Shown here piece after piece: positions 1 through 64,000 of a stretch of 64,000 nucleotides of DNA. Under the pieces are notes generated by a model. The model was not told the DNA's origin. It saw nothing but the letters and a program-made list of their open reading frames with translations, and did no database searches. Source of the stretch: Ornithinimicrobium faecis (GTDB taxonomy: Bacteria > Actinomycetota > Actinomycetes > Actinomycetales > Dermatophilaceae); contig NZ_CP099489.1 of NCBI RefSeq assembly GCF_023923225.1, positions 2,232,001-2,296,000 of the forward strand. The letters run 5' to 3'. The translations under genes and the position numbers were made by a program. Position 1 is the stretch's first letter, and every line of letters starts with the position of its first letter.

Positions 1-1287
1 ACCACAGACGCACCCGCCACCGATGACGGTGCCAGCACCGACGACGCGCAGTCCACGCAGGCCCCGGACGACTCGGCGGTGACTGACGGCCCGGACGGGC
101 CCGAGCCGACGGATGCGAGCGACCTCGCCTGGATCACCCCGGAGCTGCAGCAGCAGTTCATGGACTATGACTGCACCGACGAGGAGAACCAGCGCGCCGC
201 CTCGTCTGCTCCGGCTGACCAGGCCCTCGTGGTCTGCTCTGCAGGCGGCACGGAGAAGTTCATCCTCGGTCCGTCTGAGCTCAGCGGTGCGTCGCTGACC
301 GATGCCAGCTCCGGCCTGCAGGTCGGCGCCGGTGGGCAGCCCACCGGCATCGTGGAGGTTCGGCTGAACTTCGACAGTGAGGGCCGCGATGCCTTCCGCG
401 AGATCACGACCCGCCTGTTCAACTTCGGCCAGAACACCTCGCAGAACCGCTTTGCGATCGTGCTGGACGGCGAGGTCATCTCCGCCCCGGGCGTCAACTC
501 GCCCATCACCGATGGCGTGGCAACGATCTCCGGTGGCTTCACCAATGACAGCGCCAAGGAGCTGGCCAACACCCTGAAGTTCGGTGCGCTGCCGATGAGC
601 TTCGACGTGCAGACCTCCGAGCAGCTGAGCCCCCAGCTCGGCGGGGAGCAGCTGCGTCTGGGCATGATTGCCGGCGCGATCGGCATGATCCTGGTGTTCA
701 TCTACTCGCTGTTCCAGTATCGAGCGCTCGGACTGGTCACGATCGCCTCGCTGATCATCGCCGCGATCCTGGCCTACCTGGCCGTGACATTCCTCGGATG
801 GGCCACGAACTTCCGCCTCACCATGGCCGGTGTGACCGGTCTGATCGTCGCGATCGGTGTGACGGCGGACAGTTTCATCGTCTACTTCGAACGCATCCGT
901 GACGAGGTGCGCACCGGGCGTCCGCTGCGCTATGCCGTCGACACGGGGTGGCGGCGCGCCCGACGCACCATCATCATCTCCGACGTGGTCAACCTGATCG
1001 CCGCCGGTGCGCTCTATTTCCTCTCCGAGTCCAGTGTGAAGGCGTTCGCCTTCGCCCTGGGTCTGAGCACCGTCATCGACCTGCTCGTCGTCATCATGTT
1101 CACCCACCCGGTGGTGAGCATCCTGGCCAACACCAAGTTCTTCGGCGAGGGGCACAAGTGGTCGGGCATGGACCCTGAGCACCTGGGCGCCCGTCGTTCC
1201 ACCTATCTGGGCCGTGGCCAGTTCGCGATGCCCGAACCCAAACGGACTGGTCCCACTCGGGAGCAGACCGAGGGAGGCATCGTCTGA
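1..1287 (+). CDS. secD: Protein translocase subunit SecD, C-terminal part (5' truncated by window)
   Basis: SecD works with SecF at the SecYEG channel and uses the proton gradient to complete export. The reading frame is open from base 1, so the start lies outside the window. The visible part begins in a long Asp/Thr/Ala-rich stretch of the extracytoplasmic region. It continues through the P1-type domain, then about five membrane segments with the RND-type block GVTGLIVAIGVTADSF and the loop FERIRDE. The last residues form a charged cytoplasmic tail. The stop codon overlaps the secF ATG by one base, which implies translational coupling. The family assignment is secure; only the N-terminus is missing. 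Confidence 0.95.
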   Translation, partial: TTDAPATDDGASTDDAQSTQAPDDSAVTDGPDGPEPTDASDLAWITPELQQQFMDYDCTDEENQRAASSAPADQALVVCSAGGTEKFILGPSELSGASLTDASSGLQVGAGGQPTGIVEVRLNFDSEGRDAFREITTRLFNFGQNTSQNRFAIVLDGEVISAPGVNSPITDGVATISGGFTNDSAKELANTLKFGALPMSFDVQTSEQLSPQLGGEQLRLGMIAGAIGMILVFIYSLFQYRALGLVTIASLIIAAILAYLAVTFLGWATNFRLTMAGVTGLIVAIGVTADSFIVYFERIRDEVRTGRPLRYAVDTGWRRARRTIIISDVVNLIAAGALYFLSESSVKAFAFALGLSTVIDLLVVIMFTHPVVSILANTKFFGEGHKWSGMDPEHLGARRSTYLGRGQFAMPEPKRTGPTREQTEGGIV

Positions 1288-2558
1288 TGTTTAGTTTTGC
1301 CAGATTCGGTAATGAGCTGTTCACCGGGAAGCGCTCGTTCAACATCGTCGGGCGGCGCAACCTCTGGTATGGCATCGCAGGTGTCCTGATCGTCGTGTCG
1401 ATTCTCGGCATCTTCGTCAAGGGCCTCAACTTTGGCATCGAGTTCCGTGGTGGCACCGAGCTGCGGGTGCCCGGTGTCAGCAACATGCAGGACTATGAGA
1501 CGCGGGCCGAGGAGGCGCTGCGGGCACAGGCCCCCGACGCCGCTGAGGTCTCGGTCACCCAGATCGGCTCCGACACGGTCCGCATCCAGACCGGTGAGCT
1601 GACCTCCACGGAGTCCGACGACAGCATCGAGGCACTGGCAGAGGAGTTCTCGGTCGACAGCACCAACGTCACCAGTTCCTTTGTCGGTCCCTCCTGGGGT
1701 GACACCGTCACCACGAAGGCACTTCAGGCCCTGATCGCGTTCCTCGTGCTCATCACCATCGTGCTGGCCTTCTATTTCCGCACCTGGAAGATGGCGGCGG
1801 CGGCCCTCGTCGCGCTGCTGCACGACGTGCTCTTCACCGTCGGGATCTATGGGCTGTTGGGGATCGAGATCTCCCCGGCGTCGATGATCGGCTTCCTGAC
1901 GATCCTCGGCTACTCGATCTACGACACCATCGTCGTCTTCGACAAGGTGCGTGAAAACACCGAGTACGCCCTGGACTCCCAGCGCACGACCTACTCCCAC
2001 GCCGCCAACCTCGCGGTCAACCAGACCCTGGTGCGCTCGATCAACACCTCGGTCGTCGCCCTGCTGCCGGTCGCTGCCATCCTGGTCTTCGGCATCGCGT
2101 TCATTGGCCCGGGCACCCTGCTCGACCTGTCGGTTGCACTGTTCATCGGCATGGCGGTCGGCACCTATTCGTCGATCTTCATCGCGACCCCGCTGCTGGT
2201 GCACCTGCGCCAGGGGGAGCCGGCGATCAAGGCGCTGGAGAAGAAGGTCGCCAAGCGCGAGGGCCGCCAGGGCGGTCAGACCGACTACTCCGCCCCGCCC
2301 GGCATGGAGTCGATCGATGGCAGTGCCCCTCCCGGCATGGAGACCATCGGTGCCTCCGAGGAGGGTGCTGGTGTCACGGTGCTCGCCGCAGAGGACGACG
2401 ACGCAGCGGCAGACCCGGCGCTGGGTGGCGACACCGGTCAGACCGCACCGGCACGCCGTGCCCAGGAGGTCCACCCACGGGCCGCCGCTCGGGAACCCCA
2501 CCCCAGGGCGCGGGGGCCGCGCAACCAGCCCAAGCGGCCGCCGAAGTCCAAGCGCTGA
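1287..2558 (+). CDS. secF: Protein translocase subunit SecF
   Basis: SecF is the membrane partner of SecD. The 423-residue protein has an N-terminal membrane anchor (about residues 28-48), an extracytoplasmic domain opening with FGIEFRGGTEL, and five further hydrophobic segments. The typical SecF block LTILGYSIYDTIVVFDKVRE lies near residues 205-224. Beyond about residue 310 there is a long hydrophilic tail with two PPGME repeats, ending in Arg/Pro/Lys. The ATG shares its A with the secD stop codon, so the start is firm. The tail is longer than in Escherichia coli SecF, as is common in actinobacteria. Confidence 0.96.
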   Translation: MFSFARFGNELFTGKRSFNIVGRRNLWYGIAGVLIVVSILGIFVKGLNFGIEFRGGTELRVPGVSNMQDYETRAEEALRAQAPDAAEVSVTQIGSDTVRIQTGELTSTESDDSIEALAEEFSVDSTNVTSSFVGPSWGDTVTTKALQALIAFLVLITIVLAFYFRTWKMAAAALVALLHDVLFTVGIYGLLGIEISPASMIGFLTILGYSIYDTIVVFDKVRENTEYALDSQRTTYSHAANLAVNQTLVRSINTSVVALLPVAAILVFGIAFIGPGTLLDLSVALFIGMAVGTYSSIFIATPLLVHLRQGEPAIKALEKKVAKREGRQGGQTDYSAPPGMESIDGSAPPGMETIGASEEGAGVTVLAAEDDDAAADPALGGDTGQTAPARRAQEVHPRAAAREPHPRARGPRNQPKRPPKSKR

Positions 2559-2582
2559 CCTGCGCCTCGGCATACCTCGACC

Positions 2583-3152
2583 ATGACCGATCACTTGCAC
2601 ATCAGCGACCATGAGATCGATGGGCCGGACCCCGATCTGGCTCGGGACGTCGCGAGCAGCCTGAGGGCGATCCCGGACTTCCCCGAGCCCGGTGTCGTCT
2701 TCAAGGACTTCACCCCGTTGCTGCTGGACACCGCCCTGCGTGATCGGGTCGTGGCCGACGTGGTGCGGCGGCGCGCTGGTGCCGTGGACGTCGTGATCGG
2801 TGTGGAGGCCCGAGGGTTCATCCTCGGGTCGATCATCGCTCACGAGCTGGGGGTCGGCTTCGTGCCGGTCCGCAAGGAGGGCAAGCTGCCCGCGGACACC
2901 CACTCGGTGTCCTACACGCTGGAATACGGGTCGGCGACCATCGAGCTGCACACCGACGCGGTCTGGCCCGGGCAGCGTGTGCTGGTGGTGGATGACGTCC
3001 TGGCCACCGGAGGCACGGCGGCTGCCACCGTCGAGCTGGTGGGACGGTGCGGCGGGCAGACCGTGGCCGTCGAGGTGGTCCTCGAGCTGGGGTTCCTCAA
3101 CGGTCGGGACCAGCTCGCTGGCACCGAGGTGCACGCGCTGCTCACCGACTGA
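2583..3152 (+). CDS. apt: Adenine phosphoribosyltransferase
   Basis: Apt converts adenine plus PRPP to AMP in purine salvage. The 189-residue protein carries the PRPP-binding block VLVVDDVLATGGTA (near residues 137-150) and the family segment IPDFPEPGVVFKDFTPLL near residues 30-47. It has the usual length. It lies 24 nt after secF and just before rel, the same order as secD-secF-apt-relA in mycobacteria. No strong Shine-Dalgarno is visible before the ATG, so it is probably read through from secF or started from a weak internal promoter. Confidence 0.95.
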   Translation: MTDHLHISDHEIDGPDPDLARDVASSLRAIPDFPEPGVVFKDFTPLLLDTALRDRVVADVVRRRAGAVDVVIGVEARGFILGSIIAHELGVGFVPVRKEGKLPADTHSVSYTLEYGSATIELHTDAVWPGQRVLVVDDVLATGGTAAATVELVGRCGGQTVAVEVVLELGFLNGRDQLAGTEVHALLTD

Positions 3153-3200
3153 CCTGGGACCCTCCTGTGGGCGATGGCACGATCAGGGGTCCAAGCGGCC

Positions 3201-3206
3201 TACAAT
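3201..3206 (+). promoter_or_regulatory. -10 box TACAAT for a leaderless rel transcript
   Basis: TACAAT lies six bases before the ATG at 3213. This is the spacing expected if transcription starts at the A of the start codon. No ribosome binding site is seen. The element also argues against the upstream in-frame ATG at 3174. Confidence 0.6.
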
Positions 3207-3212
3207 CGCGTC

Positions 3213-5516
3213 ATGAGTGAGGATGTCATTCCGACCTCCTCCCAGAGCTATGGCGTGCGCGCGCGTCTGGCGAGGCTGGGAGGCACCCGGCCGGGCGCCA
3301 ACCCGGTCCTGGAGCCGCTGCTGCGCGCCGTGCGGGCGACGCACCCCAAGGCTGACCTGGAGCTGATCGAGCGCGCCTATCGTGTTGCCGAGCGAGCCCA
3401 CGAGGGGCAGGTCCGCAAGAGCGGTGACGCCTACATCACCCACCCCCTGGCGGTGGCGACCATCCTCGCCGAGCTGGGTATGACCCCCTCGACCATCGCG
3501 GCGGCGTTGCTGCACGACACCGTGGAGGACACGGCATACTCCCTCGATCAGCTGCGCACCGACTTCGGTGACGAGATCGCCATGATGGTCGACGGGGTCA
3601 CCAAGCTGGACAAGGTGCAATACGGCGAGGCCGCCCAGGCAGAGACCGTCCGCAAGATGGTGGTCGCCATGGCCCGCGACATCCGGGTGCTGGTGATCAA
3701 GCTGGCCGATCGGCTGCACAATGCCCGGACGTGGCGCTACGTCTCCCAGGAGTCGGCCGCGCGCAAGGCCAACGAGACGCTGGAGATCTACGCACCCCTG
3801 GCCCACCGGCTGGGCATGAACACCATCAAGTGGGAGCTCGAGGACCTGTCCTTCGCCCAGCTCTATCCCAAGATCTATGACGAGATCGTCCGGATGGTCG
3901 CCGAGCGGGCCCCGGCGCGCGAAGAATATCTCGCGACTGTGCGCACCGAGATCGGCAAGGACCTCAAGGAGTCCAAGATCAAGGCGCTGGTGACCGGGCG
4001 CCCCAAGCACTACTACTCCGTCTATCAGAAGATGATCGTGCGGGGACGTGACTTTGAGCAGATCTATGACCTGGTGGCAGTGCGGGTGCTGGTCGAGACG
4101 GTGCAGGACTGTTATGCGGTCCTTGGTGCGCTGCACGCGCGGTGGAACCCGGTCCCGGGCCGGTTCAAGGACTACATCGCCATGCCCAAGTTCAACATGT
4201 ATCAGTCGTTGCACACGACGGTCATCGGGCCTGACGGCAAGCCGGTCGAGGTGCAGATCCGCACGCACCAGATGCACCGGCGTGCGGAGTATGGCGTGGC
4301 CGCCCACTGGAAGTACAAGGAGGACGGCGTCAAGACCGCTGTCGGTGCTGACGGTGGGCCGGGCCAGATGGAGGGCATGCAGTGGCTGCGTCAGCTGCTG
4401 GACTGGCAGAAGGAGACCGCCGACCCGGGGGAGTTCCTGGAGTCGTTGCGTTTCGAGATCGGCGGGGCCGAGGTCTATGTCTTCACCCCCGGCGGTGATG
4501 TCATGGCGCTGCCGGCAGGCGCGACGCCGGTGGACTTCGCCTATGCGGTCCACACCGAGGTCGGGCACCACTGCGTCGGCGGACGAGTCAACGGCAAACT
4601 GGTGCCACTGGACAGCTCGTTGGCCAATGGTGATGTCGTTGACATCCTGACCAGCCGGGCCGCTGGCGCCGGCCCGAGCCGGGACTGGCTCAACTTCGTC
4701 AAGAGCCCGCGAGCGCGCAACAAGATCAGGCAGTGGTTCTCCAAGGAGCGCCGCGAGGAGATGATCGAGTCCGGCAAGGACCAGATCGCCAAGGTGCTCC
4801 GCAAGCAGAACCAGCCACTGCAACGGCTGATGTCCCACGAGACGCTCAACGCCGTGGCAGGGGACCTGCGCTATACCAACGTCGACGGGCTCTATGCCGC
4901 CGTGGGGGAGGGACACGTCTCCGCGGCGCACGTCGTCAAGCAACTGGTGGCCACGCTCGGTGGCGAGGACGGCGCGACCGAGGACCTGGCCGAGGCCACG
5001 GTGCCCAACCGCGGGCGCAACCGGTCCCTTGACTCGGGTGTCACCGTGGTGGGCACCGACGATGTCTGGGTCAAGCTGGCCAAGTGCTGCACGCCCGTGC
5101 CGGGCGATCCCATCATGGGCTTCGTGACGACCGGCAAGGGCGTCTCTGTCCACCGCACGGACTGCACCAACGCCGAGTCGCTCAAGGCTCAGTCAGAGCG
5201 TCTGATCGACGTGGCCTGGTCCCCGACCGAGACCAGTGTCTTCCTCGTGCAGCTGCAGGTTGAGGCGCTGGACCGCGCCGGGCTGCTCGCGGAGATCACC
5301 AAGGCCCTGACCGACCAGCACGTGAACATCCTGGCGGCCTCGGTGCAGACCGGCCGGGACCGGGTGGCCCTGTCCAAGTTCACCTTCGAGATGGCCGACC
5401 CGAGCCACCTGGAGTCCGTGATCCGGGCCGTGCGCCGAGTCAGCGGGGTGCTGGACGCCTATCGGATCACCGGCACCCAGCGCACCGACCCCCACCGGCG
5501 GCACCAGAGCGCCTGA
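3213..5516 (+). CDS. rel: Bifunctional (p)ppGpp synthetase/hydrolase Rel
   Basis: Rel makes and degrades the stringent-response alarmone (p)ppGpp. The 767-residue protein has the HD hydrolase domain (HDTVEDT near residue 100), then the synthetase domain with [22 protein letters not shown], a TGS domain ([20 protein letters not shown]) and a C-terminal ACT domain. Both catalytic halves look intact, so it should be bifunctional. The start is set at ATG 3213 because a TACAAT box sits six bases upstream. The stop codon falls inside the first copy of a 31-bp tandem repeat. Confidence 0.95.
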
Positions 5517-5593
5517 CCGGCCGATGGTCTCGCACCAGAGCGCCTGACCGGCCGATGGTCTCGCACCAGAGCGCCTGACCGGCCGATGGTCTC
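5501..5593. repeat. Three exact copies of a 31-bp tandem repeat over the rel stop codon
   Basis: The unit begins GCACCAGAGCGCCTGACC and runs head to tail at 5501-5531, 5532-5562 and 5563-5593 with no mismatch. The rel TGA (5514-5516) is in the first copy. Each later copy repeats the codons for the last rel residues plus a stop, so slippage or duplication here leaves the protein unchanged. Confidence 0.95.
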
Positions 5594-5611
5594 CTGGTCC
5601 GTTTAGGGCGG

Positions 5612-5685
5612 TTGACCGTGCATCCAAACAGGTAACGTCAGACGTGCCCGCACAACGGTGCAGGTCAGGGCCCTGCGCCAGGTGA
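5612..5685 (+). promoter_or_regulatory. Orphan promoter-like element with a 13-codon leaderless ORF
   Basis: TTGACC (5612-5617) and TAACGT (5633-5638) are 15 bases apart. A GTG at 5644, five bases further on, opens a 13-codon frame with two Cys codons that ends at 5685. No plus-strand gene follows for over 4 kb, and the next gene is convergent. It could drive a small RNA, an antisense to the aminopeptidase gene, or a tiny peptide. It could also be chance. Confidence 0.3.
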
Positions 5686-5766
5686 GGCTTGACGACTTTG
5701 CCTGTCTGGGTGCACGCGCATCACCGACGAGCTGGCCAGGGACGCCAGGTGAACCAGGATGCGCCC

Positions 5767-7065
5767 TCAGGCAGGTGAGAGGAAGGCCTCGAGAGCCCCG
5801 GCATACATCGCCTGGTCTGCCACGCCGCACGCCTCACGCGTGGAGTGCATCGACAGGGTCGGTGCGCCGAAGTCGACGGTGGTCGCACCGGTCAGGGCCG
5901 AGGTCATCGGGCCGACAGTAGAGCCACACGGCAGGTCGGTGCGGGTGACGAAGCTCTGCACCGGCACGCCGGCCTGGTCGCAGGCCAGTCGGAAGGCCGC
6001 TGCGCCGAGTCCGTCTGTGGCATAACGGGCCTGGGCGTTGATCTTCAGGACCGGCCCGCCATTCATCTGCACGTGGTGCCCAGGCTCGTGACGCTCGGCG
6101 TAGTTCGGGTTGGTCGCGTGCGCCATGTCGCCCGAGGCGATCACGGTGCCGGCCAGGGCACGCAGATAGTCCTCGCGAGATCCCCCGCGGGACAGGACAA
6201 TTCGCTCCAAGGTCGCCGTCAGGAAGGTCGACTGCGCGCCACGCTCGGTGGTGCTGCCGACCTCCTCGTGATCGAACAACGCGATCACCGGCACGACACC
6301 GGGGACGCCCGCCTCGACGGCAGCGATCAGCGCGATCGTGGCCGCGAAAGAGGTCGCGAGGTTGTCCAACCGTGCCGAGGCAAGCAGGTCGCGATCGCGA
6401 CCAATGCGTCGGGCCGGGGTCAGGTCGTGAGTCATCAGGTCCCAGCCGAGCACGTCATCGGCAGCGACATCGAGGCGCTCGGCGACGAAGCCCACCAGAT
6501 CGCCTGGCGTCTCACCCTGTCCCCAGTGCGGGACCAGGTGCTGCTGCGGGTTGAGCTTCAGACCCTCGGAGTTGACCGTGCGGTCCAGGTGAGGAGCGAG
6601 CTGGGACACGCGCAGCAGCGGCTCATCGATCAGGAGGAGTCGTCCCTCGACGCCCGTGTCGGCCCGGAGTGCGACCCGCCCGGACAGGCCCAGATCACGA
6701 TCCAACCACGTGTTGAGCAGTGGTCCGCCGTAGACCTCAACGGCGAGCTGCTGCCAGCCCGAGCGCAGCACGTCCGGTCGGGGCTTGATGCGCAGGTTGG
6801 GGGAGTCGGTGTGCGCGCCAACGACCCGGAACGGCGCGGAAGCAGCCAGATCGGTCTCGGTGGACCACGCGATGAGCGAGCCGCCGCGCACCGTCAGATA
6901 GCGCCCGGGATCGGCGGGAGTCGGGTCAGTCTCGGCGACGCGAGTGAATCCTGCGTCCAGCAGCAGTGCCGCTGTGCTCTCCACCGCGTGGAACGGCGAG
7001 GGAGAAGCATCGAGGTATGCCGCCAGGCGGCTTGCGGTGTCGTCCTGGTCGAAGGCGTGGGGCAT
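5767..7065 (-). CDS. M18 family aminopeptidase (aspartyl aminopeptidase type)
   Basis: This is a two-zinc exopeptidase that removes N-terminal residues from peptides in the cytoplasm. The 432-residue protein has the M18 motifs in order: VGAHTDSPNLRIKP (metal His/Asp), LFDHEEVGS (the Glu pair), SGDMAHATNPNY, and HSTREACG near the C-terminus with the last metal His. The length is normal for bacterial DAP/ApeB proteins. The ATG is three bases after the stop of the upstream DUF349 gene, so the two are in one transcription unit with the cyclophilin. Confidence 0.93.
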   Translation of the reverse strand: MPHAFDQDDTASRLAAYLDASPSPFHAVESTAALLLDAGFTRVAETDPTPADPGRYLTVRGGSLIAWSTETDLAASAPFRVVGAHTDSPNLRIKPRPDVLRSGWQQLAVEVYGGPLLNTWLDRDLGLSGRVALRADTGVEGRLLLIDEPLLRVSQLAPHLDRTVNSEGLKLNPQQHLVPHWGQGETPGDLVGFVAERLDVAADDVLGWDLMTHDLTPARRIGRDRDLLASARLDNLATSFAATIALIAAVEAGVPGVVPVIALFDHEEVGSTTERGAQSTFLTATLERIVLSRGGSREDYLRALAGTVIASGDMAHATNPNYAERHEPGHHVQMNGGPVLKINAQARYATDGLGAAAFRLACDQAGVPVQSFVTRTDLPCGSTVGPMTSALTGATTVDFGAPTLSMHSTREACGVADQAMYAGALEAFLSPA

Positions 7066-7068
7066 GGC

Positions 7069-9096
7069 TCAGCCGCCGAACTCTGACAGACCGCCCCGCG
7101 CGGAGTCCAACCAGCCCTGGCGGGCCTCGAGGGCAGCCTGGGCCTCAGCGATCTTCTTGTCGTTGCCCGTGGCGCGGGCGGCCTCCAGGTCCTGCTCCAG
7201 ACCCTGCACCGCACGCTCCAGCTGCTCGACCATGGACTGCGCGCGAGCGTTGAGCTCTGGGTTGGTCTTCTTCCATTTGGCGTCTTCCTGGTCGCGGACG
7301 GCCTGCTCGACCTTGCGCAGACGACCCTCGACCCGCGACATGTCGGAGCGCGGCACCTTGCCGGCCTCTTCCCAGCGGTCCTGGATGCCCCGCAGCGCGG
7401 ACTTGGCGGCCTCCAGGTCGGTGACCGGCAGGAGTGCCTCGGCCTCGGTGAGCAGCTCCTCCTTGACCACCAAGTTGGCGCTGAACTCCTCGTTCTCTGC
7501 CGCGACCACCTCGTCCTTGGCGTTGAAGAAGGCGTCCTGAGCCGTGCGGAACCGCTCCCACAGGGCGTCGTCGTCAGAGCGCTGGGCGCGACCGGCGCGT
7601 CGCCAGTCCTGCATCAGGCGCTTGAAGGCGCCGGCTGTGGGTCCCCACTCCTTGCTGCTGGACAGCGCCTCCGCCTCGACGACGAGCTTTTCCTTGACGC
7701 GCTTGGCCTCGGAGTGCTGGGTGTCCAACTCGCTGAAGAAGGCCTTGCGGTTCTTGTCGAACGTGCTGCGGGCTGCGCTGAGGCGCTGCCAGAGTGCGTT
7801 CTCGACATCCTTGTCGAGCTTGGGGCCCTTCTTCTGCAGGCCACGCCACTGGTCCAGCATCCCGCGCATCTTGCCGCTGGCTGACTTCCACTGGATCTGG
7901 TGGACGTCGGCGGCCGCGAGCGTCTCGGCCTCGACCACGAGGGCTTCGCGAACGGTCGTGGCCTCGGCCTTCGCGGTGGCACGCGCCTCGGTCTCGTTGC
8001 GCTGGCGCTCCTTGACGGCAGCCTCAATGGCGGTGACACGCTCCCGGAGGGCGGCCAGGTTGCCCACGACATTGGCCTCACCGATCTGGTCGCGCAGCGT
8101 CTTGAGCGACTCGCGGGCCTCGTGGGCCGAGATCTCCGTCTGACCGAGGCGCTGCTCCAGGAGCTGTGCTCCGGCGGCGAGCTCGTCATACTTGCGGGCG
8201 AAGTAAGCCAGGGCCTCGTCGTGTGATGCCTCGGGGTAGGAACCGACCGCGCGCTCCTCCTCGCCGTCCTTGACGAAGACAGTGCCGTCCTCGGCGACGC
8301 GTCCGAAGGTGATCGAGTCTGTCGTTGCGGGGACCGCGGGCGCGGCTGGCACCGCCGGGGTGACGGCAGGCTTGCGTCCGGCCAGTGCCGCAGGAGAGGG
8401 GACCGGTCCGGGCTTGGGCTTCGGGGCCGGTGTCGGTGCGGGTGTCGCGTCGGGTGCGGCGGCAGCCGGGGCAGGAGTGGCCGACGCAGGAGCCGCTTCG
8501 GTGGATTCCTTGGGGGCGTCACTCGGTGCGCTGGGCTCTTCGGCTTCTGCTGTCGCCTCAGCCGGTGCCTCCGGTGCCTCCACAGTGGTGGCTGCCTGCT
8601 CGACCGGTGCCTCCATAGTGGAGGCTGCCTCCTGGACCGGTGCCTCCGGTGCCGCTACTGCGGGCGTCTCCACTGCTGGGGTGGACTGCTCGACCGGTGC
8701 CTCTGGTGTTTCGGCGGGCGCCTCGGAGGTGGGGGTGGCCTGCTCGACCGGTGCCTCCGATGCTTCGGACGGTGCATCCGTGGTCGGAGCGGTGTCCGGG
8801 GCGGGAGTCTCGGTCTCGGCGGAGGGCGCTGTGGGCTCGGCCGGGGTGTCAGTCACGTCGTCAGCCGCGTCGTCAGTCTCCGTGGCAGCCGGTGTTTCGG
8901 CGGGTGCCTCGGAGGTGGGGGCGGCCTGCTCGGCTGGCGCCTCGGGCGCAGGGGCTGTGACCTCGGGTTCGGTCACCTCCCGCTCTGGGGTTGTCCCCTG
9001 GGGTGGTGGCTGCTCACTGACCGTGGCCGGTGACTGCTCGGTCACCGCCGACGTGTCGTCCGGGGTGTTGTTGGTTCCCTGCGGCTGCTCGCTCAC
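7069..9096 (-). CDS. DUF349 domain-containing protein with long acidic Pro/Ala/Thr-rich N-terminus
   Basis: The function is not established. The 675-residue protein has two parts. Residues 1 to about 250 are low-complexity Ala/Pro/Glu/Thr with repeated EAPVEQ and SEAPAET units. The remainder is mostly helical and charged, with repeated DUF349 units (W..L..A, DALWERFRTAQDAFFNAK) and a coiled-coil end. The GTG start overlaps the cyclophilin stop (GTGA), and a TTG or ATG further in is possible but less likely. DUF349 proteins are found across actinobacteria. No signal peptide or membrane segment is visible, so a cytoplasmic location is expected. Confidence 0.85.
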   Translation of the reverse strand: MSEQPQGTNNTPDDTSAVTEQSPATVSEQPPPQGTTPEREVTEPEVTAPAPEAPAEQAAPTSEAPAETPAATETDDAADDVTDTPAEPTAPSAETETPAPDTAPTTDAPSEASEAPVEQATPTSEAPAETPEAPVEQSTPAVETPAVAAPEAPVQEAASTMEAPVEQAATTVEAPEAPAEATAEAEEPSAPSDAPKESTEAAPASATPAPAAAAPDATPAPTPAPKPKPGPVPSPAALAGRKPAVTPAVPAAPAVPATTDSITFGRVAEDGTVFVKDGEEERAVGSYPEASHDEALAYFARKYDELAAGAQLLEQRLGQTEISAHEARESLKTLRDQIGEANVVGNLAALRERVTAIEAAVKERQRNETEARATAKAEATTVREALVVEAETLAAADVHQIQWKSASGKMRGMLDQWRGLQKKGPKLDKDVENALWQRLSAARSTFDKNRKAFFSELDTQHSEAKRVKEKLVVEAEALSSSKEWGPTAGAFKRLMQDWRRAGRAQRSDDDALWERFRTAQDAFFNAKDEVVAAENEEFSANLVVKEELLTEAEALLPVTDLEAAKSALRGIQDRWEEAGKVPRSDMSRVEGRLRKVEQAVRDQEDAKWKKTNPELNARAQSMVEQLERAVQGLEQDLEAARATGNDKKIAEAQAALEARQGWLDSARGGLSEFGG

Positions 9097-9833
9097 TCTG
9101 TTGCCTTTTCCTGTGTGACCTCGACCGAGAGGATGCTGATCGGTGCCGCCGGGGTTCCGTCGGCACCGCCGCCATCGACGCCTTGTTCGGCGACGCGGTC
9201 CACTATGTCCATTCCATTGGTGACCCTACCGAAGATGCTGTAGCCACCACCTTCAATTGGCAGTTCCGTGTCCTGATAGACGATGAAGAACTGTCCACCA
9301 TTGCTGTTGGGGTCCTGGCTGCGGGCCATCGCTAGCGTGCCGGGCGGATACTTCCCGTCCTCGGGAGCGTTCTCGATGCCGAAGGTATAGCCGGGGGCGC
9401 CGCGACCGGTGCCGGTGGGGTCACCGCACTGCAGCACGAAGATGCCCTGCGTGGTCAACCGGTGGCACGGGCTGTCGGCCCAGTAGCCAGCCTCGGCGAG
9501 ATGTCCGAACGAGGCCACGGTGGCGGGAGCCTCATCGCCGAAGAGCTCGACCTCGATCGTGCCGCAGTTGGTGTCGATGGAGCCGATCCACGTCCCAGCG
9601 GCCTCGGCCTGAGGTGCCTCGAGGGGCTCCATGGTCCGTGCGCTCGGCACCACCGGAGGTTCGCTGCAGCCAGCACTCGCACCGGCTGGGGAAAGCGTGG
9701 CGGTGGGTCCGCTGACGTCGTCACGTCCCTCATCCGCAGAGTCGGTGGTGTCGGGACTGCCGCATGCGGTGAGCAGGACGACGCTGACCACTAGCGATCC
9801 AAGTGCCTGCCACCGGTGACGACCCAGCGCCAT
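9093..9833 (-). CDS. Cyclophilin-type peptidyl-prolyl isomerase lipoprotein
   Basis: This is a predicted secreted, membrane-anchored prolyl isomerase. The chosen 246-residue form starts at ATG 9833, which has AGGAG eight bases upstream; a GTG further out exists but lacks this. The N-terminus is a lipoprotein signal with lipobox LLTACGS, followed by a Ser/Thr-rich linker. The cyclophilin domain (from about residue 80) carries CHRLTTQGIFVLQCGDPTGTG, GQFFIVYQDT and YSIFGRV. Classical active-site positions are partly changed (FVLQCGD in place of FMIQGGD), so activity is likely but not certain. The position beside rel/hisS matches mycobacterial ppiB. Confidence 0.9.
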   Translation of the reverse strand: MALGRHRWQALGSLVVSVVLLTACGSPDTTDSADEGRDDVSGPTATLSPAGASAGCSEPPVVPSARTMEPLEAPQAEAAGTWIGSIDTNCGTIEVELFGDEAPATVASFGHLAEAGYWADSPCHRLTTQGIFVLQCGDPTGTGRGAPGYTFGIENAPEDGKYPPGTLAMARSQDPNSNGGQFFIVYQDTELPIEGGGYSIFGRVTNGMDIVDRVAEQGVDGGGADGTPAAPISILSVEVTQEKATE

Positions 9834-9937
9834 TCGTGTGCTCCTGACGTGCTCGGCCAAAGGTGGAGCGGCCAGTCTAGGCAGCGCCTCACAGCGAAAC
9901 GGTCACAGCCCGATGACGGTTTGGACACGATCGGACG

Positions 9938-9943
9938 TAGGTT
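9938..9943 (+). promoter_or_regulatory. -10 box TAGGTT for the MBL hydrolase gene
   Basis: TAGGTT is seven bases before the ATG at 9951, the leaderless spacing. It lies between the divergent cyclophilin and hydrolase genes. Confidence 0.5.
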
Positions 9944-9950
9944 TGGTCAC

Positions 9951-10643
9951 ATGTTGGTCATCAGCATCGAAGCAGCCGCTTTTGGCACGAATTGCTACCT
10001 GGTCGCCCCGGCCTCAGGCGAGGAGTGTCTCATCGTCGACCCGGGGGTCGGCGTGGAGGCCCAGGTCGCTGAGACGCTCGCCCAGCACGGGCTGCGCCCG
10101 GCCGCAGTCCTGCTCACCCACGGCCACCTGGACCACACCTACTCAGTGACGCCGGTCTGCGGGGGCACCACTGCGGCATACATCCACCAGGACGACCGCT
10201 ATCGCCTCCGGGACCCGCTGGCCAGCACGAGTCCGCAGTTGCTTGGGATGCTCGAGCAGCAGTTCGGCCGCCGTGCCAACTGGGCTGAGCCGGACACCGT
10301 TGTCGACCTCGCCGGTGGTCAGGAACTGGACCTGGCAGGCCTCTCGCTCGGGGTCGCGCACGCCCCCGGGCACACCGAGGGCTCCGTGCTCTTCAGCCTG
10401 CCCGGCGTGCCGACCGGGATGCCGGACGAGGTGGACCGCACGGTGCTGACCGGTGATGTGCTGTTTGCCGGCTCGATCGGTCGCACGGATCTGCCAGGTG
10501 GTGACCACAGCGCGATGCTGCGGTCGTTGCGTGATGTGGTGCTTCCACTGCCGGACTCCAGCCTGGTGCTGCCGGGCCACGGACCGGCCACCAGCATCGC
10601 CCGCGAGCGCGCCACCAACCCCTACCTGACCTCGCTGACCTGA
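9951..10643 (+). CDS. MBL-fold metallo-hydrolase (glyoxalase II-like)
   Basis: This is a metal-dependent hydrolase of the glyoxalase II/YcbL group, probably acting on a thioester; the substrate is unknown. The 230-residue protein has the signature THGHLDHTYS near residue 60 (HxHxDH), a second metal His in HAPGHTEGS, TGDVLFAGSIGRTDLPGG, and a final His in LPGHGPATSI. The start at 9951 is supported by the TAGGTT box; upstream in-frame sequence has no good start. The gene lies between cyclophilin and hisS, as in Mycobacterium tuberculosis Rv2580c-Rv2582. Confidence 0.9.
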   Translation: MLVISIEAAAFGTNCYLVAPASGEECLIVDPGVGVEAQVAETLAQHGLRPAAVLLTHGHLDHTYSVTPVCGGTTAAYIHQDDRYRLRDPLASTSPQLLGMLEQQFGRRANWAEPDTVVDLAGGQELDLAGLSLGVAHAPGHTEGSVLFSLPGVPTGMPDEVDRTVLTGDVLFAGSIGRTDLPGGDHSAMLRSLRDVVLPLPDSSLVLPGHGPATSIARERATNPYLTSLT

Positions 10644-10708
10644 CGGCCCGCCGGGGTGCACCCAGGCAGGACGCCGAGCACGGGGGCGGAGCACAGCGCG
10701 AGCCTCGT

Positions 10709-10714
10709 TAGACT
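10709..10714 (+). promoter_or_regulatory. -10 box TAGACT for leaderless hisS
   Basis: TAGACT lies exactly six bases before the GTG at 10721 and no Shine-Dalgarno is present, so transcription probably starts at the start codon. Confidence 0.6.
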
Positions 10715-10720
10715 CGCCGC

Positions 10721-12121
10721 GTGATCAAACCCCACACTGCCCCCGGCACCCTCGAGCTCCTGCCCACCGAGCAGATCGCGTTCCAACGCATGCTCGACGT
10801 GATCCGGTCCGGCTATGAGCGGTTCGGGTTCCTGCCCATCGAGACGCCGGCCTATGAGCTGACCGACGTGCTGCTCACCAAGACCGGTGGCGAGACCGAG
10901 CGGCAGGTCTATTTCGTGCAGTCCACCGGCTCCCTGGAAAAGGCTGCGGCACAGGATGACCCGGCCCTGCCCGAGCTGGCGCTGCGGTTCGACCTGACGG
11001 TGCCGTTGGCGCGCTATGTCGCCGAGCACGAGCACCAGTTGACCTTCCCGTTCCGGCGCTATCAGATGCAGCGGGTCTATCGCGGCGAGCGCCCGCAGAG
11101 GGGCCGCTACCGCGAGTTCTATCAGTGCGACATCGACATCATCGGCAAGGACGGGCTCAGCCCCCGCCACGACGCAGAGTGCCCGGCGGTCATCCACACG
11201 ATCTTCACCGACCTCAACATCGGCGCCTTCACGATCCAGCTCAACAACCGCAAGTTGATGCGCGGGGTCTTCGAGGACCTGGGCATCACTGACACCGATC
11301 AGCAGGTGGCTGTGCTGCGTGAGGTCGACAAGCTCGACAAGCGCGGCCCCGATGCCGTGCGCGAGACGTTGGTCGGCGATTGCTATGGCCTGGCGGCAGA
11401 TGCCGTCGCCGCCCTGCTGACGCTCGTCGCCACCCGCTCCACCTCCCACGATGACGCCCTGGCGATCCTTGACCGGGTCCAGCGCGAGTCAGCGGGCTCG
11501 GCGACGCTCGCCACCGGTGTGGCGGAGTTGCGTGAGGTGCTGTCCGTGCTGCGCGACCTGGGAGTCCCCGAGAGCGACTACGCCCTCAACCTCTCCATCG
11601 CGCGCGGTCTGGACTACTACACCGGCACGGTCTATGAGACGACCCTCGACGATCACCCGGAGATCGGGTCGGTCTGCTCCGGCGGGCGCTATGACGACCT
11701 CGCCGGGCAATACACCAAGTCCAAGCTGCCGGGCGTGGGGATGTCGATCGGCCTGACCCGGCTGTTCTGGCAGCTGCGCGAGGCGGGCATCGTCGGCACC
11801 GCGGAGTCGACGGTGCAGGTGCTCGTGCCTCAGCTCGACGAGGCTCACCTCCCGCAGTGCCTGGCCCTGGCCACGGACCTGCGGCAGGGCGGCATCAACA
11901 CCGAGGTGGTCCTGGACGGCGGCAAGCTCGGGAAGCAGCTGAAGTATGCCGATCGTGCCGGGATCAGGTTCGTCGCCATCGTGGGGGCCCAGGAGGTGGA
12001 GGCTGGGACCGTCACCATCAAGGACCTGCGCCGCCAGGACCAGTTCACGGTGGCCCGTGACGAGGTGGTGCCGGCCGTGCGGGTGGAGTTGGCCCAGCCG
12101 CTGGACGTCTCGCGCGACTGA
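10721..12121 (+). CDS. hisS: Histidine--tRNA ligase
   Basis: HisS charges tRNA-His. The 466-residue class II synthetase shows the motif 2 region [19 protein letters not shown], followed by [12 protein letters not shown], the histidine-binding stretch [14 protein letters not shown], and a C-terminal anticodon-binding domain beginning near [11 protein letters not shown]. The length is somewhat above the short bacterial forms. Translation probably starts at GTG 10721 on a leaderless mRNA. The gene is directly upstream of the histidine biosynthesis operon. No T-box or leader peptide was seen before it. Confidence 0.95.
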
Positions 12122-12133
12122 CTTCCGTCGGCG

Positions 12134-12183
12134 CTCGTGAGTGCGGGCACCGCCCCTCCAGGGGGGTGGAGTGCACTCACGAG
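12134..12183. repeat. 50-bp palindromic element after hisS (possible terminator)
   Basis: The arms CTCGTGAGTGC (12134-12144) and GCACTCACGAG (12173-12183) are perfect complements. Between them, CCGCCCCT and AGGGGGGTGG form an inner stem. It begins 13 bases after the hisS stop, so it could end hisS transcription. A degenerate relative occurs at 32987-33036. Confidence 0.8.
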
Positions 12184-12203
12184 TGACCCTGATCGCGTGT
12201 GCC

Positions 12204-12247
12204 TTGGGATTCAGCGCGGCAAGCGTGTTAGCGTAATAGCGCGTTAC
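12204..12247 (+). promoter_or_regulatory. Promoter region and dyad operator of the his operon
   Basis: A -35-like TTGGGA (12204-12209) precedes a TTAGCG/TAGCGT -10 region near 12228-12234. A short dyad, GTAATAGCGCGTTAC (12233-12247), sits at the expected transcription start. The first gene downstream encodes a TrpR-fold DNA-binding protein, so autoregulation through this dyad is a reasonable inference. Base pairing outside GTAA/TTAC is imperfect. Confidence 0.4.
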
Positions 12248-12296
12248 TACACCACCCGTGGTCGGCCCCGTCCGACAGTCCACCCTGGAGCACCCG

Positions 12297-12641
12297 ATGA
12301 AGCGCCGTGACACCGGCCAGCCCCGCAGCGCCAGCGACGAATTGTCGCCGCGCGAGCAGGCCCAGGCTGCTCTGGCGCAGGCGCTGGCCTCGGTGGAGGA
12401 CCCCGCCCAGATGGCCGACTTCCTCACCGACCTGTGCACCCCGGCAGAACTCGAGGCACTGGCCGACCGGTGGAGTGTCGTGCCGCTGATTGAGGACGGA
12501 GTCTCCTATCGCCAGGTGCACGAGCAGACCGGCGTCAGCGTGACCACCGTGGGCCGCGTCGCCCGCTGCCTCGAGCACGGGACCGGCGGTTACCGCGCCG
12601 TCCTCGCGCATACGCGCGGTGCGCAGCCCGCCCACGGCTGA
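12297..12641 (+). CDS. YerC/YecD-type TrpR-related DNA-binding protein
   Basis: This is a small helical DNA-binding protein of the TrpR superfamily, 114 residues. The TrpR-like core includes [15 protein letters not shown], followed by the helix-turn-helix [23 protein letters not shown]. The start at ATG 12297 has GGAG eight bases upstream; upstream in-frame GTGs lack one. It is the first gene before hisGDCBHAF(IE), so it is the obvious candidate regulator of that operon. Its ligand is unknown, and histidine or a pathway intermediate would be a guess. From memory, YerC-like genes also precede his operons of xanthomonads, which should be checked. Confidence 0.85.
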
Positions 12642-12662
12642 GCGCACCACCCCAGAGATTCT

Positions 12663-12680
12663 GGTCGCAGCGACGCGACC
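12663..12680 (+). promoter_or_regulatory. Short hairpin in the YerC-hisG gap
   Basis: GGTCGC and GCGACC form a six-pair stem with a six-base loop in the 121-nt spacer before hisG. It has no T-run and no histidine-rich leader peptide accompanies it, so it is at most an mRNA processing or stability element. Confidence 0.3.
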
Positions 12681-12762
12681 GACCACGGCGCACCGCGCCG
12701 CCAGACCTGCACCACTGCATACGGCCAGAGTTGTTCCTGGCCCAAGATCACGGAAGGTCACC

Positions 12763-13671
12763 ATGACCCCGCCTGCCACCACCCGGGACCGCCTGCGCGT
12801 GGCGATCCAGAAGTCCGGTCGCCTCGCCGAGCCGGCCCGCGACCTGCTCGCCTCGTGCGGGCTGACCTGGCGCGAGAGCCGGGACAAGCTGTTCTGCTAT
12901 GGCGAGTCCCTGCCCGTGGACCTGCTGCTGGTCCGCGACGACGACATCCCCGGCCTGATCGCCGACGGCGTCTGCGACCTCGGCGTGGTCGGACGCAACG
13001 TCCTGGTCGAGCACGACCTGGGGCGCACGGCCAACGGCCAGGCTGCCGCGCTCAAGGAGTGGCGTCAGCTCGGGTGGGGTGTCTGCCGCCTCGACATCGC
13101 CATCAACGACGACGAGCAGTGGACCGGCCCGGAGCAGTTGGCCGGTCGGCGGATCGCCACCAGCTTCCCGCGCACTCTCGAGGACTGGCTGACCGACAAG
13201 GGTGTGGACGCGCAGGTCGTCACCCTGTCCGGGTCGGTGGAGATCGCCCCGCGCCTGGGGCAGGCCGACGTGGTCTGTGACCTGGTCTCCACCGGCGGCA
13301 CCCTGGCGGCCAATGCCCTCAAGCCCGTCGAGACGCTGCTGCACTCCGAGGCTGTCATCGCCGGTCCGTTCGCCCCGCTGGAGGACGGTCGCGAGGAGAT
13401 CGCCGACCTGCTGCTGCGCCGGATGGATGGTGCGCTGCGGCTGAAGGAGACGCGCCTGCTGATGCTCCGCGCGGGCCGTGACGTGCTGACCGAGGTGCTC
13501 CAGCGGCTGCCGGCCGGTGGCGAGCCGACCGTGCTGCCCGTGGATGGCCGCGACGAGGTCTCGGTGCAGCTGCTCTGCCACAACGCTGTCCCGTGGCCGC
13601 GGCTGGAGGAGCTCAAGCGTGCCGGGGCGCACACGATCATGGTGCTGCCGGTCGAGGGGATGCTCGCATGA
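12763..13671 (+). CDS. hisG: ATP phosphoribosyltransferase, long form
   Basis: HisG catalyses the first step of histidine synthesis, PRPP plus ATP to phosphoribosyl-ATP. The 302-residue protein is a long-form enzyme with its own C-terminal regulatory domain, so it needs no His[34 protein letters not shown] and [26 protein letters not shown] closely follow the enterobacterial/xanthomonad pattern. The C-terminal domain ends in [14 protein letters not shown] 12763 has GGAAGG before it. The stop overlaps hisD (ATGA). Actinobacterial hisG is normally paired with hisE elsewhere, so its position here is unusual. Confidence 0.94.
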
Positions 13672-15032
13672 GGACGGTCACCTGGTCCGAGGTCGATGAG
13701 ACCACCCGCGCTGAGTTGCTCTCCCGTGGCACGGCTGCCGCCGGGCCGCAGGTCACGTCGGGGGTCGCCGACATCCTGGAAGGTGTCCGGGAGGGCGGCG
13801 ATGCCGCACTGCAGGCGTATGCCGAGAGGTTCGACCGCGCGCCGGCTCAGTCCGTGGTGGTTGGCCAGGAGGAGATCGCCCGGGCTGCCGCCGAGCTGCC
13901 GGAGGCGTTGCGCACCGCGATCACCGACGCCGCCACCAACATCCGCACCTTCCACCGGGCCGGCATGACGGTGAGTTATGAGGTCGAGACCGCCCCCGGC
14001 GTGATCTGCGCGCGGGTGGTCCGCCCGATCCGCCGGGTGGGGCTCTATGTCCCCGCCGGCAGCGCCCCCCTGCCCTCGACCGCGCTGATGCTCGGTGTCC
14101 CCGCGCAGCTCGCAGGCTGCCCTGAGGTCGTCCTGTGCACGCCGCCGGGGGAGGACGGGCGTGCGGACCCGACCGTGCTGGCAGCGGCCGCCGAGTGCGG
14201 GATCACCCGCGTCTTCGTGACCGGGGGAGCGCAGGCGATCGCTGCGATGGCCTATGGCACCGAGTCCGTGCCGCGCTGCGACAAGATCTTTGGGCCCGGG
14301 AACGCGTGGGTCACCGAGGCCAAGCGGCAGGTCAGCACGGCCGAGGGCGGCCCCGGGATCGACATGCCGGCCGGGCCCTCGGAGGTGCTGGTCATCGCGG
14401 ACGCCGGGGCGGACGCCGAGTTCGTGGCCGCAGACCTGCTCTCCCAGGCCGAGCACGGCCCGGACTCGCAGGTGCTGCTGCTGACCGACGATGACGCAGT
14501 GGCCCAGGCGGTGGCCGAGCAGGTCGAGGAGCAGTTGGCCGTGTTGCCCCGGGCCGACATCGCAGCAAAGTCCCTGGGCTCCAGTGCCATCGTGGTCACC
14601 CAGGATCTGGACGAGGCGTTCGCCATCAGCAACGACTATGCCCCCGAGCACCTCATCCTGGCGCTGCGCGAGCCCGAGGACTGGTTGCCCAAGGTTGAGC
14701 GCGCCGGGTCGGTCTTTCTCGGGGACTGGGCCCCCGAGACCCTGGGTGACTATTGCAGCGGCACCAACCACGTGCTGCCCACCGCCGGCGCCGCGCGCTG
14801 GACCGGCGGGGTCAACGTCGCGAGTTTCCAGATCGCGATGACCGTGCAGCGGGTGAGCCCGGAGGGTCTGGCCGCGGTCGGACCGACGGCCGTGGAGCTG
14901 TCGGGCGCCGAGGGTCTGATCGGTCACCAGGCTGCGGTCACCCGGCGCCTGGCCCGTGCCTCGACGACTGGGGCGACCACGGCGACGACCAGTGGGGCGA
15001 CCACGGCGACGACCACGGGGGCGACCTCGTGA
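13668..15032 (+). CDS. hisD: Histidinol dehydrogenase
   Basis: HisD oxidises histidinol to histidine in two NAD-dependent steps. The 454-residue protein has [18 protein letters not shown], the family signature around [15 protein letters not shown] (near residue 210), [15 protein letters not shown], and the zinc-ligand regions [10 protein letters not shown] and [12 protein letters not shown]. The ATG overlaps the hisG stop. The last about 20 residues are a Thr/Ala/Gly tail ([19 protein letters not shown]) encoded by a short 24-bp minisatellite at about 14969-15029. This tail lies outside the conserved fold. Confidence 0.95.
14969..15029 (+). repeat. 24-bp minisatellite encoding the HisD tail
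   Basis: About 2.5 copies of a 24-bp unit containing GCGACCACGGCGACGACCA lie at the 3' end of hisD. They translate to the Thr/Ala/Gly tail and stay in frame. Confidence 0.75.
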
Positions 15033-16213
15033 TGGCGGACCAAACCCCTCAGACAATGCCTGACGGGCGTGCGACACCTCCCTCAAAAATCGGGGAGTTC
15101 CGTGCACAGCTGATCCGGGAGGACCTGCGCGACTTCACCGGCTATTCCTCGGCGCGCACCAGCGACACCGGCGCCCCGGCCACCATCTGGCTCAACGCCA
15201 ACGAGGCCTCGACCGCCAGCGCGATCGACCCCGAGGGTGCCCAGCGGCGCTATCCCGACCCGCAACCGGCCGATCTGATGGCCGCCCTCGCCGACACCTA
15301 TGGCGTCCGGCCGGAGCAGGTGGTCGTTGGCCGGGGGAGCGATGAGTGCATCGACCTGCTGGTCCGCACCCTCACCGCCCCCGGTGGTCAGGACGCGATC
15401 GTCCAGGCACCGCCAACCTTCGGGATGTATGCCGTGTCCGCCCGACTCCACGGCGTGCCGGTGATCGACGTCCCCCAGCGGGATCTCGGCACCCTCTGGG
15501 AGGTCGACGTTGACGGGATGCGCGCGGCCGTGGAGGCTGGCGGCGCCACAGCGGTCTTCCTGACCAGCCCCGGCAACCCGACCGGTGCGGTCGTCCCGCT
15601 GGAGGACATCGAGCAGCTCGCTGCGGACCTGGCCGACCAGGCCGTGGTGGTGGTCGATGAGGCCTATCAAGAGTTTGCCGGACCACGCAGTGCCGCAACA
15701 CTGTTGGACGCCCACCCCAACCTGGTGGTGCTGCGCACGCTGTCCAAGGCCCACGGCCTGGCTGGGGCGCGCATCGGCACAGCCCTGTGCCACCCGGACC
15801 TGGCCACGGTGCTGCGCCGGGTGCAGGCGCCCTATCCGATGCCGACCCCGGTCGCCGAGCTCGCGGTCGCAGCCCTGTCGGCATCGGTGCGCCGCTCGGT
15901 CGACGCCCGCGTCCTGCAGACCCGCACCAGCCGCGAGTTGCTCGCCGAGATCCTGCAGGCCGACCCGCGGGTGACGTCGGTCTATGCCAGCGAGGCCAAC
16001 TTCCTGCTGGTCCGCGGCCCCGGTGTGGACTCCCTGCTCACCGAGCTGCGGGCCAGTGGCATCGTGGTGCGCGACATGCGCCACCTGCTCACCGACGCCC
16101 TGCGGGTCACCGTGGGGTCACCGGAGGAGATCGAGGCAGTCCAACAATCCCTGGGCAGTGCCGCCCAGCCCAGCACACTCACCCCCGCACGAGCACGAGG
16201 AATCCACACATGA
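15032..16213 (+). CDS. hisC: Histidinol-phosphate aminotransferase
   Basis: HisC transfers the amino group from glutamate to imidazole acetol phosphate using PLP. The 393-residue protein is a class I/II aminotransferase with [32 protein letters not shown], the PLP-contact stretch [20 protein letters not shown] and the lysine motif [13 protein letters not shown]. The ATG at 15032 overlaps the hisD stop; the same frame stays open upstream inside hisD, but that extension is acidic His/Asp repeat sequence and is rejected. The stop overlaps hisB. The pattern resembles gammaproteobacterial HisC. Confidence 0.94.
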
Positions 16214-17304
16214 GCACGCAGCGCCCCGTCCTGTTCATCGACCGGGACGGCACCCTGATCGAGGAGCCCGAGGACTGTCAGATCGACGCCTTCGACAAGC
16301 TTCGCCTGGTGCCGGGGATCATCCCGGCCCTGACCCAGTTGCGCGACGCTGGCTGGGACTTCGTCATGGTCTCCAACCAGAACGACCTGGGCGGGCCGAA
16401 CTTCCCCGTGGAGACCTTCCAGGGCCCGCACGACCTGCTGCTGCACATCCTGGAGAGCCAGGGCATCACCTTCAAGGAGGTGCACGTCGACCCGCACCCG
16501 CCGGGCCCCAACCAGCCCGACACCCGCAAGCCGGGCATCGGCATGGTCAAGCACCTCCTCAAGGACCGCAGCATCGACTGGGACCGCTCGATGATGGTCG
16601 GTGATCGCCTCTCCGACCAGGAGTTTGGCGACAACCTCGGCATCAAGACCTTCCTGCTGCAGAGCTCGATGGGCCAGGGCGGGGACGAGGCGGTCAGCTG
16701 GGACCACATCGCCCACGTGCTGTCCAACCGACCACGTGTCGCCGTCGTGGACCGCAACACCTCCGAGACCACAATCCACGTCGAGGTGGACCTGGACCGC
16801 ACCGGAGACATCCAGGTCTCCACCGGGCTGGGCTTCCTGGACCACATGCTTGACCAGTTGGCCAAGCACGGCGGTTTCTCGATGAAGGTCACCTGCGAGG
16901 GCGACCTGCACATCGACGAGCACCACACCATCGAGGACACGGCCCTGGCGATCGGCCAGGCCATCGACGAGGCGCTCGGCGACCGGCGCGGGATCGGCCG
17001 TTACGGGTTCACCGCGCCGATGGACGAGGCCCAGGCCAGTGCCGCCCTCGACCTGTCCGGGCGTCCGTTCCTGAAGTTCGAGTGCGACTTCAACCGCGAG
17101 ATGGTCGGCGACCTGCCGACCGAGATGGTGGAGCACTTCTGGCGCTCGTTCGCCGAGGCTCTGCGAGCCACCCTGCACCTGTCGGTGACTGGCGACAACG
17201 CCCACCACCAGATCGAGGTGGGCTTCAAGGCCGTCGCCCGCGCGCTGCGTCAGGCCCTGCGCGTGGAGGGCAGCGAGCTGCCGTCGACCAAGGGTGTGCT
17301 GTGA
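16210..17304 (+). CDS. hisB: Bifunctional histidinol-phosphatase / imidazoleglycerol-phosphate dehydratase
   Basis: HisB here carries two pathway activities in one 364-residue chain. Residues 1 to about 170 form a HAD-type histidinol-phosphatase with the nucleophile motif FIDRDGTL (Asp11, Asp13), VSNQNDLGG, a zinc-like CH-poor loop near [15 protein letters not shown], and MMVGDRLSD. Residues about 175-364 form the dehydratase with [44 protein letters not shown] and [12 protein letters not shown]. Actinobacteria usually have a single-domain HisB and a separate phosphatase. The fused form is typical of Enterobacteria, Xanthomonads and Bacteroidetes, which is strong evidence of transfer. Confidence 0.95.
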
Positions 17305-17307
17305 GCC

Positions 17308-17919
17308 GTGGCTAGGTCCAGGGTCGCGCTCGTCGACTCCGGCGGCACCAACATCGGGTCCGTGCGCTATGCCCTGGACCGCATCGGCGCAGACGCCCGA
17401 CTGACCAGTGACCCGGCGCAGATCCGCGCTGCCGACCGGGTCATCCTCCCGGGGGTCGGGGCAGCAGGAGCCGGTATGCGGAGGCTCCGGGAGGCCGGAC
17501 TGGTGGAGGTCCTGCGAGAGGTCGAGCAACCCCTCCTCGGGGTGTGCCTGGGCATGCAGTTGCTCTTTGACTGGTCCGCCGAGGACGGCGGCGTCGAGTG
17601 CCTCGGTCTGCTGCCCGGGGAGGTCGTCCCCATCCCGCGTGCCCCTGGTCTGCGGGTGCCCCACATGGGCTGGAACACCCTGACTGCCGTGCGTAACGAT
17701 CCGGTCACGGCAGGGCTGCCTGACGGGACGCGCGCGTATTTCGTGCATAGTTATGGCGTCCCCGTCACGTCCGACACGGTCCTGACGACCGAGCACTCCG
17801 GCACCTGGAGCGCTGTGGTGCGCCGGGGCAACAGGTGGGGCGCACAGTTCCACCCCGAGCGATCGGCCCGTGCCGGCGCGAGGCTTTTGACAGACTTCGT
17901 CTTGGAGGTGACGCCATGA
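17308..17919 (+). CDS. hisH: Imidazole glycerol phosphate synthase, glutaminase subunit
   Basis: HisH releases ammonia from glutamine for HisF. The 203-residue class I glutaminase has the oxyanion segment LPGVGAA, the nucleophile Cys in GVCLGMQLLF, the VPHMGWNTL block and the His/Glu pair in QFHPERS. The opening VALVDSGGTNIGSVRYALDR matches the xanthomonad style more than the GNLRS style usual in actinobacteria. The GTG start is four bases after the hisB stop, and the stop overlaps hisA. Confidence 0.94.
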   Translation: MARSRVALVDSGGTNIGSVRYALDRIGADARLTSDPAQIRAADRVILPGVGAAGAGMRRLREAGLVEVLREVEQPLLGVCLGMQLLFDWSAEDGGVECLGLLPGEVVPIPRAPGLRVPHMGWNTLTAVRNDPVTAGLPDGTRAYFVHSYGVPVTSDTVLTTEHSGTWSAVVRRGNRWGAQFHPERSARAGARLLTDFVLEVTP

Positions 17920-18662
17920 CCGACTTCACCGTCTATCCCGCGATCGACGTCCGCGAGGGCCGCGTCGTCAGGTTGCACAAGGGTGACTACGCCAAGGAGA
18001 CCCGCTACCCGACCGAGCCGCTGGAGGTGGCACTGGAGTATGCCGAGGGCGGAGCCAGTTGGCTGCACCTGGTTGATCTGGACGCCGCCCGCGCCGGGGG
18101 TTACACCCTGATCCCGCTGCTGCGCGAGATCGTCTCCGAGACACCGCTGTCCGTGCAGACCGGCGGAGGAGTGCGCAGCAAGGAAGACGTCGAGGCTCTG
18201 CTCGAGGCGGGTGCCTCCCGCGTGGTGATCGGCTCTCTCGCCGTCACGGAGCCGGAGACGGTCACCGAGTGGATCCAGGACTTCGGCACGGACCGGATCA
18301 CCGTCGCGCTCGACGCGCGCACCGGTGAGGACGGCTCCTGGGTGCTGCCCACTGCCGGGTGGACCTCCGACTCCGAGACCGACCTCGCGGTGCTGCTGAG
18401 CCACTACGCCCGCTCGGGTCTGGCACACGCTCTGTGCACCGACATCGGCCGGGACGGCACGCTGTCCGGCCCGAACCTCAACCTCTACACCTTCCTGACA
18501 CGCGCTGTTCCCGACGTTGCGGTGCAGGCCTCTGGCGGCACCCGCCACGCGGCCGACGTGCGTGGGGTCCGCAAGCTCGGTTGCGCCGGCGTCATCCTGG
18601 GCAAGGCCCTGCTCGAGGGTCGCCTGACCATCGACGAGGCCATCGCCGAGGAGCGCGAGTGA
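17916..18662 (+). CDS. hisA: Phosphoribosylformimino-AICAR-phosphate isomerase (HisA)
   Basis: HisA isomerises ProFAR to PRFAR in a (beta/alpha)8 barrel. The 248-residue protein begins [20 protein letters not shown] (catalytic Asp in AIDV), with [38 protein letters not shown] (second catalytic Asp) and a C-terminal phosphate site LGKALLEG. This is the proteobacterial HisA pattern. It does not resemble actinobacterial PriA, which also does the TrpF step. If no other hisA/priA or trpF exists in the genome, tryptophan synthesis would need explaining. Confidence 0.93.
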
Positions 18663-19471
18663 CTCTGGCCCGCAGGGTGATTGCCTGCCTGGATGTCCGA
18701 GATGGGCGGGTCGTGAAGGGCACCCGGTTCCGGGACCACCAGGACATGGGCGGCATCACCGAGCTCGCCGCGCGCTACAGCGCCGAGGGCGTGGACGAGT
18801 TGGTCTTCTATGACATCACGGCCAGTCCCCAGGGGCGCCGGGTCGACGTGGACTGGATCGACCGGGTCGCCCGCGAGATCGACATCCCGTTCTGTGTGGC
18901 CGGTGGCATCAGCTCCGTCGAGGACGCCCGAGCCGTGCTCCTGGCCGGTGCCGACAAGGTTTCGGTGAACACACCCGCCACCCGCCGGCCCGAGCTGGTG
19001 GGCGAGTTGGCGCGAGAGTTCGGCAGTCAGTGTGTCGTGGTGGGCGTTGACAGCCTGCGCGACGAGGACGGCCAGTGGCGCATCCGGCAGCTCACGGGCG
19101 ACCCGGACGCCACCCGGGCACTGGACACCACGACCCTCTCCTGGGTGCAGCGGGTGCAGGAACTCGGCGCGGGGGAGATCGTGCTCAACGCGATGGGCTC
19201 CGACGGAGTGCGGCAGGGGTATGACGTGGAGCAGCTCAGCGCGGTCCGACAGGTGTGTGGGGTGCCGCTGATCGCCTCCGGAGGGGCGGGCAACGCCCAG
19301 CACTTCGTCGATGTCTTCCGTGACGCTGACGTGGACGGCGCCCTCGCCGCAGGCGTGTTCCACTCCGGTGACCTGGCCATCTCGGACCTGAAGGCAGCAT
19401 TGCACGAGGCAGGCATCGAGGTCCGCTTCGAGGACCCGGCACCGACACCGAGGAAGATCACGACCGCATGA
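18659..19471 (+). CDS. hisF: Imidazole glycerol phosphate synthase, cyclase subunit
   Basis: HisF joins PRFAR and ammonia to give imidazole glycerol phosphate and AICAR. The 270-residue barrel has [17 protein letters not shown] (catalytic Asp in CLDV), [33 protein letters not shown], and [14 protein letters not shown], where family members carry the second catalytic Asp. An insertion around [21 protein letters not shown] is typical of the gammaproteobacterial type. A 12-residue Pro/Lys/Thr tail follows the fold. The GTG start overlaps the hisA stop. Confidence 0.94.
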
Positions 19472-20118
19472 GCGCACCGCTGCAGTTGCCCGACGGCCTG
19501 AGCGTGAGCGACCTCGCCTTCGCCAAGCAGGACGGGCTCCTGCCGGCCATCGTGCAGCACCACCGCACTGGCCGGGTGCTGATGCTCGGCTATCAGGATG
19601 CTGAGGCCCTCACCGCGACCCTGACGACGGGGCTGGCGACCTTCTTCAGCCGCAGCCGGCAGGAGCAGTGGGTCAAGGGCGCCACCAGTGACAACTATCT
19701 GCGCGTCACCTCGATCCAGATCGACTGCGACCGCGACACTGTCCTGCTGTTCTGTGACCCGGATGGACCCACTTGTCACACGGGGTCGCAGTCCTGTTTC
19801 GACGGAGAGTCGAGCCCGCCGGAGGCGAACCCTGAGGTGGGTTCCTTCATCGCCGAGCTGGAGCAGGTCGTGGTCATCCGCGATCGGGAGCGTCCGCAGG
19901 GGTCCTACACCACCACGCTGCTCGAGGGTGACATCCGCCGCATCGCCCAGAAGGTGGGGGAGGAAGGCGTGGAGACCGCGCTGGCTGCCGTGGCTCAGGA
20001 GGACCCAGAGCTCATCGGGGAGTCGGCCGACCTGATCTATCACCTGCTCGTGTTGCTGCGCAGCCGTGGTCTCGGGCTGGCGGATGTCGAAGCCGAGCTC
20101 CGCCGACGCCACGGCTGA
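19468..20118 (+). CDS. hisI: Bifunctional phosphoribosyl-AMP cyclohydrolase / phosphoribosyl-ATP pyrophosphatase
   Basis: HisIE carries out steps 2 and 3 of the pathway. In the 216-residue chain, residues 1-115 are the cyclohydrolase with [29 protein letters not shown], the metal Asp/Cys region [13 protein letters not shown] and CHTGSQSC. Residues about 125-216 are the pyrophosphatase with [13 protein letters not shown] and [13 protein letters not shown]. In most actinobacteria these are two genes, with hisE linked to hisG. The fusion supports a foreign origin for the operon. It is the last his gene, overlapping hisF by four bases. Confidence 0.95.
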
Positions 20119-20171
20119 GCTGCCGACCGGTCAGAGGAGAGCCTCTGCGTGCAGAGTGCCATCATGAACGT

Positions 20172-20399
20172 ATGACGACGCTCTATGTGCGAGACGTGCC
20201 TGTGGAGCTGGCGGAGACGCTCAAGGAGCGTGCGGCGACCGCGGGGAAGTCTCTATCGGCTTACGTGGTCGCAGAGTTGGGCCGGATCGCTTCACGCCCC
20301 ACGAACGCCGAGATCGTGACTCGGCTGCGGCAACGGGCTCGCTCGGACGGCCCCAGCGCGACGGAGATCGTTGAAGCACTGCAGGAGTCCCGGCGGTGA
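20172..20399 (+). CDS. VapB/FitA-like ribbon-helix-helix antitoxin
   Basis: This is a 75-residue antitoxin. MTTLYVRDVPVELAETLKE forms the RHH beta strand and first helix, and GKSLSAYVVAELGRIA forms the second. The C-terminal tail is charged and would thread into a PIN toxin. The stop overlaps the GTG of a shortened VapC frame. The antitoxin looks intact but its toxin does not, so it is either orphaned or acts on another PIN protein. Confidence 0.8.
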   Translation: MTTLYVRDVPVELAETLKERAATAGKSLSAYVVAELGRIASRPTNAEIVTRLRQRARSDGPSATEIVEALQESRR

Positions 20400-20503
20400 T
20401 CGTCATCGACGCCTCTGCGATGGTCGAGGCCCTCGACGCGCCCTTCCACACCTGCGACAGGACACTTGAAGCAGAACGGCTTGACGCGTCGGTGATCTGC
20501 TGA
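20396..20503 (+). pseudogene. VapC PIN toxin with internal deletion
   Basis: The 35-codon frame opens with VIVIDASAMVEAL, the first beta strand and catalytic Asp of PIN toxins. It passes within a few residues to TCDRTLEAERLDASVIC, which resembles the end of the same fold (T.D..L....L...VI). The roughly 90 residues between, with the remaining acidic residues, are gone. The two ends stay in frame, so a peptide may be made, but it cannot be a nuclease. Confidence 0.7.
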
Positions 20504-21105
20504 TGATCCACACGGAGTTCGCGTGGGAGACTGCGGACATGGTGGCCGACCGAGCTGTGGTGATCCGTTGGGGCGACCTGGAGCCGACTCCGTGGAAGAA
20601 CGGTGGCGGCCTCACCCGCGAGATTGCCTCCTCGCCAGAGGGCTCCAACACGAGTGACTTCGACTGGCGGGTCAGCATCGCGGACGTCGAGGCGGCCGGT
20701 CCCTTCTCGAGTTTCCCCGGGGTCGATCGGGTGATCACCCTGCTCGAGGGAGGCTCGATGATCCTGGACAGCGAGTCTGGCAGGACCGTCCTCACAGTGC
20801 GGGAGCCGCACAGCTTCCCTGGTGAGGCGTCCGTCACCTGCGAGTTGCCCGATGGCTCGACCCGTGACCTCAACCTGATGACGCGCCGTGGCCAGGCAAG
20901 CGGTGACGTCAGCATCCACACCGTGTCCTCGCCCATGCGGATTGACGGCGACGGCTCGCGCCGTCTGGTGGTTGCCCTTGAGGACGGTGTCGATGCCAGA
21001 GAGAGCCAGCGTTCGAACTGGACATTGGACTGCTTTGACGTCCTCGACACCACCGGTCCGTTGTCGGTCGGCCCCGGAACCTTCGCGCTGATCAGCGTCC
21101 TGTGA
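20503..21105 (+). CDS. HutD/Ves family cupin-like protein
   Basis: This is a bicupin-like protein, 200 residues from ATG 20503 or 188 from ATG 20539. The family signature is clear: DLEPTPWKNGGGLTREIA, FDWRVSIADVEAAGPFSSFPG and DRVITLLEGGSMIL. HutD of Pseudomonas is tied to histidine utilisation, where it is thought to limit hut expression, while Ves in Escherichia coli is cold-linked. Here it lies directly after a histidine synthesis operon with a broken vapBC between. No hut genes are in the window, so its role is open. Confidence 0.85.
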   Translation: MIHTEFAWETADMVADRAVVIRWGDLEPTPWKNGGGLTREIASSPEGSNTSDFDWRVSIADVEAAGPFSSFPGVDRVITLLEGGSMILDSESGRTVLTVREPHSFPGEASVTCELPDGSTRDLNLMTRRGQASGDVSIHTVSSPMRIDGDGSRRLVVALEDGVDARESQRSNWTLDCFDVLDTTGPLSVGPGTFALISVL

Positions 21106-21153
21106 TCTGCCCAGGAGCTAGACCATGGCGGACTTCATGACCCGCAGTGTCCC

Positions 21154-21270
21154 TCACGATCTGGCGTCCTGAACTCCGGCCACACCGGCGGAGAGGATGC
21201 GTGCGTCGGCGGTCACCAGGACGCACGACTCGGTCTGTGCTTGTGCGAGCAGCAGGCGATCAAAGGCATC
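21154..21270 (-). pseudogene. C-terminal fragment of a second VapC PIN toxin
   Basis: On the minus strand the frame ending at 21154 reads ASDAFDRLLLAQAQTE, then LVTADARILSAGV, which is the distal half of a PIN domain with its last acidic residues. The 5' part is missing: at about 21270 the frame runs into the end of the DUF2784 gene. It is on the opposite strand from the vapB gene 1 kb away, so it is a second broken locus or a rearranged part. Confidence 0.7.
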
Positions 21271-21652
21271 AGAAGCGAAAGAGCAGGCCGATCCAGGAGA
21301 CCAGGACGATCCCGAGCACCACGAAGGGCATCCACGGCTTCCACGCCTGCGGATAGAGCACGCCGGTGTAGTAGTGGTCGATAAAGCCTGTCTCGCTGAG
21401 TCGTGACCATCCCCCGCGCACCCGGGCGCTGTTCTCGAGGGTGGTGAGAGGGCAGGGGAGGTCTCGGACCTGGCCGGCCAGGCCCCATGCGAGTGCGGGC
21501 AGGTGCAGCCACAGGACCCACGGCACAAACCAGGCCAGATAGCCGCCAAGGACCGCAACCACCGTGAAGGCGACGTGGGTTGCCATCGCGGCCACCGCCA
21601 GCACCCGGTGTGGCAGCACCCCGGTTGGTGTCAGGGTCGGTGAGTCGGTCAC
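21269..21652 (-). CDS. DUF2784 family membrane protein
   Basis: This small integral membrane protein of unknown function has 127 residues. It has four hydrophobic segments and the family pattern CPLTTLEN followed by GFIDHYYTGVLYPQ. The start is GTG 21652, because TATCCT lies six bases upstream; a TTG further out extends into non-conserved sequence. The gene ends against a vapC fragment on the same strand. Confidence 0.8.
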   Translation of the reverse strand: MTDSPTLTPTGVLPHRVLAVAAMATHVAFTVVAVLGGYLAWFVPWVLWLHLPALAWGLAGQVRDLPCPLTTLENSARVRGGWSRLSETGFIDHYYTGVLYPQAWKPWMPFVVLGIVLVSWIGLLFRF

Positions 21653-21658
21653 GTCCTC

Positions 21659-21664
21659 AGGATA
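21659..21664 (-). promoter_or_regulatory. -10 box TATCCT for leaderless DUF2784 gene
   Basis: On the minus strand TATCCT is followed by six bases and the GTG at 21652. GAGG in the gap could also act as a weak ribosome site. Confidence 0.5.
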
Positions 21665-21691
21665 GGTCTCTCCCGCAGCCCTGACACGGCG

Positions 21692-21818
21692 CGTGCAAGA
21701 CCGCAATCCTTTCCGGGCAGGGCGGGCGAGACCTCTATTTTTCTGCGGGCGGGACGTGCGAGACCTTTATCTTTTTGCGGGTGGGGCGTGCGAGACCTTT
21801 ATCTTTTTGCGGGTGGGG
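21692..21818. repeat. Four-unit tandem repeat (32-bp period) before lgt
   Basis: Units at 21755-21786 and 21787-21818 are identical. The unit at 21723-21754 differs at several bases, and 21692-21722 is a degenerate 31-bp copy. Each begins like CGTGCGAGACC, then has a T-rich run and ends in GCGGGTGGGG. The array fills the space between the divergent DUF2784 and lgt starts. Confidence 0.9.
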
Positions 21819-21862
21819 TTTCGGGGATGGGTGGCTCGTCCAGCATGATGGTCTGCGTGATC

Positions 21863-22870
21863 ATGTCGATCCCTAGCCCGGACATCAGCCAGTTCCAACT
21901 TGGCCCACTCACCATCCGCTTCTATGCCCTGTGTCTGCTGGCCGGCATGATCCTGGCCTGGTTCATCGGCCGGAAGCGCTGGGTGGCACGAGGCGGACTG
22001 GCGGACACGTTCGAGTCGATCGCCATCGTCGCGATCCCCTCCGGCATCGTGGGCGCCCGGATCTATCACGTGGCCACGCACTGGGAGGACTATTTCGGTG
22101 AGGGCCGGGACCCGATCAGCGCCCTGTATATCTGGGAGGGCGGCATCGCGATCTTCGGTGCCGTCATCGGCGGAGCCCTGGGCGCCCTGTTCGTCTGCTG
22201 GCGCAAGGGCGCGCGGATCACCGCCTTCGCCGACTCGCTCGCGCCGGGCCTGATCCTGGCCCAGGCCGTCGGACGCCTCGGCAACTGGTTCAACCAGGAG
22301 CTCTTCGGCGGGCCGGACGACGGCCCGCTGGGCCTGGAGATCGACCCTGACCGCAGGCCGTCGGAGTATCGCGATGTCGAGACCTTCCAGCCGACCTTCC
22401 TGTATGAACTCACCTGGAACGCTCTCGGCTGCCTGCTCCTGCTCTGGATCGACCGCAGGTTCAAGCTGGGGTGGGGCAAGCTCATCGCGCTCTACATGGT
22501 GATCTACGGCACCGGGCGGTTCTGGATCGAGGGGATCCGCACCGACTTCAGTTATATGGTCGGCCCGCTGCGCACCAACCAGGCGACGGCACTGCTGTTC
22601 ATCATCGTGGGCATCCTCCTGTTTGCGATCTCCCACACGCTGCGCAAGGGGCGCGAGCCCTGGGTGGAGCGCGCCGGCGTCGGGGGACCGGACTATGTGC
22701 CCGCAGAGCACGAGGCTGGCGCGATCACCGCCGACGACCCCGCTGAGTCATCAGCTGCCCGCGATGGTGACGAGGCAGTTGGTGTCACCGCCGATGACGA
22801 GGCGGGCGGCGTCACTGCCGACAGCCCTGACGAGCCCGCGGAGAGCAACGAAGACGTCACCCCGCGCTGA
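21863..22870 (+). CDS. lgt: Prolipoprotein diacylglyceryl transferase
   Basis: Lgt attaches diacylglycerol to the lipobox Cys of prolipoproteins at the membrane. From ATG 21863 the protein has 335 residues, with seven hydrophobic segments, the RFYALCLLAGMILAW opening, and the Lgt signature GRLGNWFNQELFGGP followed by a GTGRFWIEGIR block. A hydrophilic Ala/Asp/Glu tail of about 70 residues with repeated GVTADD follows. GTG 21857 and ATGs at 21845/21848 are alternative starts; none has a clear ribosome site. The 3' end overlaps the convergent gene by 14 bases. Confidence 0.93.
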   Translation: MSIPSPDISQFQLGPLTIRFYALCLLAGMILAWFIGRKRWVARGGLADTFESIAIVAIPSGIVGARIYHVATHWEDYFGEGRDPISALYIWEGGIAIFGAVIGGALGALFVCWRKGARITAFADSLAPGLILAQAVGRLGNWFNQELFGGPDDGPLGLEIDPDRRPSEYRDVETFQPTFLYELTWNALGCLLLLWIDRRFKLGWGKLIALYMVIYGTGRFWIEGIRTDFSYMVGPLRTNQATALLFIIVGILLFAISHTLRKGREPWVERAGVGGPDYVPAEHEAGAITADDPAESSAARDGDEAVGVTADDEAGGVTADSPDEPAESNEDVTPR

Positions 22871-23474
22871 GACGCTGTGGCCGCAGCCCGACGCGGGCCA
22901 GCTCCAGCCCCGCCAGGTCAGAGATGGCTTGCTCATCACCGGCGCGCCAGGCCCCCAATGGATCCGGATCAACGCGCACGAGCCGGCGCGGTGACTGGTG
23001 CACCAGGGCTCGCAGCGCGAGCAACTCAAGGGCGCTGTCGCCCTCACGCAACCGGGCCAGCTCGGTCGTCCGACGGGCCCAGTGGGCGCGCAGCAGGACA
23101 TAGACCCCGACCACGAACAGGATCGGCACGGCTCCAACGAAGACCGACAGCAGCCACGCCACCCGCGTCACGCCGGTGTCCAGGGCATCACCGGCCGAGA
23201 CCAACGAGCCTCCGGCGTCGGCAGCGCCGGTGAACGGACCCGTGAGCCGGTCACCCACCAGCGGGACCTCACCGATCTGACCAGCCACATCGTCCATCCG
23301 GGTCTGCACGGTGGTGCCGGCTGTGCGCAGCGGCTCCGCCGGCACGGCCAGCAGGCGGACCAGGTCAAAGGCCCACCGTGCAATCAGGACCCACAGGACG
23401 ACCCAGGCGACGGCGAGGAGATCACCGGTGACCTGCCGGGTGCGTCGGGCCGGGGTTTCGGCATACCACTGCAT
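22857..23474 (-). CDS. Hypothetical membrane protein with two membrane segments
   Basis: I do not recognise the family. The 205-residue protein starts at ATG 23474. It has a hydrophobic helix at about residues 18-40 ([20 protein letters not shown]), a hydrophilic loop of about 65 residues rich in Gly/Thr/Asp, and a second helix ([22 protein letters not shown]). A basic cytoplasmic tail containing [12 protein letters not shown] follows. It is divergent from xerD with only 12 bases between start codons. The distal part overlaps the lgt end. Confidence 0.75.
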
Positions 23475-23487
23475 GACAATGACGGTA
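23475..23487. promoter_or_regulatory. Overlapping divergent -10 boxes between xerD and membrane protein gene
   Basis: GACAAT (23475-23480, plus) is six bases before the xerD ATG at 23487. TACCGT (23482-23487, minus) is seven bases before the ATG at 23474. Each box lies within the other gene's start region, so the two leaderless transcripts would compete. Confidence 0.5.
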
Positions 23488-24503
23488 TGGCTCAGCAGAC
23501 CCCGGCACCAGCACCCGACGCGCTCTCGCGCGCGGCGCGGGGCTGGCTGGACCACCTGCGCGTCGAGCGGGGAGCCTCCGAGCACACCCTGCGGGCCTAT
23601 CGGCGCGACCTCGACCGCTATCTGGCCTTCCTGCGCGGACGTGGCATCACGGCGCCGACCGACGTCGCCGAGGGCATGGTCAGCGACTTCCTGGCGCACC
23701 TGCGCACCGGCGACGACGAGCACCAGCCGCTGGCCGCCTCCTCGGCGGCTCGGGCGCTCGTCGCGGTGCGTGGGTTTCACAAGTTCCTCGCGGCCGAGGG
23801 CGACGTGGCCGATGACCCCGCCCAGCAGGTCGCCCCGCCCACACCGGCGCGCCGCCTGCCCAAGGCCATCAGCATCGAGGCCGTCGAGCGGCTCCTGGAC
23901 GCTGCCTCGGTGGGGGACACCCCGGCCAGCCTGCGCGACCGGGCCCTGTTGGAGGTGCTCTATGGCTCGGGTGCCCGGGTCAGCGAGGCCATTGGGCTGG
24001 ACCTGGACGACATGGATCTCGGCCGCGATGCCGACCCATCCAACGGCAGCAACAGCCGAGCAGGCGCAAGCAACGGGGACGACGCACCCGAGGATGCCGT
24101 CGTGCGCCTGTTCGGCAAGGGCAACAAGGAGCGCATCGTGCCGCTGGGCAGGTATGCCACCGACGCGCTCGAGGCCTGGCTCGTGCGGGGCCGCCCCACC
24201 TTTGCAGCCAAGGGCAAAGGCACCCCGGCGGTCTTCCTGAACCAGCGCGGTGGACGGCTCTCCAGACAGAGCGCCTGGAACATCATCCAGGCGGCGGCGG
24301 AGCGGGCCGACCTGTCCGGTCACCTCAGCCCGCACACCCTGCGTCACTCCTTTGCCACGCACCTGCTCGACGGCGGGGCCGACGTGCGCGTGGTGCAGGA
24401 GCTGCTCGGGCACGCCTCGGTCGCGACCACCCAGATCTACACGCTGGTCACCGCCCGGCACCTGCGTGAGGTCTATGCCCAGGCCCATCCCCGCGCCCGG
24501 TGA
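23487..24503 (+). CDS. xerD: Tyrosine recombinase XerD
   Basis: XerD is the chromosome-dimer resolution recombinase, acting with XerC at dif. The 338-residue protein has a SAM-like core-binding domain (residues 15-110) and a catalytic domain with all key residues: Arg164 (GSGARVSEA), Lys211, His283 and Arg286 ([12 protein letters not shown]), His309 and Tyr318. A Gly/Ser/Asn/Asp-rich insertion at about residues 180-203 enlarges the loop before the catalytic Lys. It heads the xerD-parA-scpA-scpB block, as in other actinobacteria, so it is housekeeping and not a phage integrase. Confidence 0.92.
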
Positions 24504-24642
24504 CCCGACTCAACCACCGCCGTGGGTGCCGTCCCGGCTGAGCCGGGTGACGGCATACGAGGGTGCGCCATTGGTGACCAGACGTCAGTGCGGTTAGGGT
24601 CGGAGCGATCGGCGCGACGCCGACCACGGACCAGAGGGCGGA

Positions 24643-25575
24643 GTGAGCGTGACATCCGAGGCGACGAGGCAGGACACGGCGACCAGCAGCGCGACCCACG
24701 ACCGGCTGCCCGGCACCGAGACCGCCGGCAGCGGACAGATCGGCCCCACCGGCCGACCGATGCCGGAGTTCGCTGTCCCGACGCCCCTGGACCGGCACGG
24801 CCCGGCCCGGGTGATCGCGATGTGCAACCAGAAGGGTGGCGTCGGCAAGACCACGACCACCATCAACCTGGGTGCGGCGCTGGCGGAGTATGGCCGCAAG
24901 GTGTTGCTCGTCGACTTCGACCCCCAGGGCGCGCTCTCGGTCGGCCTCGGTGTCCCCACGCATGAGCTTGACGTCACGATCTACAACCTGCTGGTCGAGC
25001 GTGATCACGACATCAAGGACGTGATCCAGCAGACCCGCGTCACCAACCTCGACGTGGTGCCGGCCAACATCGACCTGTCGGCCGCAGAGGTCCAGCTCGT
25101 GGGTGAGGTCGCCCGCGAGCAGGTGCTGGCCCGGGTGCTGCGTCCCGTGCTGGACGACTATGACGTGATCCTGATCGACTGCCAGCCCTCCCTGGGCCTG
25201 CTGACCGTGAATGCGCTGACCGCGGCCCACGGCGTCGTGATCCCGCTGGAGTGCGAGTTCTTCGCGATGCGCGGGGTGGCACTGCTGATCGAGACGATCG
25301 ACAAGATCACCGACCGGCTCAACCCCGCGCTGTCCCTGGACGGCATCCTGGCCACGATGTATGACGGGCGCACCCTGCACTCCAAGGAGGTCGTGCGCAG
25401 CGTCGTGGACCACTTCCAGGACAAGGTCTTCCACACCGTCATCAGCCGCACCATCAAGTTCCCCGACGCCACCCTCGCGGCCGAGCCGATCACCTCTTAT
25501 GCCAGCACGCACAGCGGTGCGGAGGCCTATCGGCAGCTGGCCCGTGAGCTGATCTCGCGCGGCGGCGCGCCCTGA
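24643..25575 (+). CDS. ParA/Soj-type ATPase
   Basis: This is a Walker-type partition ATPase, 310 residues. The deviant Walker A motif QKGGVGKTTTTINLG lies near residue 64, with VLLVDFDPQGALSVGLGV and Walker B-like ILIDCQPSLGLL. The first about 60 residues are Thr/Ala/Gly-rich and variable. There is no parB next door. The gene is upstream of scpAB, where the equivalent actinobacterial gene is usually found, and probably aids chromosome organisation. GTG 24643 is used; a TAGGGT box at 24595 may be its promoter. Confidence 0.88.
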   Translation: MSVTSEATRQDTATSSATHDRLPGTETAGSGQIGPTGRPMPEFAVPTPLDRHGPARVIAMCNQKGGVGKTTTTINLGAALAEYGRKVLLVDFDPQGALSVGLGVPTHELDVTIYNLLVERDHDIKDVIQQTRVTNLDVVPANIDLSAAEVQLVGEVAREQVLARVLRPVLDDYDVILIDCQPSLGLLTVNALTAAHGVVIPLECEFFAMRGVALLIETIDKITDRLNPALSLDGILATMYDGRTLHSKEVVRSVVDHFQDKVFHTVISRTIKFPDATLAAEPITSYASTHSGAEAYRQLARELISRGGAP

Positions 25576-25577
25576 CC

Positions 25578-26480
25578 TTGGAGACGACCCTGGCCGACCC
25601 CGGGGAGCCAGCGGCCATCCCCGAGGTGGACCCGGCTCAGGCCGTCCCTGGCGGCGTGCTCACCCGGCGCGGCCCAACGCCGTTCCAGGTGCACCTAGAT
25701 GTCTTCCAGGGGCCGTTTGAGCTGCTCCTCGGGCTGATCGCCAAGCACAAGCTCGATGTCACCGAGATCGCGCTGGCCAAGATCACCGACGAGTTTGTGG
25801 CCCACATCCGGGTGGCGCAGGAGGCGGACGACGACTGGGACCTCTCGCAGGCCTCGGAGTTCCTGCTCATTGCCGCGACGCTGCTGGACCTGAAGGCCTC
25901 ACGCCTCCTGCCGAACCGTCGCGAGGAGGACGAGGAGGACCTCGAGCTCATCGAGGCCCGGGACCTGCTCTTTGCCCGGCTGCTGCAGTATCGCGCCTTC
26001 AAGGACGTCGCCGCCGCCTTCGCCACACGGATGGAGACGGTGGGGCGGATCTTCCCGCGCGACGTCGCCCTCGAGGATGAGTTCACCCGGCTGCTGCCTG
26101 AACTGGTCATGAACATCACCCCCGAGCAGTTGGCGATGATCGCCGCCCGCGCGATGGCTCCCAAGCCTCCGCCCACGGTGGGGCTCACCCACCTGCACGC
26201 CCCGCAGGTGTCGGTGCGTGAGCAGGCAGTCCTGGTGGTGCAGCGTCTGCGGCTCACCGGCACGGCGAGCTTCCGGGAGCTGGTCGCGGATGCCGACACC
26301 ACGCTGGTGATCGTGGCGCGCTTCCTGGCGCTGCTGGAGCTCTTCCGCGAGTCCCTGCTGTCGCTGGACCAGGAGGACCCGCTCGGCGAGCTGACCGTCC
26401 GGTGGACCGGCAGCGACAGTGGCGACGTCGAGGTCAGCGACGAGTTCGACGAGGACGACCAGGAGAGCACCGATGAGTGA
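25578..26480 (+). CDS. scpA: Segregation and condensation protein A
   Basis: ScpA is the kleisin of the SMC-ScpAB condensin. The 300-residue protein has the N-terminal Smc-neck-binding motif PFQVHLDVFQGPFELLLGLI followed by HKLDVTEIALAKITDEF. A central acidic region follows, then a C-terminal winged helix that binds the SMC head. The last about 25 residues are very acidic. TTG 25578 is the only start close to the parA stop; GTG 25627 is an alternative. The 3' end overlaps scpB by eight bases. Confidence 0.92.
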   Translation: METTLADPGEPAAIPEVDPAQAVPGGVLTRRGPTPFQVHLDVFQGPFELLLGLIAKHKLDVTEIALAKITDEFVAHIRVAQEADDDWDLSQASEFLLIAATLLDLKASRLLPNRREEDEEDLELIEARDLLFARLLQYRAFKDVAAAFATRMETVGRIFPRDVALEDEFTRLLPELVMNITPEQLAMIAARAMAPKPPPTVGLTHLHAPQVSVREQAVLVVQRLRLTGTASFRELVADADTTLVIVARFLALLELFRESLLSLDQEDPLGELTVRWTGSDSGDVEVSDEFDEDDQESTDE

Positions 26481-27186
26481 GCCCCAGAACGAGGGCCAGA
26501 GCGAGCCCCAGGACGAGCCCCGCGACGAGTCGCCGGACGAGTCGGACGAGGTGCAGGACGCCACGCCGCCCGAGGAGCAGACGCCCGAGGAGCAGGGCGT
26601 CGAGCAGGTCGCCTTCGACATCAACGACTTCCCCGGTGGGGCCCGCTCGGCGATTGAGGCGGTGCTCATGGTGATCGACGAGCCGGTCGAGGAGACCGTG
26701 CTCGCCTCGGCGCTGGAGTTGCCGATGGAGGACGTCATCTCCATCCTGGAGACCCTCGCCAGCGAGTATGCCGACAGTGACCGTGGGTTCATGCTGCGCC
26801 GGTTAGGCGGGCGCTGGCGGATCTATTCCAAGCCGGCCTATGCCCCCGTGGTGGAGAAGTTCCTGATGGGCGGGCAGCAGGCACGACTGACCCAGGCCTC
26901 CCTGGAGACGCTCGCGGTCGTGGCCTATCGGCAGCCGATCTCCCGGGCCAGGGTCAGTGCGGTCCGAGGTGTCAACGTCGACGGTGTCGTGCGCACCCTG
27001 GTCTCGCGTGGCCTGATCGAGGAGGTCATCGTCGACGGCGAGCCTGGCCAGGCCGCGCTGTATGGCACGACCGATCTGTTCCTGCAGCGGATGGGCCTGG
27101 ACAGCCTCGACGACCTGCCCCCACTTGCTCCCTACCTGCCTCCGGCAGATGTCATCGAAGAACTCGCGTCGGAAGGACACGCATGA
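26473..27186 (+). CDS. scpB: Segregation and condensation protein B
   Basis: ScpB dimers bind ScpA in the condensin complex. The 237-residue protein opens with about 45 Glu/Pro/Asp-rich residues. It continues with two winged-helix domains: SAIEAVLMVIDEPV, and QARLTQASLETLAVVAYRQPISRA with VNVDGVVRTLVSRGLI. The ATG at 26473 is inside the end of scpA (ATGAGTGA overlap). The stop overlaps the start of the pseudouridine synthase gene. Confidence 0.93.
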   Translation: MSEPQNEGQSEPQDEPRDESPDESDEVQDATPPEEQTPEEQGVEQVAFDINDFPGGARSAIEAVLMVIDEPVEETVLASALELPMEDVISILETLASEYADSDRGFMLRRLGGRWRIYSKPAYAPVVEKFLMGGQQARLTQASLETLAVVAYRQPISRARVSAVRGVNVDGVVRTLVSRGLIEEVIVDGEPGQAALYGTTDLFLQRMGLDSLDDLPPLAPYLPPADVIEELASEGHA

Positions 27187-28187
27187 ACCCGCCCCAGCAA
27201 CGAGGTGGCCCCAGCGGTGGGTCACGAGGTGGATCTAGCGGTGGGTCACGAGGTGGATCCAGTGGTGGGTCACGCGGCGGCTCCGGTGGTGGACCGCGCG
27301 GCGGCTCCGGTGCCGGATCCGGTGGCGGCAAGCGCCGTCACAACCCGCGCGGACGCCCGGGGCGCCCAGTGGGCCCCGACGCTGGCCCGCCCCGCAAGAT
27401 CAAGCCCAAGCGGTCGACCACGCCGCCCCCGGTGGACAACTCGGGAGCGGACGTCCACCAGCCGGACGGCGTGCGGCTGCAGAAGTTGCTCGCGTCCGCT
27501 GGCATCGGCAGCCGTCGAGCGTGTGAGTTGCTGATCACCCAGGGGCGGGTGGAGGTCGACGGTCACATCGTCACCGAGCTCGGCGTGCGGGTCGACCCGG
27601 TCGCTCAGAGCATCCATGTCGACGGCACGCGGGTCGTGCTCGACGACAGCCGGGTCTATCTGGCCTTCAACAAGCCGCTGGGCGTTGTCTCCACGATGAG
27701 CGACGACCTGGGACGCGCGTCGATCTCCGACTATCTGCCGCCGCGCAACGAGCGGCTGTTCCACGTCGGGCGCCTGGACGCTGACACCGAGGGGCTGCTG
27801 CTGCTCACCAACGATGGTGAGCTGGCCCACCGGTTGCAGCACCCGGCCTACGAGGTGCCCAAGACGTATATCGCTCGTGTCCCCGGGCCGGTCCCGCGCG
27901 AGCTGGGCAAGGTCCTGCGCGCCGGTGTTGAGCTCGAGGACGGCATCGTCAAGGTCGACTCCTTCAAGCTCATCGATTCAGCCCCCGGCAAGGCGATCGT
28001 CGAGTTGATCCTGCACGAGGGCAAGAAGCATGTCGTGCGCCGCCTTCTGGCCGAGGTCGGCCACCCCGTCGAGGCGCTGTCCCGCGTCCAGGTCGGGCCC
28101 ATCCTGCTCGGGCAGCTGCGCACCGGCCGCACGCGTGCGCTGACACAGGCGGAGGTCGGCGGGCTCTACAGCGCCGCCGGACTCTGA
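27183..28187 (+). CDS. RluB-type rRNA pseudouridine synthase with Gly/Arg-rich N-terminus
   Basis: It probably modifies a uridine of 23S rRNA. The 334-residue chain has a Gly/Ser/Arg repeat region (residues 5-60, units like GGSRGGSS) and a basic linker. An S4 domain (VRLQKLLASAGIGSRRACELL) follows, then the RsuA/RluB catalytic domain with GRLDADTEGLLLLTNDGEL, where the first Asp is the nucleophile. Repetitive N-terminal regions are seen in other actinobacterial RluB homologues and may bind RNA. It is the last gene of the scpAB unit; cmk has its own promoter. Confidence 0.9.
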   Translation: MNPPQQRGGPSGGSRGGSSGGSRGGSSGGSRGGSGGGPRGGSGAGSGGGKRRHNPRGRPGRPVGPDAGPPRKIKPKRSTTPPPVDNSGADVHQPDGVRLQKLLASAGIGSRRACELLITQGRVEVDGHIVTELGVRVDPVAQSIHVDGTRVVLDDSRVYLAFNKPLGVVSTMSDDLGRASISDYLPPRNERLFHVGRLDADTEGLLLLTNDGELAHRLQHPAYEVPKTYIARVPGPVPRELGKVLRAGVELEDGIVKVDSFKLIDSAPGKAIVELILHEGKKHVVRRLLAEVGHPVEALSRVQVGPILLGQLRTGRTRALTQAEVGGLYSAAGL

Positions 28188-28234
28188 CCCAGCCCGCGCC
28201 CCTGGACGGATGCTTCTCAGGACACCGGACAAGT

Positions 28235-28240
28235 TAGGCT
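28235..28240 (+). promoter_or_regulatory. -10 box TAGGCT for leaderless cmk
   Basis: TAGGCT is exactly six bases upstream of the GTG at 28247, with no ribosome site. Confidence 0.6.
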
Positions 28241-28246
28241 GGTCCG

Positions 28247-28974
28247 GTGCCTGAGAACCCGATCACTATCGCCATCGACGGGCCCAGCGGATCAGGCAAG
28301 TCGAGCGTGTCCAAGCAGGTTGCCCGCGAGCTCGGGCTGACCTATCTCGACACCGGCGCGATGTATCGCGCGCTCACCTGGTGGTGTCTGCAGCAGGGGA
28401 TCGACCTGACCGACACCCAGGAGGTCGCCGAGCAGGCCCTGACCTACCCCCTGGAGATCGGGACCGACCCCGACGCGCCGAGCATCCACGTGGGCGGCAC
28501 AGATGTCGCTGCCGCGATCCGCGAGACCGCCCTGAGTGAGCAGGTCTCGCACATCGCCACCAACCTGGCGGTGCGCGCCACGATGCGTGACCAGCAGCGT
28601 CAGCTCATCGCCGACGCACGGCACGCGGGCGCCGGGATCGTCGTCGAGGGCCGCGACATCACGACGGTCATCGCCCCCGACGCTGACCACCGGTTCCTGC
28701 TGACCGCCTCCGAGGAGGCCCGGCTCGCGCGCCGTGCGCGTGAGCTCTTCGACACCGATGACGCCCAGGCGATCGCCGCGACGCACAATCAGATCGTGCG
28801 CCGCGACGCCGCCGATGCCACCGTCTCGGCGTTCTTCGAGCCGGCGCCAGGTGTCGTGGGAATCGACACCTCCGACCTGACGTTCGAGCAATCAGTGGGT
28901 GCGGTGCTTGACGCCATCGCCCAGGCGACCCCCACGCCCACGCCCTTCCACACCCCAGACGACGGAGGCAATTG

Positions 28975-28975
<1 letters not shown>
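28247..28975 (+). CDS. cmk: Cytidylate kinase
   Basis: Cmk phosphorylates CMP and dCMP. The 242-residue protein has the P-loop [14 protein letters not shown] at its start, LDTGAMYRA, the CMP-binding insert, [16 protein letters not shown] and a lid region [11 protein letters not shown]. The length is normal. The GTG start is fixed by the TAGGCT box. The stop overlaps the start of the sulfurtransferase gene (TGATG). Cmk and der are neighbours in many actinobacteria; here two sulfur genes sit between them. Confidence 0.94.
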
Positions 28976-29858
<883 letters not shown>

Positions 29859-29859
<1 letters not shown>

Positions 29860-30341
29860 TGGCGGGTCAGTTCGCCGCATCCACCCGCACCGACGACCTG
29901 CCGGAGGCGATGGCCGAGTTGGCGGGGGAGTTCCACGAGTTGGCGCAGAAGGAGCGGTTGCAGTTGCTCCTGGAGCTCGCCAACGATCTGCCAGACCTGC
30001 CCGACTCGTATGCCGGTCGGCTGGGTGAGATGGAAAAGGTCGACGAGTGCCAATCACCTGTCTTCCTGGCGGTCGAGGTGGACTCCGATGAGTCCCGCAC
30101 CGTGCACATCTTCTTGTCCGCGCCGCCGGAGGCGCCGACCACCCGTGGGTTCGCCGGCATCCTGCACGAGAGCCTGGACGGGCTCGGCGCGCAGGAGATC
30201 CTGGCCGTGCCGGACGAGGCGCCCTATCGCTTCGGGCTGTCCGAGGCCGTGTCGCCGCTGCGGATGCGCGGCATGGTGGGCATGCTCGGACGCATCAAGC
30301 GTCAGGTGCGAGCCCACACCACCATCGACGAGAGGCAGTGA
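29859..30341 (+). CDS. SufE family protein
   Basis: SufE proteins accept sulfur from a cysteine desulfurase or sulfurtransferase for Fe-S assembly. The 160-residue protein has the SufE core [30 protein letters not shown] with the acceptor Cys, and a C-terminal helix with [16 protein letters not shown]. It overlaps the rhodanese gene by one base and the der gene by four. The partner is probably the sulfurtransferase; no sufS is in the window. Confidence 0.88.
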
Positions 30342-31903
30342 CCGTGTCGGACACCAACGGCGAGGTCGACCCCGTCGACACGCCCACCGGCGGGGTTGAC
30401 CCGGCCGACGCGCCCACCGGCGGGGTCGACCCGGCCACCGCTGGGGAAGATCTGGCCGCGCAAGACGTCGACCCGTCTTTTGAAGAGGCGCTGCGGGCCG
30501 GACTCGATGACTTTGACCTCAGCGAGGAGGACCTCGCCCTCGTCGAGGGACGACGCCGTCAGGCCGCTGAGGACCTCGAGGCCGAGACGCGCCCAGTCGT
30601 GGCCGTCGTCGGGCGTCCCAACGTCGGCAAGTCGACCCTGGTCAACCGGATCCTCGGGCGCCGCGAGGCGGTCGTCGAGGACCTGCCCGGTGTGACGCGC
30701 GACCGCGTGGCCTATGACGCCGACTGGGCGGGCCGCCGGTTCACCCTCGTCGACACCGGCGGGTGGGAGGTCGACGCCAGCGGCATCCACCTGCGCGTGG
30801 CCGAACAGGCCGAGGTGGCCGTTGAGCTGTGTGACGTCGTGATGTTTGTCGTGGACGCCACGGTGGGGGCCACCAGCACTGACGAGAGTGTCGTGCGGTT
30901 GCTGCGTCGCTCCGGCAAGCCAGTCGTGCTGGTGGCCAACAAGGTCGATGACCAAAAGGCCGAGATGGAGGCGGCTGCTCTCTGGTCGCTCGGCCTGGGA
31001 CAGCCGTGGCCCGTGTCCGCGCTGCACGGTCGGGGCAGCGGTGACGTGCTCGACGCGGTGCTGGAGCACCTGCCGCAGAAGTCGACCGTTGCGGGAGCCT
31101 ATCCGCGGGGCGGACCGCGCCGTGTCGCCCTGCTCGGGCGCCCCAACGTCGGCAAGTCCTCGCTGCTCAACAAGCTGGCGGGGGAGGAGCGGGCCGTCGT
31201 CGACAATGTTGCCGGCACCACCCGTGATCCCGTCGACGAGTTGATCGAGCTCGATGGCAAGCAGTGGCGCTTCGTCGACACCGCCGGGATCCGCCGCCGG
31301 GTCCATCAGGCCCGGGGCGCGGACTTCTATGCCTCCCTGCGGACGCAGACAGCCCTGGAGAAGGCCGAGGTCGCCATCGTGCTGCTCGATGCGGCGGACA
31401 AGATCGCCGAGCAGGATGTGCGCGTGATCCAGCAGGTCATCGACGCCGGGCGGGCGCTCGTCATCGCCTACAACAAGTGGGACGAGGTCGACGAAGACCG
31501 CCAGCACTTCCTCGAGCGGGAGATCGAGCGCGACCTGGTGCAGATCACCTGGGCACCCCGCGTCAACATCTCCGCGCTGACCGGCCGGCACACCAACCGT
31601 CTGGTCCCGGCGCTGGAGACGGCGCTGGACTCCTGGGACTCGCGCATCTCCACCTCACGACTCAACTCCTTCCTCGGCGAGATCGTGGCAGCCCACCCGC
31701 ACCCGGTCCGTGGTGGCAAGCAGCCGCGGATCCTGTTCGCGACCCAGGCCGACACCCGTCCGCCCCGGTTCGTGATCTTCGCCAGCGGCTTCATCGAGCA
31801 CGGTTATCGCCGGTTCCTGGAGCGCCGTCTGCGTGAGCAGTTCGGGTTTGCGGGCACCCCGATCGAGATCTCGGTGCGGGTCCGGGAGAAGCGGCGCCGC
31901 TGA
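30338..31903 (+). CDS. der: Ribosome-assembly GTPase Der (EngA)
   Basis: Der is a double GTPase needed for 50S assembly. The 521-residue protein has an N-terminal extension of about 85 residues with repeats of TGGVDPA, then GTPase domain 1 ([25 protein letters not shown]) and domain 2 ([26 protein letters not shown]). A C-terminal KH-like domain ends in basic residues. GTG 30338 overlaps the sufE stop; GTG 30344 is equally possible. The repeats come from a 30-bp DNA duplication at about 30371-30430. Confidence 0.93.
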
Positions 31904-31918
31904 CTCGACCCCGGATTC

Positions 31919-31946
31919 TTGCTGGGCGACTGTCATGGGATAAAGT
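31919..31946 (+). promoter_or_regulatory. Promoter of tRNA-Pro
   Basis: TTGCTG (31919-31924) and TAAAGT (31941-31946) are 16 bases apart. The tRNA begins 20 bases after the -10 box. Confidence 0.6.
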
Positions 31947-31966
31947 TCAGTCCGCTCACGAGCACT

Positions 31967-32040
<74 letters not shown>

Positions 32041-32065
32041 CCGAGAGATGTCGCAGGACATCGAA

Positions 32066-32100
32066 GACAGCCGGATCCACACACTGTGGGTCCGGCTGTC
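32066..32100 (+). terminator. Strong hairpin after tRNA-Pro
   Basis: GACAGCCGGATCCACA and TGTGGGTCCGGCTGTC form a 16-pair stem with one G-T or mismatch position and a three-base loop, 26 bases after the tRNA. The following sequence has only a short TTT, so termination may be partly hairpin-driven, as is common in actinobacteria. Confidence 0.75.
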
Positions 32101-32130
32101 CTGGTTTCACGATCCGCCCGGCACCGTGCA

Positions 32131-32198
32131 GCGGAGCCAGCGTGCGCGCCACGGCGACCTCGTGGCGGAGCCGGCGTGCGCGCCACGCTGACCGCGTG
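32131..32198. repeat. Two 34-bp tandem copies in the gap after the tRNA terminator
   Basis: Copies at 32131-32164 and 32165-32198 share GCGGAGCC, GCGTGCGCGCCACG and a final GTG, with a few substitutions. The rest of 32101-32291 shows no gene or clear signal. Confidence 0.6.
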
Positions 32199-32291
32199 GC
32201 CGTCCGGGTGGGTGCTCGTGCAGAGGTCACGTGGGCGGGCAGAGATGGTCCTGCGGGTGTCGTCGCATGCGACTACTTCTGCAGGATCGAA

Positions 32292-32780
32292 TCAGCCGGT
32301 CGAGACGGCGTCCATGGCGGCCCGGATCTCCGCGAGGTCGATGCGGGTCTGCTGGAGCATCGCGGTCGTTGCGGCGGCAGCCCGTGCGGGGTCAGGGTCG
32401 TTGCACAGGTCGTCGAGCTCGGCGGGATAGACCTGCCAGGACAGACCAAAACGATCCTTGAGCCAGCCGCAGGGACCGCCCTCTCCGCCCTCGGACAGTG
32501 ACTCCCGCAACTGGTCGGACTCTTCCTGCGAGTCACACGGCACGCACAGCGAGATGGCCTCGGTGAAGGGGAAGTCCGGGCCACCGTTGAGGGCCTGATA
32601 GTGCTTGCCGTCCAGCTCGAAGTCGACGGTCAGGACGCTGCCCACCTCGTTGGGCGAGGGCGTCGGCACGGTGTAGCGGGTGACCTTGGTGATGCGGGAG
32701 TTCGGGAACAGCGAGGTGTAGAAGGTTGCGGCCTCCTCACCGTCGGTGTTGAACCACAGGCACGGGAAAACGGGATGCAT
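32292..32780 (-). CDS. PhnB-like VOC family protein
   Basis: The fold is that of glyoxalase/bleomycin-resistance proteins of the PhnB/3-demethylubiquinone-methyltransferase-like group; the function is unknown. The 162-residue protein starts HPVFPCLWFNTDGEEAATFY and has FELDGKHYQALNGGPDFPF, then KDRFGLSWQVYP and a C-terminal helix. AGGAG lies eight bases before the ATG at 32780. It stands alone between the tRNA and the repeat field. Confidence 0.88.
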   Translation of the reverse strand: MHPVFPCLWFNTDGEEAATFYTSLFPNSRITKVTRYTVPTPSPNEVGSVLTVDFELDGKHYQALNGGPDFPFTEAISLCVPCDSQEESDQLRESLSEGGEGGPCGWLKDRFGLSWQVYPAELDDLCNDPDPARAAAATTAMLQQTRIDLAEIRAAMDAVSTG

Positions 32781-32792
32781 GGGGGGCTCCTT

Positions 32793-32825
32793 GTCAGTGC
32801 GCGGTCAGTGCGTTGTCAGTGCGCG
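32793..32825. repeat. Three 11-bp tandem copies upstream of the VOC gene
   Basis: GTCAGTGCG plus two variable bases repeats at 32793, 32804 and 32815. It lies within 45 bases of the VOC start on its 5' side and could affect that promoter. Confidence 0.6.
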
Positions 32826-32880
32826 GCCGGTTGGTCCGGCCACAGATATGGACTGGCAGGCTGCCGCAGACTCATCGGCC

Positions 32881-33005
32881 CTGCTGCTCGTGAGTTGGGC
32901 CAATGCTGCTGCTCGTGAGTTGTGGCAACACTGCTGCTCGTGAGTTGTGGCAACACTGCTGCTCGTGAGTTGTGGCGACACTGCTGCTCGTGAGTTGGGC
33001 AAACG
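32881..33005. repeat. Five 25-bp tandem repeats
   Basis: Units start with CTGCTGCTCGTGAGTTG at 32881, 32906, 32931, 32956 and 32981. The inner three end in TGGC(A/G)ACA; the first and last carry GGGC instead. No spacers separate them. On the minus strand they can be read as Ser/Ala/Gln repeats, but no real gene supports this. Confidence 0.92.
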
Positions 33006-33036
33006 CCCCTGGAGGGTCGGTGCACTCACTCACGAG
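32987..33036. repeat. Palindromic element related to the one after hisS
   Basis: CTCGTGAGT in the last 25-bp unit pairs with ACTCACGAG (33028-33036). The interior GGGCAAACGCCCCTGGAGGG parallels that of the 12134-12183 element. The rest of the 32781-33108 gap shows only these repeats. Confidence 0.75.
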
Positions 33037-33108
33037 CGCCAACGCGACCAGCAGAGCGGACATGTCGCCAAGGACGTCAGGGTGGCTCACATTGCTGCCA
33101 CGGGACCG

Positions 33109-33114
33109 TAGGCT
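33109..33114 (+). promoter_or_regulatory. -10 box TAGGCT for leaderless pgsA-type gene
   Basis: TAGGCT is six bases before GTG 33121. This favours that start over the GTG at 33115, which would leave no spacing. Confidence 0.6.
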
Positions 33115-33120
33115 GTGCAT

Positions 33121-33729
33121 GTGAGCAGCACGGACGATCGCGGGGGGCGCGCAGGGGCTGTCCTCAACGTGCCCAACGTGCTGTCCAGCCTTCGCCTGGT
33201 GGGGGTGCCGCTCTTCCTGTGGGCGATCCTGACCGATCAGGACGTGCTCGCAGTGATCGTGCTGATGGCCTCGGGGGTCACCGACTATCTCGACGGCAAG
33301 ATCGCCCGGCACTTCGGCCTGGTCACCACCCTGGGCCAGTACCTCGACCCCATGGCCGACCGGCTCTACATCGCCTCCACCCTCTTTGGCCTCGCCTGGC
33401 GCGAGATCATCCCGTGGTGGCTCGTCCTGGCCATCGTGGCGCGCGACCTGTTCGTGCTGAGTCTCTATCCGGTCGTGCGCAGTTATGACCTGCCCGTGCC
33501 GCCGGTGCACTTCATCGGCAAGGCAGCGACCTTCAACCTGTTGTGCGGCTTCCCACTGATCCTGCTCGGGCAGTTCGACACCTGGCTGGGAGCAGCCGTC
33601 CTGCCCGTGGGCTGGGCCTTCGCGTGGTGGGGGACCGGCCTGTATGCGCTCGGTGCCGCCCTCTATGCGTGGCAGGTCGGCGTTATGGTGGCGCAACGGC
33701 GACGACAGTGGCAGGCGGTGGGAGCATGA
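33121..33729 (+). CDS. CDP-alcohol phosphatidyltransferase family protein
   Basis: It is a membrane enzyme of phospholipid synthesis, related to PgsA2 of mycobacteria; the exact alcohol is not certain. The 202-residue protein has the family motif DYLDGKIAR, then GQYLDPMADRLY (D-G-x2-A-R-x8-G-x3-D-x3-D) and about five membrane helices. It is the first gene of the block that matches mycobacterial Rv1822-Rv1832. The stop overlaps the next gene (ATGA). Confidence 0.88.
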   Translation: MSSTDDRGGRAGAVLNVPNVLSSLRLVGVPLFLWAILTDQDVLAVIVLMASGVTDYLDGKIARHFGLVTTLGQYLDPMADRLYIASTLFGLAWREIIPWWLVLAIVARDLFVLSLYPVVRSYDLPVPPVHFIGKAATFNLLCGFPLILLGQFDTWLGAAVLPVGWAFAWWGTGLYALGAALYAWQVGVMVAQRRRQWQAVGA

Positions 33730-34589
33730 AATCTCGGCCGCGCCGCGCCGCCGCAGGGGACAAGGATCCGGCCGCGTCGATGGCGCTGTTGCGCGAGGTC
33801 ATGGATCCTCCGTTGGACCCGGGTTATGCCTCCTCCGCGGATCGGCGCGAGCGGGCCGGGCAGCCGCGCAGCACCGGCGGACGGACGGTCCTGCTCGTGG
33901 TCACGTCGGTCCTGCTCGGGTTCCTGCTCTCCGTCGCGGCCCAGACGTTGCGCACTCCCGACCCGGCGGACGCGGCGACGCGGGCCGAGCTGACCGAGCG
34001 CATCGAGACCGCCGACGCCCTGGGGGACGAGCACGCCACGCAGATCGAGACCCTGCGCGGCGAGATCACCAACCTCCAGGACCGTCTCGCCACCCCCGTC
34101 GTGGACCAGGCCGAGCTCGACGAGGCAGCCCTGGCGGCAGGCGCGACGGCCGTGGTCGGGGAGGGCGTCGTGCTGACCCTGAATGACCCACCACCGAGTG
34201 CGGACCGCACGGACGACGAGCGGGTCCTCTCCCGTGACCTGCAGACGATCGTCAACGGTCTGTGGGCCCACGGCGCCGAAGCCATTGCGATCAACGATCA
34301 GCGGCTCACCTCGACCTCCACGATCCGCTTTGCCGGGCAGGCGATCGTGGTGGACCTCAAGGCACTAGCGCGGCCCTACGAGGTGGTCATCATCGGCGAC
34401 CGCGAGGAGTTGATGGACGAGATGCGCTCGGGGAGCACGGGCAGCTATCTGACGGAGTTGCGGTCCGACTACGGCATCCTCGTGGACCTGTCGCCGCAGG
34501 ACGAGGTCACGCTGCCGGCTGCCTCCCGACTCAGCACCCGTGTGGCGCACGTGCCAGAGCAGACCCGAGCATCGGAGAACGACCAGTGA
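33726..34589 (+). CDS. DUF881 domain protein (first copy)
   Basis: The function is unknown. The 287-residue protein has a basic cytoplasmic N-terminus, one membrane helix (RTVLLVVTSVLLGFLLSVA, near residue 55) and a coiled-coil stretch. The extracellular DUF881 domain has GVVLTLNDPP, LQTIVNGLWAHGAEAIAINDQRLTSTSTIR and YEVVIIGDRE. A second DUF881 gene lies just downstream with sbp between. It overlaps its neighbours on both sides, so the block is co-translated. Confidence 0.88.
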   Translation: MKSRPRRAAAGDKDPAASMALLREVMDPPLDPGYASSADRRERAGQPRSTGGRTVLLVVTSVLLGFLLSVAAQTLRTPDPADAATRAELTERIETADALGDEHATQIETLRGEITNLQDRLATPVVDQAELDEAALAAGATAVVGEGVVLTLNDPPPSADRTDDERVLSRDLQTIVNGLWAHGAEAIAINDQRLTSTSTIRFAGQAIVVDLKALARPYEVVIIGDREELMDEMRSGSTGSYLTELRSDYGILVDLSPQDEVTLPAASRLSTRVAHVPEQTRASENDQ

Positions 34590-34918
34590 TCCCCCTCATC
34601 GGACTTGCCGCAGGCATCGTCATGGGACTGGTGCTCTCGCCCACGGTGCCCCTGTGGCTCGAGCCCTATCTGCCGATCGCGGTGATCGCGGCGATGGACG
34701 CTGTCTTCGGCGGCGTCAGGGCAGCCCTCGAGGCGGCCTTCAACGACAAGGTTTTCGTCGTCTCGGTCCTGTCCAACGTGCTGGTGGCGGCCCTGATCGT
34801 GCTCCTGGGCAACCAGCTGGGCGTGGGCAGCCAGCTCTCGACCGGCGTGGTGGTCGTCCTCGGCCTGCGGATCTTTTCCAACGTCGCGGCGATCCGACGG
34901 CACCTGATGGGGGCCTAG
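34586..34918 (+). CDS. sbp: Small basic protein (DUF1290)
   Basis: This is a 110-residue membrane protein with three hydrophobic segments. The family core is PYLPIAVIAAMDAVFGGVRA, followed by NDKVFVVSVLSNVLVAALIV. In mycobacteria and Bacillus it sits near division or envelope genes, and its function is unclear. The GTG overlaps the upstream DUF881 stop; two bases separate it from the next DUF881 gene. Confidence 0.88.
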   Translation: MIPLIGLAAGIVMGLVLSPTVPLWLEPYLPIAVIAAMDAVFGGVRAALEAAFNDKVFVVSVLSNVLVAALIVLLGNQLGVGSQLSTGVVVVLGLRIFSNVAAIRRHLMGA

Positions 34919-34920
34919 CG

Positions 34921-35691
34921 ATGGCCGAGCCAACGGACCGTCCACCAGGTCCCAAGCAGGGCAGCCCACCAGTCTCGATTGGGCACGCGTGGCGCCGGCT
35001 GCTGCGGCTGGTCCGTCCCCGCATCAGTCCCGGCAACCTGCTGGCCGCCATCGTGACGGTTGCGGTGGGATTTGCCCTGGTCGCCCAGGTGCAGGCGGCC
35101 AATGACGTGGCCCTGGACGACCTGCGCGAGACCGACCTGGTGGCCCTGCTGGACGACGTGACCGAGCGCGCCGACACGCTCGAGGGTGAGATCCGTCTGC
35201 TCGAGTCCGACAAGCGCGCCCTGGAGGACGGCAGCGGCGCCGAGGCCGGCCAGGCGGCACGCGCCCGGCTGGCCAGCCACCAGATCCTGGCCGGCACGGT
35301 CGCGGTCGAGGGCCCGGGCATCACGATGACGGTCGACGCCCCCGACGGCGGCTTCACGCCCACGATGATGATCGACCTGATGCAGGAACTGCGCAATGCC
35401 GGCGCGGAGGCCATTCAGATCGGGCCGGTGCGCGTGGTGGCCAACAGCTGGATCGGGATCGAGAACGGCACCCTCATCGTCGACGGTGAGGAGGTCCAGG
35501 TGCCCTTCCGCATCCTCGCCATCGGTGACCCGCACACCCTCTCCGGGGCGATGGCGATCCCCGGCGGGTTCAGCGACAGCGTCCGGGGCATTGGCGGCAA
35601 CGCCCAGGTCGTCGAGGGAGAGCTGCTGGTGGTCGACGCGCTGCACCAGACACAGGAGCCTCAGTACGCACGCCCCGTGCCGTCAGAGTAG
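34921..35691 (+). CDS. DUF881 domain protein (second copy)
   Basis: The 256-residue protein has one membrane helix near residues 40-58 (NLLAAIVTVAVGFALVAQV), a coiled-coil stretch (TERADTLEGEIRLLESDKRAL) and the DUF881 domain with VEGPGITMTVDAPDGG, ELRNAGAEAIQIGPVRV and a C-terminal VVDALHQT. It is a paralogue of the gene at 33726. The order DUF881-sbp-DUF881 equals mycobacterial Rv1823-Rv1825. Confidence 0.88.
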   Translation: MAEPTDRPPGPKQGSPPVSIGHAWRRLLRLVRPRISPGNLLAAIVTVAVGFALVAQVQAANDVALDDLRETDLVALLDDVTERADTLEGEIRLLESDKRALEDGSGAEAGQAARARLASHQILAGTVAVEGPGITMTVDAPDGGFTPTMMIDLMQELRNAGAEAIQIGPVRVVANSWIGIENGTLIVDGEEVQVPFRILAIGDPHTLSGAMAIPGGFSDSVRGIGGNAQVVEGELLVVDALHQTQEPQYARPVPSE

Positions 35692-35694
35692 GGT
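35689..35694 (+). promoter_or_regulatory. -10 box TAGGGT upstream of gcvH
   Basis: TAGGGT overlaps the stop codon of the DUF881 gene and lies 38 bases before the gcvH ATG, which has its own GAGGAG site. Confidence 0.4.
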
Positions 35695-35732
35695 CAGCAC
35701 GACCCAACGTTTCGACGAGGAGACCGGATCTC

Positions 35733-36122
35733 ATGAGCGAGTTGCAGTTCCCAGACAACCTCCGCTACACCAGCGACCACGAGTGGATCGAGGACCGCGG
35801 GGAGGACGTGGTGCGAGTCGGCATCACCTCCTTCGCCCAGGACGCCCTGGGTGACGTGGTCTACGTCAGTCTCCCGGCCGTTGGCGACGAGCTCACCGCG
35901 GGTGACGCCTGCGGTGAGGTCGAGTCCACCAAGTCGGTCAGTGACCTCTATGCGCCGCTGAACGGCGAGGTCACCGCGGTCAATGACGCGCTGGACGCCA
36001 CCCCCGAGCTCATCAACTCTGACCCCTACGGCGAGGGCTGGATGATGGAGATCAAGGTGGCCGATGCCTCCGCCCTCGACGGACTGCTCGACGTGAGTGC
36101 TTACCGGGAGCAGACCAACTAG
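35733..36122 (+). CDS. gcvH: Glycine cleavage system H protein
   Basis: GcvH is the lipoyl carrier between the P, T and L proteins. The 129-residue protein has RYTSDHEWIE, FAQDALGDVVYVSLP and the lipoylation site ESTKSVSDLYAP with the modified Lys. It ends normally. A GAGGAG site precedes ATG 35733. gcvP is 2.7 kb downstream and gcvT is not in the window. Confidence 0.95.
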   Translation: MSELQFPDNLRYTSDHEWIEDRGEDVVRVGITSFAQDALGDVVYVSLPAVGDELTAGDACGEVESTKSVSDLYAPLNGEVTAVNDALDATPELINSDPYGEGWMMEIKVADASALDGLLDVSAYREQTN

Positions 36123-36155
36123 GCTGGGAACACACACCGAAGGAGGAGGTTGCTG

Positions 36156-36608
36156 GTGACTGAGCGCGAGCGCGAGCACTACGGGTCCGGCGTGGACCCG
36201 ACCGCCAATCTGCCCCGGGGGGTTGAGCTGCCCGCGCAGGGCTACTCCTTCGATGAGGAGGTTCCCCGCCTCTCCGACGAGGACCAGCGCACGGTGGAGG
36301 CCCTGCGGCCGAGCACCGCGCTGCTCATCGTGCTGCGCGGCCCCAACACGGGGGCCCGGTTCCTGCTTGACGCTGAGGAGGTCAGCTCGGGGCGTCACCC
36401 TAACAGCGACATCTTCCTCGACGACGTCACCGTCTCCCGTCGCCACGCAGTCTTCGCGCGCTCCGGCGAGGGCTATGAGGTGCGTGACGTGGGCTCGCTC
36501 AACGGCACCTATGTCAACCGCGAGCGCATCGACCAGCAGGTCCTCGAGCAGGGTGACGAGGTGCAGATCGGCAAGTTCCGGCTGGTCTACTACCGCGGGC
36601 GGGCGTGA
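36156..36608 (+). CDS. GarA/OdhI-like FHA-domain protein
   Basis: GarA/OdhI binds and inhibits 2-oxoglutarate dehydrogenase and related enzymes until a kinase phosphorylates its N-terminal Thr pair. The 150-residue protein has a standard FHA domain: GARFLLDAEEVSSGRHPNSD, VSRRHAVFARSG, VGSLNGTYVNRERI and GDEVQIGKFRLVY. Its N-terminus lacks the ETTSVF-type phospho-site, having ELPAQGYSFDEEVPRLSDED instead. AGGAGG lies upstream of GTG 36156. Position between gcvH and the MerR gene matches garA (Rv1827), but control by phosphorylation is doubtful here. Confidence 0.85.
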   Translation: MTEREREHYGSGVDPTANLPRGVELPAQGYSFDEEVPRLSDEDQRTVEALRPSTALLIVLRGPNTGARFLLDAEEVSSGRHPNSDIFLDDVTVSRRHAVFARSGEGYEVRDVGSLNGTYVNRERIDQQVLEQGDEVQIGKFRLVYYRGRA

Positions 36609-37429
36609 CGCTCCACCCCATCGGGACGGTGCTGCGCCTGCTGCGGCAGGAGTTCCCCGAACTCACCGTCTCCAAGATCCGTTTCCTCGAGACCGAGGGG
36701 TTGGTGCTGCCCCAGCGTCGCGAGTCCGGGCAGCGGGCCTTCACCGATGAGGACATCGACCGGCTCCGGTTTGTCCTGCGCGCTCAGCGCGACCGGTTCT
36801 GGCCGCTGAAGGTCATCAAGGCGGCCCTGGACCGGATGGATCTGGGGCTGGACCCCTCCACCCCAGCCGGTGGTTCCGACCAGACCCGGTATGCCGAGGG
36901 CTCGCCGAGCGAGCAGGGTCCACCGTCGGCGTCGCCTGGCACCGACGCGGGGGAGGGCCCCGCTGCCGGGGAGTCGGGCTCCACCGGGGGCAGCGGGTCC
37001 GATCATCCTGAGCCCGTGGGGGCTCGGTTGCCCACCGCCGGCCAGCTGCGTCGGCGCCGGACCATTCGACTCACCCCCAGCGAGCTGCGCGAGCACACCG
37101 GGCTCGACGTCGCGGCCTACACCCAGCTCAAGGCGTTCGGCCTGATCCGCACCGACGCCAGTGGGCGCCACGGAGCTGACGACCTCGACGTGGCCCGCGA
37201 GTGCACGACGCTGGCGGCGCACGGGCTCGAGCCGCGCCACCTGAGGCTGTTCCGGGTCGCCGCAGACCGCGAGATCGGACTGGCCCAGCAGATCCTGGAG
37301 CCGGTGCGCCGCAGGCGGGCCCGCGGCGCCGCCGACGCCGACCCCGAGCAGCTCGAGGCCGAGATCCTGGCGCGCACCCTGGCACTGCACGTCGCCCTGG
37401 TGCGGGCAGGTCTGGGGCAGACGCAGTAA
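36605..37429 (+). CDS. MerR-family regulator (FtsR/Rv1828-like)
   Basis: It is a winged-helix DNA-binding regulator. In related actinobacteria this protein (FtsR) activates ftsZ. The 274-residue protein has the MerR-like helix-turn-helix LTVSKIRFLETEGLVLPQR, with ESGQRAFTDEDIDRLRFVLRAQRDRFWPLKVIK. A Gly/Ser/Pro-rich linker (about 80-150) follows, then a C-terminal helical domain with ARECTTLAAHGLEPRHLRLF. The GTG overlaps the FHA stop. The linker is longer than in mycobacteria. Confidence 0.87.
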   Translation: MTLHPIGTVLRLLRQEFPELTVSKIRFLETEGLVLPQRRESGQRAFTDEDIDRLRFVLRAQRDRFWPLKVIKAALDRMDLGLDPSTPAGGSDQTRYAEGSPSEQGPPSASPGTDAGEGPAAGESGSTGGSGSDHPEPVGARLPTAGQLRRRRTIRLTPSELREHTGLDVAAYTQLKAFGLIRTDASGRHGADDLDVARECTTLAAHGLEPRHLRLFRVAADREIGLAQQILEPVRRRRARGAADADPEQLEAEILARTLALHVALVRAGLGQTQ

Positions 37430-37432
37430 CCT
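37427..37432 (+). promoter_or_regulatory. -10 box TAACCT overlapping the ftsR-like stop
   Basis: The TAA stop of the MerR gene is also the first half of TAACCT, six bases upstream of GTG 37439. The DUF151 gene therefore probably has a leaderless promoter inside the upstream gene. Confidence 0.5.
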
Positions 37433-37438
37433 GGCAGG

Positions 37439-37936
37439 GTGAAGGAGTTGGACGTCCTGGGTGTGCGCGTCGAGATGCCGACCAACAACCCCATCGTGCT
37501 GCTGCGGGAGCGAGAGGGTCAGCGCTACCTGCCGATCTGGATCGCCGCGCCGGAGGCCACCGCGATCGCCTATGCCCAACAGGGGGTGCAACCGCCGCGA
37601 CCGCTGACGCACGACCTGATGGTCACGCTGATCGCCGACCTGGGGCACCGTCTGGAGGAGGTGCGGATCACCTCCATGGAGGACAACATCTTCTATGCCG
37701 TCCTGGTGCTCGACGGCACCAAGGAGATCTCGGCCCGCCCCTCCGACGCGATCGCGCTCGCGCTGCGGGCCGGCACCCCGATCCTGGCGTCCGAGGATGT
37801 CCTCGACGCTGCGGGCGTCGCGATGGCCGTCGAGGATGAGGACGAGGTCGAGCGGTTCCGCGAGTTTCTCGATCAGGTCTCCGCGGAGGACTTTGAGGCC
37901 GGCAGTGACGACACCCCCCCGGACCCGCAGCCGTGA
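37439..37936 (+). CDS. DUF151 bifunctional-nuclease-family protein
   Basis: This is a homologue of Rv1829 and of the Thermotoga TM0160 fold; DNase/RNase activity was reported for plant relatives, not for this group. The 165-residue protein has VRVEMPTNNPIVLLRE, YLPIWIAAPEATAIAYAQQG and SARPSDAIALALRAGTPI. The C-terminal tail is acidic. Start GTG 37439 is set by the TAACCT box. Confidence 0.88.
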   Translation: MKELDVLGVRVEMPTNNPIVLLREREGQRYLPIWIAAPEATAIAYAQQGVQPPRPLTHDLMVTLIADLGHRLEEVRITSMEDNIFYAVLVLDGTKEISARPSDAIALALRAGTPILASEDVLDAAGVAMAVEDEDEVERFREFLDQVSAEDFEAGSDDTPPDPQP

Positions 37937-38023
37937 GAGCGAATTCACCGGATCGCGGCCCTTCCCAGCGTGGCGGTCATTGACCCGGGGATCAAGAGGG
38001 CTTACCGTCGAATCACACCAACG

Positions 38024-38029
38024 TAGTCT
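38024..38029 (+). promoter_or_regulatory. -10 box TAGTCT for the second MerR gene
   Basis: TAGTCT is seven bases before ATG 38037. GAGGAG in the gap could also act in ribosome binding if transcription starts a little earlier. Confidence 0.45.
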
Positions 38030-38036
38030 TGAGGAG

Positions 38037-38615
38037 ATGCCAGTGGGCACTGGAGCTGAAGTGCGCGGGCCGCAGGAAGCGGGCACGCCCGAGCAGGGTC
38101 TGCTGTTCACCTCGGACGTCCCCGCCCTGCAGGAGGGCATCGGCTATCGCGGCCCCACGGCCTGCGGCGCCGCCGGGGTGACCTACCGCCAGCTCGACTA
38201 CTGGGCCCGGACCGGCCTGGTGGAGCCCTCGGTGCGCAACCCCTCCGGCTCGGGCACGCAGCGGCTCTACAGCTTCCGCGACATCCTGGTCCTGAAGATC
38301 ATCAAGCGTCTGCTCGACACCGGTGTGTCCCTGCAGCAGATCCGGGTGGCCATCACCCAGCTGCGCGAGCGCGGTGTCCAGGACCTGGCCAACATCACCT
38401 TGATGAGTGACGGCGCCAGCGTCTATGAGTGCACCTCCGATGACCAGGTGATCGACCTGGTCCGCGGCGGCCAGGGCGTCTTCGGCATCGCCATCGGCAG
38501 CGTCTGGCGCGAGGTGGAGGGGACGTTGTCCTCGATGCCGAGCGAGCGCGCCGAGGACCCCGGCACCGGGGACGACGAGCTCTCCCAGCGTCGCCGCGCC
38601 CGCAAGACCAGCTGA
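38037..38615 (+). CDS. MerR-family regulator (Rv1830-like)
   Basis: The 192-residue protein has the helix-turn-helix AGVTYRQLDYWARTGLVEPS, then GTQRLYSFRDILVLKIIKRLLDTGVSLQQIR and a C-terminal region with SVYECTSDDQVIDLVRGGQGVFGIA. Its targets are unknown; the M. tuberculosis homologue is essential-like. A different paralogue lies 1.4 kb upstream. The protein ends in a basic tail. The gene is followed by the glycine riboswitch of gcvP. Confidence 0.88.
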   Translation: MPVGTGAEVRGPQEAGTPEQGLLFTSDVPALQEGIGYRGPTACGAAGVTYRQLDYWARTGLVEPSVRNPSGSGTQRLYSFRDILVLKIIKRLLDTGVSLQQIRVAITQLRERGVQDLANITLMSDGASVYECTSDDQVIDLVRGGQGVFGIAIGSVWREVEGTLSSMPSERAEDPGTGDDELSQRRRARKTS

Positions 38616-38710
38616 CAGGTCCGCACCCGCCGGGCCGACCCTCGGCATACGTCGGTGTGACCCGACCCACCGTCGATCTGGGCGGGTGCTCACTTTTGCG
38701 CTGGATTGGC

Positions 38711-38716
38711 TAGACT
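38711..38716 (+). promoter_or_regulatory. -10 box TAGACT for the gcvP leader
   Basis: TAGACT lies just ahead of the riboswitch; transcription would start near 38723. No strong -35 is seen. Confidence 0.5.
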
Positions 38717-38729
38717 CGGCCGTGCTGTT

Positions 38730-38856
38730 GACACCGCGCGTGAGAGTCCTCACCTTCACGTGGGGCGCCGAAGGGGCAATCTCCCCGCCAAGCTCTCAGG
38801 CGCCAGGAACGTGCGGGACAGGCAACTCTGAACGGGACACCCGGACAGAGGGGGCA
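38730..38856 (+). promoter_or_regulatory. Glycine riboswitch (single aptamer)
   Basis: The leader has the conserved glycine-aptamer words in order: GTGAGAGTCC, GCGCCGAAGGGGCAA, AGCTCTCAGGCGCC and CCGGACAGAGGGG. A helix made by GTGGGGCG and its partner closes the core. It ends 17 bases before the gcvP ATG, with AAGGAGC between. It should switch on gcvP when glycine is high, by exposing the ribosome site or stopping termination. Only one full set of core words is present. Confidence 0.9.
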
Positions 38857-38872
38857 GACGCAAGGAGCACCC

Positions 38873-41686
<2,814 letters not shown>

Positions 41687-41731
41687 GCCAGCGCTCCGGA
41701 CTGACCTGATTCCCCTGGTTCAGCACGACAC

Positions 41732-41760
41732 TTGTCGCCGGTCCCAGGTTGCCCTAGACT
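41732..41760 (+). promoter_or_regulatory. Promoter of the S1 protease operon
   Basis: TTGTCG (41732-41737) and TAGACT (41755-41760) are 17 bases apart, followed by GGGGAGG before ATG 41785. Confidence 0.55.
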
Positions 41761-41784
41761 CAGCCAACACCTCGGGGAGGCACC

Positions 41785-43251
41785 ATGGTTGGTGGAGTCA
41801 TGACACGCCGTCGGCGGGGGTTCCTCGCGGTAGCGATGCTGTTGGTGCTTGGCCTGGTGAATCCAACCGCACCGTCGGTTAGTCACGAACCTGGCGGGGC
41901 CGCGCCTTTGTCTGCTGACTCTGTGGCATACGCCACATCAGCGCACGTGGTCACCGGGATCATAGGGCGACAAAGCCTACCTGACTGGCTCCCGAGTGGC
42001 CGTGTGTCACAGAAGGAGTTGGAGGCGTTCGAGGCTGAGTTGGTGGCCCGGGCGAGTGCTCCCGAAGGGGTAGATGTGACCTATGACCCTGACCTCTCCT
42101 TTGGTGGTTTGTCGGTCGCCGCGCTTGAGGACACAGTGTTCGCGGCGTATGACCTTGGGCTCTCCGTGGAGGAGGTGTTGGAGCGCGGCACCTACGCGAA
42201 CGATCTGGGCACCTTGGCGGCGACATGGGAGAGCAGGCCAGGGTATGCCGGGTGGGGTTTTGACGGGTCCGTTCCGTATGTCATCTGGGAGGGGGAGATC
42301 CCTCGTGATGTTACTTCGGAGCTGGCAACTGCTCGGTATCCAATGGTGCAGGTGTACACCTCGAATTTCGATCTGGCTGACATGGAAGCAGCGTCTGCTG
42401 CTGTGCTGGACCAGTTGACCTCGAGTGTGAATGGTGATCGCGTTGTCTTCGTCGATATCGATCCACGTGGTGCCAAACTCTCGGTAACGACGAGTGCGCC
42501 GCTGAGTGCCGCTGAGCCCCGGGCAGTTACGCAGACTGATCCGGCGTTCCGAATTGAGTACAGCGTTCAGGGCGACATCCAATATAGTCCGGAACGCGAG
42601 TCGCAAGTGAGCGATCATACTAAGGCACCTCCCTTACCGGCCCCTTCCGCAGTCCCCCTCGCGCCGATCGCTCTCCGCGGGGGAGCCAGCTTCAAGTGTA
42701 CGTCTGGGTTCACCATCGTTAACATGAGCTCAGGGACGAAAAGACTCGCGACAGCTGGCCACTGTGCCACGCATGGCGCTTCACGGCCCTATCGGAATCA
42801 TCCAGTCGATGACAATTCCTCAGCCACACTCTACTCACCCATCACGTACTGGGATAACGGTTACGACTGGGGTCATTATGCCACTGGTATCAACAATGCC
42901 TTGGCGACATACTATTACGATTACAATGCGAAGCGCTACGTAAAAGGAGTCGGCTCACCTGGGCACGGGCAGATACTCAGCGTGTTTGGGTGGGCCACGA
43001 GGGCGAGGAAGTCAGCGATCGTCTCCGTCTTTTCGCGTTCGTGTTCTGGTGGGGCGGATGACGGAAAGACACATGCGTTGACCGTCATGGATCGACATAA
43101 GACGCAGTCCGGAGATAGCGGTGGGCCCTGGTTCACCTCGACTCACGCGTATGGCGTCCACTCAGGAACCTGCACGGAGACTGGGGGGACAAACAGTTTT
43201 ACCCGGGTGGGAATCTTTCCGTCCCGGGGTTGGAGGGTCCTGACCCAATGA
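41785..43251 (+). CDS. Secreted S1-family serine protease with propeptide
   Basis: It is an exported trypsin/streptogrisin-like protease of 488 residues. The signal peptide is MTRRRRGFLAVAMLLVLGLV plus AxA-like sites near residue 40. A propeptide-like region runs to about residue 295. The catalytic domain has His326 (TAGHCATHG), likely Asp361 (YDWGHY) and Ser445 (SGDSGGPWF), with Cys305/Cys327 and Cys420/Cys463 that may pair. Codon use in the protease domain is clearly more A/T-rich than in the neighbours, suggesting transfer. ATG 41800 is an alternative start. It overlaps the next lipoprotein gene. Confidence 0.88.
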   Translation: MVGGVMTRRRRGFLAVAMLLVLGLVNPTAPSVSHEPGGAAPLSADSVAYATSAHVVTGIIGRQSLPDWLPSGRVSQKELEAFEAELVARASAPEGVDVTYDPDLSFGGLSVAALEDTVFAAYDLGLSVEEVLERGTYANDLGTLAATWESRPGYAGWGFDGSVPYVIWEGEIPRDVTSELATARYPMVQVYTSNFDLADMEAASAAVLDQLTSSVNGDRVVFVDIDPRGAKLSVTTSAPLSAAEPRAVTQTDPAFRIEYSVQGDIQYSPERESQVSDHTKAPPLPAPSAVPLAPIALRGGASFKCTSGFTIVNMSSGTKRLATAGHCATHGASRPYRNHPVDDNSSATLYSPITYWDNGYDWGHYATGINNALATYYYDYNAKRYVKGVGSPGHGQILSVFGWATRARKSAIVSVFSRSCSGGADDGKTHALTVMDRHKTQSGDSGGPWFTSTHAYGVHSGTCTETGGTNSFTRVGIFPSRGWRVLTQ

Positions 43252-43718
43252 GACCGTCAACGTGGCTGAGCATTCGCCTGAGGTCGTCGGTGGCGCTGAT
43301 GAGCAGTGCCGCGGTAATCCTAGTGTTCGCAGGATGCTCGAGTGATGGAGGCGACGCGCTGAACCCCTCCGAGGGGCCAAGCCGGTCCGACACGACGAGC
43401 ACCGGCCCGCAGCTGGCCATCACGGCCGAGCGCGAGCCCAGTGGATTGGAGGGTGCTGTTGGGGGTGAGGTGGTGGACGTCAAGGGATGCCTGGGGCTCC
43501 AGGGGCTGGACGCAGAGCTGGGTGTGTTGTCGTTGCCTCCGGGCACCGAGCCTATCGAGGGCGGGGCGCGCCTGCCCGATGGCAGAGAATTGGTGCTGGG
43601 CGACGATGATGCCTTCGTCCCAGGCATGTGGATGGGCCCCGAAGATCCTGGTTACCCCGAGGACGACTATGACTGCCTCGGCGGAGCCATCGTCCTCGTC
43701 TTCGCCCCACGGCCCTGA
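43248..43718 (+). CDS. Small predicted lipoprotein
   Basis: I do not recognise the family. The 156-residue protein has a lipoprotein signal (ALMSSAAVILVFAGCSS, lipobox FAGC) and a Ser/Thr-rich linker. The small acidic domain has VVDVKGCLGLQGLDAELGVL, DGRELVLGDDDAFVPG and DDYDCLGGAIVL with two Cys. Its ATG overlaps the S1 protease stop, so the pair is co-translated; it could be an inhibitor or partner of the protease. Confidence 0.75.
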   Translation: MRPSTWLSIRLRSSVALMSSAAVILVFAGCSSDGGDALNPSEGPSRSDTTSTGPQLAITAEREPSGLEGAVGGEVVDVKGCLGLQGLDAELGVLSLPPGTEPIEGGARLPDGRELVLGDDDAFVPGMWMGPEDPGYPEDDYDCLGGAIVLVFAPRP

Positions 43719-43783
43719 CAGCTGGTGGACCGCTGTGTGAGCCGTGATCTGGTGTCGACCGCCCCAGGTGGCGCGGATCTGAT

Positions 43784-43789
43784 TAGGCT
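43784..43789 (+). promoter_or_regulatory. -10 box TAGGCT upstream of the GCS2-type gene
   Basis: TAGGCT precedes an AAGGAGG site and ATG 43813, giving a leader of about 17 bases. Confidence 0.5.
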
Positions 43790-43812
43790 GTGCGCAACGC
43801 AAGGAGGCGCCC

Positions 43813-45342
43813 ATGGGTCAGGAAGTCAGTTCCGCCGCATTCAGCCGGGAGGACCGGTTGGCCTATCGCCACAAGGTCCTGCAGTCACTCGATGTCTTCG
43901 AGCACATGCTCGAGCAGAGCAGGTTCGACTTCACCCGACCCCAGATGGGGCTGGAGATCGAGCTCAACCTGGTGGACGCCAACCTGGACCCGGCGCTGCT
44001 CAACGAGCGGGTGCTCGAGGAGCTGGAGGGCAGCGAGTTCGACTTCCAGGCCGAGGTCGGGCGCTACAACATCGAGATGAACGTGCCCCCGCGGCCGATG
44101 GCCGGGGACCAGGCGGTGCGGTTGGAGCGGTGGCTCAACGAGTCCCTGCGCCGAGCCGGGGACGCTGCTCGGGGGCACGGGGCGCAGGTGGTGGCTGTCG
44201 GCATACTCCCGACCCTGATGCAGGAGCTGTTCGACGACGAGTGGCTCAGCCTCGGGGTGCGCTACACCGCGCTCAACAACGCGATCCTGTCCGAGCGCGG
44301 TGACGGCCTGGAGCTCGACATCGAGGGCGAGACCGGCGAGCGGTTCTCCGGCTATTTCGAGACCATCGGTCCGCTGTCGGGGTGCACCTCGGTGCAGCTG
44401 CACCAGCAGGTGACCCCGCAGGACTTCCCGATGTACTGGAACGCTGCCTCGGCGATCACCGGCGTGCAGGTCGCCCTGGCCGCGAACTCGCCCTACCTGT
44501 TCGGGCGGCGGCTGTGGGCCGAGACCCGCATCCCGCTGTTCAGCCAGATGGTGGACACCCGCTCGCTGGAGCACAAGGCGCAGGGCGTGCGGCCGCGGGC
44601 CTACTTCGGAGACCGCTGGATCACCTCGATCTTCGACCTGTTCGAGGAAAACGTCCGGTGCTTCCCGGCGCTGCTGCCCGAGCAGACCGACGAGGACCCG
44701 GTGGCGGTCTACAAGTCCGGTGAGGTGCCCACCCTCGGCGAGCTGCGCCTGCACAACGGCACGGTCTATCGGTGGAACCGGCCGATCTATGACAACGTGC
44801 GCGGGGTGCCGCACCTGCGGGTCGAGAACCGTGTGCTGCCCGCCGGGCCGACCGTGATCGACATGGTGGCCAACGCGTGCTTCTACTACGGACTGCTGGA
44901 AAAGTTCACCAGCAGCGGACGCCCGATCTGGACCAAGATGCCGTTCGAGGATGCGGAGAACAACTTCGAGGAGGCGGCCCGCCACGGCATCACCTCCACG
45001 CTGTCCTGGCCCGGCTTCGGACGGGTCCCGGTCACCGATCTGGTCACCGAGCACCTGCTGCCGCTGGCCGACGAGGGGCTGGCCGGTCTGGGGCTGCGCC
45101 GCGAGGTGCGCAGCCACTATCTCGACGTGATCGCCGAGCGCTGTCGCTCAGGGCAGAACGGCTCGTCCTGGCAGGTGGCCTGCACGGAGCACTTCGAGGC
45201 GCAGGGCGATGACCGACCCACCGCGCTGCACAAGATGTTTGCGCTCTATGCCGAGCACAGCGAGGCCAACGAGCCGGTGCACAGCTGGGAGCTGCCCACG
45301 GCCAGCGCCACCGAGAGCGAGGCGGCCGCAGTCAGCTCCTGA
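43813..45342 (+). CDS. Glutamate--cysteine ligase family protein (GCS2-like)
   Basis: The fold is that of carboxylate-amine ligases. The 509-residue protein has the substrate-binding GLEIELNLVDAN, VGRYNIEMNVPPRPM, GCTSVQLHQQVTPQDFP and RVENRVLPAGPTVIDMVANA. Related actinobacterial proteins are annotated as glutamate-cysteine ligase or as ergothioneine/mycothiol-related, and no ergothioneine genes are beside it. The true amine substrate is therefore open. AAGGAGG precedes ATG 43813. The 3' end overlaps the convergent phosphatase by 11 bases. Confidence 0.82.
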   Translation: MGQEVSSAAFSREDRLAYRHKVLQSLDVFEHMLEQSRFDFTRPQMGLEIELNLVDANLDPALLNERVLEELEGSEFDFQAEVGRYNIEMNVPPRPMAGDQAVRLERWLNESLRRAGDAARGHGAQVVAVGILPTLMQELFDDEWLSLGVRYTALNNAILSERGDGLELDIEGETGERFSGYFETIGPLSGCTSVQLHQQVTPQDFPMYWNAASAITGVQVALAANSPYLFGRRLWAETRIPLFSQMVDTRSLEHKAQGVRPRAYFGDRWITSIFDLFEENVRCFPALLPEQTDEDPVAVYKSGEVPTLGELRLHNGTVYRWNRPIYDNVRGVPHLRVENRVLPAGPTVIDMVANACFYYGLLEKFTSSGRPIWTKMPFEDAENNFEEAARHGITSTLSWPGFGRVPVTDLVTEHLLPLADEGLAGLGLRREVRSHYLDVIAERCRSGQNGSSWQVACTEHFEAQGDDRPTALHKMFALYAEHSEANEPVHSWELPTASATESEAAAVSS

Positions 45343-45913
45343 GGTTCCAGGCCTCGATGACCGGATCCTCGCGGTGAAAGCCGAGTATGCCGAGGGCACC
45401 GGTCTCGAAGGCCAGGTGCGCCCCGAACCGTGGCTCGGTGCGCAGGAAGACGGCCGTGAGGATGCGCAGCGCCTGACCGTGCCCGAACAGCAGCACGTCA
45501 CCGTCGATGTCGGCGACGGCGCCCAGCACCCGGCTGGCCCGCGCGGCGACCTCCTCAACGGTCTCGCCGGGGGTGTCCCCGGGCGTCACGCCGTCGCTCC
45601 AGACGCTCCAGTCCGTGCCGGTGCGCTCCCGCATCTGCGCGGTGCTCACGCCCTCGACGGCGCCGTAGTCCCACTCCACGAGGTCCGGGTCGATCGTGTC
45701 GATGGTGACTCCCGCGAGCTCGGCGGTGTGCCTGGCGCGCTGCAGCGGTGAGGACCGCACGTGCGCGATGTCGAAGCGTTCGAGCAGCGGTCGCAGCGCC
45801 CTGGCACCCTCCTCACCCGAGGGCAGCAGGGGCAGATCGGTCAGGCCGGTGTGCTGGCCCGACTCGGACCACGTCGTCGCGCCGTGGCGCACCATGATGA
45901 GTCGTTGGGTCAC
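45332..45913 (-). CDS. Histidine phosphatase (phosphoglycerate-mutase superfamily)
   Basis: The 193-residue protein has the phospho-His motif MVRHGATTW, SSPLQRARHTAEL, EWDYGAVEG and the second His in LFGHGQALRIL. Such small members are phosphatases on sugar or acid phosphates; the substrate is not known. The GTG at 45913 has TAGCCT six bases upstream, so it is probably leaderless. It is divergent from the OsmC gene. Confidence 0.87.
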   Translation of the reverse strand: MTQRLIMVRHGATTWSESGQHTGLTDLPLLPSGEEGARALRPLLERFDIAHVRSSPLQRARHTAELAGVTIDTIDPDLVEWDYGAVEGVSTAQMRERTGTDWSVWSDGVTPGDTPGETVEEVAARASRVLGAVADIDGDVLLFGHGQALRILTAVFLRTEPRFGAHLAFETGALGILGFHREDPVIEAWNLRS

Positions 45914-45918
45914 TCTGG

Positions 45919-45925
45919 CAGGCTA
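45919..45925. promoter_or_regulatory. Overlapping divergent -10 elements (phosphatase/OsmC)
   Basis: On the minus strand TAGCCT (45920-45925) is six bases from the phosphatase GTG. On the plus strand CAGGCT (45919-45924) is seven bases before the OsmC ATG at 45932. The two boxes share five bases. Confidence 0.45.
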
Positions 45926-45931
45926 GCCCCC

Positions 45932-46354
45932 ATGAGCTCTGATGACCTGCGCAGCATCACCCTGACCCGGCACACCAAGGGCACCTACGAGGCCGAGAAC
46001 GTCCGGGGAGGACGGTTGACCTTCGGCGACGGCGGGACCAGCGACTTCACCCCGGTGGAACTGTTGCTGACAGCCATGGCGGGCTGTTCGGCGATCGACG
46101 TGGACTACCTGACCTCGCGCCTGGCCGAGCCGACCCAGTTTGACGTGGCAGCCGAGGCCGAGAAGGTGCGCGATGAGCACGGCAACCACCTTGGGGAGGT
46201 CACCATCACCTTCACTGTCCGCTTCCCTGAGGGGGAGGAGGGCGAGACCGCCCGGGTGCGCCTGCCCGATGCTGTCGCGAAGTCTCGGGACCGCCTGTGC
46301 ACCGTCTCTCGCACGGTGCAGCTGGAGACCCCGGTCAGTTATGTCATGACGTGA
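45932..46354 (+). CDS. OsmC family protein
   Basis: The OsmC/Ohr fold reduces organic hydroperoxides using two Cys. The 140-residue protein has FTPVELLLTAMAGCSAIDVDYL (first Cys) and a second Cys in RDRLCTVSRTV. It is of the general OsmC group. The stop overlaps the permease gene start (GTGA). Confidence 0.87.
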   Translation: MSSDDLRSITLTRHTKGTYEAENVRGGRLTFGDGGTSDFTPVELLLTAMAGCSAIDVDYLTSRLAEPTQFDVAAEAEKVRDEHGNHLGEVTITFTVRFPEGEEGETARVRLPDAVAKSRDRLCTVSRTVQLETPVSYVMT

Positions 46355-47589
46355 CCGAGCTCGCCCGCCGGCTCGGACCCGGCGACGCGGTGGCCATCGG
46401 CCTGGGATCGATGATCGGTGCCGGTGCCTTCGTCGTGTGGGGGCCGGCAGCACGTGCCGCCGGATCGTGGCTGCTGCTGAGCCTGCTGCTGGCCGCCATC
46501 GTGGCCGCGTGCAACGCCTGGTCCTCGGGCGCCCTGGCGGCCCGTTATCCGTCAGCCGGCGGCACCTACGTCTATGGCCGGGAGCGGATCGGCCCGTTCG
46601 CCGGCTATCTGGCGGGTTGGTCGTTCGTGGTCGGCAAGATCGCCTCCTGCGCGGCGATGGCCATGGCGATCGCCGCCTATGTCGCGCCAGGGCAGGAGCG
46701 GCTGGCGGCAGTCGTGGCGGTGCTGGTGATCACCGTGCTCAACCTCAGCGGGGTCCAGCGCTCGGCCGGTGTCTCGAAGGTGATCGTGACCATCGTCCTG
46801 GCGGTGCTCGCCGCAGTGCTGGTGGCCGGGCTGGCCGGAGGCACCGGGTCGGCCCACCCGGGGATGTGGACCCAGGGCGCGACTCCGTATGGCGTCCTGC
46901 AGGGCGCTGGTCTGATCTTCTTCGCCTTCGCGGGCTATGCCCGCATCGCCACCCTCGCCGAGGAGGTGCGTGATCCGGAGCGCACGATCCCGCGGGCCAT
47001 CGCGATCACCGTGGTGACCGTCCTGGGGCTCTACGCCATCCTCGCTGTCCTGACCCTCGGCATACTCGGCCCTGAGCAGTTGGCGGTTGTGCCGGACCCG
47101 GTCGCGGCGGCGACTGCCGTGGTGCTGGGGGAGCCGTGGGTCTGGGCGGTGCGGGCCGTGGCCGCCCTGGCTGCGTGTGGCGCGCTGCTCAACCTGATCC
47201 TGGGCATCTCCCGGACCTCGCTGGCCATGGCGCGGGACGGCTATCTGCCCCAGGTGCTGACGCGCATCGATCGTCGTCAGGTGCCGCGCAACGCGGAGCT
47301 GGCGGTCGGTGCCATCGTCATCGCCCTGGTCCTGATCGTCGATCTGCGCGGAGCCATCGGGTTCTCCAGTTTCGGGGTGCTGACCTACTACGCCGTCGCC
47401 AACGCGAGCGCCTGGACGTTGCGCGGCGACTGGCGTGGTGCCCCCGTGGTGCCGGCTGCGGGGCTGGTGGGCTGCGTCGTCCTGGCGGTCATGCTGCCCT
47501 GGCAGTCCGTGGTGGCAGGGGTTGTGGTGCTCGCGGTCGGCACCGTCTGGTTCCTCATTTTTCAGTGGCGGTCCAGGCAGCACGCGTAG
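46351..47589 (+). CDS. APC family amino acid permease
   Basis: It is a secondary transporter of amino acids or amines, 412 residues with about 12 hydrophobic segments. The APC-type first helix motif is VAIGLGSMIGAGAFVVWGPAA, and the YPSAGGTYVYGRER loop and FFAFAGYARIATLAEEVRDPERTIPRAI segments are typical. The substrate cannot be told. GTG 46351 overlaps the OsmC stop. Confidence 0.87.
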   Translation: MTELARRLGPGDAVAIGLGSMIGAGAFVVWGPAARAAGSWLLLSLLLAAIVAACNAWSSGALAARYPSAGGTYVYGRERIGPFAGYLAGWSFVVGKIASCAAMAMAIAAYVAPGQERLAAVVAVLVITVLNLSGVQRSAGVSKVIVTIVLAVLAAVLVAGLAGGTGSAHPGMWTQGATPYGVLQGAGLIFFAFAGYARIATLAEEVRDPERTIPRAIAITVVTVLGLYAILAVLTLGILGPEQLAVVPDPVAAATAVVLGEPWVWAVRAVAALAACGALLNLILGISRTSLAMARDGYLPQVLTRIDRRQVPRNAELAVGAIVIALVLIVDLRGAIGFSSFGVLTYYAVANASAWTLRGDWRGAPVVPAAGLVGCVVLAVMLPWQSVVAGVVVLAVGTVWFLIFQWRSRQHA

Positions 47590-47602
47590 GACACTTGCGC
47601 CC

Positions 47603-48535
47603 ATGATCACCTGGACCCAGCTGCGCGCTGACGACGTGCCGGCCTGGACGGACCTGACCAACCTGCTCGCCCGCGTCGACCAGACCGATGAGTTCTATGA
47701 CGCCGATGACCTGGCCGAGGAGTTGACCGAGCACGGGTTCACCCCGGAGCAGGACTCGTGGGCGCTGTGGGAGGGCGAGCAGCTGGTCGGGTATGGGCAG
47801 GCGCGGTTCCGTGAGAGTCACGACGGCCAGGCTCAGCTGCACCTGGGCGGTGGCATCCACCCGGACTTCCGGCGCCGCGGCCTGGGCACCGCGCTCATGG
47901 ACCGGATGGAGGCCCGCGGCGTGGAGCTGGCCCGGGACAGGCTCCCGGGCGCCCCTGCCGTCTGGGCGGTGTCCGGCGGGGTCGAGGGGGCCTCCGTGCG
48001 GCCCATGCTCGAGCGCCGGGGCTATGCGGTCGTGCGCTACTGGAACGAGATGAAGCGGTTCGTCACCTCCGAGGAGGTGGCGGTGCCCGACGTCGGGGCG
48101 GTGCTGGTGTCGCCGACCGAGGAGCACCAGGAGGCCACCCGGCTGGCCCACAACGAGGCCTTCCGCGACCACTGGGGCTCGGGGCCGAAGTCCGCGGAGG
48201 CGTGGGCCGACACCTGGACTGCCCGCTCCAACCGGATGCCGATCTCGACTCTCGCGGTGGATGACCTGGGGCAGGTCCTGGCCTATGTGATGGTGGCGCA
48301 GTGGGTGCCAGAGGAGGCTTACATCACGCTGGTCGGCACGGTGCCAGCGGCGCGGGGACGAGGCCTGGCCCACGCCGCCCTGCTGCGCACCGTGGGTCTC
48401 GCCCGGGGCTATGACTACGTGGCCCTCGATGTTGACTCGGCCAGTCCCACGGGTGCGACCAGGCTGTATGAGAAGGCAGGGTTCACGCTGTCGAAGGTGA
48501 CGTGTTCCTATCACCGTGAGGTGCCGATCGGCTGA
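47603..48535 (+). CDS. Two-domain GNAT acetyltransferase
   Basis: The 310-residue protein has two GNAT domains. The first has LHLGGGIHPDFRRRGLGTALMD, a full acetyl-CoA loop. The second has VGTVPAARGRGLAHAALLRTV and ends with ATRLYEKAGFTLSKVTCSYHRE. The layout resembles mycothiol synthase MshD, but the sequence is not close enough to name it. ATG 47603 is 13 bases after the permease stop. Confidence 0.82.
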   Translation: MITWTQLRADDVPAWTDLTNLLARVDQTDEFYDADDLAEELTEHGFTPEQDSWALWEGEQLVGYGQARFRESHDGQAQLHLGGGIHPDFRRRGLGTALMDRMEARGVELARDRLPGAPAVWAVSGGVEGASVRPMLERRGYAVVRYWNEMKRFVTSEEVAVPDVGAVLVSPTEEHQEATRLAHNEAFRDHWGSGPKSAEAWADTWTARSNRMPISTLAVDDLGQVLAYVMVAQWVPEEAYITLVGTVPAARGRGLAHAALLRTVGLARGYDYVALDVDSASPTGATRLYEKAGFTLSKVTCSYHREVPIG

Positions 48536-48606
48536 GGACCGCGTGCTCGGTGGGTCTGTCAGCGCGGCGGTGGCGCGCTCGGTCGATATCCCGGCGCCTG
48601 CGTGGT

Positions 48607-48612
48607 TAAGGT
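48607..48612 (+). promoter_or_regulatory. -10 box TAAGGT for leaderless YciO/Sua5 gene
   Basis: TAAGGT lies five bases before ATG 48618; no ribosome site is present. Confidence 0.45.
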
Positions 48613-48617
48613 GACGC

Positions 48618-49238
48618 ATGGCTACCTTCCTCGACATCCACCCGGTCGATCCGCAGCCGCGCCTCGTGAGCAGGGTCGTCGACACCCTGCGCGACGGCGG
48701 ACTCGTCGCCTATCCCACGGACGCGTGTTATGCCCTGGGCGCCCAGCTGGGCAACCGGGAGGCCAAGGACCGGATCATCGACATCCGCAAGCTCGACGAC
48801 AGGCACCACTTCACTCTGGTGTGCGCGGACTTCGCCCAGCTGGGGCATTTCGTGCAGCTGGACAACGCCGTCTTCCGTGCCGTGAAGGCGGCGACCCCGG
48901 GCCCGTTCACCTTCATCCTGCCGGCCACGCCGGAGGTGCCCAAGAAGCTGCTGCACCCGAAAAAGAAGACCGTCGGGGTGCGGATCCCGGAGCACAAGAT
49001 CACCCAGGCCATCCTCGCCGAGCTGGGGGAGCCGATGCTCTCCAGCACCCTGTTGCTGCCCGGTGAGGAGGAGCCCCTGGCGATGGGCTGGGAGATCAAG
49101 GAACGCCTCGACAACCAGGTCGACATCGTCATCGACGGTGACGAGACCGGCAACGAGCCGACCACGGTGATCGACTTCTCGGAGGGCTACCCGCAGGTCG
49201 TCCGCGAGGGCGCCGGAGACTCTGCCTCGATCGTCTGA
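48618..49238 (+). CDS. L-threonylcarbamoyladenylate synthase family protein (YciO/Sua5)
   Basis: The family makes threonylcarbamoyl-AMP for the t6A base of tRNA. The 206-residue protein has the YrdC fold motifs GLVAYPTDACYALGAQL, KLDDRHHFTLVC, TPGPFTFILPAT, KKKTVGVRIPEH and MLSSTLLLPG. It looks more like YciO than TsaC, so its part in t6A is not certain. It is just upstream of the CHAT cluster but separated by 94 bases with its own start region. Confidence 0.87.
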   Translation: MATFLDIHPVDPQPRLVSRVVDTLRDGGLVAYPTDACYALGAQLGNREAKDRIIDIRKLDDRHHFTLVCADFAQLGHFVQLDNAVFRAVKAATPGPFTFILPATPEVPKKLLHPKKKTVGVRIPEHKITQAILAELGEPMLSSTLLLPGEEEPLAMGWEIKERLDNQVDIVIDGDETGNEPTTVIDFSEGYPQVVREGAGDSASIV

Positions 49239-49246
49239 GCGCCCGG

Positions 49247-49283
49247 CGTCATCCTGCAGGAGCCGGACGTCATCCTGCAGGAG
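49247..49283. repeat. Two direct copies of CGTCATCCTGCAGGAG
   Basis: The 16-bp word lies at 49247-49262 and 49268-49283, with an inner CTGCAG palindrome, in the space before the CHAT cluster. It may be a duplicated binding site. Confidence 0.6.
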
Positions 49284-49332
49284 GTAGACGGCCGCACCAC
49301 CCCTGAGTACGCTCAAACCACTGAGCGCACGG

Positions 49333-50793
49333 GTGCGGTCCCGGATGGGCATGACCTCCGGGTTCGTCGCGGCGACGGGCACCTCGGCCGGCAGCGGCCG
49401 GGCAGTCCCGGCGCCCACTGGACCTCTCCAGAGAGCCGACACGATGGCTGCGATCGATGGACCCTGGCGCGTTGTCACCGGACCGGGCGGCGGGACCGCC
49501 CCGTTCTACATGATCAGGTTCGACAAGCGGGGCGGGTGCACCAGCCCGTCCAGTCTCCGGCGCCTCGTGGTCGCTGCCGCCGGAGCCACCGACGTCTTCG
49601 TGTTCAGCCACGGCTGGAACAACGACTGGGCCTCCGCCACGCGGCACTATCAGGAGTTCATCGACCAGTTCAACCAGCAGTATGCCGAGGCCTGGCACCC
49701 CCCGAACCGGGACTATCGTCCGGTGCTGGTCGGGGTCCACTGGCCCAGCACCGTCCTGGTGGCCCGCGATGAGCGGGGCCCCGACATCGCCGGTGGGGAC
49801 ATCGCTGGTGGGGACATCGCTGGTGGGGAGCGCGACGCCGCGCAGGAGGACGACCTGGCTGTCGAGTTGCTCGCTGAGGGCCTCGATGCCGTGCAGGCCG
49901 GCCGGTTCTACGAGTTGGCCGACCGACCCGCGCTGAGCACAGAGGAGGCCCTCGAGTTCGCCACCCTGCTGGCTCCCGTGCTGTCCGGTCCGGAGGACGA
50001 GCTCGGGTCGGGACCGGACGTCACCCCGGACCCCGAGGACCTGGTCCGATTGTGGGCCTCGATGCCCGGTGACGAGCCTGGGGTGCCCGTCGACCGCGGA
50101 GGCTTCGCGGACGACGAGCCACCGGGTGAGCGAGAGCCCGGACCTCAGACGGCCGGGTGGCTGGACAACCTCAACCCGCGCAACCTGATCCGCGGTGCGA
50201 CAGTCCTGCTCATGAAAGACCGTGCCGGACGCGTCGGAGGTGCCGGCGTCCGGGACATGCTGCACGACGTCCTGGACGCCTCGACCGACTCCAGGGTCCA
50301 CCTCGTCGGGCACAGCTATGGCGCCAAGGTCGTCCTGTCCGCGCTGGCCAACGGCAGCGCACCCACACGCGGGGTGGAGTCGGTGCTGCTGCTGCAACCA
50401 GCCACGTCAGCCAGGTGCTTCGCCGACCCGGACGGGACAGCACCGGCCGGTGGCTACCGTCCGGCCCTGGAGCGCTCCCGGCAACCGATCATGACGACCT
50501 TCAGCAGCCACGACGTGCCGCTGACTAGACTGTTCCACCTCGCTGCACGGCGGGCGTCAGATCGGCGGGAGGCGGTCATCGCCGCAGGACCCTCCGAGTT
50601 TGCCGCGCTGGGTGGATTCGGCCCCCAGGACACCGCCTCGGTCATCGTCGTGGACGCGGTCATCGCGCCGCAGCGTTACGCGATGCCGAGCACGGAGGTG
50701 CTCGCGATCCGGGCAGATGGGGTGATCAGCGGCCACGGTGACGTGCAGAATGCAGCGACCGCCTGGGCCCTGCTGTGCCAGGTGATGGGTTAG
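49333..50793 (+). CDS. CHAT-cluster gene 1: alpha/beta hydrolase-like protein
   Basis: I do not recognise a named family. Read from GTG 49333 it has 486 residues; ATG 49444 (MAAIDGPWRVV) is an equally good start, as the first 37 residues look non-conserved. The hydrolase-like parts are VFVFSHGWNNDW (oxyanion strand), GVHWPST and the nucleophile elbow HLVGHSYGAKVVL (Ser328), with a late DGVISGHGDVQ His candidate. Between them is an acidic insertion with three DIAGG repeats and no membrane segment. It is three bases before gene 2. A lipase/esterase-type activity on an unknown target is inferred. Confidence 0.72.
   Translation: MRSRMGMTSGFVAATGTSAGSGRAVPAPTGPLQRADTMAAIDGPWRVVTGPGGGTAPFYMIRFDKRGGCTSPSSLRRLVVAAAGATDVFVFSHGWNNDWASATRHYQEFIDQFNQQYAEAWHPPNRDYRPVLVGVHWPSTVLVARDERGPDIAGGDIAGGDIAGGERDAAQEDDLAVELLAEGLDAVQAGRFYELADRPALSTEEALEFATLLAPVLSGPEDELGSGPDVTPDPEDLVRLWASMPGDEPGVPVDRGGFADDEPPGEREPGPQTAGWLDNLNPRNLIRGATVLLMKDRAGRVGGAGVRDMLHDVLDASTDSRVHLVGHSYGAKVVLSALANGSAPTRGVESVLLLQPATSARCFADPDGTAPAGGYRPALERSRQPIMTTFSSHDVPLTRLFHLAARRASDRREAVIAAGPSEFAALGGFGPQDTASVIVVDAVIAPQRYAMPSTEVLAIRADGVISGHGDVQNAATAWALLCQVMG
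49786..49830 (+). repeat. 15-bp in-frame triplication in CHAT-cluster gene 1
   Basis: GACATCGC(C/T)GGTGGG occurs three times head to tail and encodes DIAGG-DIAGG-DIAGG in the acidic insertion. Confidence 0.85.
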
Positions 50794-50796
50794 GCC

Positions 50797-52122
50797 GTGG
50801 CCCAACGCCTGCGCACCGACCATGACCTGCCCTCCCTGAGGATCGCCTTCGGTGACGGGGGCCGAGAGGTCGTGCGCTTCTGGCTGGTGCGAGGCGCCGG
50901 CCAGCCCGAGTTGGCGGCCCAGTGCCAGGCGTCCGAGCTCGGTCCCGTCGACTTCCCCGACGGTGATGGTGACGGCACCGTCACCGACGACCAGTTCTCC
51001 CTGCCCTCCGACGTGCTGTTCGAGCTGTCCCAGCGCATCCCCGGGCTCGGCTCCTCGGACTCGCCCCCGGACAACGCCCTGTGGTTGGAGTTGGTGAGTC
51101 CACGTGGCTACCTGCACCTGGTGCCCTGGGAGCAGTTGCTCCAACCGCTGGGCCGGCCCCTGGTGCGACTGCCCAACTACACCGTGCGCCCCCAGGCCCA
51201 GTCACAGACGCTGGAGGTCGCGCTCTGTGCCAGCACGCCGGTCTTCCGGAGCGAGTTCGACCCGCCCGCCACCCTGGCCCGGCTGGCTCGGCTGTGGGTG
51301 ACCATGGCCGGCAAGCCGACCACGGTGCACCTGTTCTGTGACCAGTGGGCGCACGCACAGGTGGCGGAGTTGGTCGCGGACCTGGACGGGGTGCACCTGG
51401 CCGATCCCTCTGGGTGGGGCGCGGTGGCCCATCCTGCCTCGATGGTCAGCAACGCCTGGCTGGAGTGGATCGGCGGCACGCTGGAGGGACGTGCCCTGGA
51501 CGTCGTGCACCTGGTCGGCTACGGCTACCTCTCGGCAGGGCGCGGAGCGGTGGCGCTGGCCGCCACACCGACCAGCAGCGCCCGGGAGCACGCAGAGTTC
51601 GTCGGTGCCGCACAGCTGGCGCAGTTCGTGGCCTCGCGCGGGGCGTGGACCTTCGTGGTCAGTGGCCCACCGGACAACTACTCCGGCGCTGCCCTGCGCG
51701 ATGTCGCCGACAGCCTGGCGATCAACAGCCCCGGCATCAGCATCGCCCACGACCTGACATTGGACCCAGACGTCAGCCAGCTCACCCGGGTCGTCGAGCT
51801 GATCTATGCCGGCCAGGACTCGATCACCGAGCCGCTGCCCGGGATCGCGTGCTGGGCCCATCCAAAGTTTGTGGAGTATCCCGAGGAGAACCTCATCACC
51901 CGCACGGGTCACTCGGCCATGGTCGGAGCAGCCACCCAGACCGTGTTGGCCGCGCCAAACACTCCCGCCTCGGTCGCCTCCGGCACGCGCTATCTGGAGG
52001 CACTGCAGGCCCAGTGGAGCGCCACCGGTGGCGGCGCGATCGACGCCGACGCGGTCGCCGCACTGCGCCGGGTCTCTGACGTCCTGGAGCATCGTGCTGC
52101 TGAGTTTCAGGGGGACTCGTGA
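50797..52122 (+). CDS. CHAT-cluster gene 2: CHAT-like pseudoprotease
   Basis: The 441-residue protein looks like a CHAT domain without its active site. LVSPRGYLHLVPWEQLLQPL (about residues 99-118) matches the P-W-E core also seen in gene 3. VVHLVGYGYLS (about 236-246) sits where CHAT proteases have the His-Gly motif, but with Tyr-Gly. TFVVSGPPDN (about 285-294) sits where the catalytic Cys is expected. The assignment rests on this pattern and on the neighbour, not on a search. GTG 50797 is three bases after gene 1. The GTGA overlap couples it to gene 3. Confidence 0.6.
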   Translation: MAQRLRTDHDLPSLRIAFGDGGREVVRFWLVRGAGQPELAAQCQASELGPVDFPDGDGDGTVTDDQFSLPSDVLFELSQRIPGLGSSDSPPDNALWLELVSPRGYLHLVPWEQLLQPLGRPLVRLPNYTVRPQAQSQTLEVALCASTPVFRSEFDPPATLARLARLWVTMAGKPTTVHLFCDQWAHAQVAELVADLDGVHLADPSGWGAVAHPASMVSNAWLEWIGGTLEGRALDVVHLVGYGYLSAGRGAVALAATPTSSAREHAEFVGAAQLAQFVASRGAWTFVVSGPPDNYSGAALRDVADSLAINSPGISIAHDLTLDPDVSQLTRVVELIYAGQDSITEPLPGIACWAHPKFVEYPEENLITRTGHSAMVGAATQTVLAAPNTPASVASGTRYLEALQAQWSATGGGAIDADAVAALRRVSDVLEHRAAEFQGDS

Positions 52123-53555
52123 GCCGCCTCGTCTTCAGCGTGGTGGGCCTGCGCACCGCCAGTGGGGTCACGCTGGGAGTCCAGCTGCGGGAGCCGCCCG
52201 CCTTCGGGCGCCACGCGGTGGAGCTGTCGTTGACGCCGATGGCAGCGCCGTTCCAGGCCCTGCACGGCGAGCCGGGGGCGAACGCTGTGCGCGAGGCCGG
52301 CCGGGCCCTGTTCGACGCCCTGACCTCCAACAACCCCGATCTGCGCAAACACCTGGAGGCTGCCCTGCTGGTCCAGCCACCTGACCGGTGCCCGGTGTTC
52401 GTGGAGCTCACCACCGGAGGCGCCGAGAGCTTCCCCTGGGAGGCGCTGTGCTCCCAGGACGGTGACTTTCTGGGGCTGGACGAGCGGTGGGCGGTGGGAC
52501 GCATCGTGGAGTCGATCAGCCCGCTGCCGGCGACCTGGTTCTTTGAGCCACCGCTGAGGGTTGCAGTGGTGCTCTCCTGCCTGGGTGTGCCGGCGGCCCC
52601 AGAATGGGTTGCCCTGCGGGCCGCGTGTGAGGCGGCCCAGGTGCCTGTTGAGCTGCTCGTCCTGGTCAGTGAGGACTCCCTGCACGAGGAGATCAGCGGT
52701 GCCGGTCTGGACTGGGTCACCGTGGAGTTCGTCCCCTCGACGGTGGCCGGCATCGCCCAGCGTCTCCAGCCGTTCAACGCCCACGTCCTGCACCTGTTCT
52801 GCCACGGGATCTCGACCGGCACCAGCCCGCACCTGCAGGTCGCGGTCCGGTCGGACTGGCTCACCGGCACCGCGAGCAGCCTGCTGGTCGAGGCGCAGGA
52901 CCTGCGTGCCTTTAACCCGCCAGTCGACAGCCTGCCCTGGCTCGTGGTGCTGAACAGTTGCGAGACGGCGGCCGCCGGAGGCGATGAGTCGGCGCGGTCG
53001 GTGGCCCTTGACCTGATCACCACGGGCGGTGTGCCGGCAGTCGTGGGGATGCGCGAGCCGATCCGCTCGGCCGACGCTGTCCTGTTCACCAGGGCGTTCT
53101 ATGACCAGTTGCTGCCCGAGGTCGCTCACCTGCTCGACCCCGCCGCCGAGGCAGCCCCCATCGAGTGGGCCCGCTTGGTGGTGGGAGCCCGTGCGCAGAT
53201 CGCCGAGCAGTATGAGCCGCTCGAGGCACAGCGTGGCACTCGGAAGGAGTGGACCCTGCCGGTCGTGTACACCCGATCAGCCAGCTTCCAGGTGCAGACC
53301 AGTGTCACGCCTGTCACGGAGCAACCTGCCGCGGAGCAGCCTGTCTCGGGACAGCCTGCACAACGTGTCCCGGAACAGCCCATGGCACCGCCGCCCGACC
53401 AGGACGTCGGAGCAGAGACGACCCGTTCGATCGTCCTCAGCATCCGGACACTCACCGGCATGCGCGCCCAGGTGGAGGGCTCCGGGGACCAGGTCATGCT
53501 CGATCTCATCGACCAGGAGCTCGCGCGGCTGCGTGCGGCGCTCGCGGGCAGGTGA
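52119..53555 (+). CDS. CHAT-cluster gene 3: CHAT domain cysteine protease
   Basis: CHAT domains are caspase-like proteases (clan CD). The 478-residue protein has AESFPWEALCSQDG (about 102-115) and the catalytic His229 in HVLHLFCHGIS. Cys281 in WLVVLNSCETAAAGG is the catalytic Cys, and GGVPAVVGMREPIRSADAV is the usual distal strand. Both catalytic residues are intact. A linker rich in EQP repeats (about 385-420) leads to a C-terminal helical segment. There are no TPR repeats, signal or membrane segments. It overlaps genes 2 and 4 by GTGA. Its target is unknown; self-cleavage or activation of a partner is plausible. Confidence 0.88.
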   Translation: MSRLVFSVVGLRTASGVTLGVQLREPPAFGRHAVELSLTPMAAPFQALHGEPGANAVREAGRALFDALTSNNPDLRKHLEAALLVQPPDRCPVFVELTTGGAESFPWEALCSQDGDFLGLDERWAVGRIVESISPLPATWFFEPPLRVAVVLSCLGVPAAPEWVALRAACEAAQVPVELLVLVSEDSLHEEISGAGLDWVTVEFVPSTVAGIAQRLQPFNAHVLHLFCHGISTGTSPHLQVAVRSDWLTGTASSLLVEAQDLRAFNPPVDSLPWLVVLNSCETAAAGGDESARSVALDLITTGGVPAVVGMREPIRSADAVLFTRAFYDQLLPEVAHLLDPAAEAAPIEWARLVVGARAQIAEQYEPLEAQRGTRKEWTLPVVYTRSASFQVQTSVTPVTEQPAAEQPVSGQPAQRVPEQPMAPPPDQDVGAETTRSIVLSIRTLTGMRAQVEGSGDQVMLDLIDQELARLRAALAGR

Positions 53556-54991
53556 CCCTCGTGCCTGACTCCGCGCCGGCTCCGACCCCGTTGCGGGAGT
53601 TGACAGTCCGAGCCAACGCCTTCACCGACGAGGGACCAGCGACCGGCGCCATCTCCGAGACATTCGGGCGCTGGACGGTGGGGGCTGCGGCCCTGGGCAG
53701 CCGTCAGCTGGTGCCCAGCGCCGCCGACCCGACGGACTGGACGCACCCTCGGATCGGGTGGGGGATCATCCTCCCCGAGCGGGACGGGCTGGACCCCGCC
53801 GCTCTGGCGACCGCCGACGATGCGCCCGAGCCGATCCGTGACCTGGTGCGCCAGCGTGCCGGCAAGGTGCTGCGTTATCGCCCCGGGACCACCCTGGCCC
53901 AGTGGGTGCTGCGCGACTATGCCAGCGAGGGGGATCTGTTCACGGCGGCCTCTCCGCAGGGCATGGGTCCCAAGGAGTTGCCGCTCTACCTGCTGATCGC
54001 GGCCTCTCCGGCTGAGGTCCCCTGGCAGGTTCAGTACGCGCTGAACCCGGTGCGCTGTGTCGGGCGGCTGGACCTGGACGAGGAGGGGTTGGCGCACTAT
54101 GTGGCGGCGCTCCAGTCGGGTTGGGCTGGTTCGACCGCGCAGTATGCCGCGCCCCTGGTCTGGTCCGTCGATCACGGCGGGGGAGACATCACTTCCCTCA
54201 TGCGCGAGGTCATCGGGGCCACCCTGGCGACCGAGCTCGCCGCAGACGCGGACATGCCGGCAGCCCGGTTCATCGACGGCTCCGTGGCCGACGCCTCGGG
54301 CGCTGTGCTGATCGCTGCGCTGGCTGAGCTGCGCCCGCTGCTGGTGGTCACGACCAGCCACGGCAAGACCGGCCCGCTCAACGACCCCGTCGTGATGCTG
54401 CGCGACCTAGGGATGCTCGTCGACGCGTCCCAGCGGGTGGTTGACCCTGCAGCGCTGACGGCCGGATGGCAGCCGGACGGCGCGGTCTGGTTCGCGCAGG
54501 CGTGCTGCTCCGCCGGTGCGGATCAGCCGTCCGTCTACGAGGGGCTCTTCGCGGCTGGCGGGTCGGTCGGACGGGTGCTCACCGAGGTGGCCCGGCTCGG
54601 CCCGCGGACGGCGCCGACGCCGCGGGCCCTGCTGGGGGCACCCAAGCCGCTGCGGGCCTTCATCGGCCAGGTGGAGCCGACCTTCAACTGGACCATGGAG
54701 TTCCCCGCGACCCGCCAGGACCTGACCGCGAGCCTGCGGCGGTCGGTCTATGAGGGGATCTGCGGGGGCCGACCGGTGGGGCTGGCGATGGACGGCTACT
54801 ACGCCCCGATCGGGTCGCTGCTGGTCAATCACGGCCGCCAGCTGCAGGATTTCGACTCCGGTGCCTCCGCAGCCCTGGACCTGGCGACCTACAGCAAGGC
54901 CACGGCCTATGACCGCGCGAGCACTGTGCTCCTCGGCGACCCGACGGTGGCGATCCCGCTGCCAGCTGCCGGCCTGGCATCGCCCGGCTGA
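53552..54991 (+). CDS. CHAT-cluster gene 4: caspase-fold-like protein
   Basis: The family is not recognised. The 479-residue protein has ELPLYLLIAASPAEVPWQVQ (about 142-161), a strand-His motif LLVVTTSHGKTGPL (His270) and VWFAQACCSAGAD (Cys318/Cys319). The order hydrophobic strand-[S/T]HG, then strand-x-[A/G]C-x-x-[A/G], is the hallmark of clan CD cysteine peptidases such as caspases and gingipains. The C-terminal part has RAFIGQVEPTF, where caspase-fold proteins often place binding loops, and VLLGDPTVAIPL. It overlaps gene 3 by GTGA; GTG 53561 is an alternative start. It may be a second protease. Confidence 0.7.
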   Translation: MTLVPDSAPAPTPLRELTVRANAFTDEGPATGAISETFGRWTVGAAALGSRQLVPSAADPTDWTHPRIGWGIILPERDGLDPAALATADDAPEPIRDLVRQRAGKVLRYRPGTTLAQWVLRDYASEGDLFTAASPQGMGPKELPLYLLIAASPAEVPWQVQYALNPVRCVGRLDLDEEGLAHYVAALQSGWAGSTAQYAAPLVWSVDHGGGDITSLMREVIGATLATELAADADMPAARFIDGSVADASGAVLIAALAELRPLLVVTTSHGKTGPLNDPVVMLRDLGMLVDASQRVVDPAALTAGWQPDGAVWFAQACCSAGADQPSVYEGLFAAGGSVGRVLTEVARLGPRTAPTPRALLGAPKPLRAFIGQVEPTFNWTMEFPATRQDLTASLRRSVYEGICGGRPVGLAMDGYYAPIGSLLVNHGRQLQDFDSGASAALDLATYSKATAYDRASTVLLGDPTVAIPLPAAGLASPG

Positions 54992-55026
54992 CGAGCCGCG
55001 CACGGGCCGCGGGGGTGGGGTCGCCG

Positions 55027-57819
55027 TCAGTCTGTGACCTCGAGGATCCCGTGCGCGCCGCGCTCGGCGTCAATCATCAGGTGCGACACGAGCGGATAGT
55101 GCCCCGCCTCGGGCAGCACGAGCTCCACAAAGCCGCCCTGGGCGGGCATGAGTCCGAGTGCCTGCCCGCCCCCGGTGCCCTCGCCGTCGACCGCTGAGCC
55201 CCCGTCAACCACTGAGCCCCCGTCTGCATCCGACGCTCCACCCGGGCCGCCGAGGAGCCAGCGACCCTCCTGATAGACAGTGTCGAACTGCCCACCGACC
55301 ACGTGGAAGCTGGTGAGCCGGTTGGGCCCGGCATCCAGCACCCAGATCCGCACCCGGTCACCGGTGGCCACCTGCAGGGTGTGCTCGTCGTACTGGTTGG
55401 CGATGCCATTGAAGACCACCAGGTCGGGGTCCTCGGCTGCGATCTTGTCGGCACTGACCTCCGTGGCCTCCTCGGCGTTGTCCGCGACGCTGGACAGATA
55501 GACCTCGGACTGCACCAACAGGAGCTCGTGGTCGACCTCGGGCAGTCCCGGCGGGTCGATGATCACCGCACCGGTCATGCCGGCCGCGATGTGCGAGGAC
55601 ATCGGCATCGTCGAGCAGTGATACATCCAGATGCCCGAGCGCTCCGCCGTGAAGCGATAGACCAGCGACTCACCCGGTGGGATCGTGCGCATCGGCTCGT
55701 CCGGTGCCAGGGCACCAGCGTGAAAGTCGATCGAGTGGCCCATCGTGCCGTCGTTGACCAGCGTGATCTCGAAGACGTCGCCGACGGTGCCGCGCAGGGT
55801 GGGTCCGGGAGCCTGTCCGTTGAAGGTCCACCGCTGCTGCCAGATGCCCGGCGCAACCTCCAGTGGCACCTCCTGGGCGGTCAGGGTGACGCGGTGCGTC
55901 GTGGCCTCGGGGGCCGGCTGCAGGGCCGGGTCAATCGGCTGTATGACGGGGAGCGGGTCATCGGTCAGCAGCGGCACAGTGCTGTGGTCGCCCTGGGTGT
56001 CACTGCCATGGTCGGCGGGGGCGTCATCGCCGTGGTCGGCGGAGGCGTCACTGCCCTCGCCAGCGACTGGGGGAGCGCCCTGCGTGAGCACCGAGAAGGT
56101 CATGCCGGCCTGGCGGTGCCCCACGATCGTGCACCAGCCCTCGATGGGCCCGGAGACGATGTCGATGACGAGCTCCTCGTGCTCGCCATAGCCCAGCCGG
56201 GAGGTCTTCTCGCCGCCCAGGGTGAGGTCATGGGTGGTGGCCGGGTCGTCATTGACCAGGTCGATGACCAACCGGTTGCCGAGCGGCACCGTCACGGTGT
56301 CGGGTGTGAAGGTCATGCCCGAGGCCGACACCTCAACGTGCGTCGTCTCGCCGGTGGGGGTGACCGATGCGACCGGCACGGCGCTCGCGCCACCGCCCAG
56401 CCCGGCCGCGACCGGGTCCAGGCCCACCCCGACGGTGATCGCGACCAGCAGGGCAGCCGTGCCCGCCACGGACTGGGCCAGGGTGAGCGCCGAGGGCGGT
56501 CGCTCGACCCGGGCTGTCGGGTCGAGCGGGGGCAGGCCGCCACCAAGAGCCCGCTTGGCACGGATGGAGGTGACGATGGAGGTGATCATGACCGGCAGGA
56601 AGGCCGCCAGGGCCAGCAGCACCAGCACCGAGACGGTGACCCGCACGAGGCTGGGCACCGGTGCCAGACACAGGATCAGACCGACATTGATGATGACCAG
56701 GCGCAGGGCGGCCAGGGTGTTGAACACCTTCTGCCCGGCCCGCACGACCGATGGGCCACCCCCCAGGGCGGTCGGCATCAGATAGGACAGGGCGCCCGGC
56801 AGCAGTTGGGCCGCGAAGCCGACCACAAAGATGCTGGCCAGGGTGCCCAGGGAGTCACTCACCTGGCCGCGCGCGACCAGGAGGATCGTCGTGCCGATGC
56901 CGACCGCCAGCCAGCCCAGGGCGCACGCCACCGAGGCCGTGGCGAACTCCCGAGGAGGCCGGCGCCGAGCCGGCACCCAGAGGGCACGGGCCCACCAGGC
57001 CAGCCCCGCGGCATACAGCACCAGGCCGGAGACGGTCACCTGGCGCAGGCCCGCCAGGGCGCCCGCGTCGGTGATCACCAGGGCGATCAGCAGGATCGGC
57101 AGGGCCTGTTTGGCCAGGGCCTCGGCGCGCGAGTCCATCGGGGTGCGCAGCATCGTGGGCCACAGCGTGATCAGTGTGCCGGTCACGGTGAGCCCGACCC
57201 AGCCCAGCAGGTTGGTCATCATGTGCGCGACCAACAGTCGGTCGTGCCAGGACTGGCTCAGACCGAGGGCGAGGGCGGCGCCGAAGGCCGCCCCGACGGG
57301 CAGGCAGACGGCGGCGAACAGGTAATAGCGGATCGTGATCCGGAAGCGTCCGGGCAGGGCGTGGACCAGGCGGCGGCGCAGCATCAGGCCGTGCCAGATG
57401 ACGGCGCTCGAGACCAGGACGGCGCCAGTGACCACCAGCCACCACTGGGTGCTCGGGACCCCGACCATCACCGCTGCCGTGCCCACCAGCAGCAGGGTCA
57501 GTCGGCGGCTCTGGTTGGACCGGCTGTCGAGCGCATCGGGGGTCTTCAGCAGCGCCTGGGCAAAGTGGGTGCTCCACACAAAGATCGAGTGCGTCAGCGC
57601 TCCCAGGAGCACCAGGTGGACCATCAGCCAGGTGGCATCCGGCACCCACTGGTGGACCAGGGCAACGACCACGGCGAGCAGCATCCACAGCAGCGCCGGG
57701 TGGTCGCGCAGGGGCCAGATGCCGCGGGCCTGCGCGCGGGCGCCACGATCGCGGGGCGTCGGGGAGGGCGCACCCTGCGACGGGGAGGGCGGCGTCGGGG
57801 AGGGCGGGGTCAGATTCAT
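55027..57819 (-). CDS. Copper nitrite reductase fused to membrane and cupredoxin domains
   Basis: It reduces nitrite to NO. The 930-residue protein has about 10-12 membrane helices (residues 30-430), with His-bearing segments HSIFVWSTHFAQAL and VAHMMTNLLGW. A cupredoxin (about 470-570) has a complete type 1 site in THDLTLG and WCTIVGHRQAGM. A C-terminal NirK unit has HSIDFH, MYHCSTMPMSSHIAAGM and LVSHLM, giving type 1 ligands His, Cys, His, Met, type 2 His ligands and the catalytic Asp. ATG 57819 overlaps the upstream gene. Similar long NirKs occur in some actinobacteria; a direct quinol-to-copper route is inferred. Confidence 0.88.
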   Translation of the reverse strand: MNLTPPSPTPPSPSQGAPSPTPRDRGARAQARGIWPLRDHPALLWMLLAVVVALVHQWVPDATWLMVHLVLLGALTHSIFVWSTHFAQALLKTPDALDSRSNQSRRLTLLLVGTAAVMVGVPSTQWWLVVTGAVLVSSAVIWHGLMLRRRLVHALPGRFRITIRYYLFAAVCLPVGAAFGAALALGLSQSWHDRLLVAHMMTNLLGWVGLTVTGTLITLWPTMLRTPMDSRAEALAKQALPILLIALVITDAGALAGLRQVTVSGLVLYAAGLAWWARALWVPARRRPPREFATASVACALGWLAVGIGTTILLVARGQVSDSLGTLASIFVVGFAAQLLPGALSYLMPTALGGGPSVVRAGQKVFNTLAALRLVIINVGLILCLAPVPSLVRVTVSVLVLLALAAFLPVMITSIVTSIRAKRALGGGLPPLDPTARVERPPSALTLAQSVAGTAALLVAITVGVGLDPVAAGLGGGASAVPVASVTPTGETTHVEVSASGMTFTPDTVTVPLGNRLVIDLVNDDPATTHDLTLGGEKTSRLGYGEHEELVIDIVSGPIEGWCTIVGHRQAGMTFSVLTQGAPPVAGEGSDASADHGDDAPADHGSDTQGDHSTVPLLTDDPLPVIQPIDPALQPAPEATTHRVTLTAQEVPLEVAPGIWQQRWTFNGQAPGPTLRGTVGDVFEITLVNDGTMGHSIDFHAGALAPDEPMRTIPPGESLVYRFTAERSGIWMYHCSTMPMSSHIAAGMTGAVIIDPPGLPEVDHELLLVQSEVYLSSVADNAEEATEVSADKIAAEDPDLVVFNGIANQYDEHTLQVATGDRVRIWVLDAGPNRLTSFHVVGGQFDTVYQEGRWLLGGPGGASDADGGSVVDGGSAVDGEGTGGGQALGLMPAQGGFVELVLPEAGHYPLVSHLMIDAERGAHGILEVTD

Positions 57820-58898
57820 GCGGTGGCCACCAGATGGACGGCGGTGAGCGCGAGGAGCAGCACCGCGACGATGGTCAGGACGGAGCCGGCCTGATAGGGG
57901 AGGGGATCGCCGCCACCGAGCAGGTTGCCGGTGACGCGGATCAGCAGGCCGGTGTGCAGCACCGTGAGTGGCGCCCACAGGACCGGCTTGTAGGGCAGTT
58001 TGACCGACAGCACGGCCGGCAGGATGACCGGTGCGTGAGCCATGATCATCGAGATCGCGAAGCCGAGGAAGGTCGCGTGGACCACCGTGTCGTAGGCCGC
58101 CGGCATGTTGGCCAGCGGCCCACCGCCGGCGCCCGGGACCGCCCCGAGCGCCCACAGGGTCCCGGCCAGGGCGAGCCACCCATAGCCCATCAGCAGGGCC
58201 GCCGAGCTGAAGCGGGGCAGCCCGGTGGCGTTGATCAGTCGCCGGGCCACGTCGTGCCGGGCCAACCAGAGCGTGAGGACGACCAGCGCGAGCCCGAACA
58301 GTGGACCGCCCACGGACGGCCAGAGCAGGCTGGTGACCACCCCTGCCGTTAGCAGACCGGACAGGGCGAGCAACTGTTCACCGGCGCCGTCCGGCATCGA
58401 GACCCGGGCCAGTTCGGCGCGCTCGGCCGCGATCGTGAGGACGATGAAGGCGACCAACCAGGGCAGGACGGCCGCGAGCTCCACCCGGCTCCACAGTGCG
58501 GCACCGCAGCCAGCCAGTATGCCGCCGAGCAGCTGGATCAGGATCGTCACCTCGTGCGAGCGTCGCCAGAGAGCGGCGTAGATCGCCACGAGGGTCAGTG
58601 CGCCCAGGACGAGCAGGATCTGACCCAGTGCCGTTGGGGCGGGTGTCAGCAGCGCGATGCCTCCGGCTCCGAGCAGGGCGGGGGCCAGCAGCGCCCACCG
58701 TTGGCGCAGGGCAACGGCACGCTCCAGGGCGATGACGGTGCCGAGGAACCCGAGCACCATGAGGATGCCGTGCACGTCGGCCAGGCGGGCGATGCTGACC
58801 GGTGCGGGCAGACCCAGCAGCAGGAGGCTGGCGTCCAGCCCGGCCAGCAGGGACACTCCGCCGCCCGCGAGCAGGAGCCACCTGACCTGGCGGTTCAC
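57816..58898 (-). CDS. NnrS-like/heme-copper-oxidase-like membrane protein
   Basis: This integral membrane protein has 360 residues and about 11 hydrophobic segments, and I cannot name it exactly. Conserved-looking His-bearing helices are VHGILMVLGFLGTVIALERA and VVHATFLGFAISMIMAHAPVILP, the style of NnrS and of heme-copper oxidase subunit I relatives. It overlaps the nirK-type gene and the hemerythrin gene by four bases each. Genes of this kind accompany NirK in denitrifiers and are linked to NO tolerance or metal insertion; the role here is inferred. Confidence 0.7.
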   Translation of the reverse strand: MNRQVRWLLLAGGGVSLLAGLDASLLLLGLPAPVSIARLADVHGILMVLGFLGTVIALERAVALRQRWALLAPALLGAGGIALLTPAPTALGQILLVLGALTLVAIYAALWRRSHEVTILIQLLGGILAGCGAALWSRVELAAVLPWLVAFIVLTIAAERAELARVSMPDGAGEQLLALSGLLTAGVVTSLLWPSVGGPLFGLALVVLTLWLARHDVARRLINATGLPRFSSAALLMGYGWLALAGTLWALGAVPGAGGGPLANMPAAYDTVVHATFLGFAISMIMAHAPVILPAVLSVKLPYKPVLWAPLTVLHTGLLIRVTGNLLGGGDPLPYQAGSVLTIVAVLLLALTAVHLVATA

Positions 58899-59464
58899 GG
58901 GTGTGGGTGGGTGTGACTCGAGCCGTCCGCGTGGCTGTGGTTCTCCGCGTGGCTGTGGCTGTCCCCGTGGGTGTTGTGACTCGCAGCGTCAGCGGTGAGC
59001 AGGTGACCGCGGCCGTCGGTGAGGGCCTCCTGCGCCTGTGGCGTGGTGGCGTCCACCCGCTCCCACTCCGTGCCGTCCAGCGACATGGCCGCGGCGGGGA
59101 AGAGGCCGTTGTCCTCCTTGTCGATGTGGGTGCGCAGTGCGTGCTCAAACTCGGGGGCGCGCTCGAGGTCACCGCCCGCGACGGCCTCGAGCAGTTCGTC
59201 CAGGCTGCTGTGTTCCCCGCACAGCACGTCGATGTGGTCGGTGAACTCCTCCTGCTCGCGCATCACGCTGAACAGGCCGACCTCCTCGGCATGCGTGTGC
59301 GGGTTCAACAGTCGGGCCACCACGCGGGCGGTCTCGCGCACTCGCTCCTGATCCCCGGTGGCAGCCGCCCTGACCATCTCCCCGGTGGCGTTGATGATCT
59401 CGTCGTGCTCGGCCATGAACCGGCCGACGACGGTGATGGACTGGCAGCCGCAGTATGAGCACAC
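58895..59464 (-). CDS. Hemerythrin-domain protein with His-rich tail
   Basis: A di-iron hemerythrin domain binds O2 or NO, or takes part in Fe-S repair. The 189-residue protein has an N-terminal CSYCGCQS, then AEHDEIIN, NPHTHAEEVGLF, CGEHSSLDELL and HIDKEDNGLFPAA, giving the usual His/Glu ligand set. The tail (about 162-189) is very His-rich (HSHAENHSHADGSSHTHPHP) and likely binds metal. GTG 59464 has GAGGAG upstream. It is the second gene of the minus-strand nitrite operon. Confidence 0.87.
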   Translation of the reverse strand: MCSYCGCQSITVVGRFMAEHDEIINATGEMVRAAATGDQERVRETARVVARLLNPHTHAEEVGLFSVMREQEEFTDHIDVLCGEHSSLDELLEAVAGGDLERAPEFEHALRTHIDKEDNGLFPAAAMSLDGTEWERVDATTPQAQEALTDGRGHLLTADAASHNTHGDSHSHAENHSHADGSSHTHPHP

Positions 59465-59537
59465 GGTGACATTCTCCTCAGCGGGTAGGGGATCAGCGGC
59501 TAGGGGATCTGCGGTGACGCGCTCTGCAGTGAGGGGT

Positions 59538-59825
59538 TCAGCGGGTCCGGGTCAGGCGCAGCGTCCACGCCTCGGGGCCGGGCACGAGGTACTCGACGTC
59601 GATGGCACCGGCCTCGCGGTCGGCGATCTGGGCGAGCAGCGGCTTCGGGTCGTGCGGCGCGACGAGGTCCATCGCGCCGCCCACCTTGACCGCGGACAGG
59701 GCGCCAAACACGGTGGCGTGCCGGATGGCGTGCGGGATCGCGCGGACGTCCAACTCGGGCACGGCGACATCGTGCTCACCGCACGCGCAGCCGGACACAT
59801 CCTGCACGGGAATCTCGCTGGTCAT
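59538..59825 (-). CDS. DUF2249 protein
   Basis: This 95-residue protein has the TusA-like DUF2249 fold, with ELDVRAIPHAIRHATVFGAL and GGAMDLVAPHDPKPLLAQI. An N-terminal SGCACGEH holds two Cys and a His. DUF2249 genes often accompany hemerythrin and denitrification genes. GAGGAGG precedes ATG 59825. It is the first gene of the operon and faces the divergent regulator gene. The 73 bases to the hemerythrin gene hold a short duplicated GTAGGGGATC-like word. Confidence 0.85.
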   Translation of the reverse strand: MTSEIPVQDVSGCACGEHDVAVPELDVRAIPHAIRHATVFGALSAVKVGGAMDLVAPHDPKPLLAQIADREAGAIDVEYLVPGPEAWTLRLTRTR

Positions 59826-59862
59826 GGTGGTTCCTCCTCGGTTTGCGAATCTGATGGAGTGA

Positions 59863-59886
59863 TTATTACACTCCAAGTGTGAATAA
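59863..59886 (+). promoter_or_regulatory. Dyad operator and -10 box of the nitrite-cluster regulator
   Basis: ACACT and AGTGT form the core of a dyad (TTATTACACT-cca-AGTGTGAATAA) with one extra base in the right arm. The -10 box TACACT (59867-59872) is six bases before GTG 59879. The dyad thus covers the promoter and the start codon, and lies 37 bases from the DUF2249 start on the other strand. Binding would affect both directions. Confidence 0.6.
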
Positions 59887-60643
59887 ATCGACCCGCCTCG
59901 GTCCCGCACCCTGGCGCGCCTCGGACGAGACGGATCAGGCGCCGGCCGAGCGCGTCCTGGCGGCGCTGGCCGAGCAGGCCGGTCCGGTCACCACGAGTGA
60001 GCTGGTCGACGTCGTGGCGCTGCACGCCAACACGGTGCGCGCGCACCTGCAGGAGCTCACCGCGGTGGGCCTGGTGACGATGGAGACCCTGCCTCCCGCG
60101 GGCCGGGGGAGGCCAGCACACCAGTACTCGATCACCGACCAGGGTCGCGCCGTCCCGCGGGTGAATGATCCCGCCTTCGCGGAATACCGGGGACTCACCA
60201 CGGCCTTCGCCACCCACCTCGCCGCCCGCTCGGACGACCCCTCGGACGAGGCCCGGGACATCGGGAGGGCCTGGGGCCGCCACCTCGCCACGGGGGAGCA
60301 GACTGCCAGCGAGGAGCGGACTGCCAGCGATGACAAGGCTGCCAGCGAGGAGCAGCCCGACGGCGCTGATCCGACGCGCCTGGTGATGCGACTCCTGGCG
60401 CGACTCGGGTTCACCCCGGTGCCTCCTGCCGAGACGTCTCCGGGCGAGGGGATCGCCCTGCGGACCTGCCCACTGCTGGAGCTGGCCGAGGAGATGCCCG
60501 AGGTCATCTGTCAGGTGCACCAGGGGCTGGTCGAGGGGGCGCTGGACCAGTACGGTTCAGGTGCGACCGATGTCGATCTGCAGCCGTTCGTGGAGCCGGG
60601 TGCTTGCCGGCTCCACCTGCGGGACAACAGGCCCACAGGCTGA
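59879..60643 (+). CDS. HTH regulator with C-terminal Cys/His motif (SufR-like)
   Basis: The 254-residue protein has a winged-helix N-domain (PVTTSELVDVVALHANTVRAHLQELTAVGLV, with the RPAHQYSIT wing). A Ser/Glu/Ala repeat linker (QTASEERTASDDKAASEEQ) follows. The C-terminal part has RTCPLLELAEEMPEVICQVHQGLVEG, a Cys-x(12-15)-Cys-x2-His pattern as in SufR-type Fe-S regulators. An Fe-S or NO-sensing role over the nitrite genes is inferred. It lies between the divergent operon and narK. Confidence 0.82.
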   Translation: MNKSTRLGPAPWRASDETDQAPAERVLAALAEQAGPVTTSELVDVVALHANTVRAHLQELTAVGLVTMETLPPAGRGRPAHQYSITDQGRAVPRVNDPAFAEYRGLTTAFATHLAARSDDPSDEARDIGRAWGRHLATGEQTASEERTASDDKAASEEQPDGADPTRLVMRLLARLGFTPVPPAETSPGEGIALRTCPLLELAEEMPEVICQVHQGLVEGALDQYGSGATDVDLQPFVEPGACRLHLRDNRPTG

Positions 60644-60682
60644 ACACAACTCCATCACGACACGACACCATCGAGGAGCGCG

Positions 60683-61930
60683 ATGTCCGAGCACACGGGC
60701 ACCACACCCACGCAGGCCCCACCGCAGGCACCCCCGGCCAAGGCCACCGGCAAGGCCTGGCTCATGCTCATCATGGCCACCCTCGGCTTCGCCGTGAACT
60801 TCTGGGCCTGGGCCCTGCTCAGCCCCCTCGGCCCCCTGTGGCGGGACGACGGCACGCTCGGCAACATCACCGAGGGAGATGTCGCACTGTTGGTCGCCGT
60901 CCCGGTCATCGTTGGCTCACTGGGCCGGATCGTGGTGGGGGCTCTCACTGACAAGCACGGTGGCCGCATCATGTTCCCCGTGGTGTCCCTCGCCACGATC
61001 GTGCCCGTGCTGGTGATCGGCTTCTGGGCCCAGAGCTCCCTGATCGCCATCCTGATCACCGGCTTCTTCCTCGGCATCGGTGGCACCGCGTTCGCCATCG
61101 GCGTGCCCTTCGTCAATGCCTGGTTCCCACCCAGCCAGCGTGGCCTGGCCATCGGCATCTTCGGCGCCGGCATGGGTGGCACGGCCATCTCTGCCCTCAC
61201 CACGGTGCCGCTCTATGAGCAGAGCCACAGCCTGCCGTTCGTGCTGACCGCCATCTTCCTGGCGGTCTATGCAGTGGCCGCGTGGCTGATCATGCGCGAT
61301 GCCCCCGGGCGCACGGCCCCGACCGGGTCCCTCGTCTCGCGGGTGGTCGCCAACTCCAAGCTGTCCATCACCTGGCTGCTGGCCTTTCTCTATGCCGTCG
61401 CCTTCGGTGGCTATGTCGCCTTCTCCGTCTACCTGCCGTCCTACCTGAAGGTCGCCTACGAGCTGGACCCGAGCGACGCCTCCAACCGGATGGCAGGCTT
61501 CGTGGTGGTCGCCGTCATCTGCCGGCCCCTCGGGGGGTGGCTGGCCGACAAGCTCGGCGCCATCGAGGTGCTGGTCGGCTGCTTCGGCATCGTGGCCGTC
61601 GGTGCGGCCATCGCCGCGTTTACGCCGATCCTGGAACACGTCGGCACCGGTGCCTTCCTGGGCATGGCCGCCGCGCTCGGCGCCGGCAGCGGGGCAACCT
61701 TTGCGTTGATCGCCAAGGTGACCGAGCCAGCGCGCGTCGGAGGCGTCACCGGCATCGTTGGTGCGGCTGGCGGACTGGGCGGGTTCCTGCCCCCGTTGCT
61801 GATGGGCTACATCTACGGACGCACCGACTCCTACGGTTGGGGTCTGATGCTCCTGGCGATCACCGCGGTCGTCGCGCTCGTCCTCACGACGACGGTGGTG
61901 CGCAAGAAGCAGGCCGCGCCAGCCACCTGA
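60683..61930 (+). CDS. NarK-type nitrate/nitrite MFS transporter
   Basis: The 415-residue MFS protein of the nitrate/nitrite porter group has 12 membrane helices. The helix 1 segment is ATLGFAVNFWAWALLSPLGP, and GGTAFAIGVPFVNAWFPPSQRGLAIGIFGAGMGG matches the NNP nitrate signature. A second one lies at GAGSGATFALIAKVTEPARVGGVTGIVGAAGG. GAGGAG precedes the ATG. The sequence cannot separate nitrate uptake from nitrite export; nitrite supply to the neighbouring NirK is the simple reading. Confidence 0.9.
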   Translation: MSEHTGTTPTQAPPQAPPAKATGKAWLMLIMATLGFAVNFWAWALLSPLGPLWRDDGTLGNITEGDVALLVAVPVIVGSLGRIVVGALTDKHGGRIMFPVVSLATIVPVLVIGFWAQSSLIAILITGFFLGIGGTAFAIGVPFVNAWFPPSQRGLAIGIFGAGMGGTAISALTTVPLYEQSHSLPFVLTAIFLAVYAVAAWLIMRDAPGRTAPTGSLVSRVVANSKLSITWLLAFLYAVAFGGYVAFSVYLPSYLKVAYELDPSDASNRMAGFVVVAVICRPLGGWLADKLGAIEVLVGCFGIVAVGAAIAAFTPILEHVGTGAFLGMAAALGAGSGATFALIAKVTEPARVGGVTGIVGAAGGLGGFLPPLLMGYIYGRTDSYGWGLMLLAITAVVALVLTTTVVRKKQAAPAT

Positions 61931-61964
61931 CACGATGCCTCAGGCAGCGTGTCAGGGTGAGCGC

Positions 61965-62489
61965 ATGCGGTTCCAGCAAGCCACCACCGGCGACACGTCA
62001 GCAGCGCAAGCGGCCTATCGGCAGATATTGGACCACCTGGCGGTGACCGTGGACTTCCCCCACTGGCACACCGAGAACCACCCAACGCCTGCCGAGGTGG
62101 AGTCCTGGGTCCGCGCCGGCGACCTGCACCTTGCGGTCGCCAGCACGGGCGAGATCGCCGGTGTGGTGATGCTCAACCACGAGGCCCCGGACGCCTATCA
62201 GGACGCCTCCTGGAGCGTCGACGCGACACCGACGGAGGTGCTCGTGGTGCACGCCCTGGGGGTGACCCCAGGCTTCCTGCGGCAGGGGGTCGCGAGGTTC
62301 CTGGTGGATGCCTCGCTCGACCTTGCCAGGCAGCGGGACTGTCGGGTGGTGCGGCTGGACACCTATGTGGAGAACCGCCCAGCCCTCGAGCTCTACACCC
62401 GTCACGGTTTCACCGACCGGGGCGTCCACACGCTGCACTATGAGGGCACCGAACTGAGCCAGTTCCACCTGTTCGAGTTCGTGCTCTGA
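61965..62489 (+). CDS. GNAT family acetyltransferase
   Basis: The 174-residue protein is a single GNAT domain with VVHALGVTPGFLRQGVARFLVD (acetyl-CoA loop) and ENRPALELYTRHGFTDRG. The substrate is unknown. ATG 61965 is chosen over ATG 61935, since the added residues look random and there is GGGTGAG upstream. It may be an independent gene after narK. Confidence 0.82.
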   Translation: MRFQQATTGDTSAAQAAYRQILDHLAVTVDFPHWHTENHPTPAEVESWVRAGDLHLAVASTGEIAGVVMLNHEAPDAYQDASWSVDATPTEVLVVHALGVTPGFLRQGVARFLVDASLDLARQRDCRVVRLDTYVENRPALELYTRHGFTDRGVHTLHYEGTELSQFHLFEFVL

Positions 62490-62542
62490 CACGGGGGCCG
62501 CCCCTGGGTGCTGGGCCTGGGTGTTGGGCCTGGTGACACCAT

Positions 62543-63820
62543 GTGCCGGTGCGCCGCGTCCTGCTCGACATCACCCCCCTGAGGACGTCGCGACCCTATC
62601 GCTTCCTCTATCTCGGCACGGTCACCTCCGGCGTGGGCGCCCAGTTGGCCACGACGGCCATCGCGCTGCAGATCTATGCGCTGACGGGATCGTCGTTCGC
62701 GGTCGGGTTGGTGGGCCTCTACGCCCTCGTCCCCATCGTTGTCCTGGGGCTGTATGGCGGGGCCGTGCTGGACACCCACGACCGGCGCACCGTCGCGCTG
62801 GTCGGCGGGGTGGTGCTGTGGGTCACGGGCGGTCTCAACGTTCTGCAGGCGGCGGTCGGCAACACCAACGTCGGGGTGCTCTACGCCCTGGTGGCCCTGC
62901 ACAGCGCTGGCTTCGCCATCATGAGCCCGGCCAGGTCCTCGATCTATCCGCGGCTGTTGCCCCTGGAGCAACTCCCGGCCGCCAACGCCCTCAACGTCGC
63001 CTCGATGAACATCGCGATGACGGTCGGTCCGCTGCTGGCCGGCGTCATCGTCCAGTTCGGGGGTTACGTCACGGCCTACACGTTGGACGTGCTGCTCTTC
63101 ACCGCGGCGATGTGGGGCCTGTCGACGCTGCCGCGGATCCGACCAGAACGCGGAGGGCCGGCCCGGGTGCCTGGCCTGTCCAGCGTGATCGATGGTTTGC
63201 GCTTCCTGGGCACCCGGCCCAATGTGCGGATGACCTTCCTGGCCGACTTCTGCGCCATGATCCTGGCCCAGCCGCGGGCCCTGTTCCCGGCCATCGCCGT
63301 GGTGGCGCTCGCCGGGGGAGAGGCGACTGTCGGCATACTCGCCGCAGCCATCGCCGTCGGCGCCGTGCTGGCCATGGTCTTCTCCGGACCGGTCGGCAAC
63401 GTCATCCACCAGGGCCGAGCCGTCATCTGGGCCGTGGTGGCCTGGGGCGCCTGCATCACGCTGGTCGGGCTGGCGGTCCTGGGGGCCGGCCGGTGGTTCG
63501 GCACGGGCACCGCGCTCCTGCTCGCCTGCCTCGGGCTCGCTGCGGCCGGGGCGGCGGACTCCATCTCCTCGGTCTTCCGCAACACGATCCTGCAGGCGGC
63601 CACGCCGGACCACCTGCGGGGGCGCCTCCAGGGGATCTTCATCGTGGTGGTGGCCGGCGGGCCCCGACTCGGGGAGCTCGTCGCTGGCACGGTCGCGTCC
63701 GTGGTGTCCGAGTGGGGCGCCCTGGTCCTCGGCGGCCTGGCGTGCATGGTGGCTATGGTGGTGCTGGCCCGGCTGCAACCGGGGTTCGCTGCCTATGACG
63801 CGCGCGACCCGCAACCCTGA
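62543..63820 (+). CDS. MFS exporter (EntS/multidrug-like)
   Basis: The 425-residue protein belongs to the MFS group that includes enterobactin exporter EntS. It has 12 hydrophobic segments, TSRPYRFLYLGTVTSGVGAQL near the start, GGAVLDTHDRRTVALVGG as the A-type loop and ALNVASMNIAMTVGPLLAGV. The substrate is not known and no siderophore genes are in the window. GTG 62543 or 62549 could be used; neither has a ribosome site. Confidence 0.85.
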   Translation: MPVRRVLLDITPLRTSRPYRFLYLGTVTSGVGAQLATTAIALQIYALTGSSFAVGLVGLYALVPIVVLGLYGGAVLDTHDRRTVALVGGVVLWVTGGLNVLQAAVGNTNVGVLYALVALHSAGFAIMSPARSSIYPRLLPLEQLPAANALNVASMNIAMTVGPLLAGVIVQFGGYVTAYTLDVLLFTAAMWGLSTLPRIRPERGGPARVPGLSSVIDGLRFLGTRPNVRMTFLADFCAMILAQPRALFPAIAVVALAGGEATVGILAAAIAVGAVLAMVFSGPVGNVIHQGRAVIWAVVAWGACITLVGLAVLGAGRWFGTGTALLLACLGLAAAGAADSISSVFRNTILQAATPDHLRGRLQGIFIVVVAGGPRLGELVAGTVASVVSEWGALVLGGLACMVAMVVLARLQPGFAAYDARDPQP

Positions 63821-64000
63821 GCGCGCGCACAATCGCGTCGGGAAGCGACTCCTCAATACTCCTTTAAATCCTCTATTCAGCGGTGATCGTCGCCTTCTCA
63901 CCGGCGCAATTACAGCATGTTGACGTGGCGTAAACCCAGTGATCATTGAGGATGAAAGTACTGGTCACGACACGGGTGGGCCCCCTCTATCGAGCGCTCC
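63821..64000. other. Window-edge region, A/T-richer, no long gene
   Basis: The last 180 bases are clearly less G/C-rich than the rest, with CTCCTTTAAATCCTC and other A/T stretches. They hold one small minus-strand frame (63873-63968) and no other convincing gene. The neighbouring locus beyond the window is probably foreign or a poorly conserved intergenic region. Confidence 0.6.
63873..63968 (-). CDS. Possible small Cys-containing peptide
   Basis: A closed frame of 31 residues starts at GTG 63968 and stops at TAG; an in-frame stop lies seven codons upstream of the GTG, so the frame cannot be a fragment of a larger gene. The C-terminal half reads ATSTCCNCAGEK, Thr/Ser/Cys-rich like some modified-peptide cores. 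AGAGGGGG lies about 12 bases before the GTG. No modifying enzyme is in view and the distance to a ribosome site is long, so this is tentative. Confidence 0.3.
   Translation of the reverse strand: MTSTFILNDHWVYATSTCCNCAGEKATITAE

Follow-up and report, generated by a model that had tools for sequence, protein, structure and literature searches.

A four-gene cassette encoding a predicted lipase-fold hydrolase, an inactive and an active CHAT protein and a predicted clan CD protease in Ornithinimicrobium faecis: a candidate regulated proteolysis module

What might a bacterium do with two CHAT-family proteins, a further cysteine protease and an alpha/beta hydrolase encoded side by side in one operon? 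The question is raised by a locus of Ornithinimicrobium faecis within the 64,000-nucleotide stretch of contig NZ_CP099489.1 analysed here (the window; all positions are counted from its first letter). A preliminary description had listed an alpha/beta hydrolase-like protein, a CHAT-like protein without catalytic residues, a CHAT protease and a caspase-fold-like protein in a single operon, and our analysis supports that content. The reading we prefer, at a rough probability of 0.55, is that the four genes make up a single mobile and self-contained module of regulated proteolysis, an NTPase-free two-tier protease switch joined to a serine hydrolase, with a probable role in immunity or regulated death. 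The locus comprises the following features.

49241..49330, plus strand: promoter-like region of the cassette, with tandem 21-nt repeats carrying the palindrome TCCTGCAGGA
49284-49289 and 49308-49313, plus strand: putative -35 (GTAGAC) and -10 (TACGCT) elements, assigned by eye, 18 nt apart, after the tandem repeats
49444..50793, plus strand: gene 1, alpha/beta-hydrolase-fold serine hydrolase, 449 aa (weak Pfam matches, triad, predicted fold)
50797..52122, plus strand: gene 2, pseudo-CHAT (inactive CHAT homologue), 441 aa (matches gene 3 by profile; dyad lost)
52119..53555, plus strand: gene 3, CHAT cysteine protease, 478 aa, His229/Cys281 (Pfam CHAT, dyad)
53552..54991, plus strand: gene 4, predicted clan CD (gingipain/separase-like) cysteine protease, 479 aa, His270/Cys318 (alignment A1, model, VIA-align, residues)

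The cassette as a unit and its distribution

The four plus-strand reading frames end at 50793, 52122, 53555 and 54991, and the tight spacing ascribed to them is present, genes 1 and 2 being 3 nt apart and the next two junctions overlapping by GTGA, at 52119-52122 and at 53552-53555. For gene 1 the proposed end stands, but the GTG at 49333 (486 aa) is a less likely start than the ATG at 49444, because homologues begin near the latter. Among 50 public loci, which were fetched via gene 4 with two peptide patterns and are therefore a weak guide to whether gene 4 itself can be missing, 31 carry the four genes in the same order and on the same strand, and these 31 span three phyla. With starts called by script, the junction is exactly -4 nt in 24 of 37 cases between genes 2 and 3 and in 22 of 39 between genes 3 and 4. 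Moreover, in 30 full cassettes each pair among the four proteins shows correlated distances (Mantel r 0.77-0.92 and 0 of 999 permutations for each of the six pairs, r being raised by shared host history as well). The four genes are a real unit. It had been held that this view would fail if homologues were rarely adjacent, or if genes 1 and 4 belonged to housekeeping families; neither is seen for close homologues, but a distant branch of gene 1 does stand alone, without genes 2-4, in 14 of 296 genomes of the class (12 of one genus, with a second copy in genome G293, and two others). These distant relatives (L074-L088) were set aside as a separate branch.

The repeat region is partly conserved 5' of gene 1 in close relatives and was not seen in L128, the empty site of a genome of the window's genus that has the same flanks and lacks the cassette. 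The genome contains the operator-like motif once in exact form and twice with three mismatches, one of these two being the neighbouring repeat; scans for sigma-70 promoters and for terminators returned no matches.

Presence of the cassette is patchy: it occurs in 4 of the 296 class genomes at E 1e-10 (one partial) and in 7 of 31 in the window's genus. Gene 2 is found in 3 of the 296, the same three that have strong genes 1 and 4. The genes adjoining the cassette, which by eye we take to be Sua5-like and multicopper-oxidase-like, both also flank the empty site. Five plasmid records hold cassette relatives, and three were inspected; the Embleya record, at 3.1 Mb, is therefore rather a second chromosome than a plasmid. 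With the patterns used, no relative was found in 50,697 phage records, and none of 23 pattern matches in IMG/VR was a relative.

Flanking genes vary from locus to locus. They were sampled as 145 proteins (at most two per cassette side, 80-1000 aa, without masked letters, with L001-L004, L008, L022 and L049 left out), of which 130 were scanned with Pfam and PADLOC, the 15 dropped being all from L007, L016, L046 and L050. At 1e-5 these matched 161 Pfam families, the best 25 of which are mostly metabolic; among the Pfam matches listed, a caspase (Peptidase_C14) occurs in two neighbours and a phage integrase in two. At 1e-10 they matched 57 PADLOC families, the best 25 of which each occur in two members at most, as raw counts for the 130 neighbours. 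FHIPEP matches appeared in four neighbours; ten proteins looked at showed none.

The four proteins

Gene 1 carries the GHSYG motif reported for it, within a Ser328-Asp394-His468 triad (numbering of the 486-aa form) that is kept in 38 of 38 relatives. Its Pfam matches, Abhydrolase_1 and DUF900, are both weak; the predicted fold is lipase-like, the best fold matches being DDHD, Tle3, LipA and cutinase, tied and with esterases included. Predicted fold and triad together place it in the alpha/beta hydrolase superfamily. Gene 1 appears, from its model, to be a lipase-fold serine hydrolase that carries no secretion features, and its substrate may be a lipid. A hydropathy scan found no membrane-like segment in any of the window's four proteins.

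The two CHAT-family proteins differ in their active sites. That gene 2 is related to CHAT is borne out by profile-profile comparison with gene 3 (hhalign, probability 97%, E 3.9e-11); as a single protein it reaches E 0.087 against Pfam CHAT (PF12770), below the cut-off. Its loss of the catalytic dyad, likewise proposed earlier, extends across the family: 0 of 38 copies have both residues, the aligned positions holding His in 12 of 38 and Cys in 1 of 38 (L009). Gene 3 has the FCHG and NSCE motifs with His229 and Cys281 and matches the same Pfam family at 2.6e-15, above the cut-off; His, Gly and Cys are invariant in the 30 rows of alignment A6. Because the His-Cys dyad is intact in all 30, gene 3 probably works as an enzyme rather than as a restraint alone. 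Its only solved relative at E 0.01 is the SAVED-CHAT 8tl0 (E 8.3e-9), and PADLOC gives SAVED_CHAT at 1.7e-6; Pfam found no domain beyond CHAT, and the 8tl0 match is confined to the CHAT part.

Gene 4 had been called caspase-fold-like on account of its SHG and ACCSAG motifs; the motifs are there, but the modelled fold appears nearer to gingipain and separase than to caspases. Predicted fold and His...Cys dyad make it a candidate clan CD cysteine peptidase; the catalytic His and Cys are kept in relatives, and the N-terminal tail has a conserved [DN]A[FYW].G-like motif. Gingipain is among the families in the VIA-align rows for the model, at 12-14% sequence identity, whereas Foldseek alone put unrelated proteins first, with TPR-CHAT chains as high-probability rows. 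Gingipains R and K and separase differ from gene 4, which has no membrane- or signal-like segment and no Pfam match to peptidase family C25 (gingipain). Searched by sequence against solved structures it had five matches at E 1 or better, of which the strongest (0.0091) is a ribosomal protein and was taken as chance. Gene 4 has no match in Pfam, NCBIfam or PADLOC and more than a thousand homologues in a protein search, and represents a protease family for which the Pfam, NCBIfam and PADLOC collections searched hold no model.

Other layouts show which parts can be separated. Gene 1 is missing from six loci that keep genes 2, 3 and 4; in two of the six a papain-family gene lies upstream (L028, by Pfam; L050, by cluster), and in the other four no replacement was seen. 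In L042 a subtilase adjoins the CHAT pair. In the divergent layout genes 1 and 4 are adjacent and the CHAT pair can lie apart from them on the opposite strand; genes 1 and 4 occur without a CHAT gene in the available stretch of two loci, and gene 4 occurs alone in two others. Six loci of other layouts with two readable CHATs (L020, L033, L042, L044, L047, L048) have one that keeps His and Cys and one that has lost one or both. The exception is L022, where both CHATs keep both residues.

Relation to known systems

The preliminary description knew of no system with this set, and we did not find the four-gene set described in the open-licence PMC literature; there is, however, a partial precedent. 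In Kaur et al. (2020; PMC7159879) the caspase-superfamily domains of VMAP proteins are stated to be always neighboured by an alpha/beta-hydrolase gene, the caspase domain on the vWA component to have a counterpart on VMAP nearly always, and about 70% of caspase domains in effector position to be inactive. The cassette resembles the caspase subtype of these systems in that gene 1 lies beside genes 2-4; that the hydrolases are of the same family is suggested by the single locus L022. In this Chloroflexota locus genes 1 and 4 are fused and lie beside genes for CHAT-VMAP-C, AAA and TPR-CHAT proteins, in that order, the third protein having no vWA match. L022, and this one locus only, links the cassette with the VMAP conflict systems of caspase type (Kaur et al., 2020), because neither gene 1 nor gene 4 was seen in three further CHAT-VMAP loci of Chloroflexota or in 20 VMAP-C loci of Actinobacteria.

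VMAP-C is found in 53 of the 296 class genomes (49 above the cut-off), and the 20 loci scanned gave no match to genes 1-4 at E 0.01; of the three strong cassette genomes, G293 alone has VMAP-C. Among the Chloroflexota VMAP-C loci L203-L209, from three genomes, genes 1 and 4 occur only in L022/L209; L204 (19.9 kb, CHAT-VMAP) has neither, and L205-L207 are short contigs. The gene 3 model used for the locus and VMAP scans was trained with the L022 CHATs included; when the model is built only from the 30 full cassettes, its matches to the VMAP CHATs lie between 1.6e-18 and 6e-18.

The cassette differs from the VMAP-MoxR-vWA systems in having no match to VMAP-C (PF20028), either in the four proteins or in the window's genome, and none to AAA/MoxR or vWA in the four proteins; it consists of four free-standing proteins and brings a further, gingipain-fold protease, gene 4. 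More broadly, Pfam recognised no NTPase, gasdermin or sensor domain in the four proteins, as had been proposed. We would group the cassette with the caspase-type VMAP ternary conflict systems, as a relative of theirs that has no NTPase.

Other systems share less with it. Work of 2024 by Steens and colleagues reportedly describes SAVED-CHAT with a downstream prokaryotic caspase, in type III-B CRISPR. According to PMC11229360, the CHAT protease of SAVED-CHAT heads a proteolytic cascade. The likeness lies in gene 3, through 8tl0; in contrast, the cassette has no SAVED domain, and carries a pseudo-CHAT and a lipase-fold hydrolase instead; for its gene 4 the sequence search of solved structures gave nothing meaningful. 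Unlike Craspase, in which the TPR-CHAT protein Csx29 acts with gRAMP, the four proteins have no TPR match in Pfam and the operon holds no CRISPR effector. The EACC1-caspase systems (Kaur et al., 2020) are similarly centred on a caspase-superfamily protease without MoxR or vWA, but the window's four proteins have neither a membrane-like segment nor an NCBIfam EACC1-caspase match; one CHAT of the divergent locus L033 matches that family weakly (4.9e-5).

A possible working and its alternatives

In the preferred reading, genes 2 and 3 would form an active/inactive pair that keeps the system off and senses a trigger. Once released, gene 3 would activate gene 4, perhaps via a cut in its flexible N-terminal tail, and gene 4 would then work with or unleash gene 1, so that growth of the cell stops, the cell dies or an invader is blocked.

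Tentatively, genes 1 and 4 may instead be a two-enzyme effector restrained by the CHAT pair in the style of toxin and restraint, gene 3 lifting that restraint and not activating gene 4. Part of this is shared with the preferred reading; what differs is the direction in which control runs. It would suit the fusion of genes 1 and 4 in L022 and their adjacency in the divergent layout, as well as a CHAT pair whose genes can lie apart on the opposite strand and which is the most divergent part of the cassette (mean identity 0.26 and 0.28, against 0.44 for gene 4 and 0.40 for gene 1). The dyad of gene 3, intact in every row of A6, speaks against it; sequence does not tell the direction.

We think it unlikely that the cassette is a physiological module of regulated proteolysis that serves protein quality control, development or the stress response, takes no part in conflict and is patchy because it is dispensable. 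The relatively good conservation of genes 4 and 1 would fit, as would flanks that vary and, where listed, are mostly metabolic, in a neighbour scan that gave no demonstrated defence-island signal. Against this stand the very patchy distribution in class and genus, the occurrence on plasmid records, the presence or absence as a block, the inactive protease partner, the loss of gene 1 beside other protease genes in some loci and the link to a VMAP system. There is practically nothing left for the idea that unrelated proteases stand together by chance or as a peculiarity of some lineage: proteases and hydrolases are common and the distant branch of gene 1 occurs without genes 2-4, but the idea is refuted by the order conserved in 31 of 50 loci, and coupling, co-variation and block presence or absence over several phyla argue likewise.

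A bolder version of the preferred reading, decidedly speculative, would make the cassette a free-standing death-signalling module without NTPase, nucleotide messenger or CRISPR part. The pseudo-protease/protease pair, much as cFLIP does with caspase-8, would sense the invader directly and switch on a separase/gingipain-fold executioner, which would license an intracellular lipase; the circuit of four proteins would be exchanged as a whole between phyla, VMAP systems and cassette being two builds of one ancestral circuit.

If the preferred reading is right, the cassette would be among the simplest bacterial protease circuits of its type, four free proteins with no ATPase and no second messenger, and switch and executioner could therefore be rebuilt and measured in vitro. 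It would also offer a simple context for the unexplained pairing of caspase and alpha/beta hydrolase in VMAP systems, one in which the role of the hydrolase could be found.

Organization and distribution of the four-gene cassette

The four genes on the plus strand at 49333-54991, which encode an alpha/beta-hydrolase-fold serine hydrolase (gene 1), a pseudo-CHAT (gene 2), a CHAT cysteine protease (gene 3) and a clan CD (gingipain/separase-like) cysteine protease (gene 4), constitute a real and widespread system for which we found no name in the literature. The coupling claimed in the preliminary description, with one 3-nt gap and two GTGA overlaps, holds. Because homologues begin nearby, the start of gene 1 is most likely ATG 49444. 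Read by eye, the gene upstream of the cassette is presumably Sua5-like and the one downstream, on the opposite strand, multicopper-oxidase-like. The upstream region contains:

49241-49313: tandem 21-nt repeat with the palindrome TCCTGCAGGA, directly before a promoter-like pair

The repeat is partially conserved in cassette-bearing relatives, and its palindrome motif has one exact copy in the genome.

GTDB species genomes were scanned with the gene 4 alignment via two peptide patterns, which gave at least 50 loci from 117 pattern matches; models of all four genes were applied to those 50 and to a fragment of the window itself.

Gene layouts at 51 loci
Genes 1-2-3-4, single strand: 31 loci (30, and L043, whose gene 1 is split over two frames)
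Genes 2-3-4: 6 loci
CHAT pair on the opposite strand, genes 1 and 4: 4 loci (L033, L044, L047, L048)
CHAT pair on the opposite strand, gene 4 only: 1 locus (L042)
Rearranged: L019, L020, L022
Genes 1 and 4, CHAT absent from the stretch covered: 2 loci (L016, L023)
Gene 4 by itself: 2 loci (L040, L051)
End fragment: 1 locus
The window's own fragment: 1

Full cassettes occur in Actinomycetota, Pseudomonadota and Chloroflexota. With starts called by script, the junction is exactly -4 nt between genes 2 and 3 in 24/37 cases and between genes 3 and 4 in 22/39. Moreover, the four distance matrices correlate across 30 full cassettes (r 0.77-0.92; 0/999 permutations for each pair), a correlation to which shared host history contributes. 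Set beside these figures, chance assembly is a poor explanation of the four genes. Around the cassette, no further gene family was common to more than five loci. The gene 4 tree (49 rows: Actinomycetota 24, Pseudomonadota 16, Chloroflexota 4, Acidobacteriota 2, Planctomycetota 1, Myxococcota 1, window 1) needs 8 changes of phylum label, the least possible being 5, and hints at transfer, short of proof.

Three copies are split over two frames, by sequencing error or decay: L043:5883-7079 (Ruegeria, gene 1), L044:9336-10958 (Actinoplanes, gene 4) and L045:9989-11734 (Blastococcus, gene 4). At L020:5621-8569 (Chloroflexales), genes for an HSP70-like protein and a clostripain (C11), a further clan CD protease in a cassette-type locus, lie immediately 5' of genes 1 and 4, and at L048:7726-8598 (Planctomycetota, divergent CHAT pair) a trypsin-like gene directly precedes gene 1. 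Among proteins flanking cassettes, two match the caspase family Peptidase_C14 and four match FHIPEP (best 4.7e-11), the latter for no clear reason.

In the window's genus, probably Ornithinimicrobium to judge by the closest homologues that carry a name, gene 4 is present in 7/31 genomes and the upstream flanking gene in 31/31; in one genome (G301) the same flanks as in the window enclose no tblastn match to genes 1-4. Another genome (G303) has, on another contig, a far more distant cassette, its gene 4 being 39.5% identical; this second cassette type (L130:1335-6815) is from another species of the genus and occupies its own small contig. Across the class, gene 4 was found in 4/296 genomes (one partial, E 1e-15) and gene 2 in 3/296, all three of which also have gene 1 (E below 1e-130). 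Cassettes in which the models find all four genes also lie on plasmids of Bradyrhizobium (conjugative) and Gemmobacter and on an Embleya replicon of 3.1 Mb. Near the cassette of the Bradyrhizobium plasmid lies a DUF499 gene (L142:1-1153), for which a defence link is possible.

Fourteen further class genomes, 12 of them large genomes of one genus, carry a homologue from a distant branch of gene 1 (E about 1e-42 to 1e-55), and genome G293 has such a homologue as a second copy. No gene 2-4 match was seen at the 15 loci of this branch (L074-L088), 11 to 13 of which share neighbour families; scans confirmed NamZ next to the homologue in 5/5 loci and penicillin amidase in 1/1. At L076:8384-11639 and L077:94-3054 the homologue is coupled to a subtilase gene, possibly a second hydrolase-protease pair.

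Domain matches and active sites

Gene 1 matches Abhydrolase_1 weakly (1.1e-4) and DUF900 above its cut-off (1.2e-4), gene 2 reaches no better than 0.087 for CHAT, and gene 4 has no match in Pfam, PADLOC or NCBIfam. Protein searches, with about 8,000 candidates scored in each, returned 1112 homologues of gene 1 and 1156 of gene 4 at E 0.001.

Residue counts for gene 1, gene 4 and the wider gene 3 set took in members with E below 1e-30 that cover >80% of the model. Ser328, Asp394 and His468 of gene 1 are kept in 38/38 relatives. Gene 3, proposed earlier to be a CHAT protease with a His229/Cys281 dyad, is indeed one (Pfam CHAT, 2.6e-15): His229, Gly230 and Cys281 are invariant in an alignment of 30 rows, and in the wider set, which includes divergent-layout partners, His is kept in 46/51 and Cys in 49/51. 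Gene 4 keeps His270 in 48/50 and Cys318 in 49/50, the exceptions being L043 (His) and the frame-split copy of L045 (both residues). A profile alignment relates gene 2 to gene 3 (probability 97%, E 3.9e-11). Across 38 copies of gene 2, counting that of the window, His is kept in 12, Cys in one (L009) and both in none, which bears out the description of gene 2 as CHAT-like without catalytic residues. Six loci of other layouts likewise have one CHAT with both residues and a partner lacking one or both; in L022 both CHATs keep both.

Comparison with VMAP systems

One rearranged locus joins cassette genes to components of the ternary conflict systems of Kaur et al. (2020; PMC7159879):

L022, 139-18001 of one 18.5-kb contig (Candidatus Viridilinea, Chloroflexota): gene 1-gene 4 fusion and VMAP-type set

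Here, genes 1 and 4 are fused into one protein of about 935 aa, and the opposite strand encodes, in order, a CHAT-VMAP-C protein (VMAP-C 1.3e-31, CHAT 1.1e-20), an AAA protein and a 1,904-aa TPR-CHAT protein. This is the order VMAP, MoxR, third component described for the ternary systems (PMC7159879), although the third protein gave no vWA match. The locus also contains a second gene 4-like protein (3585-5537) and a WD40 protein. In the account of Kaur et al., an alpha/beta-hydrolase gene always adjoins when VMAP carries a caspase-superfamily domain, vWA components with a caspase domain nearly always go with a VMAP that has one too, and about 70% of those in effector position are inactive (PMC7159879). 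The cassette has a hydrolase, an active CHAT and an inactive CHAT in common with caspase-type VMAP systems, but adds gene 4 and is without NTPase, vWA and VMAP-C. Since neither gene 1 nor gene 4 was seen in 20 Actinobacterial VMAP-C loci or in three other Chloroflexota CHAT-VMAP loci (two on short contigs), the link between the cassette and VMAP consists of one locus, L022.

Proposed role as a conflict or death module

A regulated module for conflict or death agrees with the patchy presence of the block, its inactive protease twin, the intact state of both cysteine proteases and the absence of the hydrolase from some loci; a role in ordinary physiology accounts for the cassette less well. Where gene 1 is missing, a papain gene lies nearby in two loci (L028, L050) and a subtilase gene near the cassette genes in L042, and 4/6 of the gene 2-3-4 loci have no replacement. 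At E 0.01, gene 3 has a single relative of solved structure, SAVED-CHAT, described as starting a proteolytic cascade (PMC11229360). From the module features and this precedent we prefer, as a reasoned guess at mechanism, a reading in which the CHAT pair would be the switch, gene 4 the executioner and gene 1 either a partner or the final effector. The CHAT pair evolves fastest (mean identity 0.26 and 0.28, versus 0.40 and 0.44 for genes 1 and 4), as would be expected of a sensing side, which is only suggestive.
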